DNA of 64,000 bases, from the NCBI RefSeq assembly GCF_007992435.1, contig NZ_BKAG01000007.1, positions 124,001 through 188,000 on the forward strand, in the 5' to 3' direction. The DNA comes from Prosthecobacter gellanilyticus (GTDB taxonomy: Bacteria > Verrucomicrobiota > Verrucomicrobiia > Verrucomicrobiales > Verrucomicrobiaceae). This document shows positions 1 to 64,000 of the stretch, one piece after another; the stretch's first letter is position 1, and every line of letters starts with the position of its first letter. Made by a program: the position numbers and the translations under genes. The notes beneath the pieces were generated by a model. That model saw only the letters and a program-made list of their open reading frames with translations, had not been told where the DNA came from and did no database searches.

Positions 1-295
1 TGAGCAGGACGTTCTTGTCCTTGAGGAGATCGGCGGGTTGCAACGAGTCGAGACCGGCGGCTCGCGCCGCGAAGCCTCGACCCGTTGCTTCCCTGGCCAG
101 CCGCTTGGCCAAACTTTCTGCATTGCCGCTCTGGCTGCCGAAGGCGATGAGGAGCGGGCGTTTTGCCTCCGCAGGAGCAGCAGCCACAGCTGCCGCGCCA
201 CCACGGCTGAGGACACCGGCGAGGAAGCCATTGAGCCAGAAGCGTTGCTCGGCGGTGAAGGGGGCGTTTTCAGGAATGAGCGGGACGTGTGTCAT
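1..295 (-). CDS. CysJ-type flavodoxin-domain reductase, N-terminal part (runs off window)
   Basis: The first 98 codons of a minus-strand gene lie here, and the rest is beyond the left edge. The ATG is at 295. The protein starts [13 protein letters not shown] and carries the stretch [13 protein letters not shown], seen near the start of sulfite-reductase flavoprotein alpha subunits. It then has a flavodoxin FMN-binding loop, [17 protein letters not shown], at about residues 53-69. The family passes electrons from NADPH through FAD and FMN to a partner reductase. As the last visible gene of the nitrate locus it could feed nitrate, nitrite or sulfite reduction. The partner enzyme is not in the window, so the substrate is inference. 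The 24-bp gap to the kinase-phosphatase gene suggests co-transcription. Confidence 0.75.
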
Positions 296-319
296 GACAA
301 GAAAAGGAGGGACTAACAA

Positions 320-1951
320 TCAATGCGTGGAGATGAGCTTCAGGAGCAGGATCAGGTTGGCGATGAGCAGCAGGAAAAAGCCCACTTTGTAGAAGCGTGG
401 TGAGATGCGCTCCACGAGCGGGGTGGCATGCTCGAAGAAAGGTTGAACCTTCGCTGGATTGCGCAGGTCATGGAGAAGCTCGGAGTAGTGCTGGTAGCGG
501 CGCTCCGGGCTGATGGTGATGGCGCGGCGCACGACCGTCTCAAGCCAGGGCGGCACGTTCGGGTTCAGCTTGGTGAGTCCGCGAGCAGGGGAGAAAACGG
601 GCGTCTGGAAGCGCTCGATCTCGCCATAGGGAAGCTTGCGCGTGAGTGCCTGATACAGCGTGACACCGATGGCGAAGATCTCCGTGCGCTCGCTGATCGG
701 CGCGCCGTGGAAACGCTCGGGCGCGAGATAGCTGGCCGTGCCGGCGCGTGACGAGATGGAGAAGAGCTCCACCGCGCTGCCGAGATCCACGAGCTTGAAG
801 GTGAGGCGTGCATAGTCCCCGGCGCACAGGATGTTCTCCGGCTTGATGTCACCATGGGCGAGATCAAGGCGCAGCAGAGTTTGCGAGGCTTCGGCAAGGA
901 AGTGACCCAGCGCGAGCGCGGAGTCCACGGAGAGCAGACGCTCACGCAGCACCGAGCAAAGGCTGGGTGCGTCCACGAACTCCATCACATAGTAACGCAG
1001 CGTCTGCCCGGCAGGCTCGTGAGAGCGCACGAAGTGCTCAGTCTGTACACGGGTGGCGTTCCAGGCCTCGCGCACAAACGCATTCAGATGTGGTTCGCTG
1101 CTGGTGGCTTCCACGGGGGCGAACTTGATGACCACGCGCTGATGCTCCTTCTCTGCGAGCCACACGCGGTCTGTGCCCTGGAAGCTGCGAATGAGTTCGT
1201 AACCGTCGATGACCTGGCCTTTGGCCAGTGTTTCAGGGATCGTGAGGGCACGCTCGCTCATGGCACGGAGTTGACCGGTTTTCTGAATGTCGAGCACGAC
1301 CGCGCTGATGTCATCCATGGTTTCCGTCTTCGCGTGAAGCAGGGCACTGTGAACGAGGCTGCGGGCGCTGCTGCGCTGGCGCAGAGCGTTGTCGATCTGC
1401 TCCGGCTCGAGATGGTTGCTGAGACCATCAGAGCAGAGCAGGGCCACATCACCGTCCTCGAGGTCGATGTGGAAGACATTCGGAGTGGTCTCCTCGGTCA
1501 TGCCCAGCGCGCGGGTCAGCATGTTGCGCTGATCGTCGTCGACATGGTCTTCAGAGAGCGTGAACAGGCGGTCATTCCGCCAGAGGGAGATGCGCGAGTC
1601 ACCGAGGTTCACGCCATAGAGGCGGTTCCCTTCGATGACAGCCGCGGCGAGCGTGGAGACCATCTCAGGCCGCTCATAGCGGGCAATGGACTCCTGGTAA
1701 AAGGAGCGGTTGAGGATGCGTGTGAACTCGGTCAGAGCACGGGGCGGATCCCAGGAGCGCGGGCGGGCGCTGTAGTTCTCGATCAGCGTGGAGACCGCCC
1801 TCTGAGCTGCTTCACGTGCCGGAGTGCCGGTGCCAGCACCATCACAGAGCACCGCGATCACCGTCTGGTCCCAGGCACGCACGGCGAAGGCATCGGAGGA
1901 GGGATCTCCTTCGTTGCGCGGCAGGCCGAAACTGGTGCTGAGGACTTTCAC
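320..1951 (-). CDS. Bifunctional PP2C phosphatase / Ser-Thr protein kinase, membrane-anchored
   Basis: This 543-residue fusion has two domains. Residues 1-225 form a PP2C phosphatase with metal-binding motifs CDGAGTGT, NLGDSRISLW, LLCSDGLSNHL and DDISAVVLD. Residues about 245-510 form a protein kinase with VVIKFAP (ATP lysine), HGDIKPEN near residue 363 and LVDLGSA in place of DFG. The glycine loop is weak (SFQGTDRVWLAE). A hydrophobic segment at about residues 520-540 (FFLLLIANLILLLKLI) anchors the protein, so both domains should face the cytoplasm. It sits 52 bp downstream of the nitrate permease gene. Similar fusions are known beside nitrate transporter genes in pseudomonads, so a role in regulating nitrate uptake or reduction is likely, but the target is unknown. 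Confidence 0.88.
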   Translation of the reverse strand: MKVLSTSFGLPRNEGDPSSDAFAVRAWDQTVIAVLCDGAGTGTPAREAAQRAVSTLIENYSARPRSWDPPRALTEFTRILNRSFYQESIARYERPEMVSTLAAAVIEGNRLYGVNLGDSRISLWRNDRLFTLSEDHVDDDQRNMLTRALGMTEETTPNVFHIDLEDGDVALLCSDGLSNHLEPEQIDNALRQRSSARSLVHSALLHAKTETMDDISAVVLDIQKTGQLRAMSERALTIPETLAKGQVIDGYELIRSFQGTDRVWLAEKEHQRVVIKFAPVEATSSEPHLNAFVREAWNATRVQTEHFVRSHEPAGQTLRYYVMEFVDAPSLCSVLRERLLSVDSALALGHFLAEASQTLLRLDLAHGDIKPENILCAGDYARLTFKLVDLGSAVELFSISSRAGTASYLAPERFHGAPISERTEIFAIGVTLYQALTRKLPYGEIERFQTPVFSPARGLTKLNPNVPPWLETVVRRAITISPERRYQHYSELLHDLRNPAKVQPFFEHATPLVERISPRFYKVGFFLLLIANLILLLKLISTH

Positions 1952-2003
1952 GAGTGTGTGCTTTGTTAAGAAAAGGTCGTTAGGCGTGGATACGGCGGAT
2001 TAA

Positions 2004-3209
2004 TCAGATGCGGGCCTCGGCGATGGCACCCCAGGTTGTGCGCCAGCGGGTCTTCACGAGGCTGAGACCGATGAGAGCCAGCATGCAGAGGCCAGAGAAG
2101 GCGAGGATGCCGATGAGATAACTTCCTGTTAGGCCTTTCGAGTAGCCCAGCGAACTGGCGAGCATGAAGCCACCGAGACCACCACCGCAGCCGACGAGGC
2201 CGGTCATGACACCGATGTCCTTCGCGAAGCGCTGAGGCAGGAGCTGGAAGACCGAACCATTCGCCATGCCAAAGGCGCCGGAGGCGAGGAAGAAACCGAC
2301 GGCGCAGAGCACGATGCTGTGAGCGAAAGCGGCGAGGCAGAGGGAGAGCGCTGCGACCACATAGAGGATGTTCAGCGCACGGATGCCACCGAGACGATCT
2401 GCAATGGCACCACCGACCGGGCGGCCGAGAGCACCGATGAGCGTGCAACCTGCGGCCCAGGTGCCAGCTTCCACCGCGGTGAGCCCGAACTCCGAGGTGA
2501 AGTAGATGATGAGGGAGGCGGCGAGACCGGAGAAGCCACCGAAGCTGATGGTGTAGAAGAAGCAGAACCAGTGCGCGTCACGCTCCTTGAGCAGATTGAC
2601 GTAGTCTTTGAGCGTCTTCTTTTTCACCTGCACAGGCGCTTCTTTGGAGAAGACACAATAGGCGATGAACACAAGCACCAGCGGGATGAGCGCAAAACCG
2701 AAAACGGAGGGCCAGCCATAAGCGGCGGCGAGACGAGGAGCGAGGAGGGAATCAATCACCACGCCGACATTGCCAGCGCCTGCGAGACCCATGACCACGC
2801 CCTGCATCTGCGGCGGATACCAGCGGCCTGCCTGGGGGAGTGCCACGGCGAAGCTGGCCCCGGCGACGCCGAGGACCACGCCGAGCATGAGGGTGTGGGA
2901 AAACTGATGCAGGCCGGTGAACCAGGCCACCGTCATGCCCGCCATGACGATCAACTGGGCGACGATGCCGGTGTTCTTGGCTCCGATCCGGTCCACCAGC
3001 ATTCCGAGCAGGATGCGGATGAAGGCTCCGGAGAGATAGGGGACCGCAACCATGAGACCCTTTTGCTGGGGAGTGAGGCCGAGCGTCTGACCAATCTGCG
3101 CACCCAGGGCGCCGAGGATGGTCCAGACCATGAAGCTGACGTCGAAATAGAGAAATGAGGTGAGCAGGGTGGGCCAGTGGCCGGAGGATTTGAGGGCGGA
3201 GAGTTTCAT
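2004..3209 (-). CDS. nasA: Major facilitator nitrate/nitrite transporter (NasA/NarK type)
   Basis: This 401-residue inner-membrane protein has about 12 hydrophobic helices and imports nitrate and/or nitrite. Family evidence includes two glycine-rich nitrate-signature-like stretches, GLAGAGNVGVVIDS at about residues 144-157 and GLVGCGGGLGGFML at about 340-353. The MFS loop motif DRIGAKNTG appears near residue 73 and a related loop, DRLGGIRAL, in the second half. It lies between the porin gene and the kinase-phosphatase gene and has the same orientation as the ABC nitrate transporter, so the cell encodes two inner-membrane routes in one cluster. Direction (uptake or nitrite export) cannot be read from sequence, but the assimilation context favours uptake. 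Confidence 0.9.
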   Translation of the reverse strand: MKLSALKSSGHWPTLLTSFLYFDVSFMVWTILGALGAQIGQTLGLTPQQKGLMVAVPYLSGAFIRILLGMLVDRIGAKNTGIVAQLIVMAGMTVAWFTGLHQFSHTLMLGVVLGVAGASFAVALPQAGRWYPPQMQGVVMGLAGAGNVGVVIDSLLAPRLAAAYGWPSVFGFALIPLVLVFIAYCVFSKEAPVQVKKKTLKDYVNLLKERDAHWFCFFYTISFGGFSGLAASLIIYFTSEFGLTAVEAGTWAAGCTLIGALGRPVGGAIADRLGGIRALNILYVVAALSLCLAAFAHSIVLCAVGFFLASGAFGMANGSVFQLLPQRFAKDIGVMTGLVGCGGGLGGFMLASSLGYSKGLTGSYLIGILAFSGLCMLALIGLSLVKTRWRTTWGAIAEARI

Positions 3210-3325
3210 TCGGGGGCGATGTGGAACTGCCTCGTTTAATTAGCCGCCTGCATGCCAAGTCCGGGTGCTCTCATTGCAAGTTCCGTGAATCTTTTCTTTG
3301 ATATCCATGAACATTCCTCATGTGA

Positions 3326-3397
3326 AAAGGGCGGGAGTCCGCGGGCATTAGACGCTGTTTGGTCGCGCCCGACGCTTGGTGTGCGGATCCCGCCCTT
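3326..3397. other. Long-armed inverted repeat downstream of the porin gene
   Basis: The arms AAGGGCGGGAGTCCGC and GCGGATCCCGCCCTT can pair over about 15 positions with one bulge, around a loop of roughly 40 bases. It lies in the 215-bp gap between the porin stop (3425) and the nasA start (3209), read on the minus strand. There is no clear T-run, so it is not a convincing intrinsic terminator. It may be a processing or stability hairpin that separates porin from nasA expression. Confidence 0.4.
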
Positions 3398-3424
3398 CTC
3401 GATGAGGGTCAGTGGATCAGGGGA

Positions 3425-4819
3425 TTAGAAGTCGAACTGAAGCTGGACGTAACCGAAGTGCGCGTTGTCGGAAGCGCCGGTCTGGGCCAGGTAATCGCCT
3501 GCAAGGAAGAAGCTGTAACCGGTCTGGAGGGCCACGTGCGGGTTAAACTTGTAGATCGCCGTGATGTCGAACTCCTGGCCGCGATACTTGTCAGCACTGC
3601 GTGCGGCTGCGTTCACCGGACGCACGCGCGTCTGGTTGTTCACCCGGCGCCAGGCGTCACCGCTGTCAGCATTCCAGTAGATGTGGTAGTCCAGCATGAC
3701 CTTCAGCTTGGCCGTGGGCATGAAGCTGACGTTGAGCTGCGGGTTGTGCATGTTCGACCAGGCCGTGGTGTCCATGTAACCATAGAAAAGATGGTTAGTC
3801 GGATACAGGTTCTGGAAGGTATTCACGTCACCGTCAGCCAGGCTGTCGTCACCGGTGGCGTAGTTGTATTGCAGACCCACGCGTGGCTTCCACGAGTGCT
3901 TGATGTTATACCCCACACCCCAGTGGCCGGCGAAGGCGCTGAGATCACGGCCGGACACCTTGCCTGTCTGATAGGCCATCTCGACTTCGTAGTCGAAACC
4001 GCCGAGCTTCTTTGGATCCCCTTTCCACAGGGTGCCAAAGGTGTAGAAGCTGCTATCGCCGCGACGAGCGCCGAAGTCAGCATTCCCCTGGTCACTTTTG
4101 TGGAAGGCGTAGAAGTCCGTGGTGGTGTTGATGGGGATGAACTGGGTGGACAGGTAGGCACCGCTGAAGATCGAGTCCTGGTTGTTCTGGTTGTCGAAGG
4201 CCTGGGACACGTTCCACTCGTGATCCTTGAAGGTCACAGGGCTGGAGGTGAAGAGGTCGAGCGCCCATGTCTTGGTGGCATAACGAAGTTTGATGGCATC
4301 AAACGTGCGCGCCTGGTTCAACCACTCGAGCGGACCCACGAGACGCTGGTCCCCATAACTGAGGAACTGACGACCCACGGTGGCGCTGAAGCCTTTCTTG
4401 ATGTCACCGAGCTGGACGTAGGCCTTCAGGATGTCAAAGTTGTCATCACCTTCAGCGCCGAAGCTGCCGGGGCTGCCGATGTCGTTGTTACGGCTGCCGC
4501 CGAGTTCGCGGACATCCTGGCCCTGGACGTAAATCTTGAGCCAGTCAGTCATCTGATAACCGAGGCCGAGACGAAAGCGCTGGAGCAGCCAGGTGGCGTC
4601 TTGCGGGCTGTTGACCGCGCTGTTGAAGTCAAAGTTATTCTCGCGGCCTTCGAAGCGCATTTTCTCCTGGATGTCGACGGTGAGCTTGCCGTCGAAGAAG
4701 GTGATGGGCGCGTAACCGGGAGGTGGGAAGGGAGCGGGAGCTGCTGGCTTTTCAGCAGGAGCGCCTGCGAAAGCAAGCGATGCCGATGCGAGCAGTAAGA
4801 GAGCAGTGGGTTTCATCAC
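3425..4819 (-). CDS. Outer-membrane beta-barrel porin, alginate-export-like family
   Basis: This 464-residue protein starts with a signal peptide (MMKPTALLLLASASLAFAGA) followed by a Pro/Ala-rich linker. The remainder shows alternating aromatic/polar strands typical of a barrel (for example RFRLGLGYQMTDWLKIYVQG and FDYEVEMAYQTGKVSG) and ends FGYVQLQFDF, with the terminal phenylalanine used for barrel insertion. Overall it resembles the alginate-export (AlgE-like) porin family common in Planctomycetes and Verrucomicrobia. Sitting between the ABC transporter and the MFS permease, it probably brings nitrate or other small anions across the outer membrane. That substrate is inferred from context only. 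Either of two adjacent Met codons could be the start. Confidence 0.8.
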   Translation of the reverse strand: MMKPTALLLLASASLAFAGAPAEKPAAPAPFPPPGYAPITFFDGKLTVDIQEKMRFEGRENNFDFNSAVNSPQDATWLLQRFRLGLGYQMTDWLKIYVQGQDVRELGGSRNNDIGSPGSFGAEGDDNFDILKAYVQLGDIKKGFSATVGRQFLSYGDQRLVGPLEWLNQARTFDAIKLRYATKTWALDLFTSSPVTFKDHEWNVSQAFDNQNNQDSIFSGAYLSTQFIPINTTTDFYAFHKSDQGNADFGARRGDSSFYTFGTLWKGDPKKLGGFDYEVEMAYQTGKVSGRDLSAFAGHWGVGYNIKHSWKPRVGLQYNYATGDDSLADGDVNTFQNLYPTNHLFYGYMDTTAWSNMHNPQLNVSFMPTAKLKVMLDYHIYWNADSGDAWRRVNNQTRVRPVNAAARSADKYRGQEFDITAIYKFNPHVALQTGYSFFLAGDYLAQTGASDNAHFGYVQLQFDF

Positions 4820-4866
4820 GGGTGGTGTGTTGTTGCGTTGAGGTGCTGTTGGTGTTGGGGGTTCGG

Positions 4867-5754
4867 CTACGCGGCGGCGGTAGGGAAAGGGAGGGCGGGT
4901 CCGTGGGTGGCGAGCTCCGCGGCCATGTCGGGAGATGGCTTGAAGGAGGGCTCGCGACTCGGACGGATGTGGGAGCGGTCGTTGAGGAAGGTGATGAGGT
5001 GCTCGCGCAGCTCGTAGTAGCGCGGGTCTTCCATGATCTCCTTGCGGTTGCGTGGCCGCTCGAAGGGGATGTTCAGGATATCTCCGACTTCGGCCTCGGG
5101 ACCATCCGTCATCATCACGACGCGGTCGGAGAGAAAGATGGCCTCATCCACATCATGGGTGACCATGAGCGTGGTGATGCGGTTGCGGCGCCAGAGTTCC
5201 AGAAGCACTTCCTGAAGCTCGTAACGAGTGAGGGAGTCCAGCATGCCAAAGGGTTCGTCGAGCAGCAGCATCTTTGGCTGCAGCGCGAAGGCGCGGGCGA
5301 TGCCAACACGCTGGCGCATGCCCTGGGAGAGCTCGCCCGGAAACTTGTGCATGGCATCCGCGAGACCGACGATGCTGAGGTAATACTCCGCCATCTGGCG
5401 GCGCTCCTGCCTGCTGGCCGTGAAGTAAACTTGGTTAACGCCGAGCATGACGTTTTCAAAGGCGCTCATCCATGGCAGCAGGCAGGGGGACTGGAAGACG
5501 ATGCCGCGATCCGGACCCGGGCCGCTGGCTTCACGACCGGCGAGGATCATGTTGCCCTTGCTCAGGTCACTCAAGCCCGCGACCATCATGAGCACGGTGC
5601 TCTTGCCGCAGCCAGAGTGGCCGATGAGCGTGGCGAACTCGCCCTCCTTCAGCTTCAGATTGAAGTCTTTGACGATGGTGGCCGGGCCTTTGGGAGTGTC
5701 GTAAGTCTTCCAGAGACGATCCAGCTCCAGCATTTTGGGATTGGGAACACTCAT
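4867..5754 (-). CDS. nrtD: Nitrate ABC transporter ATP-binding protein (NrtD-like)
   Basis: This 295-residue ATPase has Walker [10 protein letters not shown] (about residues 44-52), the Q-loop FQSPCLLPW, signature [14 protein letters not shown], Walker [14 protein letters not shown] and H-loop VTHDVDEAI. The proline-rich Q-loop region and the DEPFGMLD motif match the nitrate/sulfonate/taurine subgroup. It lacks the solute-binding C-terminal domain of NrtC and has only a 60-residue variable tail. Its ATG overlaps the stop of the neighbouring ATPase gene by 4 bases (ATGA), so translation is probably coupled. The two ATPases likely form a heterodimer that powers NrtB. Confidence 0.88.
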
Positions 5755-6674
5755 ACAGCCACCTCCACTTCTTCACGCTTGTTGTCGGAGCGGCGCTTGG
5801 GTCCGCGGCGGTTCAGGAATTCGAGGCTGTTCACCGTGGTCAGGTCTTCAGGCAGGATGTCAGGCAGGGAGAGCTTCACGCTGGTCTTGGATTTGGATTT
5901 CCCCTTGGCATCCAGAAGTGTGTTGATGAGCTGTGCGCGCAGCTTCTTGAACTTAGGATCGTGGTTCAACGTCTTGCGGTCACGCGGACGCTCGAGATCC
6001 ACCAGGATTGGTTCGCCCAGAGTCGCCGCTGGTGATGTGGGCAGCAGCGGGATCACACGGTCGGCCAGCAGCAGCGCTTCATCAGGATCATTGGTGATCC
6101 ACAGCACGGTGGTGAGGTTCTCGCGCCAGATCTCGCTGATCTCATCCTGAATGGTGGCACGCGTGAGGGCATCGAGCGCGCTGAGAGGCTCATCCAGCAG
6201 CAAGACTTTCGGCATCATGGCGAGTGTGCGTGCCACGGAAACACGCTGGCGCATGCCTCCGGAGAGCTCTTTCGGCAGCTTGTGGGCCGCAGGAGTGAGC
6301 TTCACCATGTCGATGTATTTCTTCACATGCTCCTTCCGCTGCTCCTTGGTCCAGTCTTTGAAGACTTCATCGACCGCGAGAGCGATATTTTCCGTGACGT
6401 TGAGCCATGGAAGCAGGGAGTAGTTTTGGAAGACGAGACCACGGTCAGGGCCTGGCTCCGTGATCTTCTTGCCTTCAATAGTGGCTTCACCGGAATCCGG
6501 CTTCACAAGCCCGGAGATCAGATTGATCAACGTGCTTTTGCCAGATCCGGAATAACCAACGATGACGACGAACTCGCCTTCTTCGAGCGAGAGATTAATA
6601 TCCTTGAGGACTTCAGAGCGGTTACCATTGTAGCCGTAACCCTTTGAAGCATTCTTGATCTCAATAAGCGGCAT
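5751..6674 (-). CDS. Second nitrate ABC transporter ATP-binding protein (NrtC/NrtD-like)
   Basis: This 307-residue ATPase has Walker [11 protein letters not shown]-loop [10 protein letters not shown], signature [15 protein letters not shown], Walker [14 protein letters not shown], and an H-loop read as ITNDPDEAL, where the usual histidine is replaced by asparagine. That substitution would weaken hydrolysis at one site and suggests an asymmetric heterodimer with the adjacent, canonical ATPase. Unlike cyanobacterial NrtC, no solute-binding domain is fused; the tail after about residue 250 is short and basic. It starts 19 bp after the nrtB stop and overlaps the next ATPase gene by 4 bp. Confidence 0.86.
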
Positions 6675-6693
6675 ATTTTGATCAGGTGGAGGG

Positions 6694-7581
6694 TTAAGCT
6701 GTCTTGAAGCGGCCTTCGATCACACTCATGAGGCGGTCGAGGATGTAGCCGATGACGCCGATGGTGAGGATGCAGAGAATGATGTGGGCGTAGCTGTTGG
6801 CGTTGTATTGCTGCCAGAGGAAGCCACCCACTCCTGGACGTCCGGTGAGCATCTCCACAGCCACGATCACCAGCCAGGCGATGCCGAGGCTGAGGCGGAA
6901 ACCGGTGAACATGTAAGGCAGCGTGGCAGGCACGAGGACCTTCCAGAGCGTCTTCCACTTCGAGAGCTTCAGGACCTTCGCGACATTCAGATAGTCCACC
7001 GGCACAGCTCGCACGCCGACGGCGGTGTTCATGACCGTGGGCCACATGGCGCAGACGGCAATGGTGAAGAGCGCGGCGGCATCTGATGCACCAAAGGTGG
7101 TTCGGCCATCGCCGTTGACGATCTTCACACCACTGAAAAGGATCATGCCCAGCGGCAGCCAGGCGAGAGGGGAAACAGGACGCAGGACCTGGATCAGCGG
7201 ATCAAAGGCCATGGTAAACTTTTTGGAAAGGCCGAGGAAGAAGCCGATCGGTGTGCCAATGATGAGAGCGATGGCGTAACCCTGTGCCACCAGCACCAGT
7301 GACTCCCAGGTGAAGCGGAGGATGCCCTGGTCGAGCTCACCACGCTTGGCGAAAGGCTCGGTGATGTAGAGCTTGCTGGCCGTCCAGGTTTCCACCGGTG
7401 TGGGAAGGTCGGCGGAGAGGCCTTCACGCTTGGTGACCTTGATCTTGTCTCCGAAGTCATCGACCTTTTCAGTGATGACAGATTTGCCCGCGACCAGATA
7501 CCAGAAGAGGCAGGTCACAAGGATGGCTGCGAGCGGAAGGAAGAGGGCGTCGAGTTTGTATTTGTGGAGGAGGTGTTGCAT
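6694..7581 (-). CDS. nrtB: Nitrate ABC transporter permease (NrtB-like)
   Basis: This 295-residue inner-membrane permease of the NrtB/SsuC class has a first helix at about residues 15-32 ([20 protein letters not shown]) and a periplasmic segment. It then has about five more helices, with the cytoplasmic EAA-type loop near ...[18 protein letters not shown]. The long first loop (about residues 33-80) is larger than in many family members. It sits between the binding protein nrtA and the ATPases, which is the standard order. A hairpin in the nrtA-nrtB gap may lower its expression relative to the binding protein. Confidence 0.9.
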
Positions 7582-7619
7582 GGGCGGCGGCTGTTCTTGG
7601 GCATGGACTCCCCGTGGCC

Positions 7620-7645
7620 CCGGCTGCGTGTTTCTTCACAGCCGG
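7620..7645 (-). terminator. Hairpin in the nrtA-nrtB gap
   Basis: CCGGCTG (7620-7626) and CAGCCGG (7639-7645) pair over 7 bp with a 12-base loop. It is just downstream of nrtA on the transcribed strand and has no T-run. Binding-protein genes often carry such an element to raise their mRNA level over the distal transporter genes. Here it is read as an attenuator or 3'-protecting stem, not a full terminator. Confidence 0.45.
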
Positions 7646-7683
7646 AGCTTTAGGGCGTTGAGGTCTCGGGGGAGAGAGGGGGA

Positions 7684-8976
7684 TTAACCTTTCATGGTCT
7701 TGACCGCGAAGGACGCGGCGTAAGCTTCGAGGTCGCCTTTGGGATCAAAGGTCACGCCGTCGAAGAGAGTCTCAGCGGCATCGCTGGCACCTCCGTGGGC
7801 ATAACCAATTTCCTTCATGGCTTCCTCATAGATATCGGCACGCATCACCTGCTTGGCCACGCCTTCATAGTCAGGCGCGCCTTCGGTGAAGCCCCAGCGG
7901 CGGAGCTGGGTGAGCCACCACTTGCCATACTTGGCCTGCGGGTAGTTGCAGTTACGATCACTGAAAATCATGTAGTTCGGGTCCTTGAACTTGCGTCCGT
8001 CACCCATGTTATACTTGCCCTGCAGACGGCCGAGGATGGTCTCAGGCGGGCAGTTGATGTAAGTGGCGGCGCTGACGATGTTTGCCTGCTCCTCGCGGTT
8101 CTCCATCTTGTCCAGCCAGACGCTGGCTTCATGGAGGGCTTTGAGCACGGCCTTGACGGTCTTCGGATTTTTGGCGGTGAACTCCTCGGTGAAGGCGCAG
8201 ACTTTTTCCGGATGATCCTTCCAGATGGCCTGGGTGGTGATGGCGGTATAACCAATGTCTTCAGCAATGGTCTTGGCGCCCCAGGGCTCGCCGACGCAGA
8301 AGCCATCCATTTTGCCAACCTTCATGTTAGCCACCATCTGCGGAGGCGGCACGGTGATGAGGGAGATGTCAGCACCTGCACCTGCGGCGTCGCCAGGATT
8401 GATCCCACCTGCGGCGAGGTAGTAGCGGGTCCACATGGCGTGCGTGCCAGGCGGGAAGGTCATCGCGAAGGTCAGAGGATTGCCCTTGGCCTTGGCTTCA
8501 TCGACGAAGGGCTTAAGAGCTTTCGGATCATCACCGACCTTGCCTTTGAAGGTGTTTGCCAGCGTGATGGCCTGGCCGTTGCGGTTCAGGATGAAGGGGG
8601 CGACCATGGGCTTCTTCGGCGCGCCGCCGAGGCCCATGGTGGAGGCGATGGGCATGCCTAACAACATGTGTGTTCCCTGGATGTCGCCGTTGGTCAGGGA
8701 GTCGCGGATGGCGGCCCAGCTGGCACCTTTGCTGACGGTGGAGTTGATGCCGTATTTTTTGAAGAGACCCTTCTCGTGAGCGACGACGATGCTGGAGCAG
8801 TCCGTGAGGGCGATGATGCCCAGCTTCACGTCCGGCATTTCCGGAGAGTCGTCCGCATAAGCAGAGCCGACCCAGCCGGCGGGCAGGCCGGAGAAGAGGG
8901 TGCCGAGACCGGCGTTGGCGCTGCGCTGGAGGAGGGTGCGGCGGGAAAGAGTGCCTGTGGTGGGGGAGGGTTTCAT
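7684..8976 (-). CDS. nrtA: Nitrate-binding protein of ABC transporter, Tat-exported (NrtA-like)
   Basis: This 430-residue solute-binding protein begins MKPSPTTGTLSRRTLLQRSA. The twin-arginine motif SRRTLLQ plus hydrophobic stretch indicates Tat export. The start at 8976 is chosen because it gives this signal and forms an ATGA overlap with the upstream gene; a longer reading adds 36 unlikely residues. Family motifs include LTDCSSIVVAHEKGLFKKYG, HAMWTRYYLAAGGINP, PPPQMVANMKVGKMDGFCVGEPW and WWLTQLRRWG. These resemble NrtA/CmpA, which bind nitrate or bicarbonate in the periplasm; nitrate is favoured by the neighbours. No lipobox is seen. Confidence 0.9.
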   Translation of the reverse strand: MKPSPTTGTLSRRTLLQRSANAGLGTLFSGLPAGWVGSAYADDSPEMPDVKLGIIALTDCSSIVVAHEKGLFKKYGINSTVSKGASWAAIRDSLTNGDIQGTHMLLGMPIASTMGLGGAPKKPMVAPFILNRNGQAITLANTFKGKVGDDPKALKPFVDEAKAKGNPLTFAMTFPPGTHAMWTRYYLAAGGINPGDAAGAGADISLITVPPPQMVANMKVGKMDGFCVGEPWGAKTIAEDIGYTAITTQAIWKDHPEKVCAFTEEFTAKNPKTVKAVLKALHEASVWLDKMENREEQANIVSAATYINCPPETILGRLQGKYNMGDGRKFKDPNYMIFSDRNCNYPQAKYGKWWLTQLRRWGFTEGAPDYEGVAKQVMRADIYEEAMKEIGYAHGGASDAAETLFDGVTFDPKGDLEAYAASFAVKTMKG

Positions 8977-10100
8977 GCTTGGGCGATTTTTGGGCGTTTG
9001 TTGGGTTTGCTGGTCGTGGGGGCGGTGGCGTTGGCGGCGGCTGTTGGCAGGGAAATCTGGGGAATGGCGCTGGCGGTCCAGCATTCGGCGAGGACGATGG
9101 ACGCTTCAGGGCGCTCGCCCGGGGTGATCAGGCCGTGGGTGATGAACTGCTCGAGCAGCCAGCGGCCACGTTCGCCGGTGGGCTCATTGGCATCCCGGCG
9201 CTGGAAGATATGAAAAGCATTCACGTCCGCCATTTTGCCGGTGCCGAGATCCAGCGGGCCGACCAGGGAGCGCTTCAGGCTTTCCTCGCTCTGCAGATGG
9301 AAGTAGCCGCTGCGGACCAGGATGCGGGCCACTTCACCACGATTGTCCAGATCATCACAGAAGGCGCAGGCCTCGCGCAGAGCGGCGACCAGGGCCGCAG
9401 ATTGATCCGGATGCTTCTCAATGAAGGCTTCCGTGGTGAGCAGCACTTTTTCAGGATGACCGGGAGCCAGTTGCTCGCTTGTGGCGGCGATCCAGCCCAC
9501 ACCGCGTGAGACGGCGTCACTGTTCCAGGGTTCGCCCACGCAACAACCGTCGATGAGGCCTGCCTCAATGTTTCCGACCATCTGCGTGGGCGGGAGGACG
9601 ACGATGCGCACTTCCTTTTCGACGTCAATGCCACCAGCAGTGAGCCACTGGCGGAGCAGGAAGTAGTGGGAGGAGAAGCGGGAGACGGTGCTAAAGGTGA
9701 AGCGGCGCGTCGGCGTGCTGCGGATGAGCTTTTTCAGGCTGGCGGCATCACGCACGCCGCGGTTCCAGAGGTCACGGCTGAGGGTGATGGCATTGCCGTG
9801 CAGGTTGAAGACGAAGGGTGCCACCACCCGGCAGGGCGGGCTGCTGAGGCCAAGGCGCATTGCCAGTGCCAGTCCCGCGATGGCATGGGCGGCGTCCACT
9901 TGGCCGTAGAGCAGCTTCTCCCGAATGGTGGCCCATCCGACTTCACAACTAAGATCGACTCGCACGCCATGCTTGCGAAACAGCTCCCGCTCATGGGCCA
10001 CCAGCAACGGAGCGCAGTCGACGAGCGGCTTGAAGCCGATGCGTACAGGCTGGACGACACCGCCTAGAGCGGGCTGAGAGAGAGAGGTGGACTTGGGCAT
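8973..10100 (-). CDS. Cytoplasmic nitrate-sensor-type binding protein (NasS/NrtA-like)
   Basis: This 375-residue protein is homologous in layout to NrtA (FKPLVDCAPLLVAHERELFRKHG, LPPTQMVGNIEAGLIDGCCVGEPW, GRWLLEQFITHGLI). It has no signal peptide: the protein starts MPKSTSLSQPALGG. Soluble NrtA-like proteins in nitrate operons include NasS, which senses nitrate or nitrite and controls the antiterminator NasT. No nasT is in the window, so a NasS role is inference. It could also act with the divergent LysR regulator. The tail after about residue 350 is Ala/Thr-rich and low in complexity. It is the first gene of the operon, 103 bp from lysR. Confidence 0.75.
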   Translation of the reverse strand: MPKSTSLSQPALGGVVQPVRIGFKPLVDCAPLLVAHERELFRKHGVRVDLSCEVGWATIREKLLYGQVDAAHAIAGLALAMRLGLSSPPCRVVAPFVFNLHGNAITLSRDLWNRGVRDAASLKKLIRSTPTRRFTFSTVSRFSSHYFLLRQWLTAGGIDVEKEVRIVVLPPTQMVGNIEAGLIDGCCVGEPWNSDAVSRGVGWIAATSEQLAPGHPEKVLLTTEAFIEKHPDQSAALVAALREACAFCDDLDNRGEVARILVRSGYFHLQSEESLKRSLVGPLDLGTGKMADVNAFHIFQRRDANEPTGERGRWLLEQFITHGLITPGERPEASIVLAECWTASAIPQISLPTAAANATAPTTSKPNKRPKIAQA

Positions 10101-10175
10101 GACGTGCCATTCCCCTCAGCATCGAAGGTGCCATCGGGCCAAATTCCCTCAGAAATCAGGCGCGAAGATTTTCAC

Positions 10176-10197
10176 TTCATGTATGAATTCGATTCAT
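10176..10197. promoter_or_regulatory. Likely LysR-type operator in divergent nitrate promoter region
   Basis: Two overlapping dyads, TTCAT-GT-ATGAA (10176-10187) and ATGAAT-TCG-ATTCAT (10183-10197), lie 7 bp before the lysR start and about 80 bp before the nasS-like gene. LysR proteins bind such AT-rich dyads, and the position suits autorepression of lysR. No clear -35/-10 pair was assigned. Confidence 0.45.
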
Positions 10198-10203
10198 TGA
10201 TCC

Positions 10204-11106
10204 ATGCAGACCCTTGATACCCGACAGCTTCGCGCCTTCGTTTCCCTGGCCCGCAGCGGCAGCTTCACCCAGGCGGGGCGTGAGCTGCACCTGACCCAAA
10301 GTGCCATCAGTCATGCCATCAAGGCGCTGGAGACGGACCTGGGCTGCCAGCTCTTCCACCGCCAGGGGAAAAGCGTGCATCTGACCCATGCGGGCCGTGA
10401 GCTGTTGCCGAGTGCTGAGACGATCCTGCAGGTGATGACCCAGGCGCGCTCCGCGCTGGGCACGCTGGACCAGACACCGCGCGGCAAACTGCGCATCGGC
10501 TGCACCACGGCGGCGGCGCAGTTCATCCTGCCCACGGTGTTCCGTGAGTTTAAGGAAAGCTTCCCGCTTTATGAGATCAAGGTGATCTGCGGTGAGACAC
10601 CGGACACGATCGAGCGCCTGATGAAGGGAGATGTGGACCTCACCGTGAGCCTGCGGCCTAACGATGTTTCACGTCTTGACTGCCATGCCATCTTTGAGGA
10701 TGACCTGGAGTTCCTCGTGTCGCCTCTGCATCCCTGGGCGCAGAAGCCGCCGAAGCTGAAGGATGCGGCGAACGAGACTTTCATTGTGGCGAGCCGGAAC
10801 AGCCTGAACTTCACGCTGATCCAGGAGTTCTTCATGAAGCAGGGCGTGCGGCTGGGGAACTTCATCGAGCTGGGAAGCTCGGAAGCCACGAAGGAGCTGG
10901 CGAAGCTAGGCATCGGTGTGGCCATTGCCGCGCGCTGGATCGCCCGGCATGAGATCGAGGCTGGTCAGCTGGTGGGTGTGCCGATGCCGAAGGGCAAGCT
11001 GAAGCGCCGCTGGGTGGTCTCCACGCTGAAGGGGCGCATGCTGAATCTTCCGGAGCGCACGTTTGTGGGGCTCTGCGAGGAAGTAGGGCGCGGGATGAAC
11101 GGGTGA
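10204..11106 (+). CDS. LysR-family transcription regulator, likely nitrate regulator
   Basis: This 300-residue regulator has an N-terminal winged helix (LDTRQLRAFVSLARSGSF, then TQAGRELHLTQSAISHAIKA, residues 4-42) typical of LysR, and a periplasmic-binding-protein-like effector domain at about residues 90-295. It is divergent from the nitrate operon and shares a 103-bp intergenic region with it. By position it resembles NtcB, the LysR activator of cyanobacterial nitrate genes; the effector is not known. It ends just before an inverted pair of REP-like repeats. Confidence 0.88.
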   Translation: MQTLDTRQLRAFVSLARSGSFTQAGRELHLTQSAISHAIKALETDLGCQLFHRQGKSVHLTHAGRELLPSAETILQVMTQARSALGTLDQTPRGKLRIGCTTAAAQFILPTVFREFKESFPLYEIKVICGETPDTIERLMKGDVDLTVSLRPNDVSRLDCHAIFEDDLEFLVSPLHPWAQKPPKLKDAANETFIVASRNSLNFTLIQEFFMKQGVRLGNFIELGSSEATKELAKLGIGVAIAARWIARHEIEAGQLVGVPMPKGKLKRRWVVSTLKGRMLNLPERTFVGLCEEVGRGMNG

Positions 11107-11107
11107 T

Positions 11108-11174
11108 GTACGTTGTTCACGCTTCAGCGTGTGCAATGAACCTCCAATTCCACGCTAAAGCGTGAACAACATAC
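11108..11174. repeat. Inverted pair of REP-like elements (family B)
   Basis: The element at 11108-11140 (minus orientation) and another at 11150-11174 (plus) share the palindromic core CACGCT-GA-AGCGTG (second copy CACGCT-AA-AGCGTG) followed by AACAAC(G/A)TAC. The first copy matches the element at 26178-26210 over 33 bases with one mismatch. They lie between the convergent ends of lysR and the DUF1552 gene and could also form a bidirectional terminator stem. Confidence 0.8.
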
Positions 11175-11198
11175 TTTTGGTTCGCGGTCTTGAGGGCT

Positions 11199-12461
11199 TT
11201 AGGCCAGTCCGCTCATCGTGCCGGTGCTGGTGGCGAAGGTTTCCTCCTCCAGGCCCAGGCGCTGCAGGGCGCTCAGATACAGGTTGGGCAGGGGATAGTT
11301 TTCCTTCTGGTCGAAGGCGAGGTGCTGGCCGTGCTTGAAGCCGCCGCCGGCAAAGAGCACGGGCATGTTTTTGTTGTCATGCGCGGAGGCATTCCCGAGA
11401 TTGGAGGTGAGCATCACCATGGTGTCGCCTAACAATTTATCCGTCTTGAGTTTGCGGAGGAATCCAGCCCACTCGTTGATCACGCCCTGCTCCACGAGCG
11501 CGAGCTGCGCCAGTTTCTCCTCGTCCATGCCATGATGGCTGAGGTTGTGGTAACTGGTGTCCACGCCTTCAATGCCCTGCACAGAATTACCCGTGACGTG
11601 CAGCGTGATGAAGCGCGTGCTGTCCGTCATCAGTGCCATGTGGATGATGTCCAGATAGATGCGCTCCACGGCCACCTCGTTGTCACGCGGAATGTTCGTG
11701 GGCGGCTTCATGGCCACCTTGGGCTTCGGCTTGTAAGTCCAGGCCTCGTTCGCGGCCAGCCGCTGCTCGAGCTCGCGCACACTGGTGAACCAGGCATCCA
11801 GCTTGTCGCGATCCCCGGCGCCGACTTCGCGCTGCAGAGCCTTCGCCTCGGCTCCGACGACATCCATGACACTGCGGCCCTGGCGGATGAGCTCGGCCTG
11901 GCGCTCCTGCTCAGCAGGCGAGTCATTCACAAACAGGCGTGTGAAGAGCTTCATGGCGCTGTTTTCAGCGGGAATCATGGAGCCGTTCTCCGTGTAGGAG
12001 GGGCTGCTCTGGCTGTTTGTGTTCAGCACCAGGGAAGGGAAGCGGGTCTCGTGCCCCAGATGCTTCGCCATGAGCTGGTCAATCGAGATGGTATTGCGGG
12101 AGGTGGTGCCGCGCTGGTTCGGGCAGGCGGAAAAAATGCTGCCTTCAGCCGTGTGACCACCCGTCACTCCCGGGTGGGAAGAGCCAGACACCACCGTGAA
12201 ATCATTCCGCAGGTCCTGAATGCCCGCGAGGTAGCGAGAAGGCTTGTAGTCCCTGCCGCCGGTTTCAGGCACGAGATTCGGATTGTGCAGGCCCAGGGCC
12301 AGGCTGACTCCCACAAAGCGCTTGGCGCTTTTCACCTCTGGCGTGGCCGCAAAGGCAGGCGTCATGGCCTCCAGCAGCGGCAGACCGAGCGAGATCCCGG
12401 CTCCACGCAGCATGGCGCGGCGGGAAAGATGGGAACCGAAGCTAAAATGGACGTTCTTCAT
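11199..12461 (-). CDS. DUF1552 secreted protein
   Basis: This 420-residue protein begins with a twin-arginine-type signal (SHLSRRAMLRGAGISLGLPLLEAM). The start at 12461 is chosen for that signal and for the ATGA overlap with the upstream membrane-protein gene. The rest matches the DUF1552 family found in Planctomycetes and Verrucomicrobia (FVGVSLALGLHNPNLVPE, DQLMAKHLG, DIIHMALMTDSTRFITLHV, VMLTSNLGNASAHDNKNMPVLFAGGG). The C-terminal stretch is related to sulfatase/DUF1501-type folds. The function is unknown. It usually sits beside a DUF1588/1592 cytochrome-like partner, which is absent here. Confidence 0.85.
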   Translation of the reverse strand: MKNVHFSFGSHLSRRAMLRGAGISLGLPLLEAMTPAFAATPEVKSAKRFVGVSLALGLHNPNLVPETGGRDYKPSRYLAGIQDLRNDFTVVSGSSHPGVTGGHTAEGSIFSACPNQRGTTSRNTISIDQLMAKHLGHETRFPSLVLNTNSQSSPSYTENGSMIPAENSAMKLFTRLFVNDSPAEQERQAELIRQGRSVMDVVGAEAKALQREVGAGDRDKLDAWFTSVRELEQRLAANEAWTYKPKPKVAMKPPTNIPRDNEVAVERIYLDIIHMALMTDSTRFITLHVTGNSVQGIEGVDTSYHNLSHHGMDEEKLAQLALVEQGVINEWAGFLRKLKTDKLLGDTMVMLTSNLGNASAHDNKNMPVLFAGGGFKHGQHLAFDQKENYPLPNLYLSALQRLGLEEETFATSTGTMSGLA

Positions 12462-13273
12462 AGGGGGGCACTGATGCGAACGTCGGCGGAGGGGGGATCT
12501 TTCCAGATGTCCGTCTCTCCCAGCTCCCTCACCGCTGGGGTCGTGCGGGCCTGGTAGATGCAGCAAAGAATGACAAGTTCAAACGCCCCGGCGAGTGTCT
12601 CCAGAACGCACTCAAAGGCGGTCCCCAGCCAATGGTCGAACTCAGGAACGGACAGCTGAAGTTCGGAGAGCATCTGTGAAATCGCTAGCTGGATTCCCAT
12701 GGAGAGGAAGCCGATCCGGAAAACGGGCCAGAAGCATCTGCGGGTGAGGGCCATACTGCGCTTCAATGCCTCGGTGCCAGACAGGCCTTCCGCCATCACG
12801 AGGACTTCCATGAGGATGAGGTAGGGATAGAGCACCAAGAAGGGCACCACGAGCAGCAGCCCTGCCGGAATCAGAATCAAGGTGGAGAGCTGGTTGGTCC
12901 AGAACATCTTGGGCCAGGAACGCAGGGCTGCCATCAAAGACGCGCCGGGACTGGCGGGCCTGCCAGACATGCGATTCAGCGTGAAGAAAATGACTCCGGC
13001 CATGGGGATGATGCCCACCAAGTGGTCAGACACCTCGCTGATGAGAGTCGCCTGCAGAATCAACTGATTCCAATCGAGCTCGAAGGTTGTGGCATAGTTG
13101 CATGCCAGCTCCATAGGTATGCTGACGACCAGCACGATCACCGCAATGGCAGGAAAATGGCGGACATAAAGAACGCAGGCTTTGCAAAAGGTGCTCCAGG
13201 TCCCAAGCGGGCTTTCCGGAGGTGTCAGGATCTCCGAGTCCGGGGGCGCGTAGGGGTTGAGGCTTTCGTTCAA
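12458..13273 (-). CDS. Multi-pass membrane protein, GDPD-membrane-domain-like
   Basis: This 271-residue protein starts MNESLNPYAPPDSE, a proline-rich cytoplasmic lead common in PVC membrane proteins. About five to six hydrophobic segments follow at residues 35-55, 90-110, 130-165, 190-210 and 225-250. The central loop GLSGTEALKRSMALTRRCFWPVF resembles the amphipathic repeat of the membrane domains of glycerophosphodiesterase-like and DUF975 proteins. No catalytic residues are visible. It overlaps the DUF1552 gene by 4 bp and follows the small lipoprotein gene by 53 bp in the same direction. Confidence 0.6.
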   Translation of the reverse strand: MNESLNPYAPPDSEILTPPESPLGTWSTFCKACVLYVRHFPAIAVIVLVVSIPMELACNYATTFELDWNQLILQATLISEVSDHLVGIIPMAGVIFFTLNRMSGRPASPGASLMAALRSWPKMFWTNQLSTLILIPAGLLLVVPFLVLYPYLILMEVLVMAEGLSGTEALKRSMALTRRCFWPVFRIGFLSMGIQLAISQMLSELQLSVPEFDHWLGTAFECVLETLAGAFELVILCCIYQARTTPAVRELGETDIWKDPPSADVRISAPL

Positions 13274-13326
13274 AGGATCAGCGGTCTGCCTCTGATAGTG
13301 CAGTGCTCATCCCCCGGCTTCAAGTC

Positions 13327-13704
13327 TCACAGTCGCTTGCTGCCTGGATCCCAGGTGGCGCCGCGGGCGTGGACGTTGCTGCGCCAGACGCGGCCATCGG
13401 CTCCGGGCGGGGTGACGAGGACGTAGTAATGGGTCCAGAGCATGCCGCCGTCTCTGGTGCCCGCGCCTTCCGCCCAGCGGCGTGCCTCGGCACCGGTCAT
13501 GGGACGCGGAAGATAAGCAATGTGGATGTTCGACTCCTTCCAGCCTTCGTCGTCGTGATTGACCCAGAAGTTCACGCGGCTGCCGACGGGTATGACATCG
13601 GAATCCACCATCACATGCGGAGGATGGGCGGTGTTGCAGGCTGTGAGAAGCAGCCATGCCATGCTAAAGAGGGTGAACCAAAAGTGTTTCATGGAAAGAG
13701 TCAC
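13327..13704 (-). CDS. Small lipoprotein at the end of the T4SS-like operon
   Basis: There are two possible starts: GTG at 13704, overlapping the upstream stop, or ATG at 13692. The ATG start gives 121 residues beginning MKHFWFTLFSMAWLLLTACN with a clear lipobox (LLTAC). The mature part has aromatic strands (VNFWVNHDDEGWKESNIHIAY and HYYVLVTPPGADGRVWRSN). No family was recognised. Tight coupling to the preceding gene suggests it belongs with the secretion-like operon, perhaps as an outer-membrane accessory, but that is inference. Confidence 0.6.
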   Translation of the reverse strand: MTLSMKHFWFTLFSMAWLLLTACNTAHPPHVMVDSDVIPVGSRVNFWVNHDDEGWKESNIHIAYLPRPMTGAEARRWAEGAGTRDGGMLWTHYYVLVTPPGADGRVWRSNVHARGATWDPGSKRL

Positions 13705-13961
13705 AGCTTGGGGCCGGGTTTCGAGTTGAACATCTGGCGACCCTTTCTGAGCCAGGGTTCGCCCCAGCGGTCAAAGAGCATGAGCACGCCGATGGCGGCG
13801 AGGATGATCAGGGCTGCGGCCCAGCGCTGGGTGGCGGCGGCGGAGAGGAGAAAGAGACCCGCCCAGGTGTAGCGCAGAGCGGCTGGATGCAGGCGGTAGA
13901 AGACCTGCAGCGCGTCCCGCTTGTCTAACAAGTAGTTACGAATGGATGACCAGGGTTCCAT
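13701..13961 (-). CDS. Small two-helix membrane protein
   Basis: This 86-residue protein, starting MEPWSSIRNYLLDKRDALQ, has two hydrophobic helices at about residues 28-43 (TWAGLFLLSAAATQRW) and 44-60 (AAALIILAAIGVLMLFD). The ATG at 13961 lies inside the last codons of the AAA+ gene (26-bp overlap), and its stop overlaps the next gene start, so it is translationally coupled on both sides. No homologous family was recognised. Position suggests a membrane partner of the AAA+ ATPase or of the secretion complex. Confidence 0.6.
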   Translation of the reverse strand: MEPWSSIRNYLLDKRDALQVFYRLHPAALRYTWAGLFLLSAAATQRWAAALIILAAIGVLMLFDRWGEPWLRKGRQMFNSKPGPKL

Positions 13962-14832
13962 TTTGGGGGACGAGGGTTCCGGAGGTGGGCTGGCTGGCGA
14001 GCAGTGCCTCGCGCACGGCGGCGCGGCAGAGGGTTTCAGCCGTGGAGCGCATGCGGCGCACACCGAGACGGGGTTCCACGCCCTTGGAGATGAGAAGCTC
14101 GATCACGCCGGGGCCTGGCTGGAGCTCGTAACCCTTGGCCTTCAGCAGTTTTAGCTCCTTGTTCAGCATGATGCTGGCGATCTGCTTCTGCGCGGAGTAA
14201 CCCAGTTTTTGAAAGACGCAGCGCACATTGAAGCGCGCGAGCACTTCAGGACGGAGTTCCGCAGCGGCGAGATCCTCGATGAAACGCTCGACGGTGGCCA
14301 TGGGACTGTTCTTGAGCTCCATGAGGGCATCCGCGCCGATGTTGGAGGTGGCCACGATGTAGAACTCGCAGAGGTTCAGTGTCTCCCCATTCGCCACGGT
14401 GATGCGTCCGGCATCCAGCACCTGGAGAAAGATGTCCAGCACACGCGGATGCGCCTTTTCGATCTCATCAAAGAGAATCACACCGCGACCTTCGGCACGA
14501 TCATAGAAGCGCCCCATGTTGCCGCGGGAACTCTCATCTCTGCCGAGCAGAAGGCCGAGCGACTCCTGGTTTTGATACTCGGACATATCCAGCCGGATGC
14601 AGTGCTTCTGCACATCCTGGTAGACATATTCGGTAACCAAAAGTGTGGTTTCCGTCTTGCCGACACCGGTGGGGCCGAGGAAGAGAAAGGTGCCTTTGGG
14701 GCGCTTCGGATCTGCCAGGCCCAGCTCTCCGTTTTGCACGATGGGCACGACCTTCGGAATCACGTGATCCTGCCCGATGATGCGTTCATCGAGGAAGGGG
14801 CGCAGTCCCTGGATGTGAGCGAGGTCGGGCAT
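13936..14832 (-). CDS. AAA+ ATPase resembling the second (D2) domain of ClpA/ClpB
   Basis: The start at 14832 gives 298 residues (MPDLAHIQGLRPFLDERIIG). It has Walker A GPTGVGKTE (about residues 50-58), Walker B ILFDEIEKAHP (near 119), sensor-1 IVATSN and sensor-2/small-domain motif EPRLGVRRM. The ClpB-type start DERIIGQDHVIPKVVP matches the D2 boundary. There is no ClpB N-domain or D1. The stretch where ClpB has the tyrosine pore loop reads GLLLGRDESSRGNMG, so the threading tyrosine is missing. Its place in a T4SS-like operon without VirB11 suggests a ring ATPase for assembly or disassembly, by loose analogy with ClpV of type VI systems. That is inference. Confidence 0.8.
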   Translation of the reverse strand: MPDLAHIQGLRPFLDERIIGQDHVIPKVVPIVQNGELGLADPKRPKGTFLFLGPTGVGKTETTLLVTEYVYQDVQKHCIRLDMSEYQNQESLGLLLGRDESSRGNMGRFYDRAEGRGVILFDEIEKAHPRVLDIFLQVLDAGRITVANGETLNLCEFYIVATSNIGADALMELKNSPMATVERFIEDLAAAELRPEVLARFNVRCVFQKLGYSAQKQIASIMLNKELKLLKAKGYELQPGPGVIELLISKGVEPRLGVRRMRSTAETLCRAAVREALLASQPTSGTLVPQNGTLVIHS

Positions 14833-14887
14833 GAAGCGGTGTGGTAGCGTGGGAGGATCCGATAATGTGGAGAGTGGCTTCAGCTTG

Positions 14888-15571
14888 TTATTTGAGCAGG
14901 CTCTGGTTGGAGGAATTGACACGCAGGCGCTCCCTGGCATCGAGCTCTCTGATGCGCTCTTCCGCGGCTTTCAGAGCGGCTTTAGCTTCGTTCTTCTCTG
15001 CCAGGGTGCGGGCGATCTCGAGCTCGAGATCTCTGGCCTTTTTCTCGGTCTCGTCAAAAGCGGCGAGCTTCTTCTCAAGCTGGCCCTGGAGCCCGTTCAA
15101 CCGCGTCATGGTGATTTCGAGCTGCCGGCTCTTCGCCAGCAGAGACTGGCGCTCCTGCTCGATGAGCGTGGTCTTGGGCACCTCGTTGCGCGAAGGCTCG
15201 ATGATGCCTAACAACACACCGCGTGACTGCATGGGCGTGGCGGGGAGGCGGGTGTCCCAGCGGGCATTCTGCTCCAAGCGATAGACCGTGTGCGCCTCAT
15301 GCATCTCCTGGCGGTCATGACTGGGAAGGCGGCCGACATGGTAGGCATGCACCTGCTCATCAAGACGGACGCGGGAGGTGTCATGCTTGTCGAGCGAGCG
15401 ACCTTTGGGCCAGCCTGCGAGGACGGATTTCGAATAGGTGGGAATGTAGGCCAGCTCCTCTTCTTCAGCCGGCGCGGCGAGCGGCGATGTCAGCACCTCG
15501 TCTTCCTTTCTGGAAGAGCATGAGGCCAGCAGGAGAATGCTGGCTGGGATGATGAGGAAGTGGAGATTCAT
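14888..15571 (-). CDS. Coiled-coil outer-membrane lipoprotein of the T4SS-like operon
   Basis: This 227-residue protein has a lipoprotein signal (MNLHFLIIPASILLLASCSS, lipidated Cys18). Residues about 35-125 are a mixed region with VHAYHVGRLPSHDRQEMHEAH. Residues about 135-215 are a long Glu/Lys/Leu-rich coiled coil. The coil plus lipid anchor would allow it to span part of the periplasm, a VirB7-like or lipoprotein-ring role. No family was recognised. It follows the VirB10-like gene by about 50 bp. Confidence 0.65.
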   Translation of the reverse strand: MNLHFLIIPASILLLASCSSRKEDEVLTSPLAAPAEEEELAYIPTYSKSVLAGWPKGRSLDKHDTSRVRLDEQVHAYHVGRLPSHDRQEMHEAHTVYRLEQNARWDTRLPATPMQSRGVLLGIIEPSRNEVPKTTLIEQERQSLLAKSRQLEITMTRLNGLQGQLEKKLAAFDETEKKARDLELEIARTLAEKNEAKAALKAAEERIRELDARERLRVNSSNQSLLK

Positions 15572-15622
15572 GGCTTACGAGAAGAAGAGAGGAGACGCGG
15601 AGAGGGAAGACACGGAGAAACG

Positions 15623-16834
15623 TTAAGGAGCGGCGGGCGCTGGAGCAGTGGTTTCGTTGGGGCCGCCCTGGATGAGTTCGCTGACGCGTGCGGCGCGCTC
15701 GGCGGCACGCTTTTCGTCATCCGCTTTGCGTGTGGCTTCAGCGACTGTGGCAGCTTGTGCGCTATCAGACGCCGACAGAGCGGCGGCTCGTGAATACATC
15801 TCCTGACTCAGCTCCCAGCTGGTCAGCTCCTTGCCGCCTTGCTTCAGCCCGGCGATGCTGGCCATCTCAGGTTCAAAGACCGCATTGGTGAAGATGTAAA
15901 ACTGCGTGCCAGCGGCCACGCGGACGAAGTCGAGGTCTTGATCCAGCTTCTTCGTGAGAAGCTGGGAGTAGGCGCTGGCGGCCTGTGATCCTCCACCCAG
16001 CGCGGCGTTGCGGCTGGAGTTCTCTGGGACCAGACCGTAGATGCTTTGAAACTGATTCTGGTTGTTGTTCATGATGCCCTGAAGGGCTTCGGCAACCATG
16101 ATCTTCAGCTCGGCATACTGGTCGTTCTTGATGATCTGTCCGCGGATGCCGGCGGAGCCGTCGGTGATGCCGTAGCTGCCATCACTTTCGCGCACGTGAT
16201 CCAGCGCGGTGCAGGAGAGATTATACTCACGTCCGTCCGCCCAGATGAAGGTGTAAGAGCCGCTGATGGCGATGCGGTCGCGTTCACGACCCTTGGAGGC
16301 CTTGGCCATCACCTGCGTGCCGGCAGGGACGATGAGCTTGTGATTCCAATACACATCCTCGGTGATGAGAGCGAGCACCGGAGTGTCCAGGGAAGAGGAG
16401 TCCACCGTGATGACGAGAGCTGCCTTGATCAAAAGGCCGCGTGGAGCAAAGAGCGTGGGAGCCTTCTGCTGAAAGGGCTCCGGCAGCACGTTGGTGACAT
16501 GAACGAGCTTCGGATAAGGCGGCGGTGGCGGCGGCTTTTGGGAGGTGTTTCCACGGTTGGTGCTGCCGATGATGCTAGGCGGTGCCTTTTTTGCGACCGG
16601 CACGAAGGTCTGCACATCCTGCTCGCTGCCGATGGATGCGGTGCGCTTGTCCGTGGTCTTCACGTTCTTCTCCTCAGCGATGAGGCTGGAGGTCTGCCCT
16701 TGGGAGCCTTTCTTCGTGATGTTCACCGCGGTGGTGGAGGGCTTCTTCGTGCTGTAGAAGACGATGACCGCGATGCCCACGACGCCGAGGAGCAGCAGCA
16801 TCTGCACGGCGGGTTTCTGAAGGTGCTTCATCAT
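15623..16834 (-). CDS. VirB10/TrbI-like T4SS core protein
   Basis: This 403-residue protein has a single transmembrane segment at residues 10-27, a low-complexity periplasmic linker with KPPPPPPYP near residue 100, then a VirB10-type domain. Family-like motifs are FAPRGLLIKAALVITVDSSS, PVLALITEDV, LIVPAGTQVMAKAS and VAAGTQFYIFTNAVF. VirB10 links inner and outer membranes and senses ATPase activity in T4SSs. The tail is Ala/Glu-rich, ending with APAPAAP. It is followed by the VirB9-like gene upstream, the usual pairing. Confidence 0.8.
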   Translation of the reverse strand: MMKHLQKPAVQMLLLLGVVGIAVIVFYSTKKPSTTAVNITKKGSQGQTSSLIAEEKNVKTTDKRTASIGSEQDVQTFVPVAKKAPPSIIGSTNRGNTSQKPPPPPPYPKLVHVTNVLPEPFQQKAPTLFAPRGLLIKAALVITVDSSSLDTPVLALITEDVYWNHKLIVPAGTQVMAKASKGRERDRIAISGSYTFIWADGREYNLSCTALDHVRESDGSYGITDGSAGIRGQIIKNDQYAELKIMVAEALQGIMNNNQNQFQSIYGLVPENSSRNAALGGGSQAASAYSQLLTKKLDQDLDFVRVAAGTQFYIFTNAVFEPEMASIAGLKQGGKELTSWELSQEMYSRAAALSASDSAQAATVAEATRKADDEKRAAERAARVSELIQGGPNETTAPAPAAP

Positions 16835-16867
16835 GGCGTTCGCAGTTCTCGGTTCTCAGTTTTTCAG

Positions 16868-17818
16868 TTACTTGCCTTCAGCGAGGGAGTCGCCAAAGAG
16901 GACGGGATCGATCTGGTCGCGGCGCCCTGGCTCGGGCATCTCGATGCGGAAGTCCTGGTTGATGGAGAGCGCCTCGCGATTGCCTCCCGGGCCGCCTTGC
17001 GTCACGAGGTCCATGAGGATGCTCCCCCCGGCATTGATGGTGTGGCCGGAGTCGGCGAGCTGCACATCATAGCTGCGCTCACCCACGCGGATCTTCACGG
17101 CGTCGGGTTCGAAGTCATAGACACTGGTGCTGCCATTGGTGACCTTGCAGCGGAAGACCATGATGTCCTTGTCCGGATTGCGCTGGATCTCATAGATGGT
17201 GGAGATCATGCCGTTTTGGGAGGAGGTCATCTCCAGACCGTTGCGCTCCTGCCAGCCGGAGTAGAGGCCGGGGTTCAGCGGCTGCAGAGCCTTGCGGTTG
17301 CGCGCCTTGCCGAGCATGCCCACAAGCTCCTCGGCAGAGAACTTGATGCGCTTTTGGGCGATGGTTTGCGCCTCCACCTGGAAGGACGCAGTCGTGGGAG
17401 CAGGTGGTGGAACGATCACCGCCAGATTCGCGGCTTCCGAAGGCGTGAAGCGCATCATGTAAAAGGCGCGCGCTGTGCGGATGGTGGCATAGCAGGCCTC
17501 GCCGGGCTTGATCAGACGAACGACCAGAGTGTCCGCAGGACTGTTCTCGTAATGCACGATGCAGACCTTCGAGGCTCCCATCTGCTCGGCAGACTGAGGC
17601 TGGGTCACCAGTCCGAAGCCGGTGAGCGTGGTGATCTTCTCCGGGAACACGACCGTGGTGGACACGTTCGTGTTGATGGCGATTTCATGCAGGTTCTGGC
17701 TGGCATTCAGCCGCACCAGTTCGCGTCCGCTTTGCACCTGGGCATGAGCAGGACTGAGCGCTGCGAGGATGAGCAGCGCGCAGGTGAGCAGGAGACTGGA
17801 ATGGGAGGTCAGAGTCAT
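16868..17818 (-). CDS. VirB9/TrbG/TraK-like outer-membrane core protein
   Basis: This 316-residue protein has a Sec signal peptide (LLLTCALLILAALSPAHAQ). The N-terminal domain starts NLHEIAINTNVSTTVVFPEKI, which resembles the beta-rich start of VirB9/TraK proteins. A C-terminal beta domain (VFRCKVTNGSTSVYDFEPDA and VGERSYDVQLADSG) would be the part that forms the outer-membrane cap with VirB10. The similarity is structural in flavour and weak by eye; gene order beside VirB10- and VirB8-like genes is the stronger argument. It overlaps the VirB8-like gene by 4 bp. Confidence 0.62.
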   Translation of the reverse strand: MTLTSHSSLLLTCALLILAALSPAHAQVQSGRELVRLNASQNLHEIAINTNVSTTVVFPEKITTLTGFGLVTQPQSAEQMGASKVCIVHYENSPADTLVVRLIKPGEACYATIRTARAFYMMRFTPSEAANLAVIVPPPAPTTASFQVEAQTIAQKRIKFSAEELVGMLGKARNRKALQPLNPGLYSGWQERNGLEMTSSQNGMISTIYEIQRNPDKDIMVFRCKVTNGSTSVYDFEPDAVKIRVGERSYDVQLADSGHTINAGGSILMDLVTQGGPGGNREALSINQDFRIEMPEPGRRDQIDPVLFGDSLAEGK

Positions 17819-18501
17819 TGGGCGTCAGACTTGGGTGCGGTCTCGGGCAGCGCTTCCGCGGCGGGTGCGTCAGCTTTTTGGAAGTCATTGATCTGCAGCC
17901 CCCGGACGAGGGAGGGGAAGTTCTTGTCCCGTGCCAGATACGGATTGACCCACCAGCCGATGGTGATCGTGAAGTCATAGGTCTTGTCCTGCTGTTGTCC
18001 GGCCAGGAAGCTCACGCGGCGAACCCTGCCTGTGGCGACGGTGGTGACCGTGGCATTGCCGCGTGGTTCGATGAACTTGATGGGGTCGAGCTCAAAGGTC
18101 TGCGTGACGTTGTTAGACCGGAAATAGACTGCTTCTTTTTCGAGGTAGATCAGGAACTTTTGAAGGGCAGGCTTCTCAAAGAGCTTCTGTAGGCGCTCGG
18201 GATACACCAGGCCGTCGCGATTTCGCTCCAGCACGGTCTCCACCACCATCTCGCTGAGCTGCAGGTGCATGGCGTCCAGCTTGTTGTAGGGCAGGCCAGG
18301 GGGCACGTAGTAGGCCCCTGCGGAGTCCATGACCACGAAGGTGGACTGAAGCTTGAAGGCTTCTGACATCAGGTTCGTATACCAGGTGCATGCCGCCGCC
18401 GTGGCGATGGCGACAAGGAACCAGAAGACGGCAGTGCGGTCCCGCACCACCAGGGTGTCGATGGCGCTGCGGCGTTTGGTGTTGGGAGCGGCTTCAGGCA
18501 T
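17815..18501 (-). CDS. VirB8/TraE-like inner-membrane protein, copy 1
   Basis: This 228-residue protein has a cytoplasmic basic start (MPEAAPNTKRRSAIDTLVVRD), one transmembrane helix at about residues 30-48 (FWFLVAIATAAACTWYTNLM) and a periplasmic domain. This is the VirB8/TraE topology: one helix plus an NTF2-like fold ending in a beta strand with YDFTITIGWWVNPYLAR. It is adjacent to a second protein of the same layout that has diverged strongly. An 11-bp gap and a 4-bp overlap tie it to both neighbours. Confidence 0.62.
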   Translation of the reverse strand: MPEAAPNTKRRSAIDTLVVRDRTAVFWFLVAIATAAACTWYTNLMSEAFKLQSTFVVMDSAGAYYVPPGLPYNKLDAMHLQLSEMVVETVLERNRDGLVYPERLQKLFEKPALQKFLIYLEKEAVYFRSNNVTQTFELDPIKFIEPRGNATVTTVATGRVRRVSFLAGQQQDKTYDFTITIGWWVNPYLARDKNFPSLVRGLQINDFQKADAPAAEALPETAPKSDAQ

Positions 18502-18512
18502 GAGTTCGTGAG

Positions 18513-19148
18513 TTACTTCTCTTTTTTCTCCGCCTCGGGATCGGCGACCACCTCGTCCAGGCTGTAGGCCACGTCATTGCAGACCCAGGCAAAGCGGCGT
18601 GCGAGCAGCGCGTTCGGATTGCGTTCCCAGCCCATCCTGGCCTGGACCTTGAAGGATTGCACCACCGTCTCACCCGTGGTGGGATGAGAGCTGATGCGCA
18701 GCAGCTGGCCCTGAATGATGGTGGTGGCGCTGAGGTTTTCCTCCAGCTCCAGCGTGACCCTGCCGACCTCCAGCATCTGGTGGGTCTTCTGGTTGGCAAA
18801 ATCAAAGCGCAGTGCTTTTTCATCCGCCAGCACCTGGTCCAGACCTTTGCCATAAAAGAGGTAGGGCAGGCGGGTGGCTGTCAGCGGGCCGGAGGGGCCG
18901 CGATTCAAATAAGTCTCGAGGGCGAAGCGCGTATGGTAGTCGAGCAGCTCGTTCGTCGTCTCGAGCTTCAGGGTGCGGTCCAGATAGTAGTCTGAGTTCT
19001 CCAGCGGCACATAGAGCATGGTGCCGCGCCGCTCCACCGCCAGGCCGTGCAGATGCCAGCCGGTGAAGACCAGGCAGCTGAGTGAGGCCAGATACCAGAA
19101 AATGGCCAGCTTTTCCTTGGAGATGAAGATGTCAGCGACTCCTTTCAT
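18513..19148 (-). CDS. VirB8/TraE-like inner-membrane protein, copy 2
   Basis: This 211-residue protein starts MKGVADIFISKEKLAIFWYL with one helix at about residues 14-30 and a periplasmic domain (VTLELEENLSATTIIQGQLL and SFKVQARMGWERNPNALLARR). The closing strand pattern, vQ.rMGWeRNP, parallels the ITIGWWVNP of the neighbouring protein, so the two look like diverged paralogues. A VirB8 heteromer as inner-membrane scaffold is a reasonable inference. The tail is acidic then Lys-rich. Confidence 0.6.
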   Translation of the reverse strand: MKGVADIFISKEKLAIFWYLASLSCLVFTGWHLHGLAVERRGTMLYVPLENSDYYLDRTLKLETTNELLDYHTRFALETYLNRGPSGPLTATRLPYLFYGKGLDQVLADEKALRFDFANQKTHQMLEVGRVTLELEENLSATTIIQGQLLRISSHPTTGETVVQSFKVQARMGWERNPNALLARRFAWVCNDVAYSLDEVVADPEAEKKEK

Positions 19149-19169
19149 GCAAATGTGGTTTCGTCTTGG

Positions 19170-20234
19170 TTATCCCTGGTCGTTTCCGTCGTTGGCCAGT
19201 CCGCCGACGCTGCCGATGGCATCCACTCCACCCTTGGCTGCGCCCGCCGCTTTCTCGGCTGCGCCACCGACGATGGGCACGGCACCGGCCACGGAACCCA
19301 CGGCGCCGATGGTGCTGCCGACCGCGCCTGTGGCGGTGCCCAGGGCCGCACCCGCGAAGGCCATGCCGATCTGCGTGCCATTGAGCACCATGGCCTGGAT
19401 GATCTTCGGTGCCTTGAAGAGCACAAACATGATCCACATGAAGACCAGCAGCACCATGAGGAAGATGGCGATGACCTCCACGATGAGACCGAAGCCGACA
19501 AAGTTCAGCGCCATGCAGATGATGGTGCAGATCTCAATGCCGACGGTGAGGAAGAAGTCCGCCAGCAGCAGGCCGATGCCCCAGCCGAGCGGCCAGAAGC
19601 AGATGCCGATCATGCCGGTGAAGTATTTCACGGCGGTGGTCCTCGTCGTCTCGAAGAGAAACATGCCGAACATGAGCGGCGAGACGCAGGCTCCGATCAT
19701 GAGGCCGAAGATCTGCAACTGATAGGCCAGGAAGAAGAAGATGTAGCAGATGAAGCCGATCACCAGCATGCAGAAGTTTGCGATGATCTGCGCGATGTAT
19801 TCGATGAGGGCCAGCGGGTCGATGAGACCGAAGAGGTCGAAGATGCTGTCCGAGTCCGCGGACATGTCCAGATCTCCAAAGCTCTCGCCAAAGGAGTCCA
19901 GCAAACCTGTGGGATCGAGCGAGAGTGCCGCCAGCAGATCATCACTGAGCCAGACACGGCAGTCGAGCATCCACTGAGGATAGAAGGGCATGATGGCAGC
20001 CACGAGACCGACCATGATGATCTGGCCGAACATGCCGTCCAGCGTGCCGCTCATCAGGCCTTTGTAGACCTGTGTGATCAGTCCGGCGAAGGCCAGCCCG
20101 ATGGTGAGGGGCATCAGCGTGTCAAACACCAGCACGCAGATGTCCGTGAGCTGTCCCTCGTAGAACGGATTCATCAGCTCCTGCAGCGTCGCCATGACGC
20201 CGTCAGCCAGGAGGATGGGGATCGGGAGGTTCAT
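19170..20234 (-). CDS. VirB6/TrbL-like polytopic membrane protein
   Basis: This 354-residue protein has about seven hydrophobic helices between residues 25 and 280, including FCMLVIGFICYIFFFLAYQL and a long aromatic-rich block (VIAIFLMVLLVFMWIMFVLF). The C-terminal 70 residues form a glycine/alanine zipper (GMAFAGAALGTATGAVGST) typical of TrbL/VirB6-type proteins. VirB6 forms the inner-membrane part of the translocation channel. It starts between the TrbJ-like and VirB8-like genes, as expected for a T4SS operon. Confidence 0.78.
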   Translation of the reverse strand: MNLPIPILLADGVMATLQELMNPFYEGQLTDICVLVFDTLMPLTIGLAFAGLITQVYKGLMSGTLDGMFGQIIMVGLVAAIMPFYPQWMLDCRVWLSDDLLAALSLDPTGLLDSFGESFGDLDMSADSDSIFDLFGLIDPLALIEYIAQIIANFCMLVIGFICYIFFFLAYQLQIFGLMIGACVSPLMFGMFLFETTRTTAVKYFTGMIGICFWPLGWGIGLLLADFFLTVGIEICTIICMALNFVGFGLIVEVIAIFLMVLLVFMWIMFVLFKAPKIIQAMVLNGTQIGMAFAGAALGTATGAVGSTIGAVGSVAGAVPIVGGAAEKAAGAAKGGVDAIGSVGGLANDGNDQG

Positions 20235-20282
20235 GGAGGGCTAGGAAGTGAGGCGAGTCGCGACCGATGAGAGGCAGGCCGA

Positions 20283-21206
20283 TCAGGGAGCGGGAGTTTC
20301 CTCAGCAGGAGGAGTGTCGGTGCCCTTGCGCCATTGAATGTTAGGCCCCTTGTTGGTGGGCGTGCCGTAGTTCTTGCCCTTGCGGCTGGTCATGTATTCA
20401 TTGACCTTCTCCAGGGCCGTCTCCTTGGTCGCATCCATCTGCGTCTCGCGGTCCGCCATGGTGCTCTTGCTGCGGCCTTCGGCGTTGTGATCTCTTTCGA
20501 GCTGGGCTTTCTCCGCATTGGCTTTGCGCGCGGCGCTGGACTGGATCTTGATCTCACGGTCCAGGACTTCCATGTCATGCAAAGCTTGTTCGGCCGCGCG
20601 GTCGGTGCTCGCTATCTGGCCTTGCAGGAGCTGGATCAGCGTGCCGTATTTTTGAATGCTGCCGAAGTCTGTCGCGGCTTCCAGCTGGCCGATGGTTGTC
20701 TGCAACTCAGTGGTGAGGGTCTTCTTCTTGGCCAGAGCTTGATCACGGATGCGGCGGTATTCATCCACATCTGCCAGCATCTTGCCTTCGATCTCATACT
20801 TCGCGACGTCCCGCTGGACGACAGTGCCGTCCTTCAAGGTGACATCTTCATTCACGGCAGCGGTGATGCCATAAGTAGCCCGGCCAAACACAGCGGTGCC
20901 GTCAGCCGCGGTGAGCATGGTGGCGCGCTCATCGTTCGTTTTGATCGTGGCATCGGTGTTGAGCAGATCTCGCTTGAGCGCCTCCATTGACCCGTTGTAG
21001 AGGCTCGCTGGATCTCCCGCGCGCTTGAGCTGCTCCTCAAGGTTCGTGTTCTGCTTTTTGGCCTCCGCCAGCAGTTCGGTGAGCTTGGCGGTGGAGGTGT
21101 TCACCGCCGCTTCGACGGATGGATCATAGACAAGCTGGGCCTGCGCATTTGCGGACACCGCGCTCATGGCGATGCTGGCACTGATCAGTAACAAGCATGT
21201 TTTCAT
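20283..21206 (-). CDS. Periplasmic coiled-coil protein, TrbJ/VirB5-like
   Basis: This 307-residue protein has a signal peptide (MKTCLLLISASIAMSAVSANA). Helical heptad-rich regions span about residues 25-65 and 150-245. The N-terminal segment VYDPSVEAAVNTSTAKLTEL resembles TrbJ/VirB5 starts (V.D..n...N...l..L). VirB5 family proteins sit at the pilus tip or periplasmic chaperone position. The C-terminus is Lys/Pro-rich. Identity is supported mostly by gene order next to the VirB6-like gene. Confidence 0.6.
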   Translation of the reverse strand: MKTCLLLISASIAMSAVSANAQAQLVYDPSVEAAVNTSTAKLTELLAEAKKQNTNLEEQLKRAGDPASLYNGSMEALKRDLLNTDATIKTNDERATMLTAADGTAVFGRATYGITAAVNEDVTLKDGTVVQRDVAKYEIEGKMLADVDEYRRIRDQALAKKKTLTTELQTTIGQLEAATDFGSIQKYGTLIQLLQGQIASTDRAAEQALHDMEVLDREIKIQSSAARKANAEKAQLERDHNAEGRSKSTMADRETQMDATKETALEKVNEYMTSRKGKNYGTPTNKGPNIQWRKGTDTPPAEETPAP

Positions 21207-21230
21207 GGTGTTGGGGTGGCTTGAGTTTGT

Positions 21231-21752
21231 TTACTCGACGACTTCGATGACGGCTTTGCGCGGCTCGACGAGCACACCGTCGGTGGTCACATGTTCGGGA
21301 ATGGGCACTTCGTAGTAGCGGCGCTGGAGATCTGGATTTCCGGCAGGGCGCTCGGCATCACGCTTCAGCCAGTAAAGCTCCTTGATGGAGTCACTGCGGC
21401 CTTTGTTATACCCATCGAGATACTTTTGACGGATCTCGTTTTTGGAGATGCCATCACTGATGGCGCCTGCGGCATAACCGGCGACGGCACCGGTGATGAG
21501 ACCGGAGTTTTCCTCGAGGAAACCATCATCGTTGCTGCCGCTATTACCGCTGCTGTTGCCGGAATTGCCTGACGAGCTGTTGCCGCTGCTGCTGTTCTTG
21601 TTTTTGTTCAGCAGGTTGTCACCCAGCAGTGCGCCGATGAGGCCGCCGGATGCTGCGCCGAGCAGGCCTTTGTTCATGCCGCCTTCGGAGTTCGTGCAGG
21701 AGACGAGATGGGCGCTGAGGAAGAGGAGGGAGATGAGAGTGCGCGTTTTCAT
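21231..21752 (-). CDS. Glycine-zipper lipoprotein of T4SS-like operon
   Basis: This 173-residue lipoprotein (signal MKTRTLISLLFLSAHLVSCT, lipidated Cys19) has a first glycine zipper (KGLLGAASGGLIGALLGD), then a low-complexity Asn/Ser/Gly linker at about residues 50-76. A second zipper follows (GLITGAVAGYAAGAISDGI). Two glycine zippers are typical of small outer-membrane or membrane-inserting lipoproteins. By position it is the VirB7-like candidate. Its stop overlaps the VirB4-like start? No: it is the downstream partner, with its ATG overlapping the VirB4-like stop by 4 bp. Confidence 0.65.
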   Translation of the reverse strand: MKTRTLISLLFLSAHLVSCTNSEGGMNKGLLGAASGGLIGALLGDNLLNKNKNSSSGNSSSGNSGNSSGNSGSNDDGFLEENSGLITGAVAGYAAGAISDGISKNEIRQKYLDGYNKGRSDSIKELYWLKRDAERPAGNPDLQRRYYEVPIPEHVTTDGVLVEPRKAVIEVVE

Positions 21753-24448
21753 TTCTTCGACTTGGCTTGGCTGAGGATCATCTTGTAGGCGTCTCCGCCG
21801 TATTCTTTGAGCTGCTCGTTCTGCTTCTCGAAGGCCTCGCCCGAGGTCGCGGAGCAGAGGATCATTTCCTTCGAGGCCTGGTGCCTGCCGACGGCGATTT
21901 TCGGGCGGCCTGTGGCTTCGTGGTAATAGACAAAGGAGCCGTAAGGGTCCGTCTTCATCTCGGAGGGATCCGGGAAGGAGGTGACCTGGCGCTTCGTCAC
22001 ACTCGGGATGCGGAAGCCCTCGCTCATGCTTTCGACATCGCGCTGGTCAGGCTGCTTCAGCATGAACATGACGCGTGAGTTACCGACGACGGACGAGCGG
22101 ACCGGATGGTCCTTGATGCGCTGGAACTGCTGGATGATGGAGAAGACCCAGCAGGAATACTTACGCATACGCTCATAGTACTCACGCGTGATGCGGTCAC
22201 CGTCCGGCATGGCGAGGAAGGCGGAGAGCTCTTCCAGAATGACACGTTTACGAGTCGAGCGCGGACGGCGCATGATCTCCTTGCGCAGGTCATTGGTGAT
22301 CAGGAAAGCGGCGACGGTGCGCAGCTCACGAGCGCTTTCAGGAATGTAGCTGAGTTCGAAGTGAACCACCTTGCCGCTGAGGTCCACATTGTTCACGCCA
22401 TCCAGGATGGCACCGTAGCGGCCGGTGCGTGTCCATGGATCCAGAAGCATGTAGAGCAGAGCAAGATCTGGATGAGCTTTGCGCTGACGGCTTTCGAGAT
22501 TCAGCAACTCCACGAACTGGCTGTGCGTGGGCATGTCCTCAGGCTTCATGAGGGTGTAGGCCATGCTCATGAGATCCCATTGATTACCCGGATCATTGAG
22601 GAAGTCCTCAATGCGTGCGTTATCCACGGTCATGCGGTTCAGCTCGGACGCGAGAGGCTCGCCATCCTGGAAGTCGGACCAGAAGTCCATCCAGGCATCT
22701 GCGAGCACGGTGCCCTGCGGCATCTTCTTTTTACGCCAGGCATCCGCGATGGCCACGCGGCGTGCGGCCTCCACACGAAGCTCGGCATTACGGCTGGCCC
22801 AGGTCTCAAACTGGTCGATGTAGATCCGCTCGATCTGCTTCGCGAGCAGCGCCTGACGCAGGCGATCTTTGTCCACATCGGGAGGTGGTCCGGCCATAAG
22901 GTGCGCCACGGAGGTGGCACCGCTGAGCTGGTCCGGACTAAGGGGAAGACCGCGTGTGTCGAAATAATTAAAGGTTAGGTTGCCGTTCGGCTGCACGATG
23001 ATGGGCTTGCAGCCATACATGCGCGTGAAGAGATTGTAGCTCAGGCCTTCCTCGACGATCGCCGTGTAGTCATAATACGGCGCGGTCTGGGTGAGCAGGT
23101 CGATGGTGAAGACGGATTTACCGGCGCCGGAGGCACCGAACATGATGCCGTGCTCAGGACGCATGTTGCCTTCTTTACCCACGAAGGTGGTGCAGCCGAC
23201 GAGAGCGCCACGAGGTCCGTCATAGATGGCTTCAGCCTCATCGAGATCACCTGTGGGTGTGCTGGAGATGGGCAGGAGATCCGCGAGGTTCACGTCCTCA
23301 ACGTAGAGCTTGAAGTCGTTGTAGTTCGCCCATGTCCAGCCGGGCATGCAGAGCTGCCAGTAATTCCGCACGCTGGTGGGCAACGTGGGTTCATAGGACT
23401 GAGCGCCACCGAGCTTCAGGATGGAATTGCGGATGGCGGAGAGCTTGCTGGCGCAGTCATCCGGATCCTTGTCCCACACGCGCACGATGAGGTGCATGCG
23501 GTAAGGCACGACCTCGTTGGTGCTGAGGCGACGGATACGCGTGCGCAGCTTTTGCAGCGTGGCCTCAAGGGAAGGGGTGATCTTGCCACGCTCCAGGCGG
23601 GCTACTTTGCTTTCCGTGGCGACGCGGTCTTTTTCGACATCGCCCGCCTCGATGTTGCAGATGATCTGGTAGTCCAGGAAATCCAGCTGCGTCAGCGTGC
23701 GCATCATGCCGATGTAAGTGAACTTCGGCAGGGTCTTCACCACACAGATGCCCTGATAAAAACCGTCCAGCTTGAAGGTGGAACTGCCCATGCGCAGAGG
23801 CGAGGCTTCGCTGTTGAAGCACATCTCCGCGATGGTCTTGCTGGGATCGTAGATGTCGTCCAGCTTCAGCGCATCATTCTCAAAGGCGCTGGGATTGAAG
23901 TAGCGGTAAAAGGACTCGAAGTGGTCCATGTTTCCCATGGGAGAGACACGGCCGCCGAGGCTGCCGAACTGCTGGCGGAGAGCTTCCTCGAGCTCGTTCT
24001 GCTCACGCTTCGCGGCTTGCAGCAGCTCTTCATAATACGGGCGGCCTCCGCCCATGGCTTTGCCACCGAGGCGTGAGGTGAAATAGAACTGCAGATGCTC
24101 GCGGCGCAGTTTGTGATCTTTGATCTTCTGATCGTAGCGGTTGTAGCGCTCCTCGCGGTTGCGGGTGGACCAGCGGTCCTGCGGGAGTGTTTCGGTCTTC
24201 TCGCGATAGCGCTCCAGCTCCTTGCGGTAGTCACTGTCCACGCTCCAGGCCACCTGCATGCGCAGTTCCGGGCGCACCATGCGCAGCAGAACGCGGAGGT
24301 TGTCTTCCAGAGACATGAGCCAGGAGGCATCCGTGTTTTCGGTGTCCGGCAGCTCGACATTGTAGCCCTTGCCGATGGCGCCGCCACGCTGGAGACCGCG
24401 GTAGATGATGAGATCCTCGTCGAGGTAGGAGTTGATGAAACGTGCCAT
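21749..24448 (-). CDS. VirB4/TraC-like T4SS ATPase
   Basis: This 899-residue cytoplasmic ATPase has Walker A GASGAGKS (about residues 438-445), a Walker B-like RVILEELSAFLA near 731, and downstream QQFQRIKD and RVMFMLKQPD motifs of the VirB4/TraC C-terminal RecA-like domain. The N-terminal half (residues 1-400) carries the VirB4 regulatory domain. It is longer than typical VirB4 (about 800), with an inserted charged helix at about residues 110-170. VirB4 energises pilus and channel assembly and is the best marker that the whole operon is a type IV secretion machine. It starts 13 bp after the VirB3-like gene. Confidence 0.88.
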   Translation of the reverse strand: MARFINSYLDEDLIIYRGLQRGGAIGKGYNVELPDTENTDASWLMSLEDNLRVLLRMVRPELRMQVAWSVDSDYRKELERYREKTETLPQDRWSTRNREERYNRYDQKIKDHKLRREHLQFYFTSRLGGKAMGGGRPYYEELLQAAKREQNELEEALRQQFGSLGGRVSPMGNMDHFESFYRYFNPSAFENDALKLDDIYDPSKTIAEMCFNSEASPLRMGSSTFKLDGFYQGICVVKTLPKFTYIGMMRTLTQLDFLDYQIICNIEAGDVEKDRVATESKVARLERGKITPSLEATLQKLRTRIRRLSTNEVVPYRMHLIVRVWDKDPDDCASKLSAIRNSILKLGGAQSYEPTLPTSVRNYWQLCMPGWTWANYNDFKLYVEDVNLADLLPISSTPTGDLDEAEAIYDGPRGALVGCTTFVGKEGNMRPEHGIMFGASGAGKSVFTIDLLTQTAPYYDYTAIVEEGLSYNLFTRMYGCKPIIVQPNGNLTFNYFDTRGLPLSPDQLSGATSVAHLMAGPPPDVDKDRLRQALLAKQIERIYIDQFETWASRNAELRVEAARRVAIADAWRKKKMPQGTVLADAWMDFWSDFQDGEPLASELNRMTVDNARIEDFLNDPGNQWDLMSMAYTLMKPEDMPTHSQFVELLNLESRQRKAHPDLALLYMLLDPWTRTGRYGAILDGVNNVDLSGKVVHFELSYIPESARELRTVAAFLITNDLRKEIMRRPRSTRKRVILEELSAFLAMPDGDRITREYYERMRKYSCWVFSIIQQFQRIKDHPVRSSVVGNSRVMFMLKQPDQRDVESMSEGFRIPSVTKRQVTSFPDPSEMKTDPYGSFVYYHEATGRPKIAVGRHQASKEMILCSATSGEAFEKQNEQLKEYGGDAYKMILSQAKSKK

Positions 24449-24460
24449 CCTGGAGGAGGG

Positions 24461-24844
24461 TCAGACTTGAGATTCCTTGTTCTTCGGATCCTGCACCCAG
24501 TCGAGGGCGAGGGGTTCCACCTGCCGGGGCGAGAAGTAAGATGCGCCGGAGGCCTTGATGATGAGCCACTCACCGAGCTCCACGTCATAACTGGGCGGCT
24601 TTCCCTGCTTCAGGCCGAAGCAGTAGAGGGAGACGAGCACGATGGGAATGGCCGCGCCGATGACCGCCGCGGGCATGTTGGGCGGAGAATCGCCCGCGAA
24701 CCTGCGGAAGATCATGAGCGCCAGCCCGAGCGCGAACATGAAGAAGAGGGCGTTCAGGCCCTCAAAGCCGGCGATGCCCTGCTGGGTCTCGCGGCCTTCA
24801 TTCGTCTCGTGCAGGCGGATGCCTTGGTGCTGGTCGGCTGCCAT
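24461..24844 (-). CDS. VirB3-like small membrane protein
   Basis: This 127-residue protein has two adjacent hydrophobic helices at about residues 31-47 (ALFFMFALGLALMIFRRF) and 59-77 (AAVIGAAIPIVLVSLYCFGL) and a polar C-terminal third ending DPKNKESQV. VirB3/TrbD proteins are about 100 residues, have one or two N-terminal helices and are encoded directly before VirB4. That is the arrangement here. The sequence itself has no strong motif, so the call rests on size, topology and position. Confidence 0.65.
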   Translation of the reverse strand: MAADQHQGIRLHETNEGRETQQGIAGFEGLNALFFMFALGLALMIFRRFAGDSPPNMPAAVIGAAIPIVLVSLYCFGLKQGKPPSYDVELGEWLIIKASGASYFSPRQVEPLALDWVQDPKNKESQV

Positions 24845-24928
24845 GATGGGATGGAGTGGGGAGCCCTGATGAGCCGCCGGGGCTCATCAGGGTCTTGAAA
24901 GCCCGAGAATTGAGTTGGGTCTAACCAA

Positions 24929-25255
24929 TTACGGGGTGGCGCCGCCCATGTTCACCTGCTCGGTGCTGTCCGAACCGGAGTTGCCGGCATTGAACATCAC
25001 TTTCACGATGACGAAGGAGAGGCCGCCAATGCCAGCGCCCACCAGGCCGTAAAGCACGCGCTCGGTCTGGCCCATCATGAACATCACGGCTGCGAAGAGC
25101 AGGCCGCCGAAGGCGAGCACGAGGCCGACCATGTTCAGGATGCTGACGATGCTGCTCATGTTGCCAGCGAGGGTTTGTTCCGTGCCGGTCTGAGCCAGAG
25201 GCATGGTGAAGCGCAGGATGTTTGCGCCAAATGTTGCGACTGCGATAGGGTTCAT
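24929..25255 (-). CDS. VirB2-like pilin candidate
   Basis: This 108-residue protein has two hydrophobic helices at about residues 38-58 (ILNMVGLVLAFGGLLFAAVM) and 68-88 (LYGLVGAGIGGLSFVIVKVM) separated by a short polar loop (MMGQTERV). This is the hallmark topology of VirB2/TrbC pilins. The N-terminal 30 residues could be a leader. It is the first gene of the operon, as in many T4SS loci. No Shine-Dalgarno sequence is visible before the ATG; the leader reads CTACTCCTCC. Confidence 0.68.
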   Translation of the reverse strand: MNPIAVATFGANILRFTMPLAQTGTEQTLAGNMSSIVSILNMVGLVLAFGGLLFAAVMFMMGQTERVLYGLVGAGIGGLSFVIVKVMFNAGNSGSDSTEQVNMGGATP

Positions 25256-25472
25256 GGAGGAGTAGTTTGTTGTAGTGTATCTTGGTAGCTCCCGGGCTTG
25301 GATGCCGTTTGCTGCTGGGGGTTAGCCGGAGTGCGGAAGGCTGTGACAAACTTTTGTTCCGGACGCCGTGGGGCCAGGGCGGCCAGGCTGCCGCCGGGGG
25401 CGCGCCGCAAACCTGACGGTTGATTTTCTTGCCACAGGGCGGCGCGTGGTTAAGGCGCGGGAAGCTCCCCCT

Positions 25473-26162
25473 ATGATTCGCGTCTTCCTCCTCCTCGCCG
25501 CACTCGCCAGCACGCTCACCTCCTGTGCCAGCCGGCAGTTCTATGACAAGATTTCGACCGGCAAGATCGTCGGCAATCCCTACATGAAGTGGGAGGAGCC
25601 TAACAAATTTGAGTTGGAGAACAATGTGGACCGGCTGTTTGCCTTCCAGCGCTGGAACGGCGAGATCATCTGCCCGCACCCCATCAAGACGGACGGTGGC
25701 AGCATCCCGCGAACACTGTGGAACCGGAAGGGATACTCGCCATGGACGTATGCGCCAGGTTACCTGATCCACGACTGGCTGTATGAGGCGAACCGGCGCA
25801 AGGTCCCGGCGGGTGTGTCACGTGATGGAAAGGCGCTCTACTATGACAAGGAGAAGGCGGACTGGATTCTCGCTGAAGTCATCAAGACGCAGATGGAAGG
25901 TGACTGCAAAGCCTACAAGGATCCGAATCCTGCGCGGCTGCTGGCCATTCACTGGGCGGTGAAGCGCTTTGGCATGCAGGCCTGGAACGGCCAGCCGACG
26001 CTGGTGGAGGACTCGCTGTTCACACCCCTGCTAGGCACGGCCGTCAGCAACCTGCCTTTGATCCCGGCTCTGAACAAGATACAGAGTGAGATCGCACCGA
26101 CACCTGACAAGCCGGATGTGCTGGCGGGTTCGACCTCGCCGTATTGGGAGTCGCCGCCGTGA
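25473..26162 (+). CDS. DUF1353 lipoprotein divergent from the T4SS-like operon
   Basis: The start at 25473 gives 229 residues with a lipoprotein signal (MIRVFLLLAALASTLTSCAS, lipobox LTSC). The DUF1353 motif block is clear: CPHPIKTDGGSIPRTLW and then YLIHDWLYEANRR. DUF1353 is best known from phage and mobile-element proteins and has no proven biochemical role. Here it is anchored in the outer membrane, which is unusual. It is divergent from the VirB2-like gene with a 217-bp gap, so it could share regulation with the secretion-like operon. A family-B REP-like element follows its stop by 15 bp. Confidence 0.75.
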   Translation: MIRVFLLLAALASTLTSCASRQFYDKISTGKIVGNPYMKWEEPNKFELENNVDRLFAFQRWNGEIICPHPIKTDGGSIPRTLWNRKGYSPWTYAPGYLIHDWLYEANRRKVPAGVSRDGKALYYDKEKADWILAEVIKTQMEGDCKAYKDPNPARLLAIHWAVKRFGMQAWNGQPTLVEDSLFTPLLGTAVSNLPLIPALNKIQSEIAPTPDKPDVLAGSTSPYWESPP

Positions 26163-26177
26163 GGTGCGGGTGCGGGA

Positions 26178-26210
26178 TTCATTGAACACGCTGAAGCGTG
26201 AACAACGTAC
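26178..26210 (+). repeat. REP-like element (family B)
   Basis: A single copy with palindrome CACGCT-GA-AGCGTG followed by AACAACGTAC, preceded by TTCATTGAA. It matches 11108-11140 (reverse strand) with one mismatch in 33 bases. It lies between the convergent ends of the DUF1353 gene and the squalene/phytoene synthase gene. Confidence 0.78.
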
Positions 26211-26251
26211 GGCTGCGGCGCGGCTTGTGAGAGGCTAAGCAGGTCTGAAAG

Positions 26252-27259
26252 TCAGTGCTGGCCTAACTTATGATATAACTTGGTCATGCTTTCCACGCTG
26301 CGGCAGGCGATGGCGGTCTCGGCGAGGATGACGGCGACGTCGAGGCGGTTGATCTTCACGCCCTGGAGCAGCTTGTCCCAGGAGGTCTTCTCCATGCGGG
26401 AGAGGGTTTTGACTCCGATCAGCAGCGGCAGGGCCGTGGCGTAGCGCAGCTTGGCATCCGCGACGTGCCTGATGTAGTCGAGACCGCAGTCGAGATGACC
26501 ACGGCAGACGCCCAGCCAATGCTGCCAGGCGGGCTGGAGGATGCGTGAGTCACGCTGGACCTCTTCAGGTGTGAAGCCGGGCAGATAGCAGCGGCCGTCC
26601 TGAATGTCCTCACCGATGTCACGGAGGATGTTGATGAGCTGGAGTCCTTTGCCAAAGCGCGCGCCCAAGGTTTTCATCTGCTCGAGACTGACGGCGGGAT
26701 CCAGAGAGGCGGGTTTTTCAATGGCGCACATCTCGGTCCAGAACTCACCCACACATCCGGCGACCAGCCAGGTGTATTCATCCAGCTCGGCCTCGGTTTG
26801 CAGGCAGCGCAGCGAGCCATCAGCAGGGAAGCGCTGGATGTCGAGACGCTGGCCGTGGATGATGCGCTGAAGCACCTGCTGGATGGCATGCAATGGCGCG
26901 CCCTGCATGGTGCCCAGCCAGGCGAGACCATCCGCAAAGCGCTCCATGAGACGGCGCTCGGCCTCGTCACTCTGATGAGCAACGAAGTCGGCGGTGATGC
27001 GTTTGGTGAGATGGGCTTTGACGTCGTCAGAACCGCCTAGAACGAGGGATTCGAAGTCGTTGAGGCATTCGATGCGAACTGTGGCAGGCACGCTGGCGGT
27101 ATCGGCGATGGTATCAGCGGTGCGTGCGAGAAGGTAGGCCAGTGAGATGGGTTCCCGCAGTTCCTGGGGCAGAGCCTTGAGTGTGAGGTAAAAGGAGCGT
27201 GAGACGCTGGCGAGAAGCTGGCCGCCAAGTTCGCGTTCGTGATGGGATTCGTCAGACAT
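26252..27259 (-). CDS. Squalene/phytoene synthase family enzyme
   Basis: This 335-residue prenyl synthase carries SRSFYLTLKALPQELR at the start and the first aspartate motif ARTADTIADT. It also has the conserved YTWLVAGCVGEFWTEMC and the second aspartate motif NILRDIGEDIQDGRCYLP. The family condenses two prenyl diphosphates head-to-head. The VAG-VGE block and the ..GKGLQLINILRD spacing resemble squalene-synthase-like members more than HpnC/HpnD pairs, but substrate choice cannot be fixed from motifs. No other isoprenoid gene is nearby. It is 21 bp after an M48 protease gene, which may share its transcript. Confidence 0.85.
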   Translation of the reverse strand: MSDESHHERELGGQLLASVSRSFYLTLKALPQELREPISLAYLLARTADTIADTASVPATVRIECLNDFESLVLGGSDDVKAHLTKRITADFVAHQSDEAERRLMERFADGLAWLGTMQGAPLHAIQQVLQRIIHGQRLDIQRFPADGSLRCLQTEAELDEYTWLVAGCVGEFWTEMCAIEKPASLDPAVSLEQMKTLGARFGKGLQLINILRDIGEDIQDGRCYLPGFTPEEVQRDSRILQPAWQHWLGVCRGHLDCGLDYIRHVADAKLRYATALPLLIGVKTLSRMEKTSWDKLLQGVKINRLDVAVILAETAIACRSVESMTKLYHKLGQH

Positions 27260-27279
27260 GGAGGAAGGCTGGGGGCTGC

Positions 27280-28146
27280 TTAGCGGCGCTTCTCCGCTCT
27301 GTATTTGGCGATCAACTCACGGATCTTTCCGGCACGGTTTTCAGGGTTCGGATGGGTGCTGAGCATCTCGGGCTGGTGGCTGCCTTTGGCCGCATTTGCC
27401 AGCACCTCCATGACGGCGATCATGCCTTCGGGGTCGTAGCCTGCTTCGATGAGGAAGCGCACCCCGAGCGCATCAGATTCGAGCTCGTCATCACGCCCGA
27501 ACTTCATGATGCGCATCTGGGCGATGGTCTGGCCGATCTGTGCTCCGGCATTGCTCTGCCCATCCGAGAGCAGCACGCCGACTCCCTGCCCGATGCCACT
27601 CCAGAGACCTGAGGAGGCCATCTGCTCATTCGAGTGACGACCGACGACATGACCGATCTCGTGACCGAGCACACCGGCGAGCTGGTCTTCCGTTTTCAGC
27701 AGTCGAAACAGGGCCTCCGTGATGAAGATCTGGCCGCCGGGAAGGGCGAAGGCATTGATGGTCTGATTGTCCGCCAGGAGATGAAAGTCGAACTGGTAGG
27801 GTGTCTGCCGCGCGAGTGTGCTCTGCACGAGCTTTTGGCCCACTTTGTCCACCTGGGCCTGCCCTGCGGCATTGCGTGACTGGCCACCCATCTCACGGAT
27901 CATGCCGGGGGCGGACTGCAGGCCGAGGGCGATCTCTTCCTGCGGTGTCTCAAACTTCAAACGCTGGGTGCGACCGGTGAACTCATTTTCATAAGAGGTG
28001 GTGCCCATGTAGTGGAAGACCACGCTGCCGCCGATAATGAGCAGCGCCATGAGGATGCGCGGATGACAACCGATGCCACGGCGCTGCTGTGGCTCACCAT
28101 AGTAGTTCCGCGGACCACCGAAGAGACGATCAAAGAGGGATTTCAT
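27280..28146 (-). CDS. M48-family metalloprotease, membrane-anchored
   Basis: The start at 28146 gives 288 residues. A single transmembrane helix lies at about residues 30-46 (ILMALLIIGGSVVFHYMG). The zinc site is GHEIGHVVGRHS with the third ligand in DDELESDALG. The region FALPGGQIFITEAL is typical of M48 (HtpX/BepA/LoiP-like) peptidases. The position after the helix suggests a periplasmic active site, with a role in envelope protein quality control by family precedent. It ends with a short basic tail. Confidence 0.85.
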   Translation of the reverse strand: MKSLFDRLFGGPRNYYGEPQQRRGIGCHPRILMALLIIGGSVVFHYMGTTSYENEFTGRTQRLKFETPQEEIALGLQSAPGMIREMGGQSRNAAGQAQVDKVGQKLVQSTLARQTPYQFDFHLLADNQTINAFALPGGQIFITEALFRLLKTEDQLAGVLGHEIGHVVGRHSNEQMASSGLWSGIGQGVGVLLSDGQSNAGAQIGQTIAQMRIMKFGRDDELESDALGVRFLIEAGYDPEGMIAVMEVLANAAKGSHQPEMLSTHPNPENRAGKIRELIAKYRAEKRR

Positions 28147-28209
28147 GCCGCAGATCGTATCGGGGCATGAAGTCCCGATCAAGAGACGAGTCTGGGGTGT
28201 TCCACGACT

Positions 28210-30216
28210 TTACGGGGCCTTGCGCCGCAGCAGCGCGGCCTTGGTGAACTGCTGCGGACTGCCACACCAGCGCCCGCCAAGATCTGGCAGGAAGGCCAAG
28301 CCCTGCTCATCCTTCGATCCGGCGACTGGAGCTGTGAAGGCGGTCTTGACGGCGCTGTTGGCCGCTCCCGGGGTGGGCTTCTCACTCCATCCCCAGGTCT
28401 TGCCATCCGGTGCGAGGGCGATGGAGGCATCCGTCGGGAAGGCCCGCCATGGCGTCTCGAAGTTCTGACAGATGTGGCCTCGAGGATCACACCACTGAAG
28501 GCGCGCCGAGGTGCCTTCCAGGTTGAAGGTGATGAACATGTGGCTCGACGAAGGCGTGGCGTGATTGCGGCAGATCAGCACACGCCGCTCCCCAGGCTGA
28601 AGAATGGAACTCATGCCTTCAGGCACACGGCTTGGCAGCAGCCAGTCCTGGGAGTAAAAGCGCCGGGTGGAGTCCTGCACGACCATCTGCCTCATGTGAT
28701 AACCCACGATGTCGATGGGGGCGGCGGAGGTATTCATCACCTCGATCCAGTCGGGACTCTCCTCACCTGCGACCAGTGTGGCGCTGTTCTTCGCCTGGAT
28801 CTCGGTGATCAGCAGCGGCTGCGCCACGTGGGGACCCACCCAGGCCTGATAGTCCATGGGGCGCCCGGAGACCCAGGTGAAAGGTGTGTGTCCGTCATCT
28901 TGCTGAGCATGGGCCGCGAGCCAGAGGGGGCTGTTGAATTCTTTCTCGGCGAGCAGCCGCATCACCTCTGCCTGCTCACTTTCAGAGTGGATCTCGGCAA
29001 AGGTCCAGCCAGGCAGCTTGGCGACTGCCAGAGGAACCAGCGGCCAGCGTGTCTTGATGTGGAGGACGGCCCATTCTGAGCTGAGCGGGATGATGGACTC
29101 CTCCGGCTTTTGCAGGGCGGTCATCTCCCCCACCGAGGGCTGCGCGGTGGAAACGTGCGCATGCGGGCGGTTGACGAGGAATTTGTTATTCAGCGCATCC
29201 AGCAAGTAGATGAGGCCCATGCCGACGATCACGCAGGTGACCATGGAGGTGATGGGCTTGCTGATGATGGCACGCTGCACGAGCGGCGTGCCCATGCGCA
29301 TCAGCGAGGAGGCGAGAGCGGCGCGCATCTCCAGCGCTGTCTGGAACCGGTCCGCCGGATTTTGCATGAGCGCGCGGCGGATGATCCTGTCCACGTGTGA
29401 GGGCGTGCCGCAGGTCTTGGACGGCGGGTCAAAGACGCCCGCCGGAAGCTGGCCGGTGAGCATTTCATAGAGCGTGACGCCGAGGCTGAAGATGTCTGAG
29501 CGGTGGTCCGGCACGGTGTCCTTCCGCCGGTGCTCTGGAGCGGTATAACCAACGGTGCCGAGAAAGCCGCGGGTGCGCGCGCTGGTGGTGGTGTTTTGGG
29601 CCAGCGAGCTTTTGGCCAGTCCAAAGTCAGCCACCCGCACGAAACCGCGCTGGTCGATGAGGATGTTGCTCGGCTTGATGTCACGATGAATGATGCCGCG
29701 CTCATGAGCGTAGCCCAGCGCCTCGCAAACCTGCGCGGTGATGTTGAGCGCGCGTGATGCGCCGAGACTGTCACGACGGATGATGTCCAGCAGCGAGACA
29801 CCCTCCACAAACTCCATGACGATGAAGTGATGACCCGCGAGCGTGATGCCAAAGTCATAGACGGTGACGATGTGCGGATGCTGCAGGCGTGCGAGCAGCT
29901 GGGCCTCCTGCTGGAAGCGCTGCATGAAGCCCTCATCATCCACGAGTTCTGGCGGCAGGATCTTGATGGCGACGCGCCTCTGCAGGGAAGTCTGCAGCGC
30001 CGAGTAGACGGCGCCCATGCCACCGCGATCAATGTAGCGGAAGCTTGTGTACCCCGGGAAGTAGGGCTCAAGCGACTCAGCTGACGGAGGCTCCCAATCC
30101 GTGGACCGGCCACCCAGCACCCCGTCCATCAAGCCAATAGGATTCAGCCCGGCCAGCCGATGATCGGAGGAGCCAGGTGTCTTTTTGGGCTGAGGAGTCG
30201 GAGCGTAATCAGACAT
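28210..30216 (-). CDS. Receptor-like Ser/Thr kinase with C-lectin-like and lamin-tail-like ectodomains
   Basis: The start at 30216 gives 668 residues. The kinase domain spans about residues 52-315: glycine loop DRGGMGAVYSA, VAIKILPPE, catalytic HRDIKPSNILID near 177 and DFGLAKS. A transmembrane helix follows at about 322-345. The external part has a C-type-lectin-like segment at about 400-460 (ending FTWVSGRPMDYQAWVG). A lamin-tail-like domain follows at about 468-575 (LLITEIQAKNSATLVAGEES then DWIEVMNTS..PIDIVGY). It is divergent from an ECF sigma factor gene (164-bp gap). Kinase-sigma pairs of this kind are common in PVC bacteria, so the kinase may sense a surface ligand and control that sigma factor. 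The ligand is unknown. Confidence 0.85.
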   Translation of the reverse strand: MSDYAPTPQPKKTPGSSDHRLAGLNPIGLMDGVLGGRSTDWEPPSAESLEPYFPGYTSFRYIDRGGMGAVYSALQTSLQRRVAIKILPPELVDDEGFMQRFQQEAQLLARLQHPHIVTVYDFGITLAGHHFIVMEFVEGVSLLDIIRRDSLGASRALNITAQVCEALGYAHERGIIHRDIKPSNILIDQRGFVRVADFGLAKSSLAQNTTTSARTRGFLGTVGYTAPEHRRKDTVPDHRSDIFSLGVTLYEMLTGQLPAGVFDPPSKTCGTPSHVDRIIRRALMQNPADRFQTALEMRAALASSLMRMGTPLVQRAIISKPITSMVTCVIVGMGLIYLLDALNNKFLVNRPHAHVSTAQPSVGEMTALQKPEESIIPLSSEWAVLHIKTRWPLVPLAVAKLPGWTFAEIHSESEQAEVMRLLAEKEFNSPLWLAAHAQQDDGHTPFTWVSGRPMDYQAWVGPHVAQPLLITEIQAKNSATLVAGEESPDWIEVMNTSAAPIDIVGYHMRQMVVQDSTRRFYSQDWLLPSRVPEGMSSILQPGERRVLICRNHATPSSSHMFITFNLEGTSARLQWCDPRGHICQNFETPWRAFPTDASIALAPDGKTWGWSEKPTPGAANSAVKTAFTAPVAGSKDEQGLAFLPDLGGRWCGSPQQFTKAALLRRKAP

Positions 30217-30380
30217 CGAGAGTGAGGTGACTATCTGGAATGTTGCCACTTCAGAAAATCAAAAGGGCGGGGAGAACATGACTTGGGTACGCAGACGGCT
30301 GGAGACTGTGACAGTTAAAATTTTTCGTCACATTGCTCTCGTTTGTTGCCGTCCGCATGGTGCTGCCCGATAGGTACTGA

Positions 30381-31127
30381 ATGCCGACGAGTTCTGTCAC
30401 ACAACATGGAGCCTTTCCGATGACACGTTGGAGCGTGGTTGTGGCTTTGCGTGATGGAGGAGATCCGATCCAGGGCCGTCTCGCGCTCGAAGAGCTGTGC
30501 AAAATTTATTGGAGACCGATCTACTCCTATGCGCGCTACCAGAATATATCTCCTGCGGATGCAGAGGATCTCACGCAAAGCTTTTTGAGTTTCGTTTTGG
30601 AGAAGGACCTCTTTTCTGCCGCAGATGCTGGATTGGGTCGAATGCGTAATTATCTCCTCACGGCGTTTGGCCGCCACATCAAGCACTGGCAGCGACAAGC
30701 CAATGCGCTCAAGCGTGGAGGCGGGCGCGAGGTGCTTTCCATCGAGGCTTCCATGGCAGAGGACGAGATTGCCATCCAGCCAGTGGATCATCGGACGCCT
30801 GAAGCGAACTACCAGCGTCTCTGTGCCTTGCGCATCATTGAAGCTTCCATAGAGCAACTGGCTCGCGAACAGGAGGCTGCAGGGAAGGGGGCGCAGTTTC
30901 AACTGCTCCGGACGCGCCTTGATCCCTCACAATCCGGATCTGGAAATGATGCGGAACTGGCCCGCCAGCTGGGCATGTCACATGATGCGGTGAGGCAGTC
31001 CGTGTCACGGCTTCGCAAACGCTTTCGCGAGGTGATGAAGGAGATCGTGGCGAGCACGCTGAGCGCGCCGACGGAGGACAGTGTGAACGAAGAACTGGCT
31101 GCCCTGCGCAATGCGCTGGTGGGTTGA
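30381..31127 (+). CDS. ECF-type RNA polymerase sigma factor, PVC kinase-linked group
   Basis: This 248-residue sigma factor has region 2 with TRWSVVVALRDGG and then LCKIYWRPIYSYARYQNIS, continuing DAEDLTQSFLSFVLEKD. Region 4 is in the C-terminal half (DAELARQLGMSHDAVRQSVS, LRKRFREVM). The TRWS... start and long linker between the two regions match PVC ECF groups encoded beside Ser/Thr kinases. ATG 30381 or ATG 30420 could be the start; the second fits better with family N-termini. No anti-sigma factor is next to it, so control by the divergent kinase is plausible. Confidence 0.85.
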   Translation: MPTSSVTQHGAFPMTRWSVVVALRDGGDPIQGRLALEELCKIYWRPIYSYARYQNISPADAEDLTQSFLSFVLEKDLFSAADAGLGRMRNYLLTAFGRHIKHWQRQANALKRGGGREVLSIEASMAEDEIAIQPVDHRTPEANYQRLCALRIIEASIEQLAREQEAAGKGAQFQLLRTRLDPSQSGSGNDAELARQLGMSHDAVRQSVSRLRKRFREVMKEIVASTLSAPTEDSVNEELAALRNALVG

Positions 31128-31343
31128 GCAGTTTTCAAAACTGAGAGGGCATGACATCCTTGTCAGGTGAATCGTGATGCGTGGAGGCTAGGTGTCCTAG
31201 GATTGAAACGATAGGTAACTGGAAATGACTGAGTGAAATGGTGCGAGGGATGCTATCGACATTCATCGGCGGTTTTATTTAAAGACGTCCCAATAAAGCT
31301 CCAGCACCCGCCGTTGTGGCTTTGACTCTCTCCAAGTCGCCCC

Positions 31344-31868
31344 ATGAACATGCACTTCAAATCCGGTCTTGCCCTTGTCTGCCTTGCGTTCGCCACCTCG
31401 CTGAGCCCCGCTCAGGATGCCAAAAAGGAAGAGCCTTCCGCCTCAGTCATCACCGATCCGGATGATGCGCTGAAGGACATCCCCCGTGATGTGATGGGTG
31501 ACCTGCGACCTGGCTCCCGCCAGATGATGGATGCGGCGGCGAAGGCCAGCATGCAGGCCGCCAAGAATGCGGAAGGGAAGACAGGCACCTTCAAATTCAA
31601 TGTGCGTGCGGTGGAGAAGTTCCAGCGTCCGGATGCGCCGGATGTGACGCGTTACCGCATCCTGTCGGTCATCGACACGACCCGCGCCTCGGGTGTGCAG
31701 GTCAATGTGCATCTCATGGCCGTGCTGGATCTGAGCGAGCATGAGAAGGCCGCGAAGATCGGCACGGGCAGCAAGATCACGCTTACCGGGAAGATCAGCA
31801 ACGCGGAGATCCTGGGGCGCCAGAAGGCCGAGCTGCACATCGACCTGATGGATGCGAAGATCAAATGA
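31344..31868 (+). CDS. Secreted OB-fold-like protein, unknown function
   Basis: This 174-residue protein has a signal peptide (MNMHFKSGLALVCLAFATSLSPAQ). The C-terminal half reads ITLTGKISNAEI and AELHIDLMDAKIK, resembling small OB-fold (tRNA_anti-like) secreted proteins. No catalytic motif was seen. It stands alone, 216 bp after the sigma factor gene, so it could belong to that regulon, but no promoter evidence supports this. A REP-like element follows its stop. Confidence 0.55.
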   Translation: MNMHFKSGLALVCLAFATSLSPAQDAKKEEPSASVITDPDDALKDIPRDVMGDLRPGSRQMMDAAAKASMQAAKNAEGKTGTFKFNVRAVEKFQRPDAPDVTRYRILSVIDTTRASGVQVNVHLMAVLDLSEHEKAAKIGTGSKITLTGKISNAEILGRQKAELHIDLMDAKIK

Positions 31869-31879
31869 GGCAGCCCCAG

Positions 31880-31908
31880 ACACGCTGAAGCGTGAACAAC
31901 ATACTTTA
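31880..31908 (+). repeat. REP-like element (family B)
   Basis: The palindrome CACGCT-GA-AGCGTG is followed by AACAACATACTTTA, and it shares the tail AACAACATACTTT with the copy at 11150-11174. It lies between the convergent ends of the OB-like gene and the DUF1501 gene, overlapping the last codon region of the latter by 3 bp. Confidence 0.76.
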
Positions 31909-33336
31909 GGCGAGCAGTTTGGGGACGAGCTCGCCGTGGACATTGGTCAGGCGCATGTCCAGGCCCTGGAACTTCACGGCCAGCTTCGTATGCTCAAAGC
32001 CTAACAAATGAAGCAGTGTGGCATGCAGGTCATGCACGTGCACGGGATCCCGGGTGACATTGAAGCCGAACTCATCACTCTCGCCGAGGGTGAGACCTGG
32101 CTTCATGCCGCCGCCGGCGAACCACATGGTGAAGGCATTCGGGTGGTGGTCGCGTCCGTCGCTGCCGCCTTGCACCATCGGAGTGCGGCCAAACTCGCCG
32201 CCCCAGATCACCAGGGTGTCTTCCAGAAGACCGCGCTGCTGCAGATCACGCACGAGGGCTGCGCTGGCCTGGTCCGTGAGTCCGCACTGCTGCTTCAGGC
32301 CACCGGTGAGGCCGCCGTGATGGTCCCAGGCCTCATGGAAGAGCTGCACGAAGCGCACGCCGCTCTCGATGAGACGACGGGCGAGCAGGCAGTTGTTGGC
32401 AAAGGAGGCCTCGCCTGGCTTCGCGCCATACATGTCGAGGATGTGCTTCGGCTCCTTGGAGATATCCATCACCTCCGGAGCGGTGTGCTGCATGCGGTAG
32501 GCGAGCTCAAAGCTGTTGATGCGCGCGGCGATCTCTGGATCTCCCACCGTGCCGAGGCGCTCCTCATTGAGCTGTTTGAGCGCATCCAGAGTCTGGCGCT
32601 GGGTGGTCTCGGTCACGCCTTTCGGGTTGTTCAGATAGAGCACGGGCTCGCCGCTGCTGCGGAAGGGCACGCCTTGATAAACCGTGGGCAGGAAGCCGCA
32701 GCCGAAATTGGAAAGACCGCCGCTGGGTCCCTTCTGGCCGCTCTGCATGACCACATAACCGGGGAGATCCTGGTTCTCGGTGCCGAGGCCATAGAGGGTC
32801 CATGAACCAAAGCTCGGACGGCCAAAGATCTGCGAGCCCGTGCTCATCAGGATCTGCGCAGGCGCGTGATTGAAGGCATCCGTCTTCATCGAGCGCACAA
32901 TCGTGAGCTGATCGGCAATCTTCGCGGTGTGCGGCAGGAGTTCGCTGATTTCAGCGCCGCTCTGGCCATGCTTCGCGAACTTGAATTTCGGTCCCAGGAG
33001 CTTGCTGTTCGGATTGATGAAGGCAGCGCGATAGCCTTTCAGCAGGTCTGCAGGTGGCAGCTTTCCGTCCCACTTGGCGAGCTCGGGCTTGTTGTCGAAA
33101 AGCTCGAGGTGGCTCGGGGCGCCGCCCATGAAGAGATAGATGACCCGCTTGGCCTTCGCCTGATAATGGGGCTTTTTCGTGGCCAGCGGACTGACAGGCG
33201 CTGGTGCTGCCTGGCCCGAAGAGCGCATCATGTCCAGCGCAGCCAGAGAGGCCATGCCCACGCCGCACTCCTGGAAAAACCAGCGGCGGGTGAGATAGCG
33301 GGCATGCTCAGTCTGAAGGTCACGGAGGAGGCTCAT
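31906..33336 (-). CDS. DUF1501 secreted protein (sulfatase-like fold)
   Basis: The start at 33336 gives 476 residues. The N-terminal LTRRWFFQECGVGMASLAAL resembles a twin-arginine signal. Family motifs include KRVIYLFMGGAPSHLELFD, IVRSMKTDAFNHAPAQILM, FVQLFHEAWDHHGG and VIWGGEFGRTPMVQG, ending LHATLLHLLGFEHTKL. DUF1501 proteins are alkaline-phosphatase/sulfatase superfamily members abundant in PVC bacteria and usually paired with DUF1549/1553 cytochrome-like proteins; that partner is absent. The function is unknown. Confidence 0.85.
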   Translation of the reverse strand: MSLLRDLQTEHARYLTRRWFFQECGVGMASLAALDMMRSSGQAAPAPVSPLATKKPHYQAKAKRVIYLFMGGAPSHLELFDNKPELAKWDGKLPPADLLKGYRAAFINPNSKLLGPKFKFAKHGQSGAEISELLPHTAKIADQLTIVRSMKTDAFNHAPAQILMSTGSQIFGRPSFGSWTLYGLGTENQDLPGYVVMQSGQKGPSGGLSNFGCGFLPTVYQGVPFRSSGEPVLYLNNPKGVTETTQRQTLDALKQLNEERLGTVGDPEIAARINSFELAYRMQHTAPEVMDISKEPKHILDMYGAKPGEASFANNCLLARRLIESGVRFVQLFHEAWDHHGGLTGGLKQQCGLTDQASAALVRDLQQRGLLEDTLVIWGGEFGRTPMVQGGSDGRDHHPNAFTMWFAGGGMKPGLTLGESDEFGFNVTRDPVHVHDLHATLLHLLGFEHTKLAVKFQGLDMRLTNVHGELVPKLLA

Positions 33337-33606
33337 GGAGGCGAATTTTGGAGGATACCAGCATTCGCACACGAATGAAGTTCTCTTTCGTCCTGGGTAG
33401 GCAAAGCCATGTCGTCATGCCGGATTATGCAAAGAGGGGTTTCCCTGATGCAGGCAGTATTCTTGTCGTGGCAGGATGGACAGGATGTGGTGCGATGACA
33501 TGCGTTGTGATTACAACATTGCCGTTTGGTAACTTTAAACTCACCCGAACGGGGGACAACGAAACTCTTCAATTCATTGAGGCCTAACGCCAAAAATAAT
33601 AGCGTT

Positions 33607-36600
33607 ATGGCAAACCAACCACCCAACCAAAATTGCGGACGTGTACGTTCGCGCTTCACCACTCTGGTGCGTTCCGCCGCGCTAGCGCTCTCTCTCATCG
33701 GCGGTGCTCTCGCGGCTGCACCGGCCAATTTCCAATCCGGATCCCTGAGCATCACGCAGGCGAACTCGACCACCTGGACGACGGTGAATTTCACCCGCAC
33801 CTTTGCCGCCGCTCCGGTGGTGGTCATGGGGCCGGCGACAAAGGCGAATGGAGATCCGCTGGTGATGCGCGTGCGCAATGTCACCAACACAAGTTTCCAG
33901 TATCAGGTGGATGAGTGGGACTATCTCACAGGAGATCATGCGGCTGAGACGGTGCATTATCTGGCGCTCAGCGAAGGCTCGCATGTGTTCGGCACGCAGC
34001 GCTGGCAGGTGGGCCGTCTGTCCACGGTGAACCGCACGGCATCGAGCGTGACACTGACAGGCTTCACAGCCGCACCAGTGGTGCTGGCGCAGGTGGAGTC
34101 CACGGTGAACACGATCGCCGCGAACAATCCACGCGCGCTGAAAACCCGCATCGCCAGTGTGACCTCCACGGGCTTCCAGGTGAACCTGGAAACGCAGGAG
34201 TCCTACACCACGGCCCTCTCGAATGAGAGCATCGGCTACATCGCGGTGTCGGCAGGCACGGGCTATCTCGATGGCAAGGTGCTGAGCGCTGTCACCACCT
34301 CTGCGGCCACGACCGATGCCTTTGGAACCCTCACGTTCCCGGCTTCCCGCACCAACCCGATCTTCATCGCCCAGGCACAGACGAAGAATGACACGAATCC
34401 TGGCGAGCTGCGGATGCAGTCCCTCAGCACCACCAGCGTGCAGGTGCAGTTCCAGGAGGAGACCTCCTCCAGTGCCGATGTCACTCACACCGCTGAAGCG
34501 GTTGGTTACATTGTCCTCGGTGACATGAATGGCGAAGTGGCTGCGAAGGTGGAAGTGGGTGACCTCAATGTCACCCAGGCCAGCGCCACGACCTGGACGA
34601 AGGTGAACCTGGCGAATGCCTACACCACACCAGTGGTGGTGATGGGGCCTCTCTCCTACACCAACAGCACCTCGCTGACGATTCGCGTGCGCAACGTGCT
34701 CGCGGTGGATGCTGCGAATGCCAACAAGGGCAGCTTCGAGTTCATCGTGGACCGCTGGGATCATCACAGCGGCCAGACGCACAACTATCTGGAGCACCTC
34801 AGCTACATCGTCGCCGAGTCCGGCACGCACGCCGTGGGCGGTGTGGTGTGGCAGGCTGGCCGAACCAGCAGTGTGACACAGACCACGAGCACGCAGAGCC
34901 TTTCCACCTCCTTCCCGAATGCCCCGGCGGTCTTCGCGCAGGTGGCGACGACCACGGATGCAGATGCCTGCCAGGCACGCGTGAGCGCCGTGACAGCCAC
35001 CAGCTTCGGCATTGAACTTGATGAGTCCGAAATCGATGCCGACGCCCATGCGGGTGAGACGGTCCACTGGATCGCCATGACCCAGGGCAGCAGCAATTTC
35101 TTCACGACCGGCATGCGCTTCCAGGCCGGACAGATCACGAACAATGACAGCTCCTTCCGCAAGGTGACCTTCAGCCGTGCGCATGCAGATCCCTTCATCT
35201 TCGCTTCCATGCAGACCAAGGTGGATGCCGACCCCGCCACCATCCGCTGGCAATACTTGTTCGGCGACCGCGTGAATATCGTGGCCCAGGAGGACAACCA
35301 CCCGCTGCAGTTCGGCGAGGGCACGGTGAACAACACGCACAGCTCGGAGACCACCGCGTTCCTGGTCGTGCAAGGTGCTGCGGATGTGGATGAGGATGGT
35401 GCTCCTGATACCTGGGAAACCGCGACGGTGGGCAACCTCACCACCATCAATGGTGCCGCTGATGACGATGGTGACGCCATGACCAACCAGCAGGAGTATC
35501 ACAACCGCCTCGATTTCGCGACCTCCAGCAACTACACTGTCTTCACAGGCGGCACGATCACGGTGGGCAATGCAGCGACGAATGCGTATGAAGTGAATGA
35601 CCGCACAGCTGGCACGATCGCCAGCACGAGCGCCCGCTATCGCTTCACACGCACCGGAGCCTTCGCGCCGCTGACCATCAACTTCACGGTCGCGGGAACT
35701 GCTACCACGGACACGAATCGTGCTCCAGCCAGCGCGACTGATTACACGCTGTGGACGGCCAACACAGGCGGCACGCAGCTCACGACCTCCATCGCGCTGC
35801 CGGTGGAAGCCCAGAGCGTGGATGTGTACGTGCGGCCGACTGTGACGGCTGGATCACCGGATGGTGATGGGCTGGAAGAGTATCCAGAAGGTCTGCGCAT
35901 CACGCTCGGCTCCAATGGATCCACCTACGTTGTAGGCAGCACCACGACCTCAGTGGTGATCATTTATGATGCGCAGAACATTCCTGCCAATGAGCGCCTC
36001 TTTGTCGGTCCCTTTCTGGCGCAGGGTGCTGCTGTGACGAGTGCTTACGGCTATGGCACCATCATCGTGAACGGCACGCACAATGCAGCACGCATCTCCA
36101 CGACCTTCAATGGTCTCACCACGCCGCAGACGGACATCGACGGCAGCCATGTTCACTATTCGAACAGCGGCTCTGCGAGTCCGATCGCTCATGGCACAAT
36201 CATCTACGGTGATCCTGATGGTCTGCCCAACGGTCCGCTGGTCGACTATCCCTGGACCATTGTGGACAGCGCAGGGGTCAAGGGACAGCAGATCATCGAC
36301 GCGATCTACCGCAATGTCACCGGGGTGAACCTGTATGTGAACGTTCACACCAACCGCTATGCCAGTGGTGAAATCAAAGCGGACCTGACGCTGCAGACTG
36401 GCTCACCCCTTCCGCCTCCGGTGCCGACCAGCCCAACTCTGGAGAACCTGACGACCGATGAAGAGGTGCGCCGCGAGTGCGCACGCTTCCTGACCCAGGC
36501 CACCTTTGGTCCGACCGAGGCTGAGATCACCGCTCTCTACAACACCATCGCCACGCCGAAGACCACGGCCACGAACCGCATTGCTGCCTTCTCGGCCTGG

Positions 36601-38652
36601 ATTGATGACCAGTTCTCCTCCACCCGGGATCAGACCACGCTTTATGACTACAACTATGCGGCTGACCAGCAGGAGTGGGCGCTGATTGGCGCGCAGCCCC
36701 TGCTCGACTCCGGTGGGACTGCGGTGGGCTTCCCGCCTAACAATGCAGCTGACTGGCAGAAGTGGAGCAGCACGGTGGGCAGTCCGCCGATCCCAGCCGG
36801 ACGCAACAAGGAAAGCTATGATCCGGATAACAAAAACCGTCGTCACGCCTGGTGGATGATCGCGAATGACTCGCACGACCAGCTCCGCCAGCGTGTGGGC
36901 TTCGCCCTGGAGCAGGTCTTCGTGGTGTCAGATCGTGAGGGCACCGTCAGCTCCCGTGCTTACGGCCACTCACGCTACTATGACATGCTGACGGACTTTG
37001 CGGATGGCATCCGTCATCTGCAGCCACCAGGCAGCCCCAGTGCTGTGCCGCCCATCGTCACCAGCTACAGCAGCGCGAACGGCAGCAGCATCACGATCCG
37101 CCAACTGCTGGAAGACGTGAGCAAGCACCCGATCATGGGCAAATACCTGAGCCACCTGAAGAACCAGAAGGCCCAGGGCACCGACACCAATGGCAATGGC
37201 GTGCTGGATCCGAACGAGATCACTCTCTCCCCGGATGAAAACTACGCTCGTGAGATCATGCAGCTCTTCTCCATCGGCCTGCTGGAACTGTGGGACGACG
37301 GCACGCTGAAGCTGCAGAGCAACGGCCAGCCGATCGCCACCTATGACAATGATGACATCAAGGAGCTGTCCAAGGTGTTCACCGGCTACAGCTTTGCGCT
37401 GGTGCAGAACAGCAGCGCGAACAACTACGTGCCGCCGATCAACCAGGCCAGCTTTGGCAATGCCAGCGAAGGCGCCGAGTACTTCCATCCGGGCTATGAA
37501 AACCCGATGAAGAACTTCGTCACCTATCATGACGAGGGTGTGAAAGCCTTCCTCAGCGCGAACCTGCCTGCCTATGTGGATGCCACGCCGACCACGGCTG
37601 AGCGTGAAGCCTACGCGGAGACGGAGCTGGATACGACGATGGATGCCCTGTATAACCACAACAACAGCGCGCCCTTCCTGAGCAGCCGGCTCATCCAGCG
37701 CCTGACCACCAGCAATCCGAGCCGTGGTTACATCTATCGTGTGACCCAGGCCTTCAAGGACAGCAATGGTGCCACGGCCGGCGGTCTGCGCGGCAGTCTG
37801 CCTGCCGTGGTGAAGGCCATCCTGCTGGACTACGAGGCCCGCACGATGAAGAACGTGGATCCTCAGACGATCAACGGCAACACCTCCGTCAATGTGGGTT
37901 ATGGCAAGGTGAAGGAGCCGATCGTCCGCTACCTCCAGGTGCTGCGCGCCTTCGGTGCCCGTTCCCAGATCGACATGGATGAAGCCAGCCCGAACACCAA
38001 CGACCTCGTGGGTTACGGTTATCTGGCCAGCCAGGCTGACAACTTCCCCGGTGGCGCCACCCAGCTCCGCTATGGCGGCACCGGTGGTGTGCTGGGCCAG
38101 ACGCCGAACAATGCCCCAAGCGTGTTCAACTGGTATCTGCCCGACTACACTCCCGGCGGACGTGTGGCAGCGGCGGGCCTCGTGGCTCCTGAGCTGCAGA
38201 TCCTGACGGAAAACATGGTGGTGCAGAACATCAACTATCATCGCCAGATTGATTACTCCTCCATCGTGGATCCTGCGGCAGCGCTGCCAGGCGGCCAGGG
38301 CACCACGAACCTCATCGGTGACACGGCTGGTACTCAGGACGGCGTCTTCGTCGACCTTGGCGGCATTGTGACGGACTACATCACCAACCGCGAGACGGTG
38401 GGTGCCACGGAAGTCTCTGCCTGCACCTACCTGGTGGACCGCCTGGATGCGCTGCTCTGCTCGGGCTCGCTGAAGGCGAAGTATGGCGCTGCCTACACCT
38501 CCACAGCCGTGGATCCACGCAGCATCATCATCAACCAGCTCTCCATCATCGCTCCGGACGCGCCGCCAGTCTCCAAAGCCAATGGCGGCAACCGCGTGAG
38601 AGCCGCGGTGTATCTCATCACCAGCTCGCCCGAGTTCATCGTCCAGAAGTAA
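33607..38652 (+). CDS. Giant DUF1800 protein with H-lectin-like repeats, EF-hand-like and CHRD domains
   Basis: The ATG at 33607 gives 1681 residues with a signal peptide at about residues 15-37 (VRSAALALSLIGGALAA). Residues about 40-585 hold repeats of roughly 95 residues alternating FxxxPVVVMGP and HYIAxSxGxH patterns, resembling H-type lectin domains. A TSP3/EF-hand-like calcium segment follows near residues 594-625 (DVDEDGAPDTWE and DDDGDAMTNQQEY), then a Calx-beta-like region. A CHRD domain lies at about 793-931 (NERLFVGPFLAQGAAVTSAY) and the DUF1800 domain from about 949 to the end. The order suggests a surface or matrix protein with a DUF1800 enzyme-like head. A DUF1501 gene follows, the usual DUF1800 partner. 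Confidence 0.82.
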   Translation: MANQPPNQNCGRVRSRFTTLVRSAALALSLIGGALAAAPANFQSGSLSITQANSTTWTTVNFTRTFAAAPVVVMGPATKANGDPLVMRVRNVTNTSFQYQVDEWDYLTGDHAAETVHYLALSEGSHVFGTQRWQVGRLSTVNRTASSVTLTGFTAAPVVLAQVESTVNTIAANNPRALKTRIASVTSTGFQVNLETQESYTTALSNESIGYIAVSAGTGYLDGKVLSAVTTSAATTDAFGTLTFPASRTNPIFIAQAQTKNDTNPGELRMQSLSTTSVQVQFQEETSSSADVTHTAEAVGYIVLGDMNGEVAAKVEVGDLNVTQASATTWTKVNLANAYTTPVVVMGPLSYTNSTSLTIRVRNVLAVDAANANKGSFEFIVDRWDHHSGQTHNYLEHLSYIVAESGTHAVGGVVWQAGRTSSVTQTTSTQSLSTSFPNAPAVFAQVATTTDADACQARVSAVTATSFGIELDESEIDADAHAGETVHWIAMTQGSSNFFTTGMRFQAGQITNNDSSFRKVTFSRAHADPFIFASMQTKVDADPATIRWQYLFGDRVNIVAQEDNHPLQFGEGTVNNTHSSETTAFLVVQGAADVDEDGAPDTWETATVGNLTTINGAADDDGDAMTNQQEYHNRLDFATSSNYTVFTGGTITVGNAATNAYEVNDRTAGTIASTSARYRFTRTGAFAPLTINFTVAGTATTDTNRAPASATDYTLWTANTGGTQLTTSIALPVEAQSVDVYVRPTVTAGSPDGDGLEEYPEGLRITLGSNGSTYVVGSTTTSVVIIYDAQNIPANERLFVGPFLAQGAAVTSAYGYGTIIVNGTHNAARISTTFNGLTTPQTDIDGSHVHYSNSGSASPIAHGTIIYGDPDGLPNGPLVDYPWTIVDSAGVKGQQIIDAIYRNVTGVNLYVNVHTNRYASGEIKADLTLQTGSPLPPPVPTSPTLENLTTDEEVRRECARFLTQATFGPTEAEITALYNTIATPKTTATNRIAAFSAWIDDQFSSTRDQTTLYDYNYAADQQEWALIGAQPLLDSGGTAVGFPPNNAADWQKWSSTVGSPPIPAGRNKESYDPDNKNRRHAWWMIANDSHDQLRQRVGFALEQVFVVSDREGTVSSRAYGHSRYYDMLTDFADGIRHLQPPGSPSAVPPIVTSYSSANGSSITIRQLLEDVSKHPIMGKYLSHLKNQKAQGTDTNGNGVLDPNEITLSPDENYAREIMQLFSIGLLELWDDGTLKLQSNGQPIATYDNDDIKELSKVFTGYSFALVQNSSANNYVPPINQASFGNASEGAEYFHPGYENPMKNFVTYHDEGVKAFLSANLPAYVDATPTTAEREAYAETELDTTMDALYNHNNSAPFLSSRLIQRLTTSNPSRGYIYRVTQAFKDSNGATAGGLRGSLPAVVKAILLDYEARTMKNVDPQTINGNTSVNVGYGKVKEPIVRYLQVLRAFGARSQIDMDEASPNTNDLVGYGYLASQADNFPGGATQLRYGGTGGVLGQTPNNAPSVFNWYLPDYTPGGRVAAAGLVAPELQILTENMVVQNINYHRQIDYSSIVDPAAALPGGQGTTNLIGDTAGTQDGVFVDLGGIVTDYITNRETVGATEVSACTYLVDRLDALLCSGSLKAKYGAAYTSTAVDPRSIIINQLSIIAPDAPPVSKANGGNRVRAAVYLITSSPEFIVQK

Positions 38653-38690
38653 TCTCCGCCCCACATCGAAACACCTAACCACTGATCATT

Positions 38691-40319
38691 ATGAAGAACA
38701 AAAAGCATCAGGACCACTTCGACACACGGCGGAATTTCATCTGCCGCTCCGCCTGCGCCAGCCTCGGCGTGACGGGCATCGTCAACACGCTCGCGCACCT
38801 GAACATGGTGCAGGGTGTGATGGCGCAGGCCGCGCCGACGGACTACAAGGCGATCATCTGCCTCTTCCTCTACGGAGGCAATGACTCCAACAACATGCTC
38901 GTGCCGCTGGACGGCACGGCGCGAACCAATTATGAGTCAGCGAGGCCCGGCGGCGCGACACCGCACCCGATTCATATCCCGGTGACTGGCACCGGGGCCG
39001 CGCTGGCGCTGACGGCGCCGAGCGGCGGTTTCGGCCAGACCACGGCGACGTCCTTCGGCGTGCATCCCAACATGACGAACGTGCAGGGCATGTTCAACAG
39101 CGGCGACCTGGCCTTTGTGGCCAACGTGGGCACGCTGGTGCAGCCGATCACCCGCACGCAGTATATCGCCGTGCCACGCACCACACCGGTGCCACCGCAG
39201 CTTTTCTCCCACAGTGACCAGCAGCTTCAGTGGCAGAGCAGCCTGCCGGACCGTCCTTTCCAAAACGGCTGGGGCGGACGTGCCGCGGATGTGCTGACGG
39301 CAGCGGGAGCGAACCCCAACTCGTCGGTGTCGATGAACATTTCCATCGCAGGACAAAACTCCTTCCAGGTGGGTTCCAGTGTCATCCAGTATTCCATCGG
39401 CACCACCGGTGTGGTGGGGCTGAGCGGATACAACAGCGGCACGAACACTTACGCGAACGGTGCGAACTACGGAACGATACCGCCGACCTACAACAACAAT
39501 GACCAGGGCCGCACCCTGAAGGCTTTTGACACCATCACCAAGCTCGCGCGCATGCAGCTCGGGGTGGGGGACAGCATCTACCAGCATCACCTGGAAGAGG
39601 GGTATAACAACGTGATGCAGCGTGCTCGTGACAACGAGGCGATCGTGGGCACCGCGCTGAGCGGCGCGACCACGGCGATCGACACGGCCTTCACGAATGC
39701 CTTCGGCGCTGGCGTGACGCTGCCGGATGTGGCGAACCAGCTCAAGATGGTGGCGCGCCTCATGCAGGGCCGCACCGACCTGAGCAACAACCGCCAGATC
39801 TTCTTTGTGAGCATGGGCGGCTATGACACGCATCAAAACCAGCCCACGGATCATGGCAACCTCATGGGGAACCTGGACAAGAGCCTGAAGGGCTTCAAGG
39901 ACGCGATCGAGGCCATCGACCCAGCTCTCTGGAATGACACGCTGCTCTTCACCAGCTCTGACTTCACCCGCACGCTGCAGCCGAATGGCAGTGAGACCTC
40001 CTCCGGCACGGATCATGGCTGGGGCGGTCACCAGATCGTCATGGGCGGGCCTGTGATCGGCCAGCGCATCTACGGCAGCTTCCCGGACCTCGCCCGTGCC
40101 ACGAGCCAGGATGTGGACAGCAACCGCGGCCGCTGGATCCCGACCCTGGCGGTGGACCAATACGCCAGTGTGGTGGCGAAGTGGTTCATGAGCCAGGGCA
40201 CCGGCTATGTCTCCGGCCTAACCAGCAATGATGTCACCACGGTCTTCCCGAACCTGGGCCGTTTCCAAAGCGTGAGCACGATCCCGAGCAACCTCGGGTT
40301 TGTGGACTTCACGGTCTAA
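38691..40319 (+). CDS. DUF1501 secreted protein paired with DUF1800
   Basis: This 542-residue protein begins with a twin-arginine-type signal (DTRRNFICRSACASLGVTG). Family motifs include KAIICLFLYGGNDSNNMLVP, GGYDTHQNQPTDHGNLM, LLFTSSDFTRTLQPNGSET and DHGWGGHQIVMGG. It starts 38 bp after the giant DUF1800 gene, and DUF1800-DUF1501 pairs are a well-known conserved cassette of unknown function. Both are predicted to be exported. It is distinct from the other DUF1501 at 31906, which lacks the DUF1800 partner. Confidence 0.88.
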   Translation: MKNKKHQDHFDTRRNFICRSACASLGVTGIVNTLAHLNMVQGVMAQAAPTDYKAIICLFLYGGNDSNNMLVPLDGTARTNYESARPGGATPHPIHIPVTGTGAALALTAPSGGFGQTTATSFGVHPNMTNVQGMFNSGDLAFVANVGTLVQPITRTQYIAVPRTTPVPPQLFSHSDQQLQWQSSLPDRPFQNGWGGRAADVLTAAGANPNSSVSMNISIAGQNSFQVGSSVIQYSIGTTGVVGLSGYNSGTNTYANGANYGTIPPTYNNNDQGRTLKAFDTITKLARMQLGVGDSIYQHHLEEGYNNVMQRARDNEAIVGTALSGATTAIDTAFTNAFGAGVTLPDVANQLKMVARLMQGRTDLSNNRQIFFVSMGGYDTHQNQPTDHGNLMGNLDKSLKGFKDAIEAIDPALWNDTLLFTSSDFTRTLQPNGSETSSGTDHGWGGHQIVMGGPVIGQRIYGSFPDLARATSQDVDSNRGRWIPTLAVDQYASVVAKWFMSQGTGYVSGLTSNDVTTVFPNLGRFQSVSTIPSNLGFVDFTV

Positions 40320-40337
40320 CCATTCCTGCCAAAAGCT

Positions 40338-41006
40338 ATGTCGCGCCGCATGACATTGTTGAGGCAGGCCGCTTTCGTCGCCCTGCTGGCTGTCATCCTG
40401 TTCGCAGGATGGTGGCTGGCGGGCGATGGAGACGTGGCCGGCACTTCGACTTCTTCATCGGAGGCCACGCTGCGCGCGAAAGGTCCGCAGGATGCCGCTT
40501 TCTGCGGCCCTCTGGCCCAGCCGCGCCCGCCGCCACCGGTGGAGAGTCCCTTTGGAGTCCATCTCTTTGCCACCACACCGCTGGGTGTGGTGTACCCGAT
40601 GCGCGGGGCCTTCGAGATCATTCATGATCTCGGGCTGCCCGAAGCCCTGGCTGAAAAAGCAGCCAAAAAGCCTGCGAATGAAACCGCTTATGATGACGTG
40701 CAGAGCGTCGGCATTTTGCTGGAGGAGTTCCGCCGGGCTTTTGGGGCGATGCCGACAGGTGAGTTGAATGACGAGATCGTCCGCCGGCTCCAGGGGGAGA
40801 ATCCCAAGGGCATCGCCGTACTGCCGAAGAGTCATCCGGCGATCAATCCTGACGGCGAGCTGATCGACCGCTGGGGCACACCGTATCGATTTCATCCCGA
40901 AAGCGCCTGGGAGACCACCGTCCGGTCCGCAGGCCCTGACAAGAAGATGTGGACGGCCGATGACATTCTCAGCGAGAGCGTCAGCGCGGATGTGGTGCTG
41001 AAGTGA
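40338..41006 (+). CDS. Membrane-anchored protein with GspG-like pseudopilin C-terminus
   Basis: This 222-residue protein has an N-terminal helix (LLRQAAFVALLAVILFAGWW) and a Pro-rich segment (QPRPPPPVES). The C-terminal half has DGELIDRWGTPYRFHPES and AGPDKKMWTADDI, the 'D.WG.P..' and 'G.DG..GT.DDI'-type signature of type II pseudopilin C-terminal domains. It lacks the prepilin cleavage motif, so it is probably not a true pilin. It follows the DUF1501 gene by 18 bp and may be co-transcribed with the DUF1800/DUF1501 cassette. The function is unknown. Confidence 0.6.
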   Translation: MSRRMTLLRQAAFVALLAVILFAGWWLAGDGDVAGTSTSSSEATLRAKGPQDAAFCGPLAQPRPPPPVESPFGVHLFATTPLGVVYPMRGAFEIIHDLGLPEALAEKAAKKPANETAYDDVQSVGILLEEFRRAFGAMPTGELNDEIVRRLQGENPKGIAVLPKSHPAINPDGELIDRWGTPYRFHPESAWETTVRSAGPDKKMWTADDILSESVSADVVLK

Positions 41007-41135
41007 GTGCTCGTTGTGTCATGAGTCAGCGTGTGAGGAGGCACACGCTGGCTCGTGAACTGCGTGCCGGCAGGATGTGATTCCGCAAGGCCGAGGGTTG
41101 ACCTTTGGCCCTGGATTATCCACGATCAGGTGATC

Positions 41136-41963
41136 GTGACCCCTTCTCCCGACTCTCCAGCGCCGCGCCTGCGGTGGTCCGGCATGACCCATGTCGGCCG
41201 CTACCGCCAAAACAACGAGGATTCCTTCCTCGCGCTGACCTATGATGCGCGGGAGGTGCACTACCTCGGGAAGGTGGGGGAGTCATCACTGGCGCAGGGA
41301 GACTTTGTGTTTGCAGTGAGCGATGGCATGGGCGGCGCGAAGTCCGGTGAGTTCGCCAGCCGCATGGTCGTCCAGCAGGTGATGCGGCTGATGCCGAGGA
41401 GCTACAAGCTGGCGGTGGAGGGCATCAACCAAGGCTTTGGCGATGTGCTGGAGGAGATCTGCCACCAGGTGCATGCGGAGATTTCCAAGATGGGGCGCAT
41501 GTATCATGAATGTGCCGGCATGGGCGCGACGCTGAGCCTGGCGTGTTTTTCAACGGAATTCATGCACTTCGCGCATGTGGGGGACAGCCGTATTTATTAC
41601 CTGCCCTCAGGGGGTTCCATGATCCAGGTTACGGAGGATCACTCGCACGTGGGCTGGCTGAGGCGTCAGGGAAAGCTGAATGAGCGTGAGGCACGCATGC
41701 ATCCGGCGAAGAACCGGCTGGACCAGGCGCTGGGGGCAGGGCAGCAGAACGTGCGGCCGCATATTGGCTCCGTGCGCTATCAGAGCGGGGACCGCTTTTT
41801 GATCTGTTCAGACGGCATCACGGATGCGCTGTGGGATTTCCGGATTGCGGATCACTTGAGTGCTCCTGCGGATGAGAAGCCGCGGGCTTATAAAGTGGTG
41901 GAGCATGCGGTGGCGGAATCTGGGAGAGATAACTGCACGGCCATCTGCATTGAGGTGGAGTGA
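41136..41963 (+). CDS. PP2C-family Ser/Thr protein phosphatase
   Basis: The GTG at 41136 (5 bases after AGG) is preferred over upstream readings and gives 275 residues. PP2C motifs are visible: THVGRYRQNNEDSFL, FAVSDGMGGAKSGEFAS, GMGATLSLACF, HVGDSRIYYLP, LICSDGITDAL and SGRDNCTAICIEV. The manganese-binding aspartates are present. It is a stand-alone soluble enzyme that probably reverses phosphorylation by Hanks-type kinases such as the one at 28210-30216. Its stop overlaps the reading frame of the following histidine phosphatase ORF only in an upstream extension that is not believed to be used. Confidence 0.87.
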   Translation: MTPSPDSPAPRLRWSGMTHVGRYRQNNEDSFLALTYDAREVHYLGKVGESSLAQGDFVFAVSDGMGGAKSGEFASRMVVQQVMRLMPRSYKLAVEGINQGFGDVLEEICHQVHAEISKMGRMYHECAGMGATLSLACFSTEFMHFAHVGDSRIYYLPSGGSMIQVTEDHSHVGWLRRQGKLNEREARMHPAKNRLDQALGAGQQNVRPHIGSVRYQSGDRFLICSDGITDALWDFRIADHLSAPADEKPRAYKVVEHAVAESGRDNCTAICIEVE

Positions 41964-42082
41964 GGGAGTTCCTGGTTCTTTGTTCTTGGTTCCTTGTTGT
42001 TAAGGTAGAAAAATTTTCTGAAGGTTGTGCCTTGAGCCTGCTTCTTGCCGAAGGGCGGGTTTGGTGGCATGACGGGGGTGCT

Positions 42083-42730
42083 TTGAAACTTCATCTCCCG
42101 AATCATCCCACGCAGCTCTACCTGATCCGCCATGGCGAGGTGGAGGAGCGTTATCACAAGGTTTTTGGCGGCTGCCGGATCGACATGGGGCTTTCGCCGC
42201 TGGGTCATAGGCAGGCGAAAGCAGCCTCTGAGTGGCTGCGTGACACGCCGATGGATGCCATTTATGCGAGCCCGCTGAAGCGGGTGCAGGAGACCCTGGC
42301 TCCGCTGGCGGAGCGCACGGCCATGAAACCGGTGATCATTCCGGCACTGCGTGAGGTCGATTTCGGTGACTGGACCGGCTACCGCTGGGAAGGGGTGCAG
42401 GAGCACTTCGGTGTCAGCGCTTTTGACTGGCTGGAGATCATCGAGACCAAGGGCATCCCGCATGGCGAATCCGCTGCGGAGCTGGAGAACCGAGTGCAGC
42501 CTGCGCTGCTGAAGATCCTGCATGACAACCCGCACAAGCGTGTGGCGGTGTTTTGCCATGGCGGCATCATCCGTGTGATCTTGTCCCTGATGCTGGGGCA
42601 GCCGCTGCGGCACATGGCTCACTTTAACATTGAGTATGGCAGCATCAGCGTGGTGGAAGTGCAGCCGGACAAGAAACACGCGTTTGAGATTGAGCTGCTG
42701 AATTTTTGCCCGCCTCTGGTGGAGGTTTGA
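42083..42730 (+). CDS. Histidine phosphatase (phosphoglycerate mutase-like)
   Basis: The TTG at 42083, preceded by GGGGGTG, is taken as the start because upstream residues do not resemble the family. This gives 215 residues. Motifs are LYLIRHGEVEERYH (catalytic His), YASPLKRVQETL, REVDFGDWTGYRWE and VFCHGGIIRVIL (second catalytic His). The pattern suits alpha-ribazole phosphatase/GpmB-like small-molecule phosphatases; the substrate is not set. It ends at a strong hairpin that terminates the opposing gene. Confidence 0.82.
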   Translation: MKLHLPNHPTQLYLIRHGEVEERYHKVFGGCRIDMGLSPLGHRQAKAASEWLRDTPMDAIYASPLKRVQETLAPLAERTAMKPVIIPALREVDFGDWTGYRWEGVQEHFGVSAFDWLEIIETKGIPHGESAAELENRVQPALLKILHDNPHKRVAVFCHGGIIRVILSLMLGQPLRHMAHFNIEYGSISVVEVQPDKKHAFEIELLNFCPPLVEV

Positions 42731-42763
42731 GGCCAAACTCCAAGCCTGACGACCGGTGCCCAA

Positions 42764-42797
42764 CAAAAAGCCTGCCATCGGTGAAGATGGCAGGCTG
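42764..42797 (-). terminator. Rho-independent terminator of the RRM-protein gene
   Basis: AGCCTGCCATC and GATGGCAGGCT form an 11-bp stem with a 6-base loop. On the minus strand it is followed by TTTTTG (AAAAA on plus, 42765-42769), a classical terminator for the gene at 42836. It may act weakly for the convergent histidine phosphatase gene too. Confidence 0.85.
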
Positions 42798-42835
42798 TGG
42801 AAGCGGGTCAGGTCAGACCCGGTGAATGATTCAGA

Positions 42836-43486
42836 TCAAACCGCTGCAGGTTCGGTGGAGGCGGACTCTTCCGAAGAGTCACGCTGGTCGCGATCACCAC
42901 TGCCGATTGGCTTGGCACCGCTAAGCTGGAGCGGGCGGCCCATGAATTCTTTGCCGTGGAGTTCTGTGACGGCGCGGCGAGCTTCCTCGACGGTGCCCAT
43001 GGTCACGAAGGCGAAGCCCTTGGAGCGCTGGGTGCGGCTGTTCACCACGACCTCGGCATTGCGGACGCTGCCGACGCCGTTGAAGAGCTCAAAGAGATCG
43101 CTCTCAGAAGCGTCGTAGGAGAGGTTGCCAACATAGAGGCGCTCCGTGGAGATCTCTCCTGGGTTTGGGGCGGCGGACTCACGACGTGGCTTCGGCTCGC
43201 GAGGCTCACGTGGCGGGCGAGGTGCACCGGAGGAGGAAGATGGGGATGAGGACCTGCCACCGGACAGCTGGCTGGTCGGGGCCGAGCGAGGGGCGACGGA
43301 GGGCAGGGAAGAAGGTTTGCCGAGAAGGCCGAAGCTGATGATGCTCAGGAACTTCTGGAAACCAGTCTGCTGGATGGAGGCGTTGCGCGGAGCGTTGGAC
43401 GAGCGCTGGCCACCGGTGCTGGGGCCACTGCCGGTGCGTGGACGACGGCGGCGGCGGCGGTTTCCTTGATATGAATTGTCTGACAT
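42836..43486 (-). CDS. RRM-domain RNA-binding protein
   Basis: The start at 43486 (MSDNSYQGNRRRRRRP) gives 216 residues. The N-terminal half is Arg/Ser/Gly-rich and disordered, with a hydrophobic helix-like patch FQKFLSIISFGLL. One RRM domain lies at about residues 115-195 with RNP2 LYVGNL and RNP1 KGFAFVTM. The tail is acidic Ser/Glu-rich. Single-RRM proteins of this kind occur in cyanobacteria and PVC bacteria and are often cold-induced. It has a strong terminator and a long divergent upstream region, which suits a separately regulated, possibly leader-controlled mRNA. Confidence 0.85.
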   Translation of the reverse strand: MSDNSYQGNRRRRRRPRTGSGPSTGGQRSSNAPRNASIQQTGFQKFLSIISFGLLGKPSSLPSVAPRSAPTSQLSGGRSSSPSSSSGAPRPPREPREPKPRRESAAPNPGEISTERLYVGNLSYDASESDLFELFNGVGSVRNAEVVVNSRTQRSKGFAFVTMGTVEEARRAVTELHGKEFMGRPLQLSGAKPIGSGDRDQRDSSEESASTEPAAV

Positions 43487-43985
43487 GGGGTGGGGTATCT
43501 GGGGTGCTGTGGGTTTCGTGGCACCACGCCAAGGGGCATGCTGGGGGCTGGTGGCCGGGACGACTGATCCTCCCGGACGACGGGCCGCGTTAGAAACCGC
43601 CCTTGCGGTTCCTCGCTGCCCCATCGGGTGCCGCAACAATGACTGGAGATGGACCCTGCGGCGGGTCCGCTATGCTGGTGACAAAAATCAGTCACAGTGA
43701 GGCGCCCGCGCGAGTTCATCGCGGGTCCAATCGAAGCTGTTGGCGCAGTCAGTGGTCTGGCGTGGCGCATTCCGCTGGTCAGTGGGTGGGCAGATACCTC
43801 CGAGCACAGTGCTCTGGTCAGTTGCACAGTTAGACTAAGCGCCAGGGAATGGCGGGTCAACCTTGGATTTTAACCGAGCCGGACCACTTTCCCGCGCCCG
43901 CAAACACAGCAAAGAAAATGCTTGGGCTGGCCAGCGAAAACTGATAGTCCTGCCATTTCCCCTGGTATTTGATGCCGCTTTTTCG
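43487..43985. other. 499-bp divergent intergenic region
   Basis: No gene was found between the RRM gene (leftward) and the secretin gene (rightward). It contains two short perfect hairpins: AACCGC-CCTT-GCGGTT (43595-43610) and GGACCC-TGCGGC-GGGTCC (43651-43668). If the secretin uses the upstream in-frame ATG at 43863, the gap shortens to 376 bp. It should hold promoters for both genes and perhaps a 5' leader for the RRM gene; no clear -35/-10 pair was assigned. Confidence 0.4.
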
Positions 43986-46436
43986 ATGATTTCCCCCCAC
44001 GTTTCGACCCAATTCTGGCCCGGCAAGCTCCAGATTCTCATGGCTTTAGGCCTGGGAGTCGGTGCCGTCTCGACAATCCCGGCGGCCGATTCAAAATCCA
44101 CGGTTTCCCTGGCTGAACGGGAGGTTTTGAGAAGGAGCCAGCTGATGAGTGACCAGGTGGCCAAGCTGGAGACCGCCGACAAGCTGCTGCGCGAAGGGCA
44201 GTCCGCGGCCGCCTACAAGGCCTACGAGGAAGTGTTTCAGACGATTCCGAACATCCCCACGGCCCAGGCTTTCCGGGCGGTGGCCCTGGAGGGGTATTTG
44301 CGCTCGGGACTGATCCTGGCGCGTGAGAAGGTGAACGGGGCTGACTACCCGGCGGCGAACCTGATTTTGGAAACGCTGGACCATGAAGGCATCGCCAAAG
44401 GTGATCGTGGCATCGTGGAATTGCGGTTGATCATGAATGATCCCGACCGCTTCCCGCCAGCGCTCACTCCCAAGCACATTGAGAAGGTGGCGGAGGTCAA
44501 GCGCCTGCTGACACTCGCCGCCTCCCAGGAGGAGACGGGCATGTTCGACAAGGCTCTGGCCACCTATGAAGACGTCCTGCGCATTGACCCGACCAACTCC
44601 GCCGCCCGCCGTGGCATGGAGAAGGTGGAGCGGGAGCGCGCCAGATATTTTAACACGGCCAAAGATCATCAACGCAGCCGCATGCTGAATGGCGTGAGCG
44701 AGCTTTGGGAACACAAGCCATTGCTCAATGCGCCAACCGTCAGCGGCTTGCCGGATGGTGCCGTCAGCGGCAGGAGCACATCAGCCAAGAGCGGCAAAAG
44801 CGGCCTGGTGGACAAGCTGCGTGACCTGCGGATTGAGAAAGTGGATTTCAGCGGCGCCAGCCTGGAAGAGGTCCTGGAATACCTGCGAGTCCGCACACGT
44901 GATGTCGATCCGACGAAGAGAGGCATTGATTTCGTGTTGGGGCTGCCACCAGACACTCCGCTGCGTCCGGTGTCACTGAGCTTGATCGATGTGCCGGTCG
45001 AGGAGATCCTGCGCTACGCGACGGAGGTTTCCGGCGTGACCTACCGTGTGGAAGAGTTCGCCGTCCGTATTGTGTCCCTCACGGATACCGGCACCACCTT
45101 GATTTCACGGACTTTCCGGGTGCCGCCAGATTTCATCGCCGGCGCTGCCATGGCTCCTGCGGCGGCGCCTGCGGATCCCTTCGCCCAGCCGGCGGCAGGT
45201 GCCGGATCGACGACCATTCAGCGGCGCATGGGTGCCAAGGAGTTTCTGGAGAGCCGGGGCATCCTTTTCCCTGAGGGCGGCGGTGCGAACTACAATCCGG
45301 TGGCGAACATGCTCACTGTGCGCACCACGGCCAAGAACCTGGAGATGGTGGAATCCCTGGTGGAGCAGTCCCTGAACTCGTCTCCCAAGATGGCGGTGAT
45401 CGAGGTGAAGATCCTGGAGGTGAACAGCGGCAAGCTGGAAGAGCTGGGCTTTGACTGGCTTCTGGGCGGCAGTGGCAGCAACGTGCAGGTCGGCGGAGGC
45501 ACCGGCGGCAACCAGCAGAGCAATCTTTTTGGCAGCACCGAGTTTCCTGCGGTGGCTGGTCTGAACAAGGCTGACCTGGGCCCAGTGACTGCCGGGTTGC
45601 GCAGTTCGGCCGACCTGGATGCCAACCGGACGATTGAAAATGTCCTGTATGGCGGTGTGAATTCGGCAGCGGCCAGATCCTCCGGAGCGTTTTCCCTGGC
45701 CGGAGTGTTCACAGCACCGCAGTTCCAAACGGTGGTGCGGGCTCTCGATCAAAAAGAAGGCCTGGATCTGGTGGCCAAACCCTCGGTCATCACCAAGAGC
45801 GGCCAGAAGGCTTCCGTGGAGATTGTGCGTGAACTGATCTACCCCACCGAGTTTGATCCACCGCAGATTCCGACCAATGTGGGGAACAACAACACGGTCA
45901 CCATCATCAATGGTGTGATCCAGCCGCAGGCGCCGCCGCCACCGATTCCGGTGACACCGACCACGCCGACGGCCTTTGAAACACGGCGCGTGGGTGTTGT
46001 GCTGGATGTCGAACCTGTCATCTCGGAGGACGGTCGCTCTGTGGACGTGACCCTGACGCCCGAGTTCACCGAGTTCGTGGGATTTGTGAATTATGGCTCG
46101 CCGATCAACACCGTGGCCTTTGCTCCAGGTGCAGTTTTGAACGCCCTGCCTCCAGTGCGGGTGGAACTGACGCCCAACACCATCCTGCAACCCATCTTTT
46201 CGACGAAGAAGATCGTCACTTCCGTGAAGATCTATGATGGTGCCACGATCGTCCTTGGCGGGCTTATTTCCGATCAGGAAATCATGATCGACGACCATGT
46301 GCCGGTGATCGGCAAGCTGCCGATTGTTGGCCGGGCCTTCCAGAGCAAGGTCAAGCAACGCCGCCTGAAGAACATGCTGATGTTCGTTTCGGTGAAGGTG
46401 GTGGACCCTTCCGGCAGGCGTGTGAACCAGCCTTGA
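43986..46436 (+). CDS. Secretin-family outer-membrane channel protein with TPR-like N-terminus
   Basis: The start at 43986 gives 816 residues; an ATG at 43863 is in frame but adds a basic lead with no signal. Residues about 15-37 serve as signal peptide. Helical TPR-like repeats follow at about residues 60-230. The secretin domain occupies about 430-810, including VLDVEPVISEDGRSVDVTLT, KIVTSVKIYDGATIVLGGLI and HVPVIGKLPIVGRAFQSK. In Verrucomicrobia such proteins serve type IV pili or type II-like export. No other pilus gene is next to it, so its machine is unknown. The following secreted protein gene may be a partner. Confidence 0.82.
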   Translation: MISPHVSTQFWPGKLQILMALGLGVGAVSTIPAADSKSTVSLAEREVLRRSQLMSDQVAKLETADKLLREGQSAAAYKAYEEVFQTIPNIPTAQAFRAVALEGYLRSGLILAREKVNGADYPAANLILETLDHEGIAKGDRGIVELRLIMNDPDRFPPALTPKHIEKVAEVKRLLTLAASQEETGMFDKALATYEDVLRIDPTNSAARRGMEKVERERARYFNTAKDHQRSRMLNGVSELWEHKPLLNAPTVSGLPDGAVSGRSTSAKSGKSGLVDKLRDLRIEKVDFSGASLEEVLEYLRVRTRDVDPTKRGIDFVLGLPPDTPLRPVSLSLIDVPVEEILRYATEVSGVTYRVEEFAVRIVSLTDTGTTLISRTFRVPPDFIAGAAMAPAAAPADPFAQPAAGAGSTTIQRRMGAKEFLESRGILFPEGGGANYNPVANMLTVRTTAKNLEMVESLVEQSLNSSPKMAVIEVKILEVNSGKLEELGFDWLLGGSGSNVQVGGGTGGNQQSNLFGSTEFPAVAGLNKADLGPVTAGLRSSADLDANRTIENVLYGGVNSAAARSSGAFSLAGVFTAPQFQTVVRALDQKEGLDLVAKPSVITKSGQKASVEIVRELIYPTEFDPPQIPTNVGNNNTVTIINGVIQPQAPPPPIPVTPTTPTAFETRRVGVVLDVEPVISEDGRSVDVTLTPEFTEFVGFVNYGSPINTVAFAPGAVLNALPPVRVELTPNTILQPIFSTKKIVTSVKIYDGATIVLGGLISDQEIMIDDHVPVIGKLPIVGRAFQSKVKQRRLKNMLMFVSVKVVDPSGRRVNQP

Positions 46437-46540
46437 TCGGACCTGGGAGTGCCGCTGGACGGCACCCAGGCCAAAAAAGCTCAAAAAATAGGATTGTCGG
46501 ATTTCAGCACTCTTGATACAACCGCGGCCCTTTCCTGATA

Positions 46541-47098
46541 ATGTTTCCCCCCCGACTTGCCTGGATGCTCCTGATGAGCCTGACCTGCGCTGCGACCCTT
46601 CGCGCGCAGGACAGCCTGCTGCCGCTACCGGTGGCAGGGCCTGAGCTGCCGGTCATGGAGGACGACACTATGGTCTCTGGCAGCCGGTTCCTGAAGCCCA
46701 CGAAGTCCATCAAGCCGCCGGCGGTTGCCGTGAGCCCCTCCCTGGCGAGCGCGCTGCAGCCGCATGTGAATGTGCCCACCGTGGCGCGCCTGCGTCGTCT
46801 GATCCTGATGCCTGGTGGCATGCCGCCTGAAACCATGCGTGAGCAGATCGCGGCCATCGGCCAAAGCCGCCAGCCCGTGACGGCAGTGGGCATGACGGCT
46901 CCCGCACCTGTGCTCGCCAAACTGGCGGATCTCTTCGGCAGCAATGTGAATGACGACACTCAGAAGAAGGTCGTGGATGCGGTTCGTCAGGGCATGAGCA
47001 GCGATGCCACGGCCAAGGCTTCTCCCCGCCGGGTGGAAGTCGTGGGCTGGGCGCCGACGGAAGGCATCATGACCGTGGCGGTCTATCCAGAAAGCTGA
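46541..47098 (+). CDS. Secreted protein of unknown function after the secretin gene
   Basis: This 185-residue protein has a signal peptide (WMLLMSLTCAATLRAQ). The mature part is Pro/Val-rich and then helical (DDTQKKVVDAVRQGMSS), ending with a small beta segment (VEVVGWAPTEGIMTVAVYPE). No family was recognised. It lies 104 bp after the secretin gene in the same direction, so it might be an accessory of that channel. The gap contains a hairpin (46442-46470) without a T-run. Confidence 0.5.
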   Translation: MFPPRLAWMLLMSLTCAATLRAQDSLLPLPVAGPELPVMEDDTMVSGSRFLKPTKSIKPPAVAVSPSLASALQPHVNVPTVARLRRLILMPGGMPPETMREQIAAIGQSRQPVTAVGMTAPAPVLAKLADLFGSNVNDDTQKKVVDAVRQGMSSDATAKASPRRVEVVGWAPTEGIMTVAVYPES

Positions 47099-47144
47099 CA
47101 CTCCAGGTGGTCACGTTTTTGGATAGGTGATGCAGCGCATCTCT

Positions 47145-47561
47145 TTAAGGCTGGGCGAAGCTCTGTCCGCCCGCCACCGGCGCATAAGTCCCGTCCTCTT
47201 CCTTGGCGAGCCAGGCGATGACCTTCATGTCCTTCGTCAAAACGCCGGGAGAGGAAGGCCCGGCCCAACCCGCAGGCCGCTTCGTGATGGTGCCGTAGCT
47301 GATCACGATGCTTTCGCCGGGCTTGAGCCTGGCGCGGGTGCGCTTCACGGAGACCACCTCCGCCGTGGCTTTGACCTGGGCAGATGTGGTGTCTCCTTCT
47401 TTCTTCTCGGTGACTTCAGAGCTGACGATCTTCAGTTCCAGATGCTCAGGAGCACCCGCTTTCCGCTCCTCATACACATACGGCGGCAGTTCGGCGACCG
47501 CGGCCTGGAAGCCTGCAGCCGCGATGGCAGTCGCGAAGAAAGTGAAAAGATGGCGTTTCAT
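47145..47561 (-). CDS. Secreted protein, unknown function
   Basis: The start at 47561 gives 138 residues with a signal peptide (MKRHLFTFFATAIAAAGFQA). The mature part has a beta-rich segment (TSAQVKATAEVVSVKRTRAR and ESIVISYGT) containing many charged residues, and ends GGQSFAQP. This resembles small PVC proteins of unknown role. It is downstream of a PQQ-propeller gene by 63 bp on the same strand, so the two may be co-transcribed. Confidence 0.5.
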   Translation of the reverse strand: MKRHLFTFFATAIAAAGFQAAVAELPPYVYEERKAGAPEHLELKIVSSEVTEKKEGDTTSAQVKATAEVVSVKRTRARLKPGESIVISYGTITKRPAGWAGPSSPGVLTKDMKVIAWLAKEEDGTYAPVAGGQSFAQP

Positions 47562-47624
47562 GATGATGCGACTCAGCATGCCACAACGAGCGATGTTTGA
47601 CCAGGCTTCACCTCGGACCTGATA

Positions 47625-48857
47625 TCAGGGAGCGGGTGTGGCTCCGCCGACGTCAAAGGAGAAGAGCAGTTCCTGGTCACGCAGGAAGAGTTTGCCACCA
47701 CTGACCACAGGGTGCGTCCAGATCATGCCTTTCGGGCTACGCTGGGTGGTCTGCGGGTTCAGGGTGAAGCGGCCCTTTTCACTCCAGCCTTTGGGGCTGG
47801 CCTCGATGAGCACCACCGTGCCGGTCTTTTCCTCCAGCAGGTAGAGCATGCCGTCCGCGCAGTGGATGGCGCCTTTGCCTAGTTTCTTCTCCGTCCAGAC
47901 GACCTTGCCAGTCTTGAACTCCATGCAGGTCCAGCCGCCTTTGTCGTTGTAGCCATAGAGGTGGTCACCCACGAGCACCACGCCACCATGGTGGTTCACC
48001 ATGTCGGTGGTTTCGTAGACGGTTTCCACGCTGTTGTTCGAGCCGATCTTGATGGCCTTGCAGCCCACACCATAACCGGCAGCCACAAACACCTGGCCGT
48101 CTTTGAAGATGGGAGTCGGGATGACGGCGGTCTTGCCGGGAAACTCGGTCTTCCAGAGCACTTTTCCGTCCTTGGCATCCACACCGGCGATGCTCTGCAT
48201 GGTCAGCTGGATGAGCTGGCGTGCGCCGTTGTGATTCACGGCGATGACGCTGGAATACTGGGCACCATCCGTCCAGTCCGCCGTCTGCCAGGCGAGCTTG
48301 CCGGTGGTCTTGTCAAAGGCGGCCAGGGTGCCTTTGGCTCCGCCGGGGGTGGCAATGACGAGGGTGCCCTCAACTAGCGGGCTCTCGCAGTAGCCCCAGC
48401 CTGGCACTTTGCCGCCGAGCTCGGTCATGCTGGCGCTCCAGATCTGTTTCCCATCGGCGACACTGTAGCAGCCGAGGGTGCCTTTGCCGCTCATGGCATA
48501 GACTTTGTCTCCATCCACGGTCGGTGTGGAGCGCGGACCATCGCCCCAGCCATTCGTCAGCAGGGCGCCCGCCTCAGCGCTCCACTTTTCCTTGCCGGTG
48601 GCGGTGTCGATGGCGATCAGGTATTCGACGGCATCGCGAGCACCCATGGTGTAGAGCACTCCGCCGACGATGGCGTAACCGGAGTAACCGAGACCGGCGT
48701 CCTCATTCGTCCAGACCTTTTTGGGGCCGGCGGAAGGCCACTCTTTCAGCAGGCCTTTTTCTCCAGAGATGTCCGTGCGGTCAGGACCGCGGAAGGTGGG
48801 CCAGTCGGCGGCTTGCGCCGTGGTGATGAGGAGGGCGAGGGAGAGGACGGCTTTCAT
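47625..48857 (-). CDS. PQQ-like beta-propeller secreted protein
   Basis: This 410-residue protein has a signal peptide (MKAVLSLALLITTAQA) followed by ADWPTFRGPDRTDIS, the standard opening of PVC PQQ-repeat proteins. Propeller blades show repeated 'G.xYamd..tGk..W' patterns, such as LIAIDTATGKEKWSAEAGA, GCYSVADGKQIWSAS and AGVDAKDGKVLWKTEF. The fold binds PQQ or acts as a protein scaffold in the periplasm. No dehydrogenase residues can be assigned. The function is therefore open. Confidence 0.85.
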   Translation of the reverse strand: MKAVLSLALLITTAQAADWPTFRGPDRTDISGEKGLLKEWPSAGPKKVWTNEDAGLGYSGYAIVGGVLYTMGARDAVEYLIAIDTATGKEKWSAEAGALLTNGWGDGPRSTPTVDGDKVYAMSGKGTLGCYSVADGKQIWSASMTELGGKVPGWGYCESPLVEGTLVIATPGGAKGTLAAFDKTTGKLAWQTADWTDGAQYSSVIAVNHNGARQLIQLTMQSIAGVDAKDGKVLWKTEFPGKTAVIPTPIFKDGQVFVAAGYGVGCKAIKIGSNNSVETVYETTDMVNHHGGVVLVGDHLYGYNDKGGWTCMEFKTGKVVWTEKKLGKGAIHCADGMLYLLEEKTGTVVLIEASPKGWSEKGRFTLNPQTTQRSPKGMIWTHPVVSGGKLFLRDQELLFSFDVGGATPAP

Positions 48858-49029
48858 AGGTGGTGACTGTACGTCTGATAGGGCCGCGAACCGTCCGCAA
48901 ATGCGAGAAAAAAATCCCCCTCATGCTGCTGCCGATTTGGAGAATGCTGCCTCGGGAAAGGGAGCGCGGCAAATGCAGTGCCAGAGAGGAGTGGAATCTT
49001 CGCCGGACTTTCCTCGCATTGTTACTGGC

Positions 49030-50256
49030 ATGAGCCTCGCATCTCGCTATCCCCCTGCGCGCATGGCCCCAACCCCTCCGCATGTGTTTGAGCAACCCGC
49101 GCCCGCTTTCGACGTCAATGCCGTCGAGACGCCCGCGTATGTCGTCGATCGTGGTCTTCTGAAGCGCAACCTGGAGAAGCTGGCCTATGTGCAGCGTGAG
49201 TCCGGCGCGAAGATCCTGCTGGCGCTGAAGGGGTTCTCCATGTTTTCCACCTTTGACCTGGTGCGCGAGTATCTGCACGGCTGCTGCTCCAGCGGTCTGC
49301 ATGAGGCGCTGCTGGGTCATGAGGAGTTCCGCAAGGAGCTGCATGTTTATGCCCCGGCCTTCAAGCAGGCGGAGATGGAGACGATCATCCCGATCTCCCA
49401 TCACATCAGCTTCAACTCGCCTTCGCAGTGGAAGCACTGGAAGCCGCTGCTGGATGCCGCGCGTGCGGCTGGCAAGCATGCGCCAAGCCCGGGCATCCGC
49501 GTGAACCCGGAGCACAGCGAGGTGGAGGTGAGCCTCTATGATCCAGGATCACCGAGCTGCCGTCTGGGCACCTGCATGGCCACGCTGGAGGATGAAGATC
49601 TCACGGGTCTGGAAGGCCTGCATTTCCACGCTCTCTGCGAGCAGGACAGCGATGTGCTGGAGCGCACGCTCGCCGCAGTGGAGAAACGTTTCCCCAAGTT
49701 GCTGGCACAGGTGCAGTGGGTGAACATGGGCGGTGGTCACCACATCACGCGCAAGGACTATGATGTGGAGCGCCTGATCCGTGTGATCCGCAGCTTCATC
49801 GAGCGTCATGGCAAGGAAGTGTATCTGGAGCCCGGTGAAGCGGTGGCGCTGAACACAGGCTATCTGATTGCGAGCGTGATGGACATCGTGCCGACAGAAG
49901 GTCTGCCCACGGCCATTCTCGACTGCTCCGCCACGGCGCACATGCCTGACACGCTGGAGATGCCGTATCGCCCGCATGTGCTGGGGACGGATGTTCCCGG
50001 CGCGCTGCCGCACTCTTACCGCCTCGGCGGCATGACCTGTCTCGCTGGAGACGTGGTGAATGAATATAGCTTCCCCGAACCGCTGAAGATTGGTCAAAAG
50101 CTTGTCTTCACGGACATGGCCCACTACACCATGGTGAAGACCTCCACCTTCAACGGTGTGGTCCATCCTGACATCGATCTCTATGATCCTGAAACCGGAG
50201 TGCTCCGCGTGGTGCGGCGCTTTGGGTATGAGGACTTCAAGAGAAAGCTGTCCTGA
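49030..50256 (+). CDS. nspC: Carboxynorspermidine decarboxylase
   Basis: The ATG at 49030 gives 408 residues (MSLASRYPPARMAP); ATG 49063 is an alternative. The fold-type III PLP decarboxylase motifs are TPAYVVDRGLLKRNL, the PLP lysine in KILLALKGFS, CSSGLHEALLG, LHFHALCEQ and NMGGGHHIT, and EPGEAVALNTGYLIA then the C-terminal HYTMVKTSTFNGV. NspC makes sym-norspermidine or spermidine in the aspartate-semialdehyde polyamine route. The partner dehydrogenase gene is not adjacent. It lies 24 bp before ligA in the same orientation. Confidence 0.9.
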   Translation: MSLASRYPPARMAPTPPHVFEQPAPAFDVNAVETPAYVVDRGLLKRNLEKLAYVQRESGAKILLALKGFSMFSTFDLVREYLHGCCSSGLHEALLGHEEFRKELHVYAPAFKQAEMETIIPISHHISFNSPSQWKHWKPLLDAARAAGKHAPSPGIRVNPEHSEVEVSLYDPGSPSCRLGTCMATLEDEDLTGLEGLHFHALCEQDSDVLERTLAAVEKRFPKLLAQVQWVNMGGGHHITRKDYDVERLIRVIRSFIERHGKEVYLEPGEAVALNTGYLIASVMDIVPTEGLPTAILDCSATAHMPDTLEMPYRPHVLGTDVPGALPHSYRLGGMTCLAGDVVNEYSFPEPLKIGQKLVFTDMAHYTMVKTSTFNGVVHPDIDLYDPETGVLRVVRRFGYEDFKRKLS

Positions 50257-52272
<2,016 letters not shown>

Positions 52273-52341
52273 TCGATGATCACGTTTTGATCTGCGATCT
52301 TGAGTGTTGGCGACGGTTTGCAGACTGGCCCGGGTCCACTT

Positions 52342-52485
52342 GGACTGCGGTAGCCTTGCTGCCGCTTTGGCGTTTGGGCAGCCTTGCTGCCGAGGGAGCG
52401 CCTCGAATGAACTCCAATGCCCAATGTGTTGGCGACGGCCAGCTGGGCTGGCCTGGAGAAAGCGGCAGCAGGGCTGCCGCAGTCC
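52342..52485. repeat. REP-like cluster, family C (inverted pair plus a third stem)
   Basis: The plus copy at 52342-52368 and the minus copy at 52459-52485 match at 25 of 27 bases when one is reverse-complemented. The core is GCGG(T/C)AGC-C(T/C)T-GCTGCCGC, an 8-bp stem. A shorter stem, GGCAGC-CTT-GCTGCC, lies at 52378-52392. Paired inverted copies between ligA and acpP resemble the BIME organisation of bacterial REPs. Confidence 0.72.
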
Positions 52486-52504
52486 ATGTCAGAGAGTCGT
52501 GGGC

Positions 52505-52537
52505 ACAAAAAAGCAGGCGGGAGGGCCCGCCTGCTTG
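52505..52537 (-). terminator. Rho-independent terminator of acpP
   Basis: AAGCAGGCGGG and CCCGCCTGCTT (52511-52521 and 52526-52536) form an 11-bp stem with a 4-base loop. On the minus strand it is followed by a run of T (AAAAAA on plus, 52505-52512), giving a textbook terminator 29 bp after the acpP stop. Confidence 0.85.
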
Positions 52538-52565
52538 TGAAAAGGGTTGATGAGGAAGGGGCTGA

Positions 52566-52805
52566 TTACTCAGCGTTTTCTTCCACGTAACGGACGACGT
52601 CGCCCACGGAGAGAAGCTTCTCAGCTTCTTCATCAGGAACGTCGATGCCGAATTCTTCTTCGAAGGCCATGACGAGCTCAACGGTGTCCAGGGAGTCTGC
52701 GCCCAGATCTTCGATGAACTTGGCTTCCAGCGTCACCTGCTCTGGGTTCACGCCGAGCTGTTCGACGATGATGTCACGGACTTTGTCTTGGATGTTGTCT
52801 GCCAT
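52566..52805 (-). CDS. acpP: Acyl carrier protein
   Basis: This 79-residue acidic helical protein has the phosphopantetheine site [18 protein letters not shown]; the serine of DSL carries the prosthetic group. The start [19 protein letters not shown] and the end [13 protein letters not shown] match bacterial AcpP. It carries growing acyl chains in fatty-acid synthesis. It has its own promoter and terminator, so it is transcribed alone here, without fabF or fabD next to it. Confidence 0.97.
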
Positions 52806-52862
52806 AATAGGGTGGGGGATGTGCGGCGGAGAGGTAGCGGCTCGTTTTTCTTTGGCAAGGGC

Positions 52863-52891
52863 GAATTATTGGATTTTTGAAAGTGGTTCAA
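52863..52891 (-). promoter_or_regulatory. Likely sigma-70 promoter of acpP
   Basis: Read on the minus strand, TTGAAC (52886-52891) is followed after 17 bases by TAATTC (52863-52868). Spacing and hexamers match a vegetative promoter. It sits about 60 bp before the acpP ATG. Assigned by eye. Confidence 0.55.
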
Positions 52892-52902
52892 AAGTGGACT
52901 TT

Positions 52903-53646
52903 TCAAGCTTCTTTACCCGCCTCGGTTTCGGCGTCGTCAACTGGCGTTTCTGGAGGCTGCACTTTCTCAAGCAACTCGCCTTTGAAGTTGGCCATGAGGA
53001 CGTCCAAAACGCGCACGGCTCCCTCGTATTTCAAATCGTCGATCACGGCTTTGGCAGGCTGGGCAGAGTCGCCGCCAGGACGGTGCCAGACGTAGGCGAG
53101 TCCTTTGTTATCCCAAAGACGTTTATCGATCCGGAAGGAGTCGGCATAGTTCACCCTTTTTCCCTCAGGGGTGACGAAGTGGTCTGGCTCGCCGCGCAGG
53201 ACCTTGTTTTTGTTCACCAGGATCATCACGCCGAGGATCACAGCGGCAAAAAGGGTGCCGCCGCCCCACCAGAACTGCTCATCGATCTCCTTCTGGGTGT
53301 AGCGGTGCGGTTTTTCCGGCCAGCTGTGCTCGGCGGCGTAGGACACCCAGCGGGGGGGCTCGCCATCCCGGCCGGTGGGCCAGCCCTGCTGGCGGGCATT
53401 TTCCACCCAGATGTCCACCTTTCCGGCGGACTTGGCCTCGTCGAAGCTCTTCAGGACGACTTCCTCGAACCAGGTTTTCTTGTCGGCAATGACGTTGGCC
53501 TTGGGGTAGCCATATTTGCCATCGTAGAGGAAATAGATGCCGAAGACCGCCACCATCAGCGTCATCATGCCCATGCGCCGGAAATACCAGGGCGTGACAT
53601 GGCAGAGGATGGGGAAAGCGGGCGTCGGGACGGTCGCGTCAGTCAT
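52903..53646 (-). CDS. Two-helix membrane protein, unknown function
   Basis: The start at 53646 gives 247 residues. One helix lies at about residues 26-44 (MGMMTLMVAVFGIYFLYDG) and another at about 130-150 (GGGTLFAAVILGVMILVNKN). Between them is a Trp-rich periplasmic segment (NARQQGWPTGRDGEPPRW). The C-terminal cytoplasmic part is acidic and charged (VQPPETPVDDAETEAGKEA). No family was recognised, though similar proteins appear in Verrucomicrobia. It is divergent from the EF-hand/copper protein gene. Confidence 0.55.
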   Translation of the reverse strand: MTDATVPTPAFPILCHVTPWYFRRMGMMTLMVAVFGIYFLYDGKYGYPKANVIADKKTWFEEVVLKSFDEAKSAGKVDIWVENARQQGWPTGRDGEPPRWVSYAAEHSWPEKPHRYTQKEIDEQFWWGGGTLFAAVILGVMILVNKNKVLRGEPDHFVTPEGKRVNYADSFRIDKRLWDNKGLAYVWHRPGGDSAQPAKAVIDDLKYEGAVRVLDVLMANFKGELLEKVQPPETPVDDAETEAGKEA

Positions 53647-53796
53647 GAGGTACTCCAAGCCACTCCAACGCGTCTGCGCAACCAGACTTTCGTCCCCCTA
53701 TCTGGCAACCAGTCTCCTCCGCCCGGGTTTGGGGGAGGGCTGCTGCTGAATTTGATGTCATACATCCGCCACGCGTGGCGCACTCATCACACCTTC

Positions 53797-56034
53797 ATGA
53801 AACGAATCACTCTCGTCTGCTTCCTCCTGGTCGTCGCCACCGGTGCGGTGCTCCTGCGCGCCCAGGGCGCCGCTGATCTGCGCTCGAAGTTCGATGCCTA
53901 TGACACGAACAAGGACGGCCAGATCTCCGGCCAGGAGATGGATGCCGCCGCCATCCTGCCCCGGCTGGACCTGAATGGAGACGGCAGCCTGACTCTGGAG
54001 GAAGCGGCGAAGGCGCTGCGCCAGCAGGCGGCTGCTCCCAGCAAGTCTGAGTCTTCATCGGGCGAGCGGGGTGTCTTTGACTACCTGGACAAGAACAAGG
54101 ACGGGGTGATCACGGCCGAGGAGATGCCGAAGAAACCGTGGTTCAGCCGGCTCGATACGGATGGCAATGGCAGCATCACCTTCGAAGAGGCCAGCGTCGC
54201 CGTGGCCAAGCTGAAAGCGATGGGCGAGACCATCCCTGCTGTTCCCGGTGCCCCGACAGCTCCGGCCTCTGAGGTTCCTGTGACTGAGACGAAGAGCGAA
54301 GAGCTCACCGAAGCACCACAGATCCTCAAAGGCAGCGAGGTGGGTGTGGGGCATCTGGTGCCTGATCTGATGCTGAAGGACCTGAACGGCGCGGAGAAGA
54401 AGCTCAGCGAGCATCTGGCAGGCAGCCAGGGGCTGATCGTGGCTTACTTTGGGGCCACCTGCCCAATCAGCGGCAAGCTCGGAGCTGAGCTGGCGCGCCT
54501 TGAGAAAGAGGCGAGCGCGCAGAAGGTGAGGATGATGCTGGTGTGCCCGGTGGCGGGTGAGACGACGGAGGATATTCAAAAGTTTGTTAGCTCGCATGCG
54601 CTGGGCTCCCCCGTGATTCATGACAAGGAAGGGCTGCTGACCGCCACGCTGGCGGCCACGACGACGACGGAGTGCTTCCTCATCGATCCAGCGCGCACGC
54701 TGACGTATCGCGGAGCGGTGAACGACCAGTATGGGCTGGGCTACTCCAAGGAGAAGGCCACGAAGACTTATTTGCGTGATGCTGTGGCGGCGTTGATCGC
54801 CCGCAAGCAGCCGGAGGTGGCGGCGACCACGGCGCCGGGATGTGCTTTGGATCTGAAGAAGAGCGCGCCGGTGGCTCAGACGAAGGTCACCTATCATCAC
54901 CAGATCTCACGCATCATGCAGGCGAACTGCATCGAGTGTCATCGCAAAGACAGCGTGGGTCCGTTCAGCCTGGAGACGTATGAGGACGTGATCGAGAACG
55001 CCGGCATGATCCGCAAGCAGGTGGAGCGCGGAGTGATGCCGCCTTGGTTTGCCGCTGCACCGCCAGAAGGGCAGGCGACACTCTGGAGCAATGACTGCTC
55101 GCTCGCCAAGCAGGACAAGGGCGATCTCCTTGCCTGGCTGGCCAGTGACCGTCCGATGGGCGATGTCGCGGATGCACCGGCGAAGCTGGTTTTCCCGGAG
55201 ATGTGGCAGCTGGGTGAGCCTGACGCGGTGATTCAGCTTCCGCGGGCGGTGGATATCAAAGCGGAGGGGACGATGCCGTATCAGTTTCTCACGGTGTCCA
55301 CGGACTTCCCGGAAGACCGCTGGGTGCAGGGGTATGAGATCCTGCCCACGAATGCGGGCGTGGTGCATCACGTGATCGTCCAGGTGCACAAGAAGGGCGC
55401 GAAGCTGCGTGATCGTGGTGAAGGTTCCGAAGGCTACTGGGCGGCGTATGTGCCGGGGAACTCCAATCATTTCTGGCCGGAAGGTTATGCAAAGAAGCTA
55501 CCTGCCGGATGCACGGTGAGCTTCCAGATTCACTACACGCCGAATGGCAAGGCCACGCAGGAGCGCCTGCGCATGGGCCTGCACTTTGCCAAGACTGCAC
55601 CGCGCTATGTGGTGCATACCGCCGCCGTCACGCAGAACCGTCTGAACATTCCGCCGGGCGAATCTGATCATGTGGTGACGAAGGTGCAGGATGTGCCCTT
55701 TGACATGCACGTGCTCGCGTATGTGGCCCACATGCACGTGCGTGGGAAGGCCTTTAAATTTGAGGTCACACGCCCTGGTGGCAAACAAGAAGTGCTGCTG
55801 GACATCCCGCGCTATGACTTCAACTGGCAGCTCCGCTATGACTACAGCAAGCCGCTTTTCCTCCCGCGTGGCAGCCAGGTGAAGATCACCGCGGTGTTTG
55901 ACAACAGTGAGAAGAATCCCGCGAACCCTGACCCCACCAAGACGGTGCACTGGGGCCAGCAGACCTTTGATGAGATGATGATCGGCTACCTCGAATACTA
56001 CTCGCCCTTCCATGGCGATGTGGCGGCGCGGTGA
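53797..56034 (+). CDS. Secreted fusion: EF-hands, redoxin domain, cytochrome-c-like motif, copper-monooxygenase-like C-terminus
   Basis: The ATG at 53797 gives 745 residues with a signal peptide (LVCFLLVVATGAVLLRAQ). Four EF-hand loops lie at about residues 34-46 (YDTNKDGQISGQE), 57-69, 96-108 and 118-130. A TlpA/AhpC-like redoxin domain spans about 185-340 (GHLVPDLMLKDLNG; YFGATCPISGKL, a single resolving-type Cys region). A heme motif CIECH appears near 378. A copper type II monooxygenase-like beta domain fills about 470-745 (HHVIVQVHKKG and MHVLAYVAHMHVRGKAF with metal-site His pairs). Such redoxin/cytochrome/copper fusions occur in PVC bacteria; the substrate is unknown. Confidence 0.82.
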   Translation: MKRITLVCFLLVVATGAVLLRAQGAADLRSKFDAYDTNKDGQISGQEMDAAAILPRLDLNGDGSLTLEEAAKALRQQAAAPSKSESSSGERGVFDYLDKNKDGVITAEEMPKKPWFSRLDTDGNGSITFEEASVAVAKLKAMGETIPAVPGAPTAPASEVPVTETKSEELTEAPQILKGSEVGVGHLVPDLMLKDLNGAEKKLSEHLAGSQGLIVAYFGATCPISGKLGAELARLEKEASAQKVRMMLVCPVAGETTEDIQKFVSSHALGSPVIHDKEGLLTATLAATTTTECFLIDPARTLTYRGAVNDQYGLGYSKEKATKTYLRDAVAALIARKQPEVAATTAPGCALDLKKSAPVAQTKVTYHHQISRIMQANCIECHRKDSVGPFSLETYEDVIENAGMIRKQVERGVMPPWFAAAPPEGQATLWSNDCSLAKQDKGDLLAWLASDRPMGDVADAPAKLVFPEMWQLGEPDAVIQLPRAVDIKAEGTMPYQFLTVSTDFPEDRWVQGYEILPTNAGVVHHVIVQVHKKGAKLRDRGEGSEGYWAAYVPGNSNHFWPEGYAKKLPAGCTVSFQIHYTPNGKATQERLRMGLHFAKTAPRYVVHTAAVTQNRLNIPPGESDHVVTKVQDVPFDMHVLAYVAHMHVRGKAFKFEVTRPGGKQEVLLDIPRYDFNWQLRYDYSKPLFLPRGSQVKITAVFDNSEKNPANPDPTKTVHWGQQTFDEMMIGYLEYYSPFHGDVAAR

Positions 56035-56102
56035 ATGAGGTGGTGACTGGCTGATTCATACGCTTGCCATGCGGGAGGCTTCTCTCTAGCCTCCGCGTGC
56101 TC

Positions 56103-57134
56103 ATGAAACTGACCGTCCTCTCCAGCCTCGCTTTTGTCATCACATCACTTGCCTTGGCGGCCGATCCTCTGCCGGAGTTCAAGGGCAGCATTGAGAAGCT
56201 GGATCCGGCTTTGGATGCACTGTTAGACTCGGATGCGAAGGTTGAGGTGCTGGCGAGCGGGTTTAACTGGTCCGAGGGGCCGGTGTGGAAAGAAGGCGGG
56301 CTGGTATTTTCCGATGTGCCGGAGAACACGGTGTTTGGCTGGAAGGAAGGCGAGAAGGCTGCCTCGGTGGTGCTGAAGCCGAGCGGCAGTCTTTCCGGAG
56401 ACGGGCAGGGCTCGAACGGTCTGGCGGTGAATGCGAAGGGCAGCCTGATCCTTTGCCAGCATGGCGAGCGAAGGATCGCGCGACTTGAGAAGGATGGGAG
56501 CTTCACGGCGCTGGCGGACAAGTATAACGACAAGCGTTTCAACAGTCCGAATGACCTCGTCATCAGTAGCAAGGGAGTGATCTTCTTCACCGATCCGCCG
56601 TATGGCATGAAGAAGGGCGAGGCGCCGGATGCACCGTATCATGGCATCTACGCGGTGTATCCAGTGGAGGGGCAGAAGTCGCCGGCAATGCTGCTGATCG
56701 ACGATATCAAATGGCCGAACGGCATCGCGCTGAGTCCGGATGAGCAGACGCTCTACATCGCGGTGTCAGACAAGGACAACACCCGGATCATGGCGTATGA
56801 CCTGGTGTCCAAAGGGAAGGGGATCGCGGGCATCATCAATGGAGTGATCGTGCCGAAGCCGGCGAAGGGACGCGAGCTTTTCAATGCGCAGAAGCTGAAG
56901 TCACCAGAGCGCAAAGGTGGCTGTGATGGCATGAAGGTGGACTCCCAAGGCAACATCTGGACCACAGGCCCTGGGGGTGTGCTGATCCTGGACAAGGATG
57001 GCAAGCATCTGGGTTCCATCCTCACGGGTCAGGCCACGGCGAACTGCGCCTGGGGTGGTGAGGACAAGAGCACGCTGTATATCACGGCGGACATGTTTCT
57101 GCTGCGCGTGAAGACGAAGGTCAAAGGGCTATGA
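56103..57134 (+). CDS. Secreted SMP-30/gluconolactonase family protein
   Basis: The start at 56103 gives 343 residues with a signal peptide (LTVLSSLAFVITSLALA). The beta-propeller has the SMP-30/LRE signature: NWSEGPVWKEGGLVFSDVPE, GSNGLAVNAKGSLILCQHGE, FNSPNDLVISSKGVIFFTDP and WPNGIALSPDEQTLYIAVSD. The metal residues (Glu near the first, Asn and Asp in the others) are present. The family hydrolyses sugar lactones; a periplasmic gluconolactonase-like role is likely. It is 68 bp after the EF-hand/copper protein gene, so the two may be co-expressed. Confidence 0.88.
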   Translation: MKLTVLSSLAFVITSLALAADPLPEFKGSIEKLDPALDALLDSDAKVEVLASGFNWSEGPVWKEGGLVFSDVPENTVFGWKEGEKAASVVLKPSGSLSGDGQGSNGLAVNAKGSLILCQHGERRIARLEKDGSFTALADKYNDKRFNSPNDLVISSKGVIFFTDPPYGMKKGEAPDAPYHGIYAVYPVEGQKSPAMLLIDDIKWPNGIALSPDEQTLYIAVSDKDNTRIMAYDLVSKGKGIAGIINGVIVPKPAKGRELFNAQKLKSPERKGGCDGMKVDSQGNIWTTGPGGVLILDKDGKHLGSILTGQATANCAWGGEDKSTLYITADMFLLRVKTKVKGL

Positions 57135-57189
57135 GCCAATGAGAGGCACATCCAGTGAACTGCGAAGTTTGTCTCGCCGCGGTGGCTGA

Positions 57190-57855
57190 TCACGATTTCT
57201 GAGTGAGGCGATAGCCGATGCCGGGTTCATTTTTGATCTCCAAAGAGGAGCCTTCCAGCTTCTTGCGCAGATGATTGGCGTAGACACGCAGGTAGTGGCT
57301 TTGCTGCTCGGCCTGCGGTCCCCACACGCTGCGCAGGAGTTGTTTCAAGGTCACTACCTTGCCCGAATGTTTCACCAGGAGGGCCAGCAGGGCATACTCG
57401 GTTGGCGTCAGCTTGAGAGGTTGCTCGTGGAGCAGGGCTTCATGGTGCACGGGATCTAGCGTGAGGTCCCCGAAGCGCAGATTGGCTGAGTCCTCGGCCT
57501 GCTGACGACGCTGGATGGCGGTGAGGCGTGCGATGAGTTCGGCGGTTGAAAAAGGCTTCGTCACATAGTCGTCCGCACCAGCATCGAAAGCTGCGAGTTT
57601 GACAGCTTCCTGGTCACGCACGCTGAGGATGAGCACCGGTGTCTGGCTCCACTCGCGCAGACGCTTCAGCACCTCCACGCCATCCATGTCCGGCAGACCT
57701 AGATCGAGCAGGATGACATCCGGCTTTTGAAACACGGCCGCCTGCAGGCCGAGCTGGCCGCTCTCCGCTTCATGCACGGTGTAGTCTCTGGACTGCAGGG
57801 CCATGCGCAGCAGCCTGCGGATCTGGATTTCATCGTCGATGACGAGCGCGGTCAT
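57190..57855 (-). CDS. kdpE: KdpE-type response regulator
   Basis: This 221-residue OmpR/PhoB-class regulator has a receiver domain (MTALVIDDEIQIRRLL; phospho-Asp in VILLDLGLPDMDG near residue 52; KPFSTAEL). A C-terminal winged helix (TPTEYALLALLVKHSGKVVT and HYLRVYANHLRKKLEG) completes it. It follows kdpD with only a repeat-filled 18-bp gap and is the cognate regulator of the kdp operon. A REP copy (57859-57882) ends 4 bp before its ATG, so any ribosome-binding site lies in the hairpin. Confidence 0.93.
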   Translation of the reverse strand: MTALVIDDEIQIRRLLRMALQSRDYTVHEAESGQLGLQAAVFQKPDVILLDLGLPDMDGVEVLKRLREWSQTPVLILSVRDQEAVKLAAFDAGADDYVTKPFSTAELIARLTAIQRRQQAEDSANLRFGDLTLDPVHHEALLHEQPLKLTPTEYALLALLVKHSGKVVTLKQLLRSVWGPQAEQQSHYLRVYANHLRKKLEGSSLEIKNEPGIGYRLTQKS

Positions 57856-57858
57856 GGT

Positions 57859-57909
57859 GTAGAACGAGTTTTCTTACTCGTTGGGAACGAGTTGGAAAAC
57901 TCGTTCTAC
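57859..57909. repeat. Inverted REP pair at the kdpD-kdpE junction (kdp family)
   Basis: R1 (57859-57882, GTA-GAACGAGTT-TTCTTACTCGTT) and R2 (57885-57909, GAACGAGTT-GGAA-AACTCGTTC-TAC) face each other. R2 encodes the VERVFQLV end of KdpD and R1, with altered loop bases, supplies its TAA stop codon (57874-57876). Confidence 0.9.
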
Positions 57910-60588
57910 GGGCGGAGTGAGCTGGGAGATTGGTTCTATCTCGATAACAAACTCGGCTCCGCCTTCGGGATGATTATGCGCGCTGATGCGCCCGCCGAGA
58001 GCCTGGATGAAGCCTTTGGTGATGGCCAGCCCAAGGCCTGTCCCACCCGCAGGAGATCCAGGCGCACGGTAAAATTTGTCAAACACCCGCAGTTCGGCAC
58101 CGGGTGGCAGGCCTGGCCCATGATCGCGAAGAGTGATCCGCAATCGCTGGTCTTGCAGGCGTGCATGCAGATCGATCTCGGTGCCAGGTGGTGTGTAGAC
58201 AGCCGCGTTGTGCAGAATGTTGGTTAGGGCTTGTGCGAGCAGCGTGAAGTCGATCTTCAACAGCGGAAGATCGTCCGCGATGTGAAGGCGCACGGGATGC
58301 GTTTCCAAAGCAGCGCCGACGGTCTGCTGCGCATCCGCGATGACATCTCGCAGATCACACCAGTCGTGATGAGCGTGCAGCGCGGAGGATTCGAGCCGTG
58401 TCATTTGCAGGAGGCTGTCGACCACTCGCTGAAGCCGTCGCGTGGCGGTTCGCATCTCGGTCAGATAAGGACTCTGGATGTCCTCCATCGCCTCCAGGGA
58501 GGCCTGCATGACCGCGATTGGGGTCTTGAGTTCGTGGGAGACGCTGTCGAGCAAGGTTCGGTGCAGTTTTTCGGACTGCGCCAGCACCTCCGCATGGCTG
58601 AAGGCCTGGACAAAGTGCTCCTTTTCAATCACGAGCGCCAGTTGCAGGGCAAAGGCTTCGATCATCTGCCGCGTGGCAAAGTCCAGGCGTGTTTCATCAT
58701 CCAGATGCACACCGAGCACGCCCATGGTGGCCGTGGCTGTTTGCAGAGGAAACCAAGTGGCGGCGGACTCCGGCAGTGTTTCCGTATGGCATCCGGCACA
58801 CTGTTTGTTCTCATAACTCCAGGCGATGACTCCCCACTCCTTCGCCGATGGCTGGAAGCTGCTGGCTGGATGAGCTGCCTGGGGCAGCGAGCGGTCGTTT
58901 TCACGGATCACCAGCGCTGTGTGCGCATGCAGCAGTTCATTGATACAGCGCAGCGCATCCGCGAGTCCCTTCGCAGGATCAGCGGAGAGCGCCGCGCCCT
59001 GAGTGACCCGAAGAAGAGCGTCCGTCTGGCTGGCGCGGCGACGTTCAGCAACCTCACGCATGCGCAGCCGGGAGGTGAGGCTGCCCATGCTCAGGGCCAC
59101 GATGAAGAACAGGATGAACATGATCCAGTCCTCGGCCTTGCTGATGTTCAGTGTGAACTGGGGCGGAATAAAAAAATAGTTCCAGCACAGCGCGCTCAGC
59201 GTGGCCATGGCCAGCACCGGGCCGCGGCCAAAGCGCAATGCGGCCAGCACCACCGCGATCAGGAAGATCAGCGCCACAAACATGTATCCCGTGTGCGGCG
59301 CGATGCCCCAGCACAGGCTGGCGATCACAAAGACAGAGACCAGTGCCCAGCTATATTCGCCGATGACGGAGACGGGCAGAAGCTCCCGCGGTCCGGTGCC
59401 GGACTTCTTTTCCGCTGAAGCGGCAGGCCTAACCACACAGATGTCAATGTCGCCGCTGCCCATGATGAGCTGGTCGGCGAGGGAGGCTCGCCACCAGAGC
59501 CGCTTCTCTGGCTTGCCGACCACGATCTGGGTCACATTGCGCTCGCGGGCCACACGCAGCAGGGCTTCCGCCACATTCTCACCCGTCGCGGAGATCACCT
59601 CGGCACCCAGTTTGCGGGCGAGACCAAGGGCGCGGGTGAGACGTTCCTGATCCTGGGTGCTCAGACTCGGTGAGCTTTCGATCCACACGACGAGCCAGGG
59701 GCAGTTCAGCCTTGTGGCAGCGCGGCGTGTCCAGCGGATCAGGCTCTCCGCATGCGGGCTCGGACCCACGCCGACCATGAGCCGCGCATTCGTCTTCCAC
59801 GGACTGCTGATGCGTCTGGCCCTGCGGATGTCCTCCAGATCACGGTCCACTCGTTCAGCGGTGAAGCGCAGCGCCAGCTCACGCAGTGCGGTCAGCGTGC
59901 CTGCCTTGAAGAAGCCGCTCATGGCCTCCTCCGCACGGTCACCGAGATACACTTTGCCCTCAGTCATCCGCTGCAGCAGTTTCTCCACGCTGAGGTCGAT
60001 GAGCTGGATCTCATGTGCGCGATCGAGGATGGAATCCGGCACGGTTTCCTGCACCGTCACACCGCTGATCTGCCGCACGATGTCCACCTGGCTCTCGATG
60101 TGCTGCACGTTGAGCGTGGTATACACATCGATGCCTGCATCCAGCAGCTCAAGCACGTCTTGATAACGCTTGGCATGGCGTGAACCGGGCGCATTGCTGT
60201 GTGCTAGTTCATCCACCAGCACGATCTCGGGCCGCTGCAAAAGCACGGCATCCAGGTCGAACTCTTCCAGCATGAATCCACGGTGCTCCAGCTTCCTGCG
60301 CGGGAGCATTCGCATGCCTTCCAGAAGGGCGGCGGTCTCCGCGCGACCATGGGTTTCGATGATGCCCGCGAGCATCTCCACCCCCTCTTTCATGCGCTGG
60401 CGGGCTGTTTGCAGCATCGCGTAGGTCTTGCCCACGCCCGGGCACATGCCGAGGAAGATGTACAGCCTGCCTGTTTTAGCCTCCGCTCGCACGATGTCCG
60501 CGAGGAGGGCGTCAGCGTAGGACGAGTTTTCCAACTCGTCATCCGTAGAACGAGTTTTCCAACTCGTTCGCTGTTCGTCATTTACCAT
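57874..60588 (-). CDS. kdpD: KdpD sensor histidine kinase with repeat-derived termini
   Basis: This 904-residue sensor has the KdpD N-domain with Walker A MCPGVGKTYAML near residue 49, a universal-stress-like domain, four helices at about residues 405-500, a GAF-like region, HisKA SVSHELKTPIAVMQ near 683 and a HATPase (NILHNAAVY, DHGPGLPPG, GGTGLGLAI). It senses potassium limitation and phosphorylates KdpE. Oddly, the first about 30 residues (MVNDEQRTSWKTRST, DDELENSSYAD) come from two REP copies, and the last (PPVERVFQLVPNE) from another. Its ATG overlaps the transposase stop by 7 bp. TTG or GTG codons before the Walker motif are alternative starts. Confidence 0.93.
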   Translation of the reverse strand: MVNDEQRTSWKTRSTDDELENSSYADALLADIVRAEAKTGRLYIFLGMCPGVGKTYAMLQTARQRMKEGVEMLAGIIETHGRAETAALLEGMRMLPRRKLEHRGFMLEEFDLDAVLLQRPEIVLVDELAHSNAPGSRHAKRYQDVLELLDAGIDVYTTLNVQHIESQVDIVRQISGVTVQETVPDSILDRAHEIQLIDLSVEKLLQRMTEGKVYLGDRAEEAMSGFFKAGTLTALRELALRFTAERVDRDLEDIRRARRISSPWKTNARLMVGVGPSPHAESLIRWTRRAATRLNCPWLVVWIESSPSLSTQDQERLTRALGLARKLGAEVISATGENVAEALLRVARERNVTQIVVGKPEKRLWWRASLADQLIMGSGDIDICVVRPAASAEKKSGTGPRELLPVSVIGEYSWALVSVFVIASLCWGIAPHTGYMFVALIFLIAVVLAALRFGRGPVLAMATLSALCWNYFFIPPQFTLNISKAEDWIMFILFFIVALSMGSLTSRLRMREVAERRRASQTDALLRVTQGAALSADPAKGLADALRCINELLHAHTALVIRENDRSLPQAAHPASSFQPSAKEWGVIAWSYENKQCAGCHTETLPESAATWFPLQTATATMGVLGVHLDDETRLDFATRQMIEAFALQLALVIEKEHFVQAFSHAEVLAQSEKLHRTLLDSVSHELKTPIAVMQASLEAMEDIQSPYLTEMRTATRRLQRVVDSLLQMTRLESSALHAHHDWCDLRDVIADAQQTVGAALETHPVRLHIADDLPLLKIDFTLLAQALTNILHNAAVYTPPGTEIDLHARLQDQRLRITLRDHGPGLPPGAELRVFDKFYRAPGSPAGGTGLGLAITKGFIQALGGRISAHNHPEGGAEFVIEIEPISQLTPPVERVFQLVPNE
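60517..60569. repeat. Two direct REP copies inside the kdpD 5' end (kdp family)
   Basis: R3 (60517-60540, GTAG-GACGAGTT-TTCC-AACTCGTC) and R4 (60545-60569, GTAG-AACGAGTT-TTCC-AACTCGTTC) lie in the same orientation, 4 bases apart. On the coding strand they are read in different frames as RTSWKTRST and DELENSSYAD. Confidence 0.92.
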
Positions 60589-61316
60589 GGTTCGTCCTCG
60601 GGGTGAAAAATGGGTGGTTCTTCTTTGAGAACGGGTTGGAAAACCCGTTCTACGTTGAGGGTCCGCTCGGCAAACCAGGCGGTGAAGGTTCCGTCATGTA
60701 GATTCGCCTTGGCGGGATTGCTGGCGATGTAGCGCATCACTTTTAGCCAGTGGGTCTCATCGCGAATGATGCGGTTCCAGCTGTCTTCCTGCCAGAGCTG
60801 GCCTTTCTGACCCAGCTTCTTGTTCATCTCGCGAGCCGTGAAACCTTTCCACGATTTCAGCACGTCTTCAATCTGCCATTCCGCGAGTGCACGTGCCGCG
60901 AGATGCACATGATTGGGCATGATGACGAAGCCATGCATGCTGCTGCGTTCGTTTTCGAAAAACATCAGGGCGTCGGCGACGATTTGACGGATCGCGGGGT
61001 CGCGCAGCAGGCATGCGCCGTGGCATTGGTCCATGACCGACTCCATTTTCCGCCAGGTGCGACGCTGCCAGGCCGCATACTCTTCCTGCATGTGTTCGTC
61101 GGGGACCTCTTGCTGGGCGATCCGCCTCTCCCAGGCTTCCTTTTCCATCTGCGCCTCCTGCACGACCTCGCGTGGCAACGAATCATTCAGCCGGAAGGTG
61201 ATGAAAAATGTCACACCTGGCTGCCGCCAGTGGGGCAGGTTTCGCTCATAGTTCCAAAAATCACCCTGCCATTTGAAGGGTTTGAAGTCTTCTGGAATGA
61301 TGAAGTCGGGTGGCAT
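60582..61316 (-). CDS. REP-associated tyrosine transposase (RAYT, IS200/Y1 fold)
   Basis: This 244-residue single-strand transposase has the HUH motif IMPNHVHLAARAL at about residues 129-141 and the C-terminal helix with catalytic tyrosine in HWLKVMRYIASNPAKANL near residue 194. The N-terminal PHWRQPGVTFFITFRL is typical of RAYTs abundant in Verrucomicrobia. RAYTs are single-copy, non-IS genes that recognise REP hairpins with a GTRG foot, as seen around this gene. It lies between kdpC and kdpD, is co-directional, and overlaps the kdpD start by 7 bp. Its own C-terminus includes NVERVFQPVLKEEPP, encoded by REP copy R5. Confidence 0.9.
   Translation of the reverse strand: MPPDFIIPEDFKPFKWQGDFWNYERNLPHWRQPGVTFFITFRLNDSLPREVVQEAQMEKEAWERRIAQQEVPDEHMQEEYAAWQRRTWRKMESVMDQCHGACLLRDPAIRQIVADALMFFENERSSMHGFVIMPNHVHLAARALAEWQIEDVLKSWKGFTAREMNKKLGQKGQLWQEDSWNRIIRDETHWLKVMRYIASNPAKANLHDGTFTAWFAERTLNVERVFQPVLKEEPPIFHPEDEPW
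60629..60653 (-). repeat. REP copy with compensatory stem change (kdp family)
   Basis: GAACGGGTT-GGAA-AACCCGTTC-TAC keeps a perfect 9-bp stem even though both arms differ from the consensus (GAGTT to GGGTT, AACTC to AACCC). It lies in the 3' end of the transposase gene and is translated as VERVFQPVL. Confidence 0.92.
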
Positions 61317-61326
61317 GGCGTGGATG

Positions 61327-61409
61327 GTAAAACGAGTTTTCCAACTCGTTCGGTTTGGGTTTGGGTGTTGACGTTACTTGGAGGGAACGAGTTGGAAAAC
61401 TCGTTCTAC
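61327..61409. repeat. Inverted REP pair in kdpC-transposase gap (kdp family)
   Basis: R6 (61327-61351, GTAAAACGAGTT-TTCC-AACTCGTTC) and R7 (61385-61409, GAACGAGTT-GGAA-AACTCGTTC-TAC) flank a 33-bp spacer. R7 is inside the end of kdpC and encodes VERVFQLV; the kdpC stop follows 9 bases later. Confidence 0.92.
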
Positions 61410-61988
61410 GTTGTCCAGCGCCAGGTTGAGCTCGAGCACATTCACACCTGCGTCACCGAGGATGCCAAGGTCAGGCTTCGTGGTGTTTGCGATGATGAGT
61501 TCTTTTACTTTTTCGATGCTGAGGTTGCGGGCCTTGGCGACGCGAGCGGCCTGCAGTTCGGCGTTTTTCACGCTGATGTGTGGATCGAGACCACTGCCCG
61601 AGGCGGTGACCGCATCCGCAGGCACAGCGGCATCCGTGGTTAGGCCGTTCAGGGTGCGATAGGCGGCGATGCGTTCCTTCAGGGCATCATGCAGCTTCTG
61701 CGAGGTGGGGCCGAGGTTGCTGCCGCTGGAGCTTGCGGCATCGTGACCACTGCCCGCAGCGCTGGGACGCGGGTGGAAGTAGTTTTCCGCGGTGAAGTTC
61801 TGGCTGAGCAAGGCAGAGCCGATGATCTGGCCGTCTTTGCCCGTGATCAGGCTGCCGTGCGCTTGGTCGTGGAAGGTGGCATTGGCCACCTGGGTGATGA
61901 GCAGCGGATAAGCGCCGCAGGTGATGCCACCCAGCACAAGCGTGGCAAGGATGGCGGGACGGAGTTCGGTGAAGAGAGGGTTCATCAT
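61374..61988 (-). CDS. kdpC: KdpC subunit of potassium-transporting ATPase
   Basis: This 204-residue protein has one N-terminal helix (RPAILATLVLGGITCGAYPL) and the KdpC domain: GSLITGKDGQIIGSALLSQ, NYFHPRPSAAG, VTASGSGLDPHIS and ARVAKARNLSIEKVKELI. KdpC stabilises the KdpB ATP site and tunes affinity of the KdpFABC pump. The natural end is about LGDAGVNVLELNLALD; the following NVERVFQLVPSK is from REP copy R7 and adds about 12 residues. It lies 190 bp after the kdpB stop, with a REP array between. Confidence 0.92.
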   Translation of the reverse strand: MMNPLFTELRPAILATLVLGGITCGAYPLLITQVANATFHDQAHGSLITGKDGQIIGSALLSQNFTAENYFHPRPSAAGSGHDAASSSGSNLGPTSQKLHDALKERIAAYRTLNGLTTDAAVPADAVTASGSGLDPHISVKNAELQAARVAKARNLSIEKVKELIIANTTKPDLGILGDAGVNVLELNLALDNVERVFQLVPSK

Positions 61989-62174
61989 GTAAAACGAGTT
62001 TTCTAACTCGTTGGTTGGGGGTGTTTGCGAAGGTGATTTGCGAACGAGTTGGAAAACTCGTTTTACGGTTGGGGGTGTTTGCGAAGGTGATTTGCGAACG
62101 AGGTGGAAAACTCGTTTTGCGGTTGGGGGTGTTTGCGAAGGCTGTGTGCGAATGAGTTGGAAAACTCGTTTTAC
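61989..62174. repeat. REP array: one inverted copy plus three tandem 54-bp units (kdp family)
   Basis: R8 (61989-62012) is reversed relative to R9 (62042-62066), R10 (62096-62120) and R11 (62150-62174). R9-R11 recur every 54 bp: a 29-bp spacer with GGTTGGGGGTGTTTGCGAAG plus a 25-bp REP. It fills the kdpB-kdpC gap. R10 has a mismatch in the stem (GAGGT) and R11 another (GAATG), so copies have diverged slightly since duplication. Confidence 0.92.
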
Positions 62175-62177
62175 GAG

Positions 62178-64000
62178 TCAGGCGAGGTGGAGGGTGGTGA
62201 CGATGACGTCGATGGCCTTGATGCCGATGAAGGGGATGATGATGCCGCCAGCGCCGTAGACGAGCAGGTTGCGCTGAAGTACGGCGGCGGCGCCCATGGG
62301 CTTGTAGGCCACGCCTTTCAGCGCGAGCGGGATGAGCGCGATGATGATGAGCGCATTGAAGATCACGGCGCTCAAGATGGCGCTCTGAGGTGAGGCGAGG
62401 CCCATGACGTTCAGCGGGGCGATGGCCGGGAAGGTGGCCATGAGCATCGCCGGAATGATGGCGAAGTATTTGGCGATGTCGTTCGCAATACTAAAGGTGG
62501 TTAGCGAGCCGCGTGTCATGAGCAGCTGTTTGCCGATCTCCACGATCTCAATGAGCTTCGTGGGATTACTGTCGAGGTCGACCATGTTGCCGGCCTCGCG
62601 CGCGGCCTGGGTGCCGGTGTTCATGGCCACGCCGACATCGGCCTGGGCAAGGGCAGGCGCGTCGTTGGTGCCGTCACCAGTCATGGCGACGAGGTGGCCC
62701 TCGGCCTGCTCGGCGCGGATGCGCTTGAGTTTGTCCTCTGGGGTGGCCTGGGCCATGAAATCATCCACACCGGCCTCGGCGGCGATGGCGGCGGCGGTCA
62801 TGGGATTGTCTCCCGTGATCATGACGGTCTTGATGCCCATCTTGCGAAGCTGCGCGAAGCGCTCCTTGATGCCGCCTTTGACCACGTCCTTGAGTTCCAC
62901 GACACCCAGCACCTGGCTGCCCTCGGCCACGACGAGCGGTGTGCGGCCAGCGCGGGAGGCGGCTTCGACAGCCTTCGCCACTTCAGCGGGATACACACCG
63001 CCCTTGCCTTCGATGTAGGATTTCATCGAGTCAGCGGCACCTTTGCGGATGCTGCGGCCTTCGAGATCGACACCGCTCATGCGTGTCTGTGCGGTGAAGG
63101 GAACGAAGGTGGCATGAGGAGCGGCCAGCTCACGGCCGCGGATGTTAAACTTGTCCTTGGCCAGCACGACGATGCTGCGGCCTTCCGGTGTTTCATCAGC
63201 CAGGGAGGCGAGCTGGCCTGCATCCGCGAGTTGCTGCTCCGTGATGCCGTTGGCAGGACGGAAGTCCGAGGCCATGCGGTTGCCGATAGTGATGGTGCCG
63301 GTCTTGTCCAGCAGGAGCACATCGATGTCACCCGCAGCCTCGACGGCACGGCCGGAGGTGGCCATGACATTGCGGCGGATGAGGCGGTCGATGCCGCTGA
63401 TGCCGATGGCGCTCAAAAGACCGCCGATGGTGGTCGGGATGAGGCAAACCAACAGTGCGACAAGAACAGGGATGCTGAAAGCGACACCCGAGTAGATGCC
63501 AAAGGGCTTCAAAGTGATGCACACGAGCAGAAAGATCAGCGTCATCGCTGACAGCAGGATGGTCAGGGCAATCTCGTTCGGCGTCTTCTGGCGTTTCGCG
63601 CCCTCCACCATGGCGATCATGCGGTCGAGGAAGGTGTTTCCTTTTTCGGACGTGATGCGGATCACAATGCGGTCACTGATCACTTTCGTGCCGCCGGTCA
63701 CGGCGCTGCGGTCGCCACCGCTTTCGCGGATGACGGGTGCGGATTCGCCGGTGATGGCGGCTTCATCGACACTGGCGATGCCTTCGATCACCTCGCCATC
63801 GGCGGGGATGACATCTCCGGCCTCGCAGACGACGAGATCGCCTTTCTCCAGCAAAGGGGCAGGCACATGAGATTCCTGGCCGTTCTTGAGGCGACGAGCC
63901 AGGGTATCTTTGCGGGCCTTGCGCAGGCTGTCCGCCTGGGCCTTGCCACGGCCTTCCGCGACCGCCTCGGCGAAGTTGGCAAAGAGCACGGTGAACCACA
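62178..64000 (-). CDS. kdpB: KdpB subunit of potassium-transporting P-type ATPase, partial (5' end outside window)
   Basis: About 607 residues of the catalytic subunit are visible; the N-terminus is beyond the right edge. The frame is open to the edge ([20 protein letters not shown]). Motifs are TGESAPVI (actuator), phosphorylation site [19 protein letters not shown], hinge [17 protein letters not shown] and closing helices ([16 protein letters not shown]). The phosphorylated aspartate is present. It powers ATP-driven high-affinity potassium uptake with KdpA and KdpC. It ends VTTLHLA four bases before the last tandem REP. Confidence 0.95.

Follow-up and report, generated by a model that had tools for sequence, protein, structure and literature searches.

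The kdp locus described here raises the question of why a tyrosine transposase gene should lie inside a host operon with a crowd of related hairpins around it, and what becomes of hairpins that land within genes. The window, meaning the whole 64-kb stretch of DNA analysed, corresponds to positions 124001-188000 of contig C7 in genome G000, a 7.65-Mb assembly of 137 contigs. Its minus strand carries kdpE, kdpD, the transposase gene, kdpC, and the 3′ part of kdpB. The transposase gene was placed between kdpC and kdpD by the initial annotation, and that placement is borne out by an open reading frame at 60582-61316 on the minus strand, flanked by those at 61374-61988 and 57874-60588. The gene map reads as follows.

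57190-57855, minus strand: kdpE, from Pfam Response_reg and Trans_reg_C
57874-60588, minus strand: kdpD, from Pfam KdpD, HisKA, and HATPase_c; both ends have REP-derived codons
60582-61316, minus strand: the RAYT (REP-associated tyrosine transposase) gene (rayT), 244 aa, from Pfam Y1_Tnp; its final codons include the in-frame REP at 60629-60653
60582-60588, minus strand: overlap of the rayT stop and the kdpD start, ATGGTAA, from reading the sequence
61374-61988, minus strand: kdpC, from Pfam KdpC; the C-terminus is a REP-derived tail
62013-62175, no strand assigned: tandem repeat with a 54-bp unit in 3.0 copies, one REP each, from repeat analysis
62178-63998, minus strand: 3′ part of kdpB, from Pfam E1-E2_ATPase and Hydrolase; the rest of kdpB and kdpA lie outside the window

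Hairpins around the transposase gene

A search of the 64 kb found eleven hairpins within three mismatches of GTAGAACGAGTTTTCCAACTCGTTC between 57859 and 62174, exactly the number and span of the one-family hairpins first reported. The accompanying claim that the window holds no copies elsewhere is upheld up to seven mismatches from GTAGAACGAGTTTTCCAACTCGTTC, the three extra seven-mismatch rows in that search being overlapping read-backs of the same palindromes. A chance origin of the eleven is rejected by Markov-shuffled windows, ten of which gave one seven-mismatch hit altogether. The copies, all from the consensus search combined with feature overlay and, where noted, with folding as well, are listed below.

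57859-57883, plus strand: REP with foot GTAG, overlapping the kdpD end (feature overlay)
57885-57909, minus strand: REP with the exact consensus, within the kdpD end, forming a REPIN with the 57859 copy (folding)
60517-60541, plus strand: REP within the kdpD start (feature overlay)
60545-60569, plus strand: REP with the exact consensus, within the kdpD start (feature overlay)
60629-60653, minus strand: REP with the compensated stem AACGGGTT/AACCCGTT, within the rayT end (folding)
61327-61351, plus strand: REP with foot GTAA, in the kdpC-rayT gap (feature overlay)
61385-61409, minus strand: REP with the exact consensus, within the kdpC end, pairing with the 61327 copy (folding)
61989-62013, plus strand: REP with foot GTAA, immediately before kdpC (feature overlay)
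62042-62066, minus strand: REP with foot GTAA, in the kdpB-kdpC gap, pairing with the 61989 copy (folding)
62096-62120, minus strand: REP with foot GCAA, in the kdpB-kdpC gap (feature overlay)
62150-62174, minus strand: REP with foot GTAA, in the kdpB-kdpC gap (feature overlay)

All eight stem pairs are intact in eight of these hairpins and seven pairs in the other three. The feet are GTAG (six), GTAA (four), and GCAA (one), and the loops are TTCC (nine) and TTCT (two). Several of the hairpins lie between kdp genes or at their ends. Five of the eleven are wholly intragenic (three in kdpD, one in rayT, and one in kdpC), and a sixth overlaps the kdpD end; this placement in frame within coding sequence, the most striking property of the repeats, had escaped the initial annotation. 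Tandem duplication, and not three separate insertions, is the probable origin of the three copies at 62042-62174, since each sits in its own 54-bp tandem unit. The cluster continues past the end of the window through kdpB into kdpA, reaching 17 hairpins in 7.8 kb.

The RAYT protein and its linkage to kdpD

The transposase matches Pfam Y1_Tnp at 32.1 bits, above the cut-off of 23. Its best NCBIfam model, REP_Tyr_transpos (NF047646), scores 63.5 bits, and the three RAYT members compared (63.5, 74.2, and 65.8 bits) all fall under the cut-off of 80. The closest solved structure is that of TnpArep (4er8, E 8.6e-06). An HxH motif and a Tyr (H136, H138, and Y196) are invariant in an alignment of 10 relatives, and we take these to be the catalytic residues of Y1 transposases. 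The gene is bordered by inverted REPs on both sides, an arrangement that the available text of PMC2817692 treats as the defining feature of RAYT genes. RAYT is under purifying selection, as indicated by dN/dS values of ~0.11-0.22 among G000, G050, and G068, with synonymous sites near saturation.

Close relatives of this RAYT were found in G050, which belongs to another family (69% identity), in G068 (75%), and in G025, where the gene is frameshifted and matches in two pieces (75% and 82%). In all four members found of this clade (at least 69% identity, two families), the RAYT gene sits immediately upstream of a kdpD-type gene and has same-family REPs around it. In G068 and G025 this neighbor is an extra, short kdpD with a second kdpE after it. 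The rayT stop overlaps the kdpD start as ATGGTAA in G000 and as ATGGTGA in G050, and from this overlap it is plausible that RAYT is coexpressed with kdp. Among the more distant RAYTs (at most ~55% identical), none of 20 loci has a kdp gene nearby within the stretches examined. The RAYT searches covered 56, 387, and 43 genomes in overlapping sets. The RAYT-kdpD linkage did not appear in the literature searched, which consisted mostly of open papers.

The G050 locus bears on how this arrangement came to span two families. G050 LigA is 53% identical to that of G000, and members of the window's genus are at 77-88%. G050 KdpB is 94% identical to that of G007, a member of the window's genus, versus 89% to the best match in its own family, and a tree lacking an outgroup places the G050 kdp genes with G007 (93/98). 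KdpB by itself is too conserved to settle the matter of transfer. These comparisons give moderate support to the proposal that G050 probably acquired kdp and the REPtron together by horizontal transfer. Contamination of G050 by a sister of G000 is unlikely, as a gene that flanks the locus on its 19-kb contig shares only 56-59% identity with the window's genus. That flanking gene has its best match in G053, from the family of G050 (63%), and two other family members are at 52-53%, a spread with which the placement of the contig is not firm.

Anatomy and pairing of the hairpins

Most exact REPs (81 of 109) have an inverted partner starting 20-70 bp downstream, which is the REPIN organization. 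The partners avoid most of the bias of selection for exactness, although they were still found by consensus likeness (up to 10 mismatches). They comprise 43 distinct sequences with 34 two-sided changes that keep a base pair, compared with a mean of 8.0 and a maximum of 15 in 1000 shuffles. Broken stem pairs number 38 versus 70.8 in the shuffles, and 24 of the 38 fall on one outer position beyond the 8-bp stem. The compensatory changes and the location of the broken pairs together define the REP unit as a GTAR foot, an 8-bp stem, and a TTCC loop. The distinct hairpin classes with a foot number 182, a count inflated by the fetching of loci for their REPs, compared with none for ten control loops. 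Paired copies fold into one long hairpin under DNA parameters, REPIN spans are mostly 50-79 bp, and one of the six reading frames of the consensus REP, on direct reading, contains a stop. When orthologues are compared, REPIN DNA is invariant in 572 of 621 columns and the flanks in 2118 of 2643; this is not taken as proof of selection, since the pairs were picked for exact REPs.

Hairpins within protein-coding genes

The intragenic location seen at kdp extends to other genomes. Among the matches listed, exact copies in 16 other genomes occupy 72 sites, 46 of which lie at least 30 codons inside open reading frames of at least 220 aa, with five near the ends of reading frames and 21 elsewhere. 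This set leaves out the kdp-locus sites of G007, G025, and G026 and one contig-edge site, and because exactness was the criterion for choosing its sites, little can be read from their conservation. Being mainly intragenic marks this family as a variant of the GTAG REPs and does not exclude it from that class, which includes intragenic units.

The kdp proteins show what such copies encode. In an alignment of 22 KdpA proteins, a REPIN-encoded insert is present in loop 1 of G000, G026, and G050, and loop 2 is altered in G000 and G026; 19 of the 22 homologues lack these inserts, which are in frame and open. The G050 insert is of a different hairpin type, AACGAACTTCCAAGTTCGTT, which is also seen at the 3′ end of kdpD in G028 and G057 and occupies six distinct places among the DNA examined. 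REP-derived C-terminal tails are found on KdpD in G000 and G007 (from the kdp REP family) and in G028 (from the AACGAACTTCCAAGTTCGTT type), and the N-terminus of G050 KdpD resembles a decayed form of that in G000. Four of six scanned host proteins in G000 are DUF1549/DUF1553 proteins, and one variable loop of the DUF1553 family holds hairpins in many paralogues at slightly different offsets. At some gene-end sites, the REP supplies a TAG stop, and in 14 loci where site and reading frame partly overlap, the stop frame, as judged by eye, occurs at gene ends. Because the insertions found by homology are in frame, translation is favored over skipping, and the intragenic hairpins are probably translated as extra loops, linkers, and tails.

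One linker, several hairpin types

The clearest example of one protein site with many fillings is a 772-aa amidohydrolase-aminotransferase protein with a REPIN between its two domains. A protein search, independent of REP content, identified this enzyme in 30 of 48 genomes of the genus, with no stop codon within the matches in any of the 30. The linker is filled by a hairpin in 10 genomes, open and in frame in all 10: two are of the kdp REP family, three of the CCCGACTT type, three of the GGGGCCA type, one of the ACCGAACT type, and one of the GTGG-TCCGCACA type. One of the CCCGACTT-type copies, in G025, is decayed and has kept the reading frame. Among the other linkers, 16 are 11-12 aa and three are 15-18 aa, and the length in G024 is uncertain. 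Types that are repeated outside this gene in the DNA examined are the kdp REP family and GTGG-TCCGCACA (11 places). In that DNA, a single near match outside the gene exists for the GGGGCCA type and none for the CCCGACTT and ACCGAACT types; since these three are not firmly repeated elsewhere, they are called REP-like by foot and palindrome only. A role for REPINs as makers of gene fusions was considered and rejected, as the enzyme is fused in 30 of 30 genomes whether its linker is filled or empty.

On the gene tree of the enzyme, the hairpin types are intermixed, and close pairs such as G068/G066 (100/95) and G014/G007 (99/94) have unlike linkers. This intermixing would also be expected if whole alleles had recombined between species, carrying unlike hairpins to one site with no repeated insertion or exchange. 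The similar boundaries of the inserts are in keeping with such recombination, as is the fact that kdp itself seems to move between families. However, the pattern occurs in unrelated genes (KdpA loop 1, the KdpD C-terminus, the DUF1553 loop, and the linker), and the DUF1553 paralogues differ in offset, which leaves allele recombination a possible explanation but on the unlikely side. Repeated refilling of tolerant sites is the reading that we prefer.

Copies across genomes and coupling to RAYT

The initial annotation viewed the gene and its repeats as a linked RAYT-REP unit that had multiplied inside the kdp operon, a view that is partly supported. Crowding at kdp is strong: 15 of the 39 matches in G000 to a 20-bp core (at most two mismatches; a reversed control pattern gave one) fall within 7.8 kb of the 7.65-Mb genome. 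Confinement to the window or to kdp is rejected, as the other matches lie elsewhere in the genome; the genome-wide search that had been proposed as a check thus found a family not limited to this operon. In G050, all five core matches are at kdp. Core matches are highest in G000 (39) and G025 (34); G026 (33) and G028 (29) lack a close RAYT.

Linkage of gene and repeats stands at the locus itself, with REPs on both sides of rayT and crowding around it, and is weakened as a strict rule across genomes. Of 288 genomes of the order, 18 carry exact REPs (15 of these 18 belong to the window's genus), and a RAYT at 69% identity or more is present in only four of the 18. The initial annotation had also proposed to see whether RAYT and repeats are absent together from sister kdp loci. 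The kdp loci of G007, G026, and G059 have repeats with no kdp-type RAYT, although the contigs of G026 and G059 are missing the kdpC-kdpD junction, leaving G007, with its complete kdp locus and a REPIN at kdpD, as the one with the junction complete. The kdpC-kdpD gaps of G007, G012, G058, and G002 are occupied by other open reading frames, and tblastn found no RAYT remnants in them at E below 1. Most kdp loci of the genus have none of these hairpins. Repeats without RAYT are the kind of observation that the initial annotation had named as refuting its reading, and they weaken a strict RAYT-REP coupling. The correlation of rayt presence with REP abundance in the available text of PMC2817692 holds only partly for the kdp REP family.

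These 14 genomes with exact REPs and no close RAYT invite the suggestion that one or more other RAYTs mobilize the family, the kdp RAYT being one of several drivers or an incidental neighbor, and RAYT-like matches number eight in G000, seven in G026, and six in G028. We consider this unlikely. Copies are crowded around the kdp RAYT, 19 of 20 other RAYT loci have no kdp-family hairpin and the remaining one has a pair ~6.4 kb away, and a second G000 RAYT (L036) is flanked by its own, different hairpins. The 14 genomes could possibly be explained by loss of the RAYT or by gaps in the assemblies, or else by a second RAYT with the same specificity.

A probable REPtron in kdp

The arrangement is best explained, and probably so on evidence that is all comparative, by a REPtron (a RAYT together with GTAG-type REPs, mostly as REPINs) that settled immediately upstream of kdpD in the kdp operon and left in-frame survivors in genes. 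The REPtron would have stayed beside kdpD-type genes in several species. By analogy with known RAYTs, the protein would recognize single-stranded REPs by foot and hairpin, cut them, and move REPINs, often to nearby sites. Insertions that break genes would be purged. With a stop in one of six REP frames, the survivors would extend loops, domain linkers, and protein ends in frame and would probably be translated. Tolerant protein sites would be refilled repeatedly by the kdp REP family and by other hairpin types.

A bolder extension, which we regard as doubtful, and the more so because three of the five linker types are only REP-like, is that certain loops, linkers, and ends act as reusable sockets, with RAYTs or recombination between hairpins swapping a REPIN in frame for one with another type of stem. 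If such docking sites exist, protein linkers would turn over as exchangeable cassettes across a genus, and translation of RAYT together with KdpD, the kinase of potassium starvation, would link this swapping to stress.

The hairpins at kdp could alternatively be mRNA control elements acting in processing, stability, or attenuation, with RAYT as a domesticated partner or passenger. Such roles have been proposed for REPs (PMC3733652, available text), and the long hairpins formed by paired copies under DNA parameters, several of them between kdp genes or at their ends, would suit that purpose. Any effect on kdp expression, including the one on mRNA between kdp genes suggested by the initial annotation, is hypothetical, and with most kdp loci of the genus free of hairpins and copies located inside kdpA and deep within unrelated genes, we judge an mRNA-control explanation improbable. 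Weakest of all is the idea that intragenic hairpins are skipped or removed at the RNA or ribosome level and never reach protein, for which mitochondrial byp elements are a precedent and strong hairpins within conserved genes a reason, but which is made very improbable by the open, in-frame inserts of KdpA and all 10 filled linkers, the stop frame seen by eye at gene ends in the 14 partly overlapping loci, and the decayed G025 copy that is still in frame.

Relation to known systems

Pseudomonas REPINs number hundreds per genome and are extragenic; the REPtron family described here has tens of copies per genome and is largely intragenic. Two inverted REPs acting as one unit match the REPIN of PMC3116915 as far as its available text goes. 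The nearest published relatives are the GTAG REPtrons of PMC3733652, which in the text available share the GTAG foot, perfect palindrome, inverted dimers, and REP-flanked RAYT, as well as REPs within genes, a REP TAG that ends genes, and a verrucomicrobial case. That text reports intragenic GTAG REPs, most of them in Opitutus terrae, dimers that code for 20-30 aa, and a pair of recB genes in which different REPs occupy nearly the same position. It describes most REPs as intergenic, whereas 46 of the 72 exact-copy sites among the matches listed here are deep in long reading frames. Neither a kdpD linkage nor a linker with five hairpin types appears in the available text of that paper, the comparison being with the text and not with the supplementary gene list for O. 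terrae.

Group 3 TnpA-REP systems (Stenotrophomonas Sm and Marinomonas Mb), as presented in the accessible part of PMC8266576, have GTAG followed by a perfect palindrome, which in Sm is 8 bp with a 3-nt loop, and in Marinomonas the REPs are crowded around tnpA, which was interpreted as recent local multiplication. The present family is alike in its GTAG foot, perfect palindrome, and crowding near the transposase but has a loop of four (TTCC), a foot that is often GTAA, and a predicted RAYT embedded in a host operon and overlapping one of its genes. Rickettsia palindromic elements offer a functional parallel, being inserted in frame in many unrelated genes (PMC10969869 and PMC3733652, both from partial text). 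Those elements are ~150 bp in the part of PMC10969869 available; the units here span mostly 50-79 bp and are linked to a RAYT, and they are not filed as Rickettsia palindromic elements. REPs inside genes, also in Verrucomicrobia, and the accumulation of REPs near RAYTs have been published before. Features that did not turn up in the literature searched are the linkage to kdpD, a distribution that is mainly intragenic, and a single protein site reused by several hairpin types.

REPs were named for being extragenic and are usually treated as regulatory or selfish intergenic DNA. The RAYT-linked family at kdp is mainly intragenic and seems to furnish loops, linkers, and protein ends in frame, and close relatives carry unlike hairpin types at the same protein sites. 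Because empty, filled, and decayed alleles coexist, what short mobile hairpins contribute to protein sequence can be tested directly. The stable neighborhood of RAYT and kdpD raises the further question of whether REP mobility follows potassium stress.

Variation among the compared kdp loci

The slot that the REP-associated tyrosine transposase (RAYT) gene takes between kdpC and kdpD in G000, the genome of the window, holds in four of the compared loci a small ORF, an open frame of 136-176 aa with a KdpC-like ending (LQLNLALDK or LQLNLALEK). Its coordinates are listed here for loci turned so that kdpA lies on the + strand.

Small ORF between kdpC and kdpD, by kdp locus
L136, about 6250-6950
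L144, about 6400-6960
L145, about 6400-7010
L148, about 6480-8460

In three genomes (L133, L135, L138), kdpA and kdpB are separated by an inserted open frame of 364-365 aa with a signal-like start, and the KdpA of five genomes (L144, L145, L146, L147, L148) has a 29-residue insert at one site that is unrelated to REPs. Downstream of kdpE, nine of the compared loci have an additional, shorter pair of kdpD-like and kdpE-like genes (L131, L132, L133, L136, L138, L142, L145, L147, L148). In genome G026 (L129, contig C171), kdpA contains two REPIN loops; next to it comes a second, incomplete copy of kdpA, and no kdpB was detected, so that the operon looks broken at this locus.

REPINs and RAYTs at other loci

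REPINs were also observed in an SbcC-like gene of two genomes (L186 in G028 and L212 in G068), where one lies in frame deep within the gene and a second supplies the stop codon. Another RAYT of G000 (L036, G000:C45:24478-28116) is flanked by four hairpins, CCACCCCATTCCAATGGGGTGG and near copies, of a family different from that at kdp. At L082, a RAYT locus of G026 (contig C38), six GTGG-TCCGCACA family hairpins lie around the gene; this hairpin type is also the one that fills the inter-domain linker of the amidohydrolase-aminotransferase protein in genome G014.
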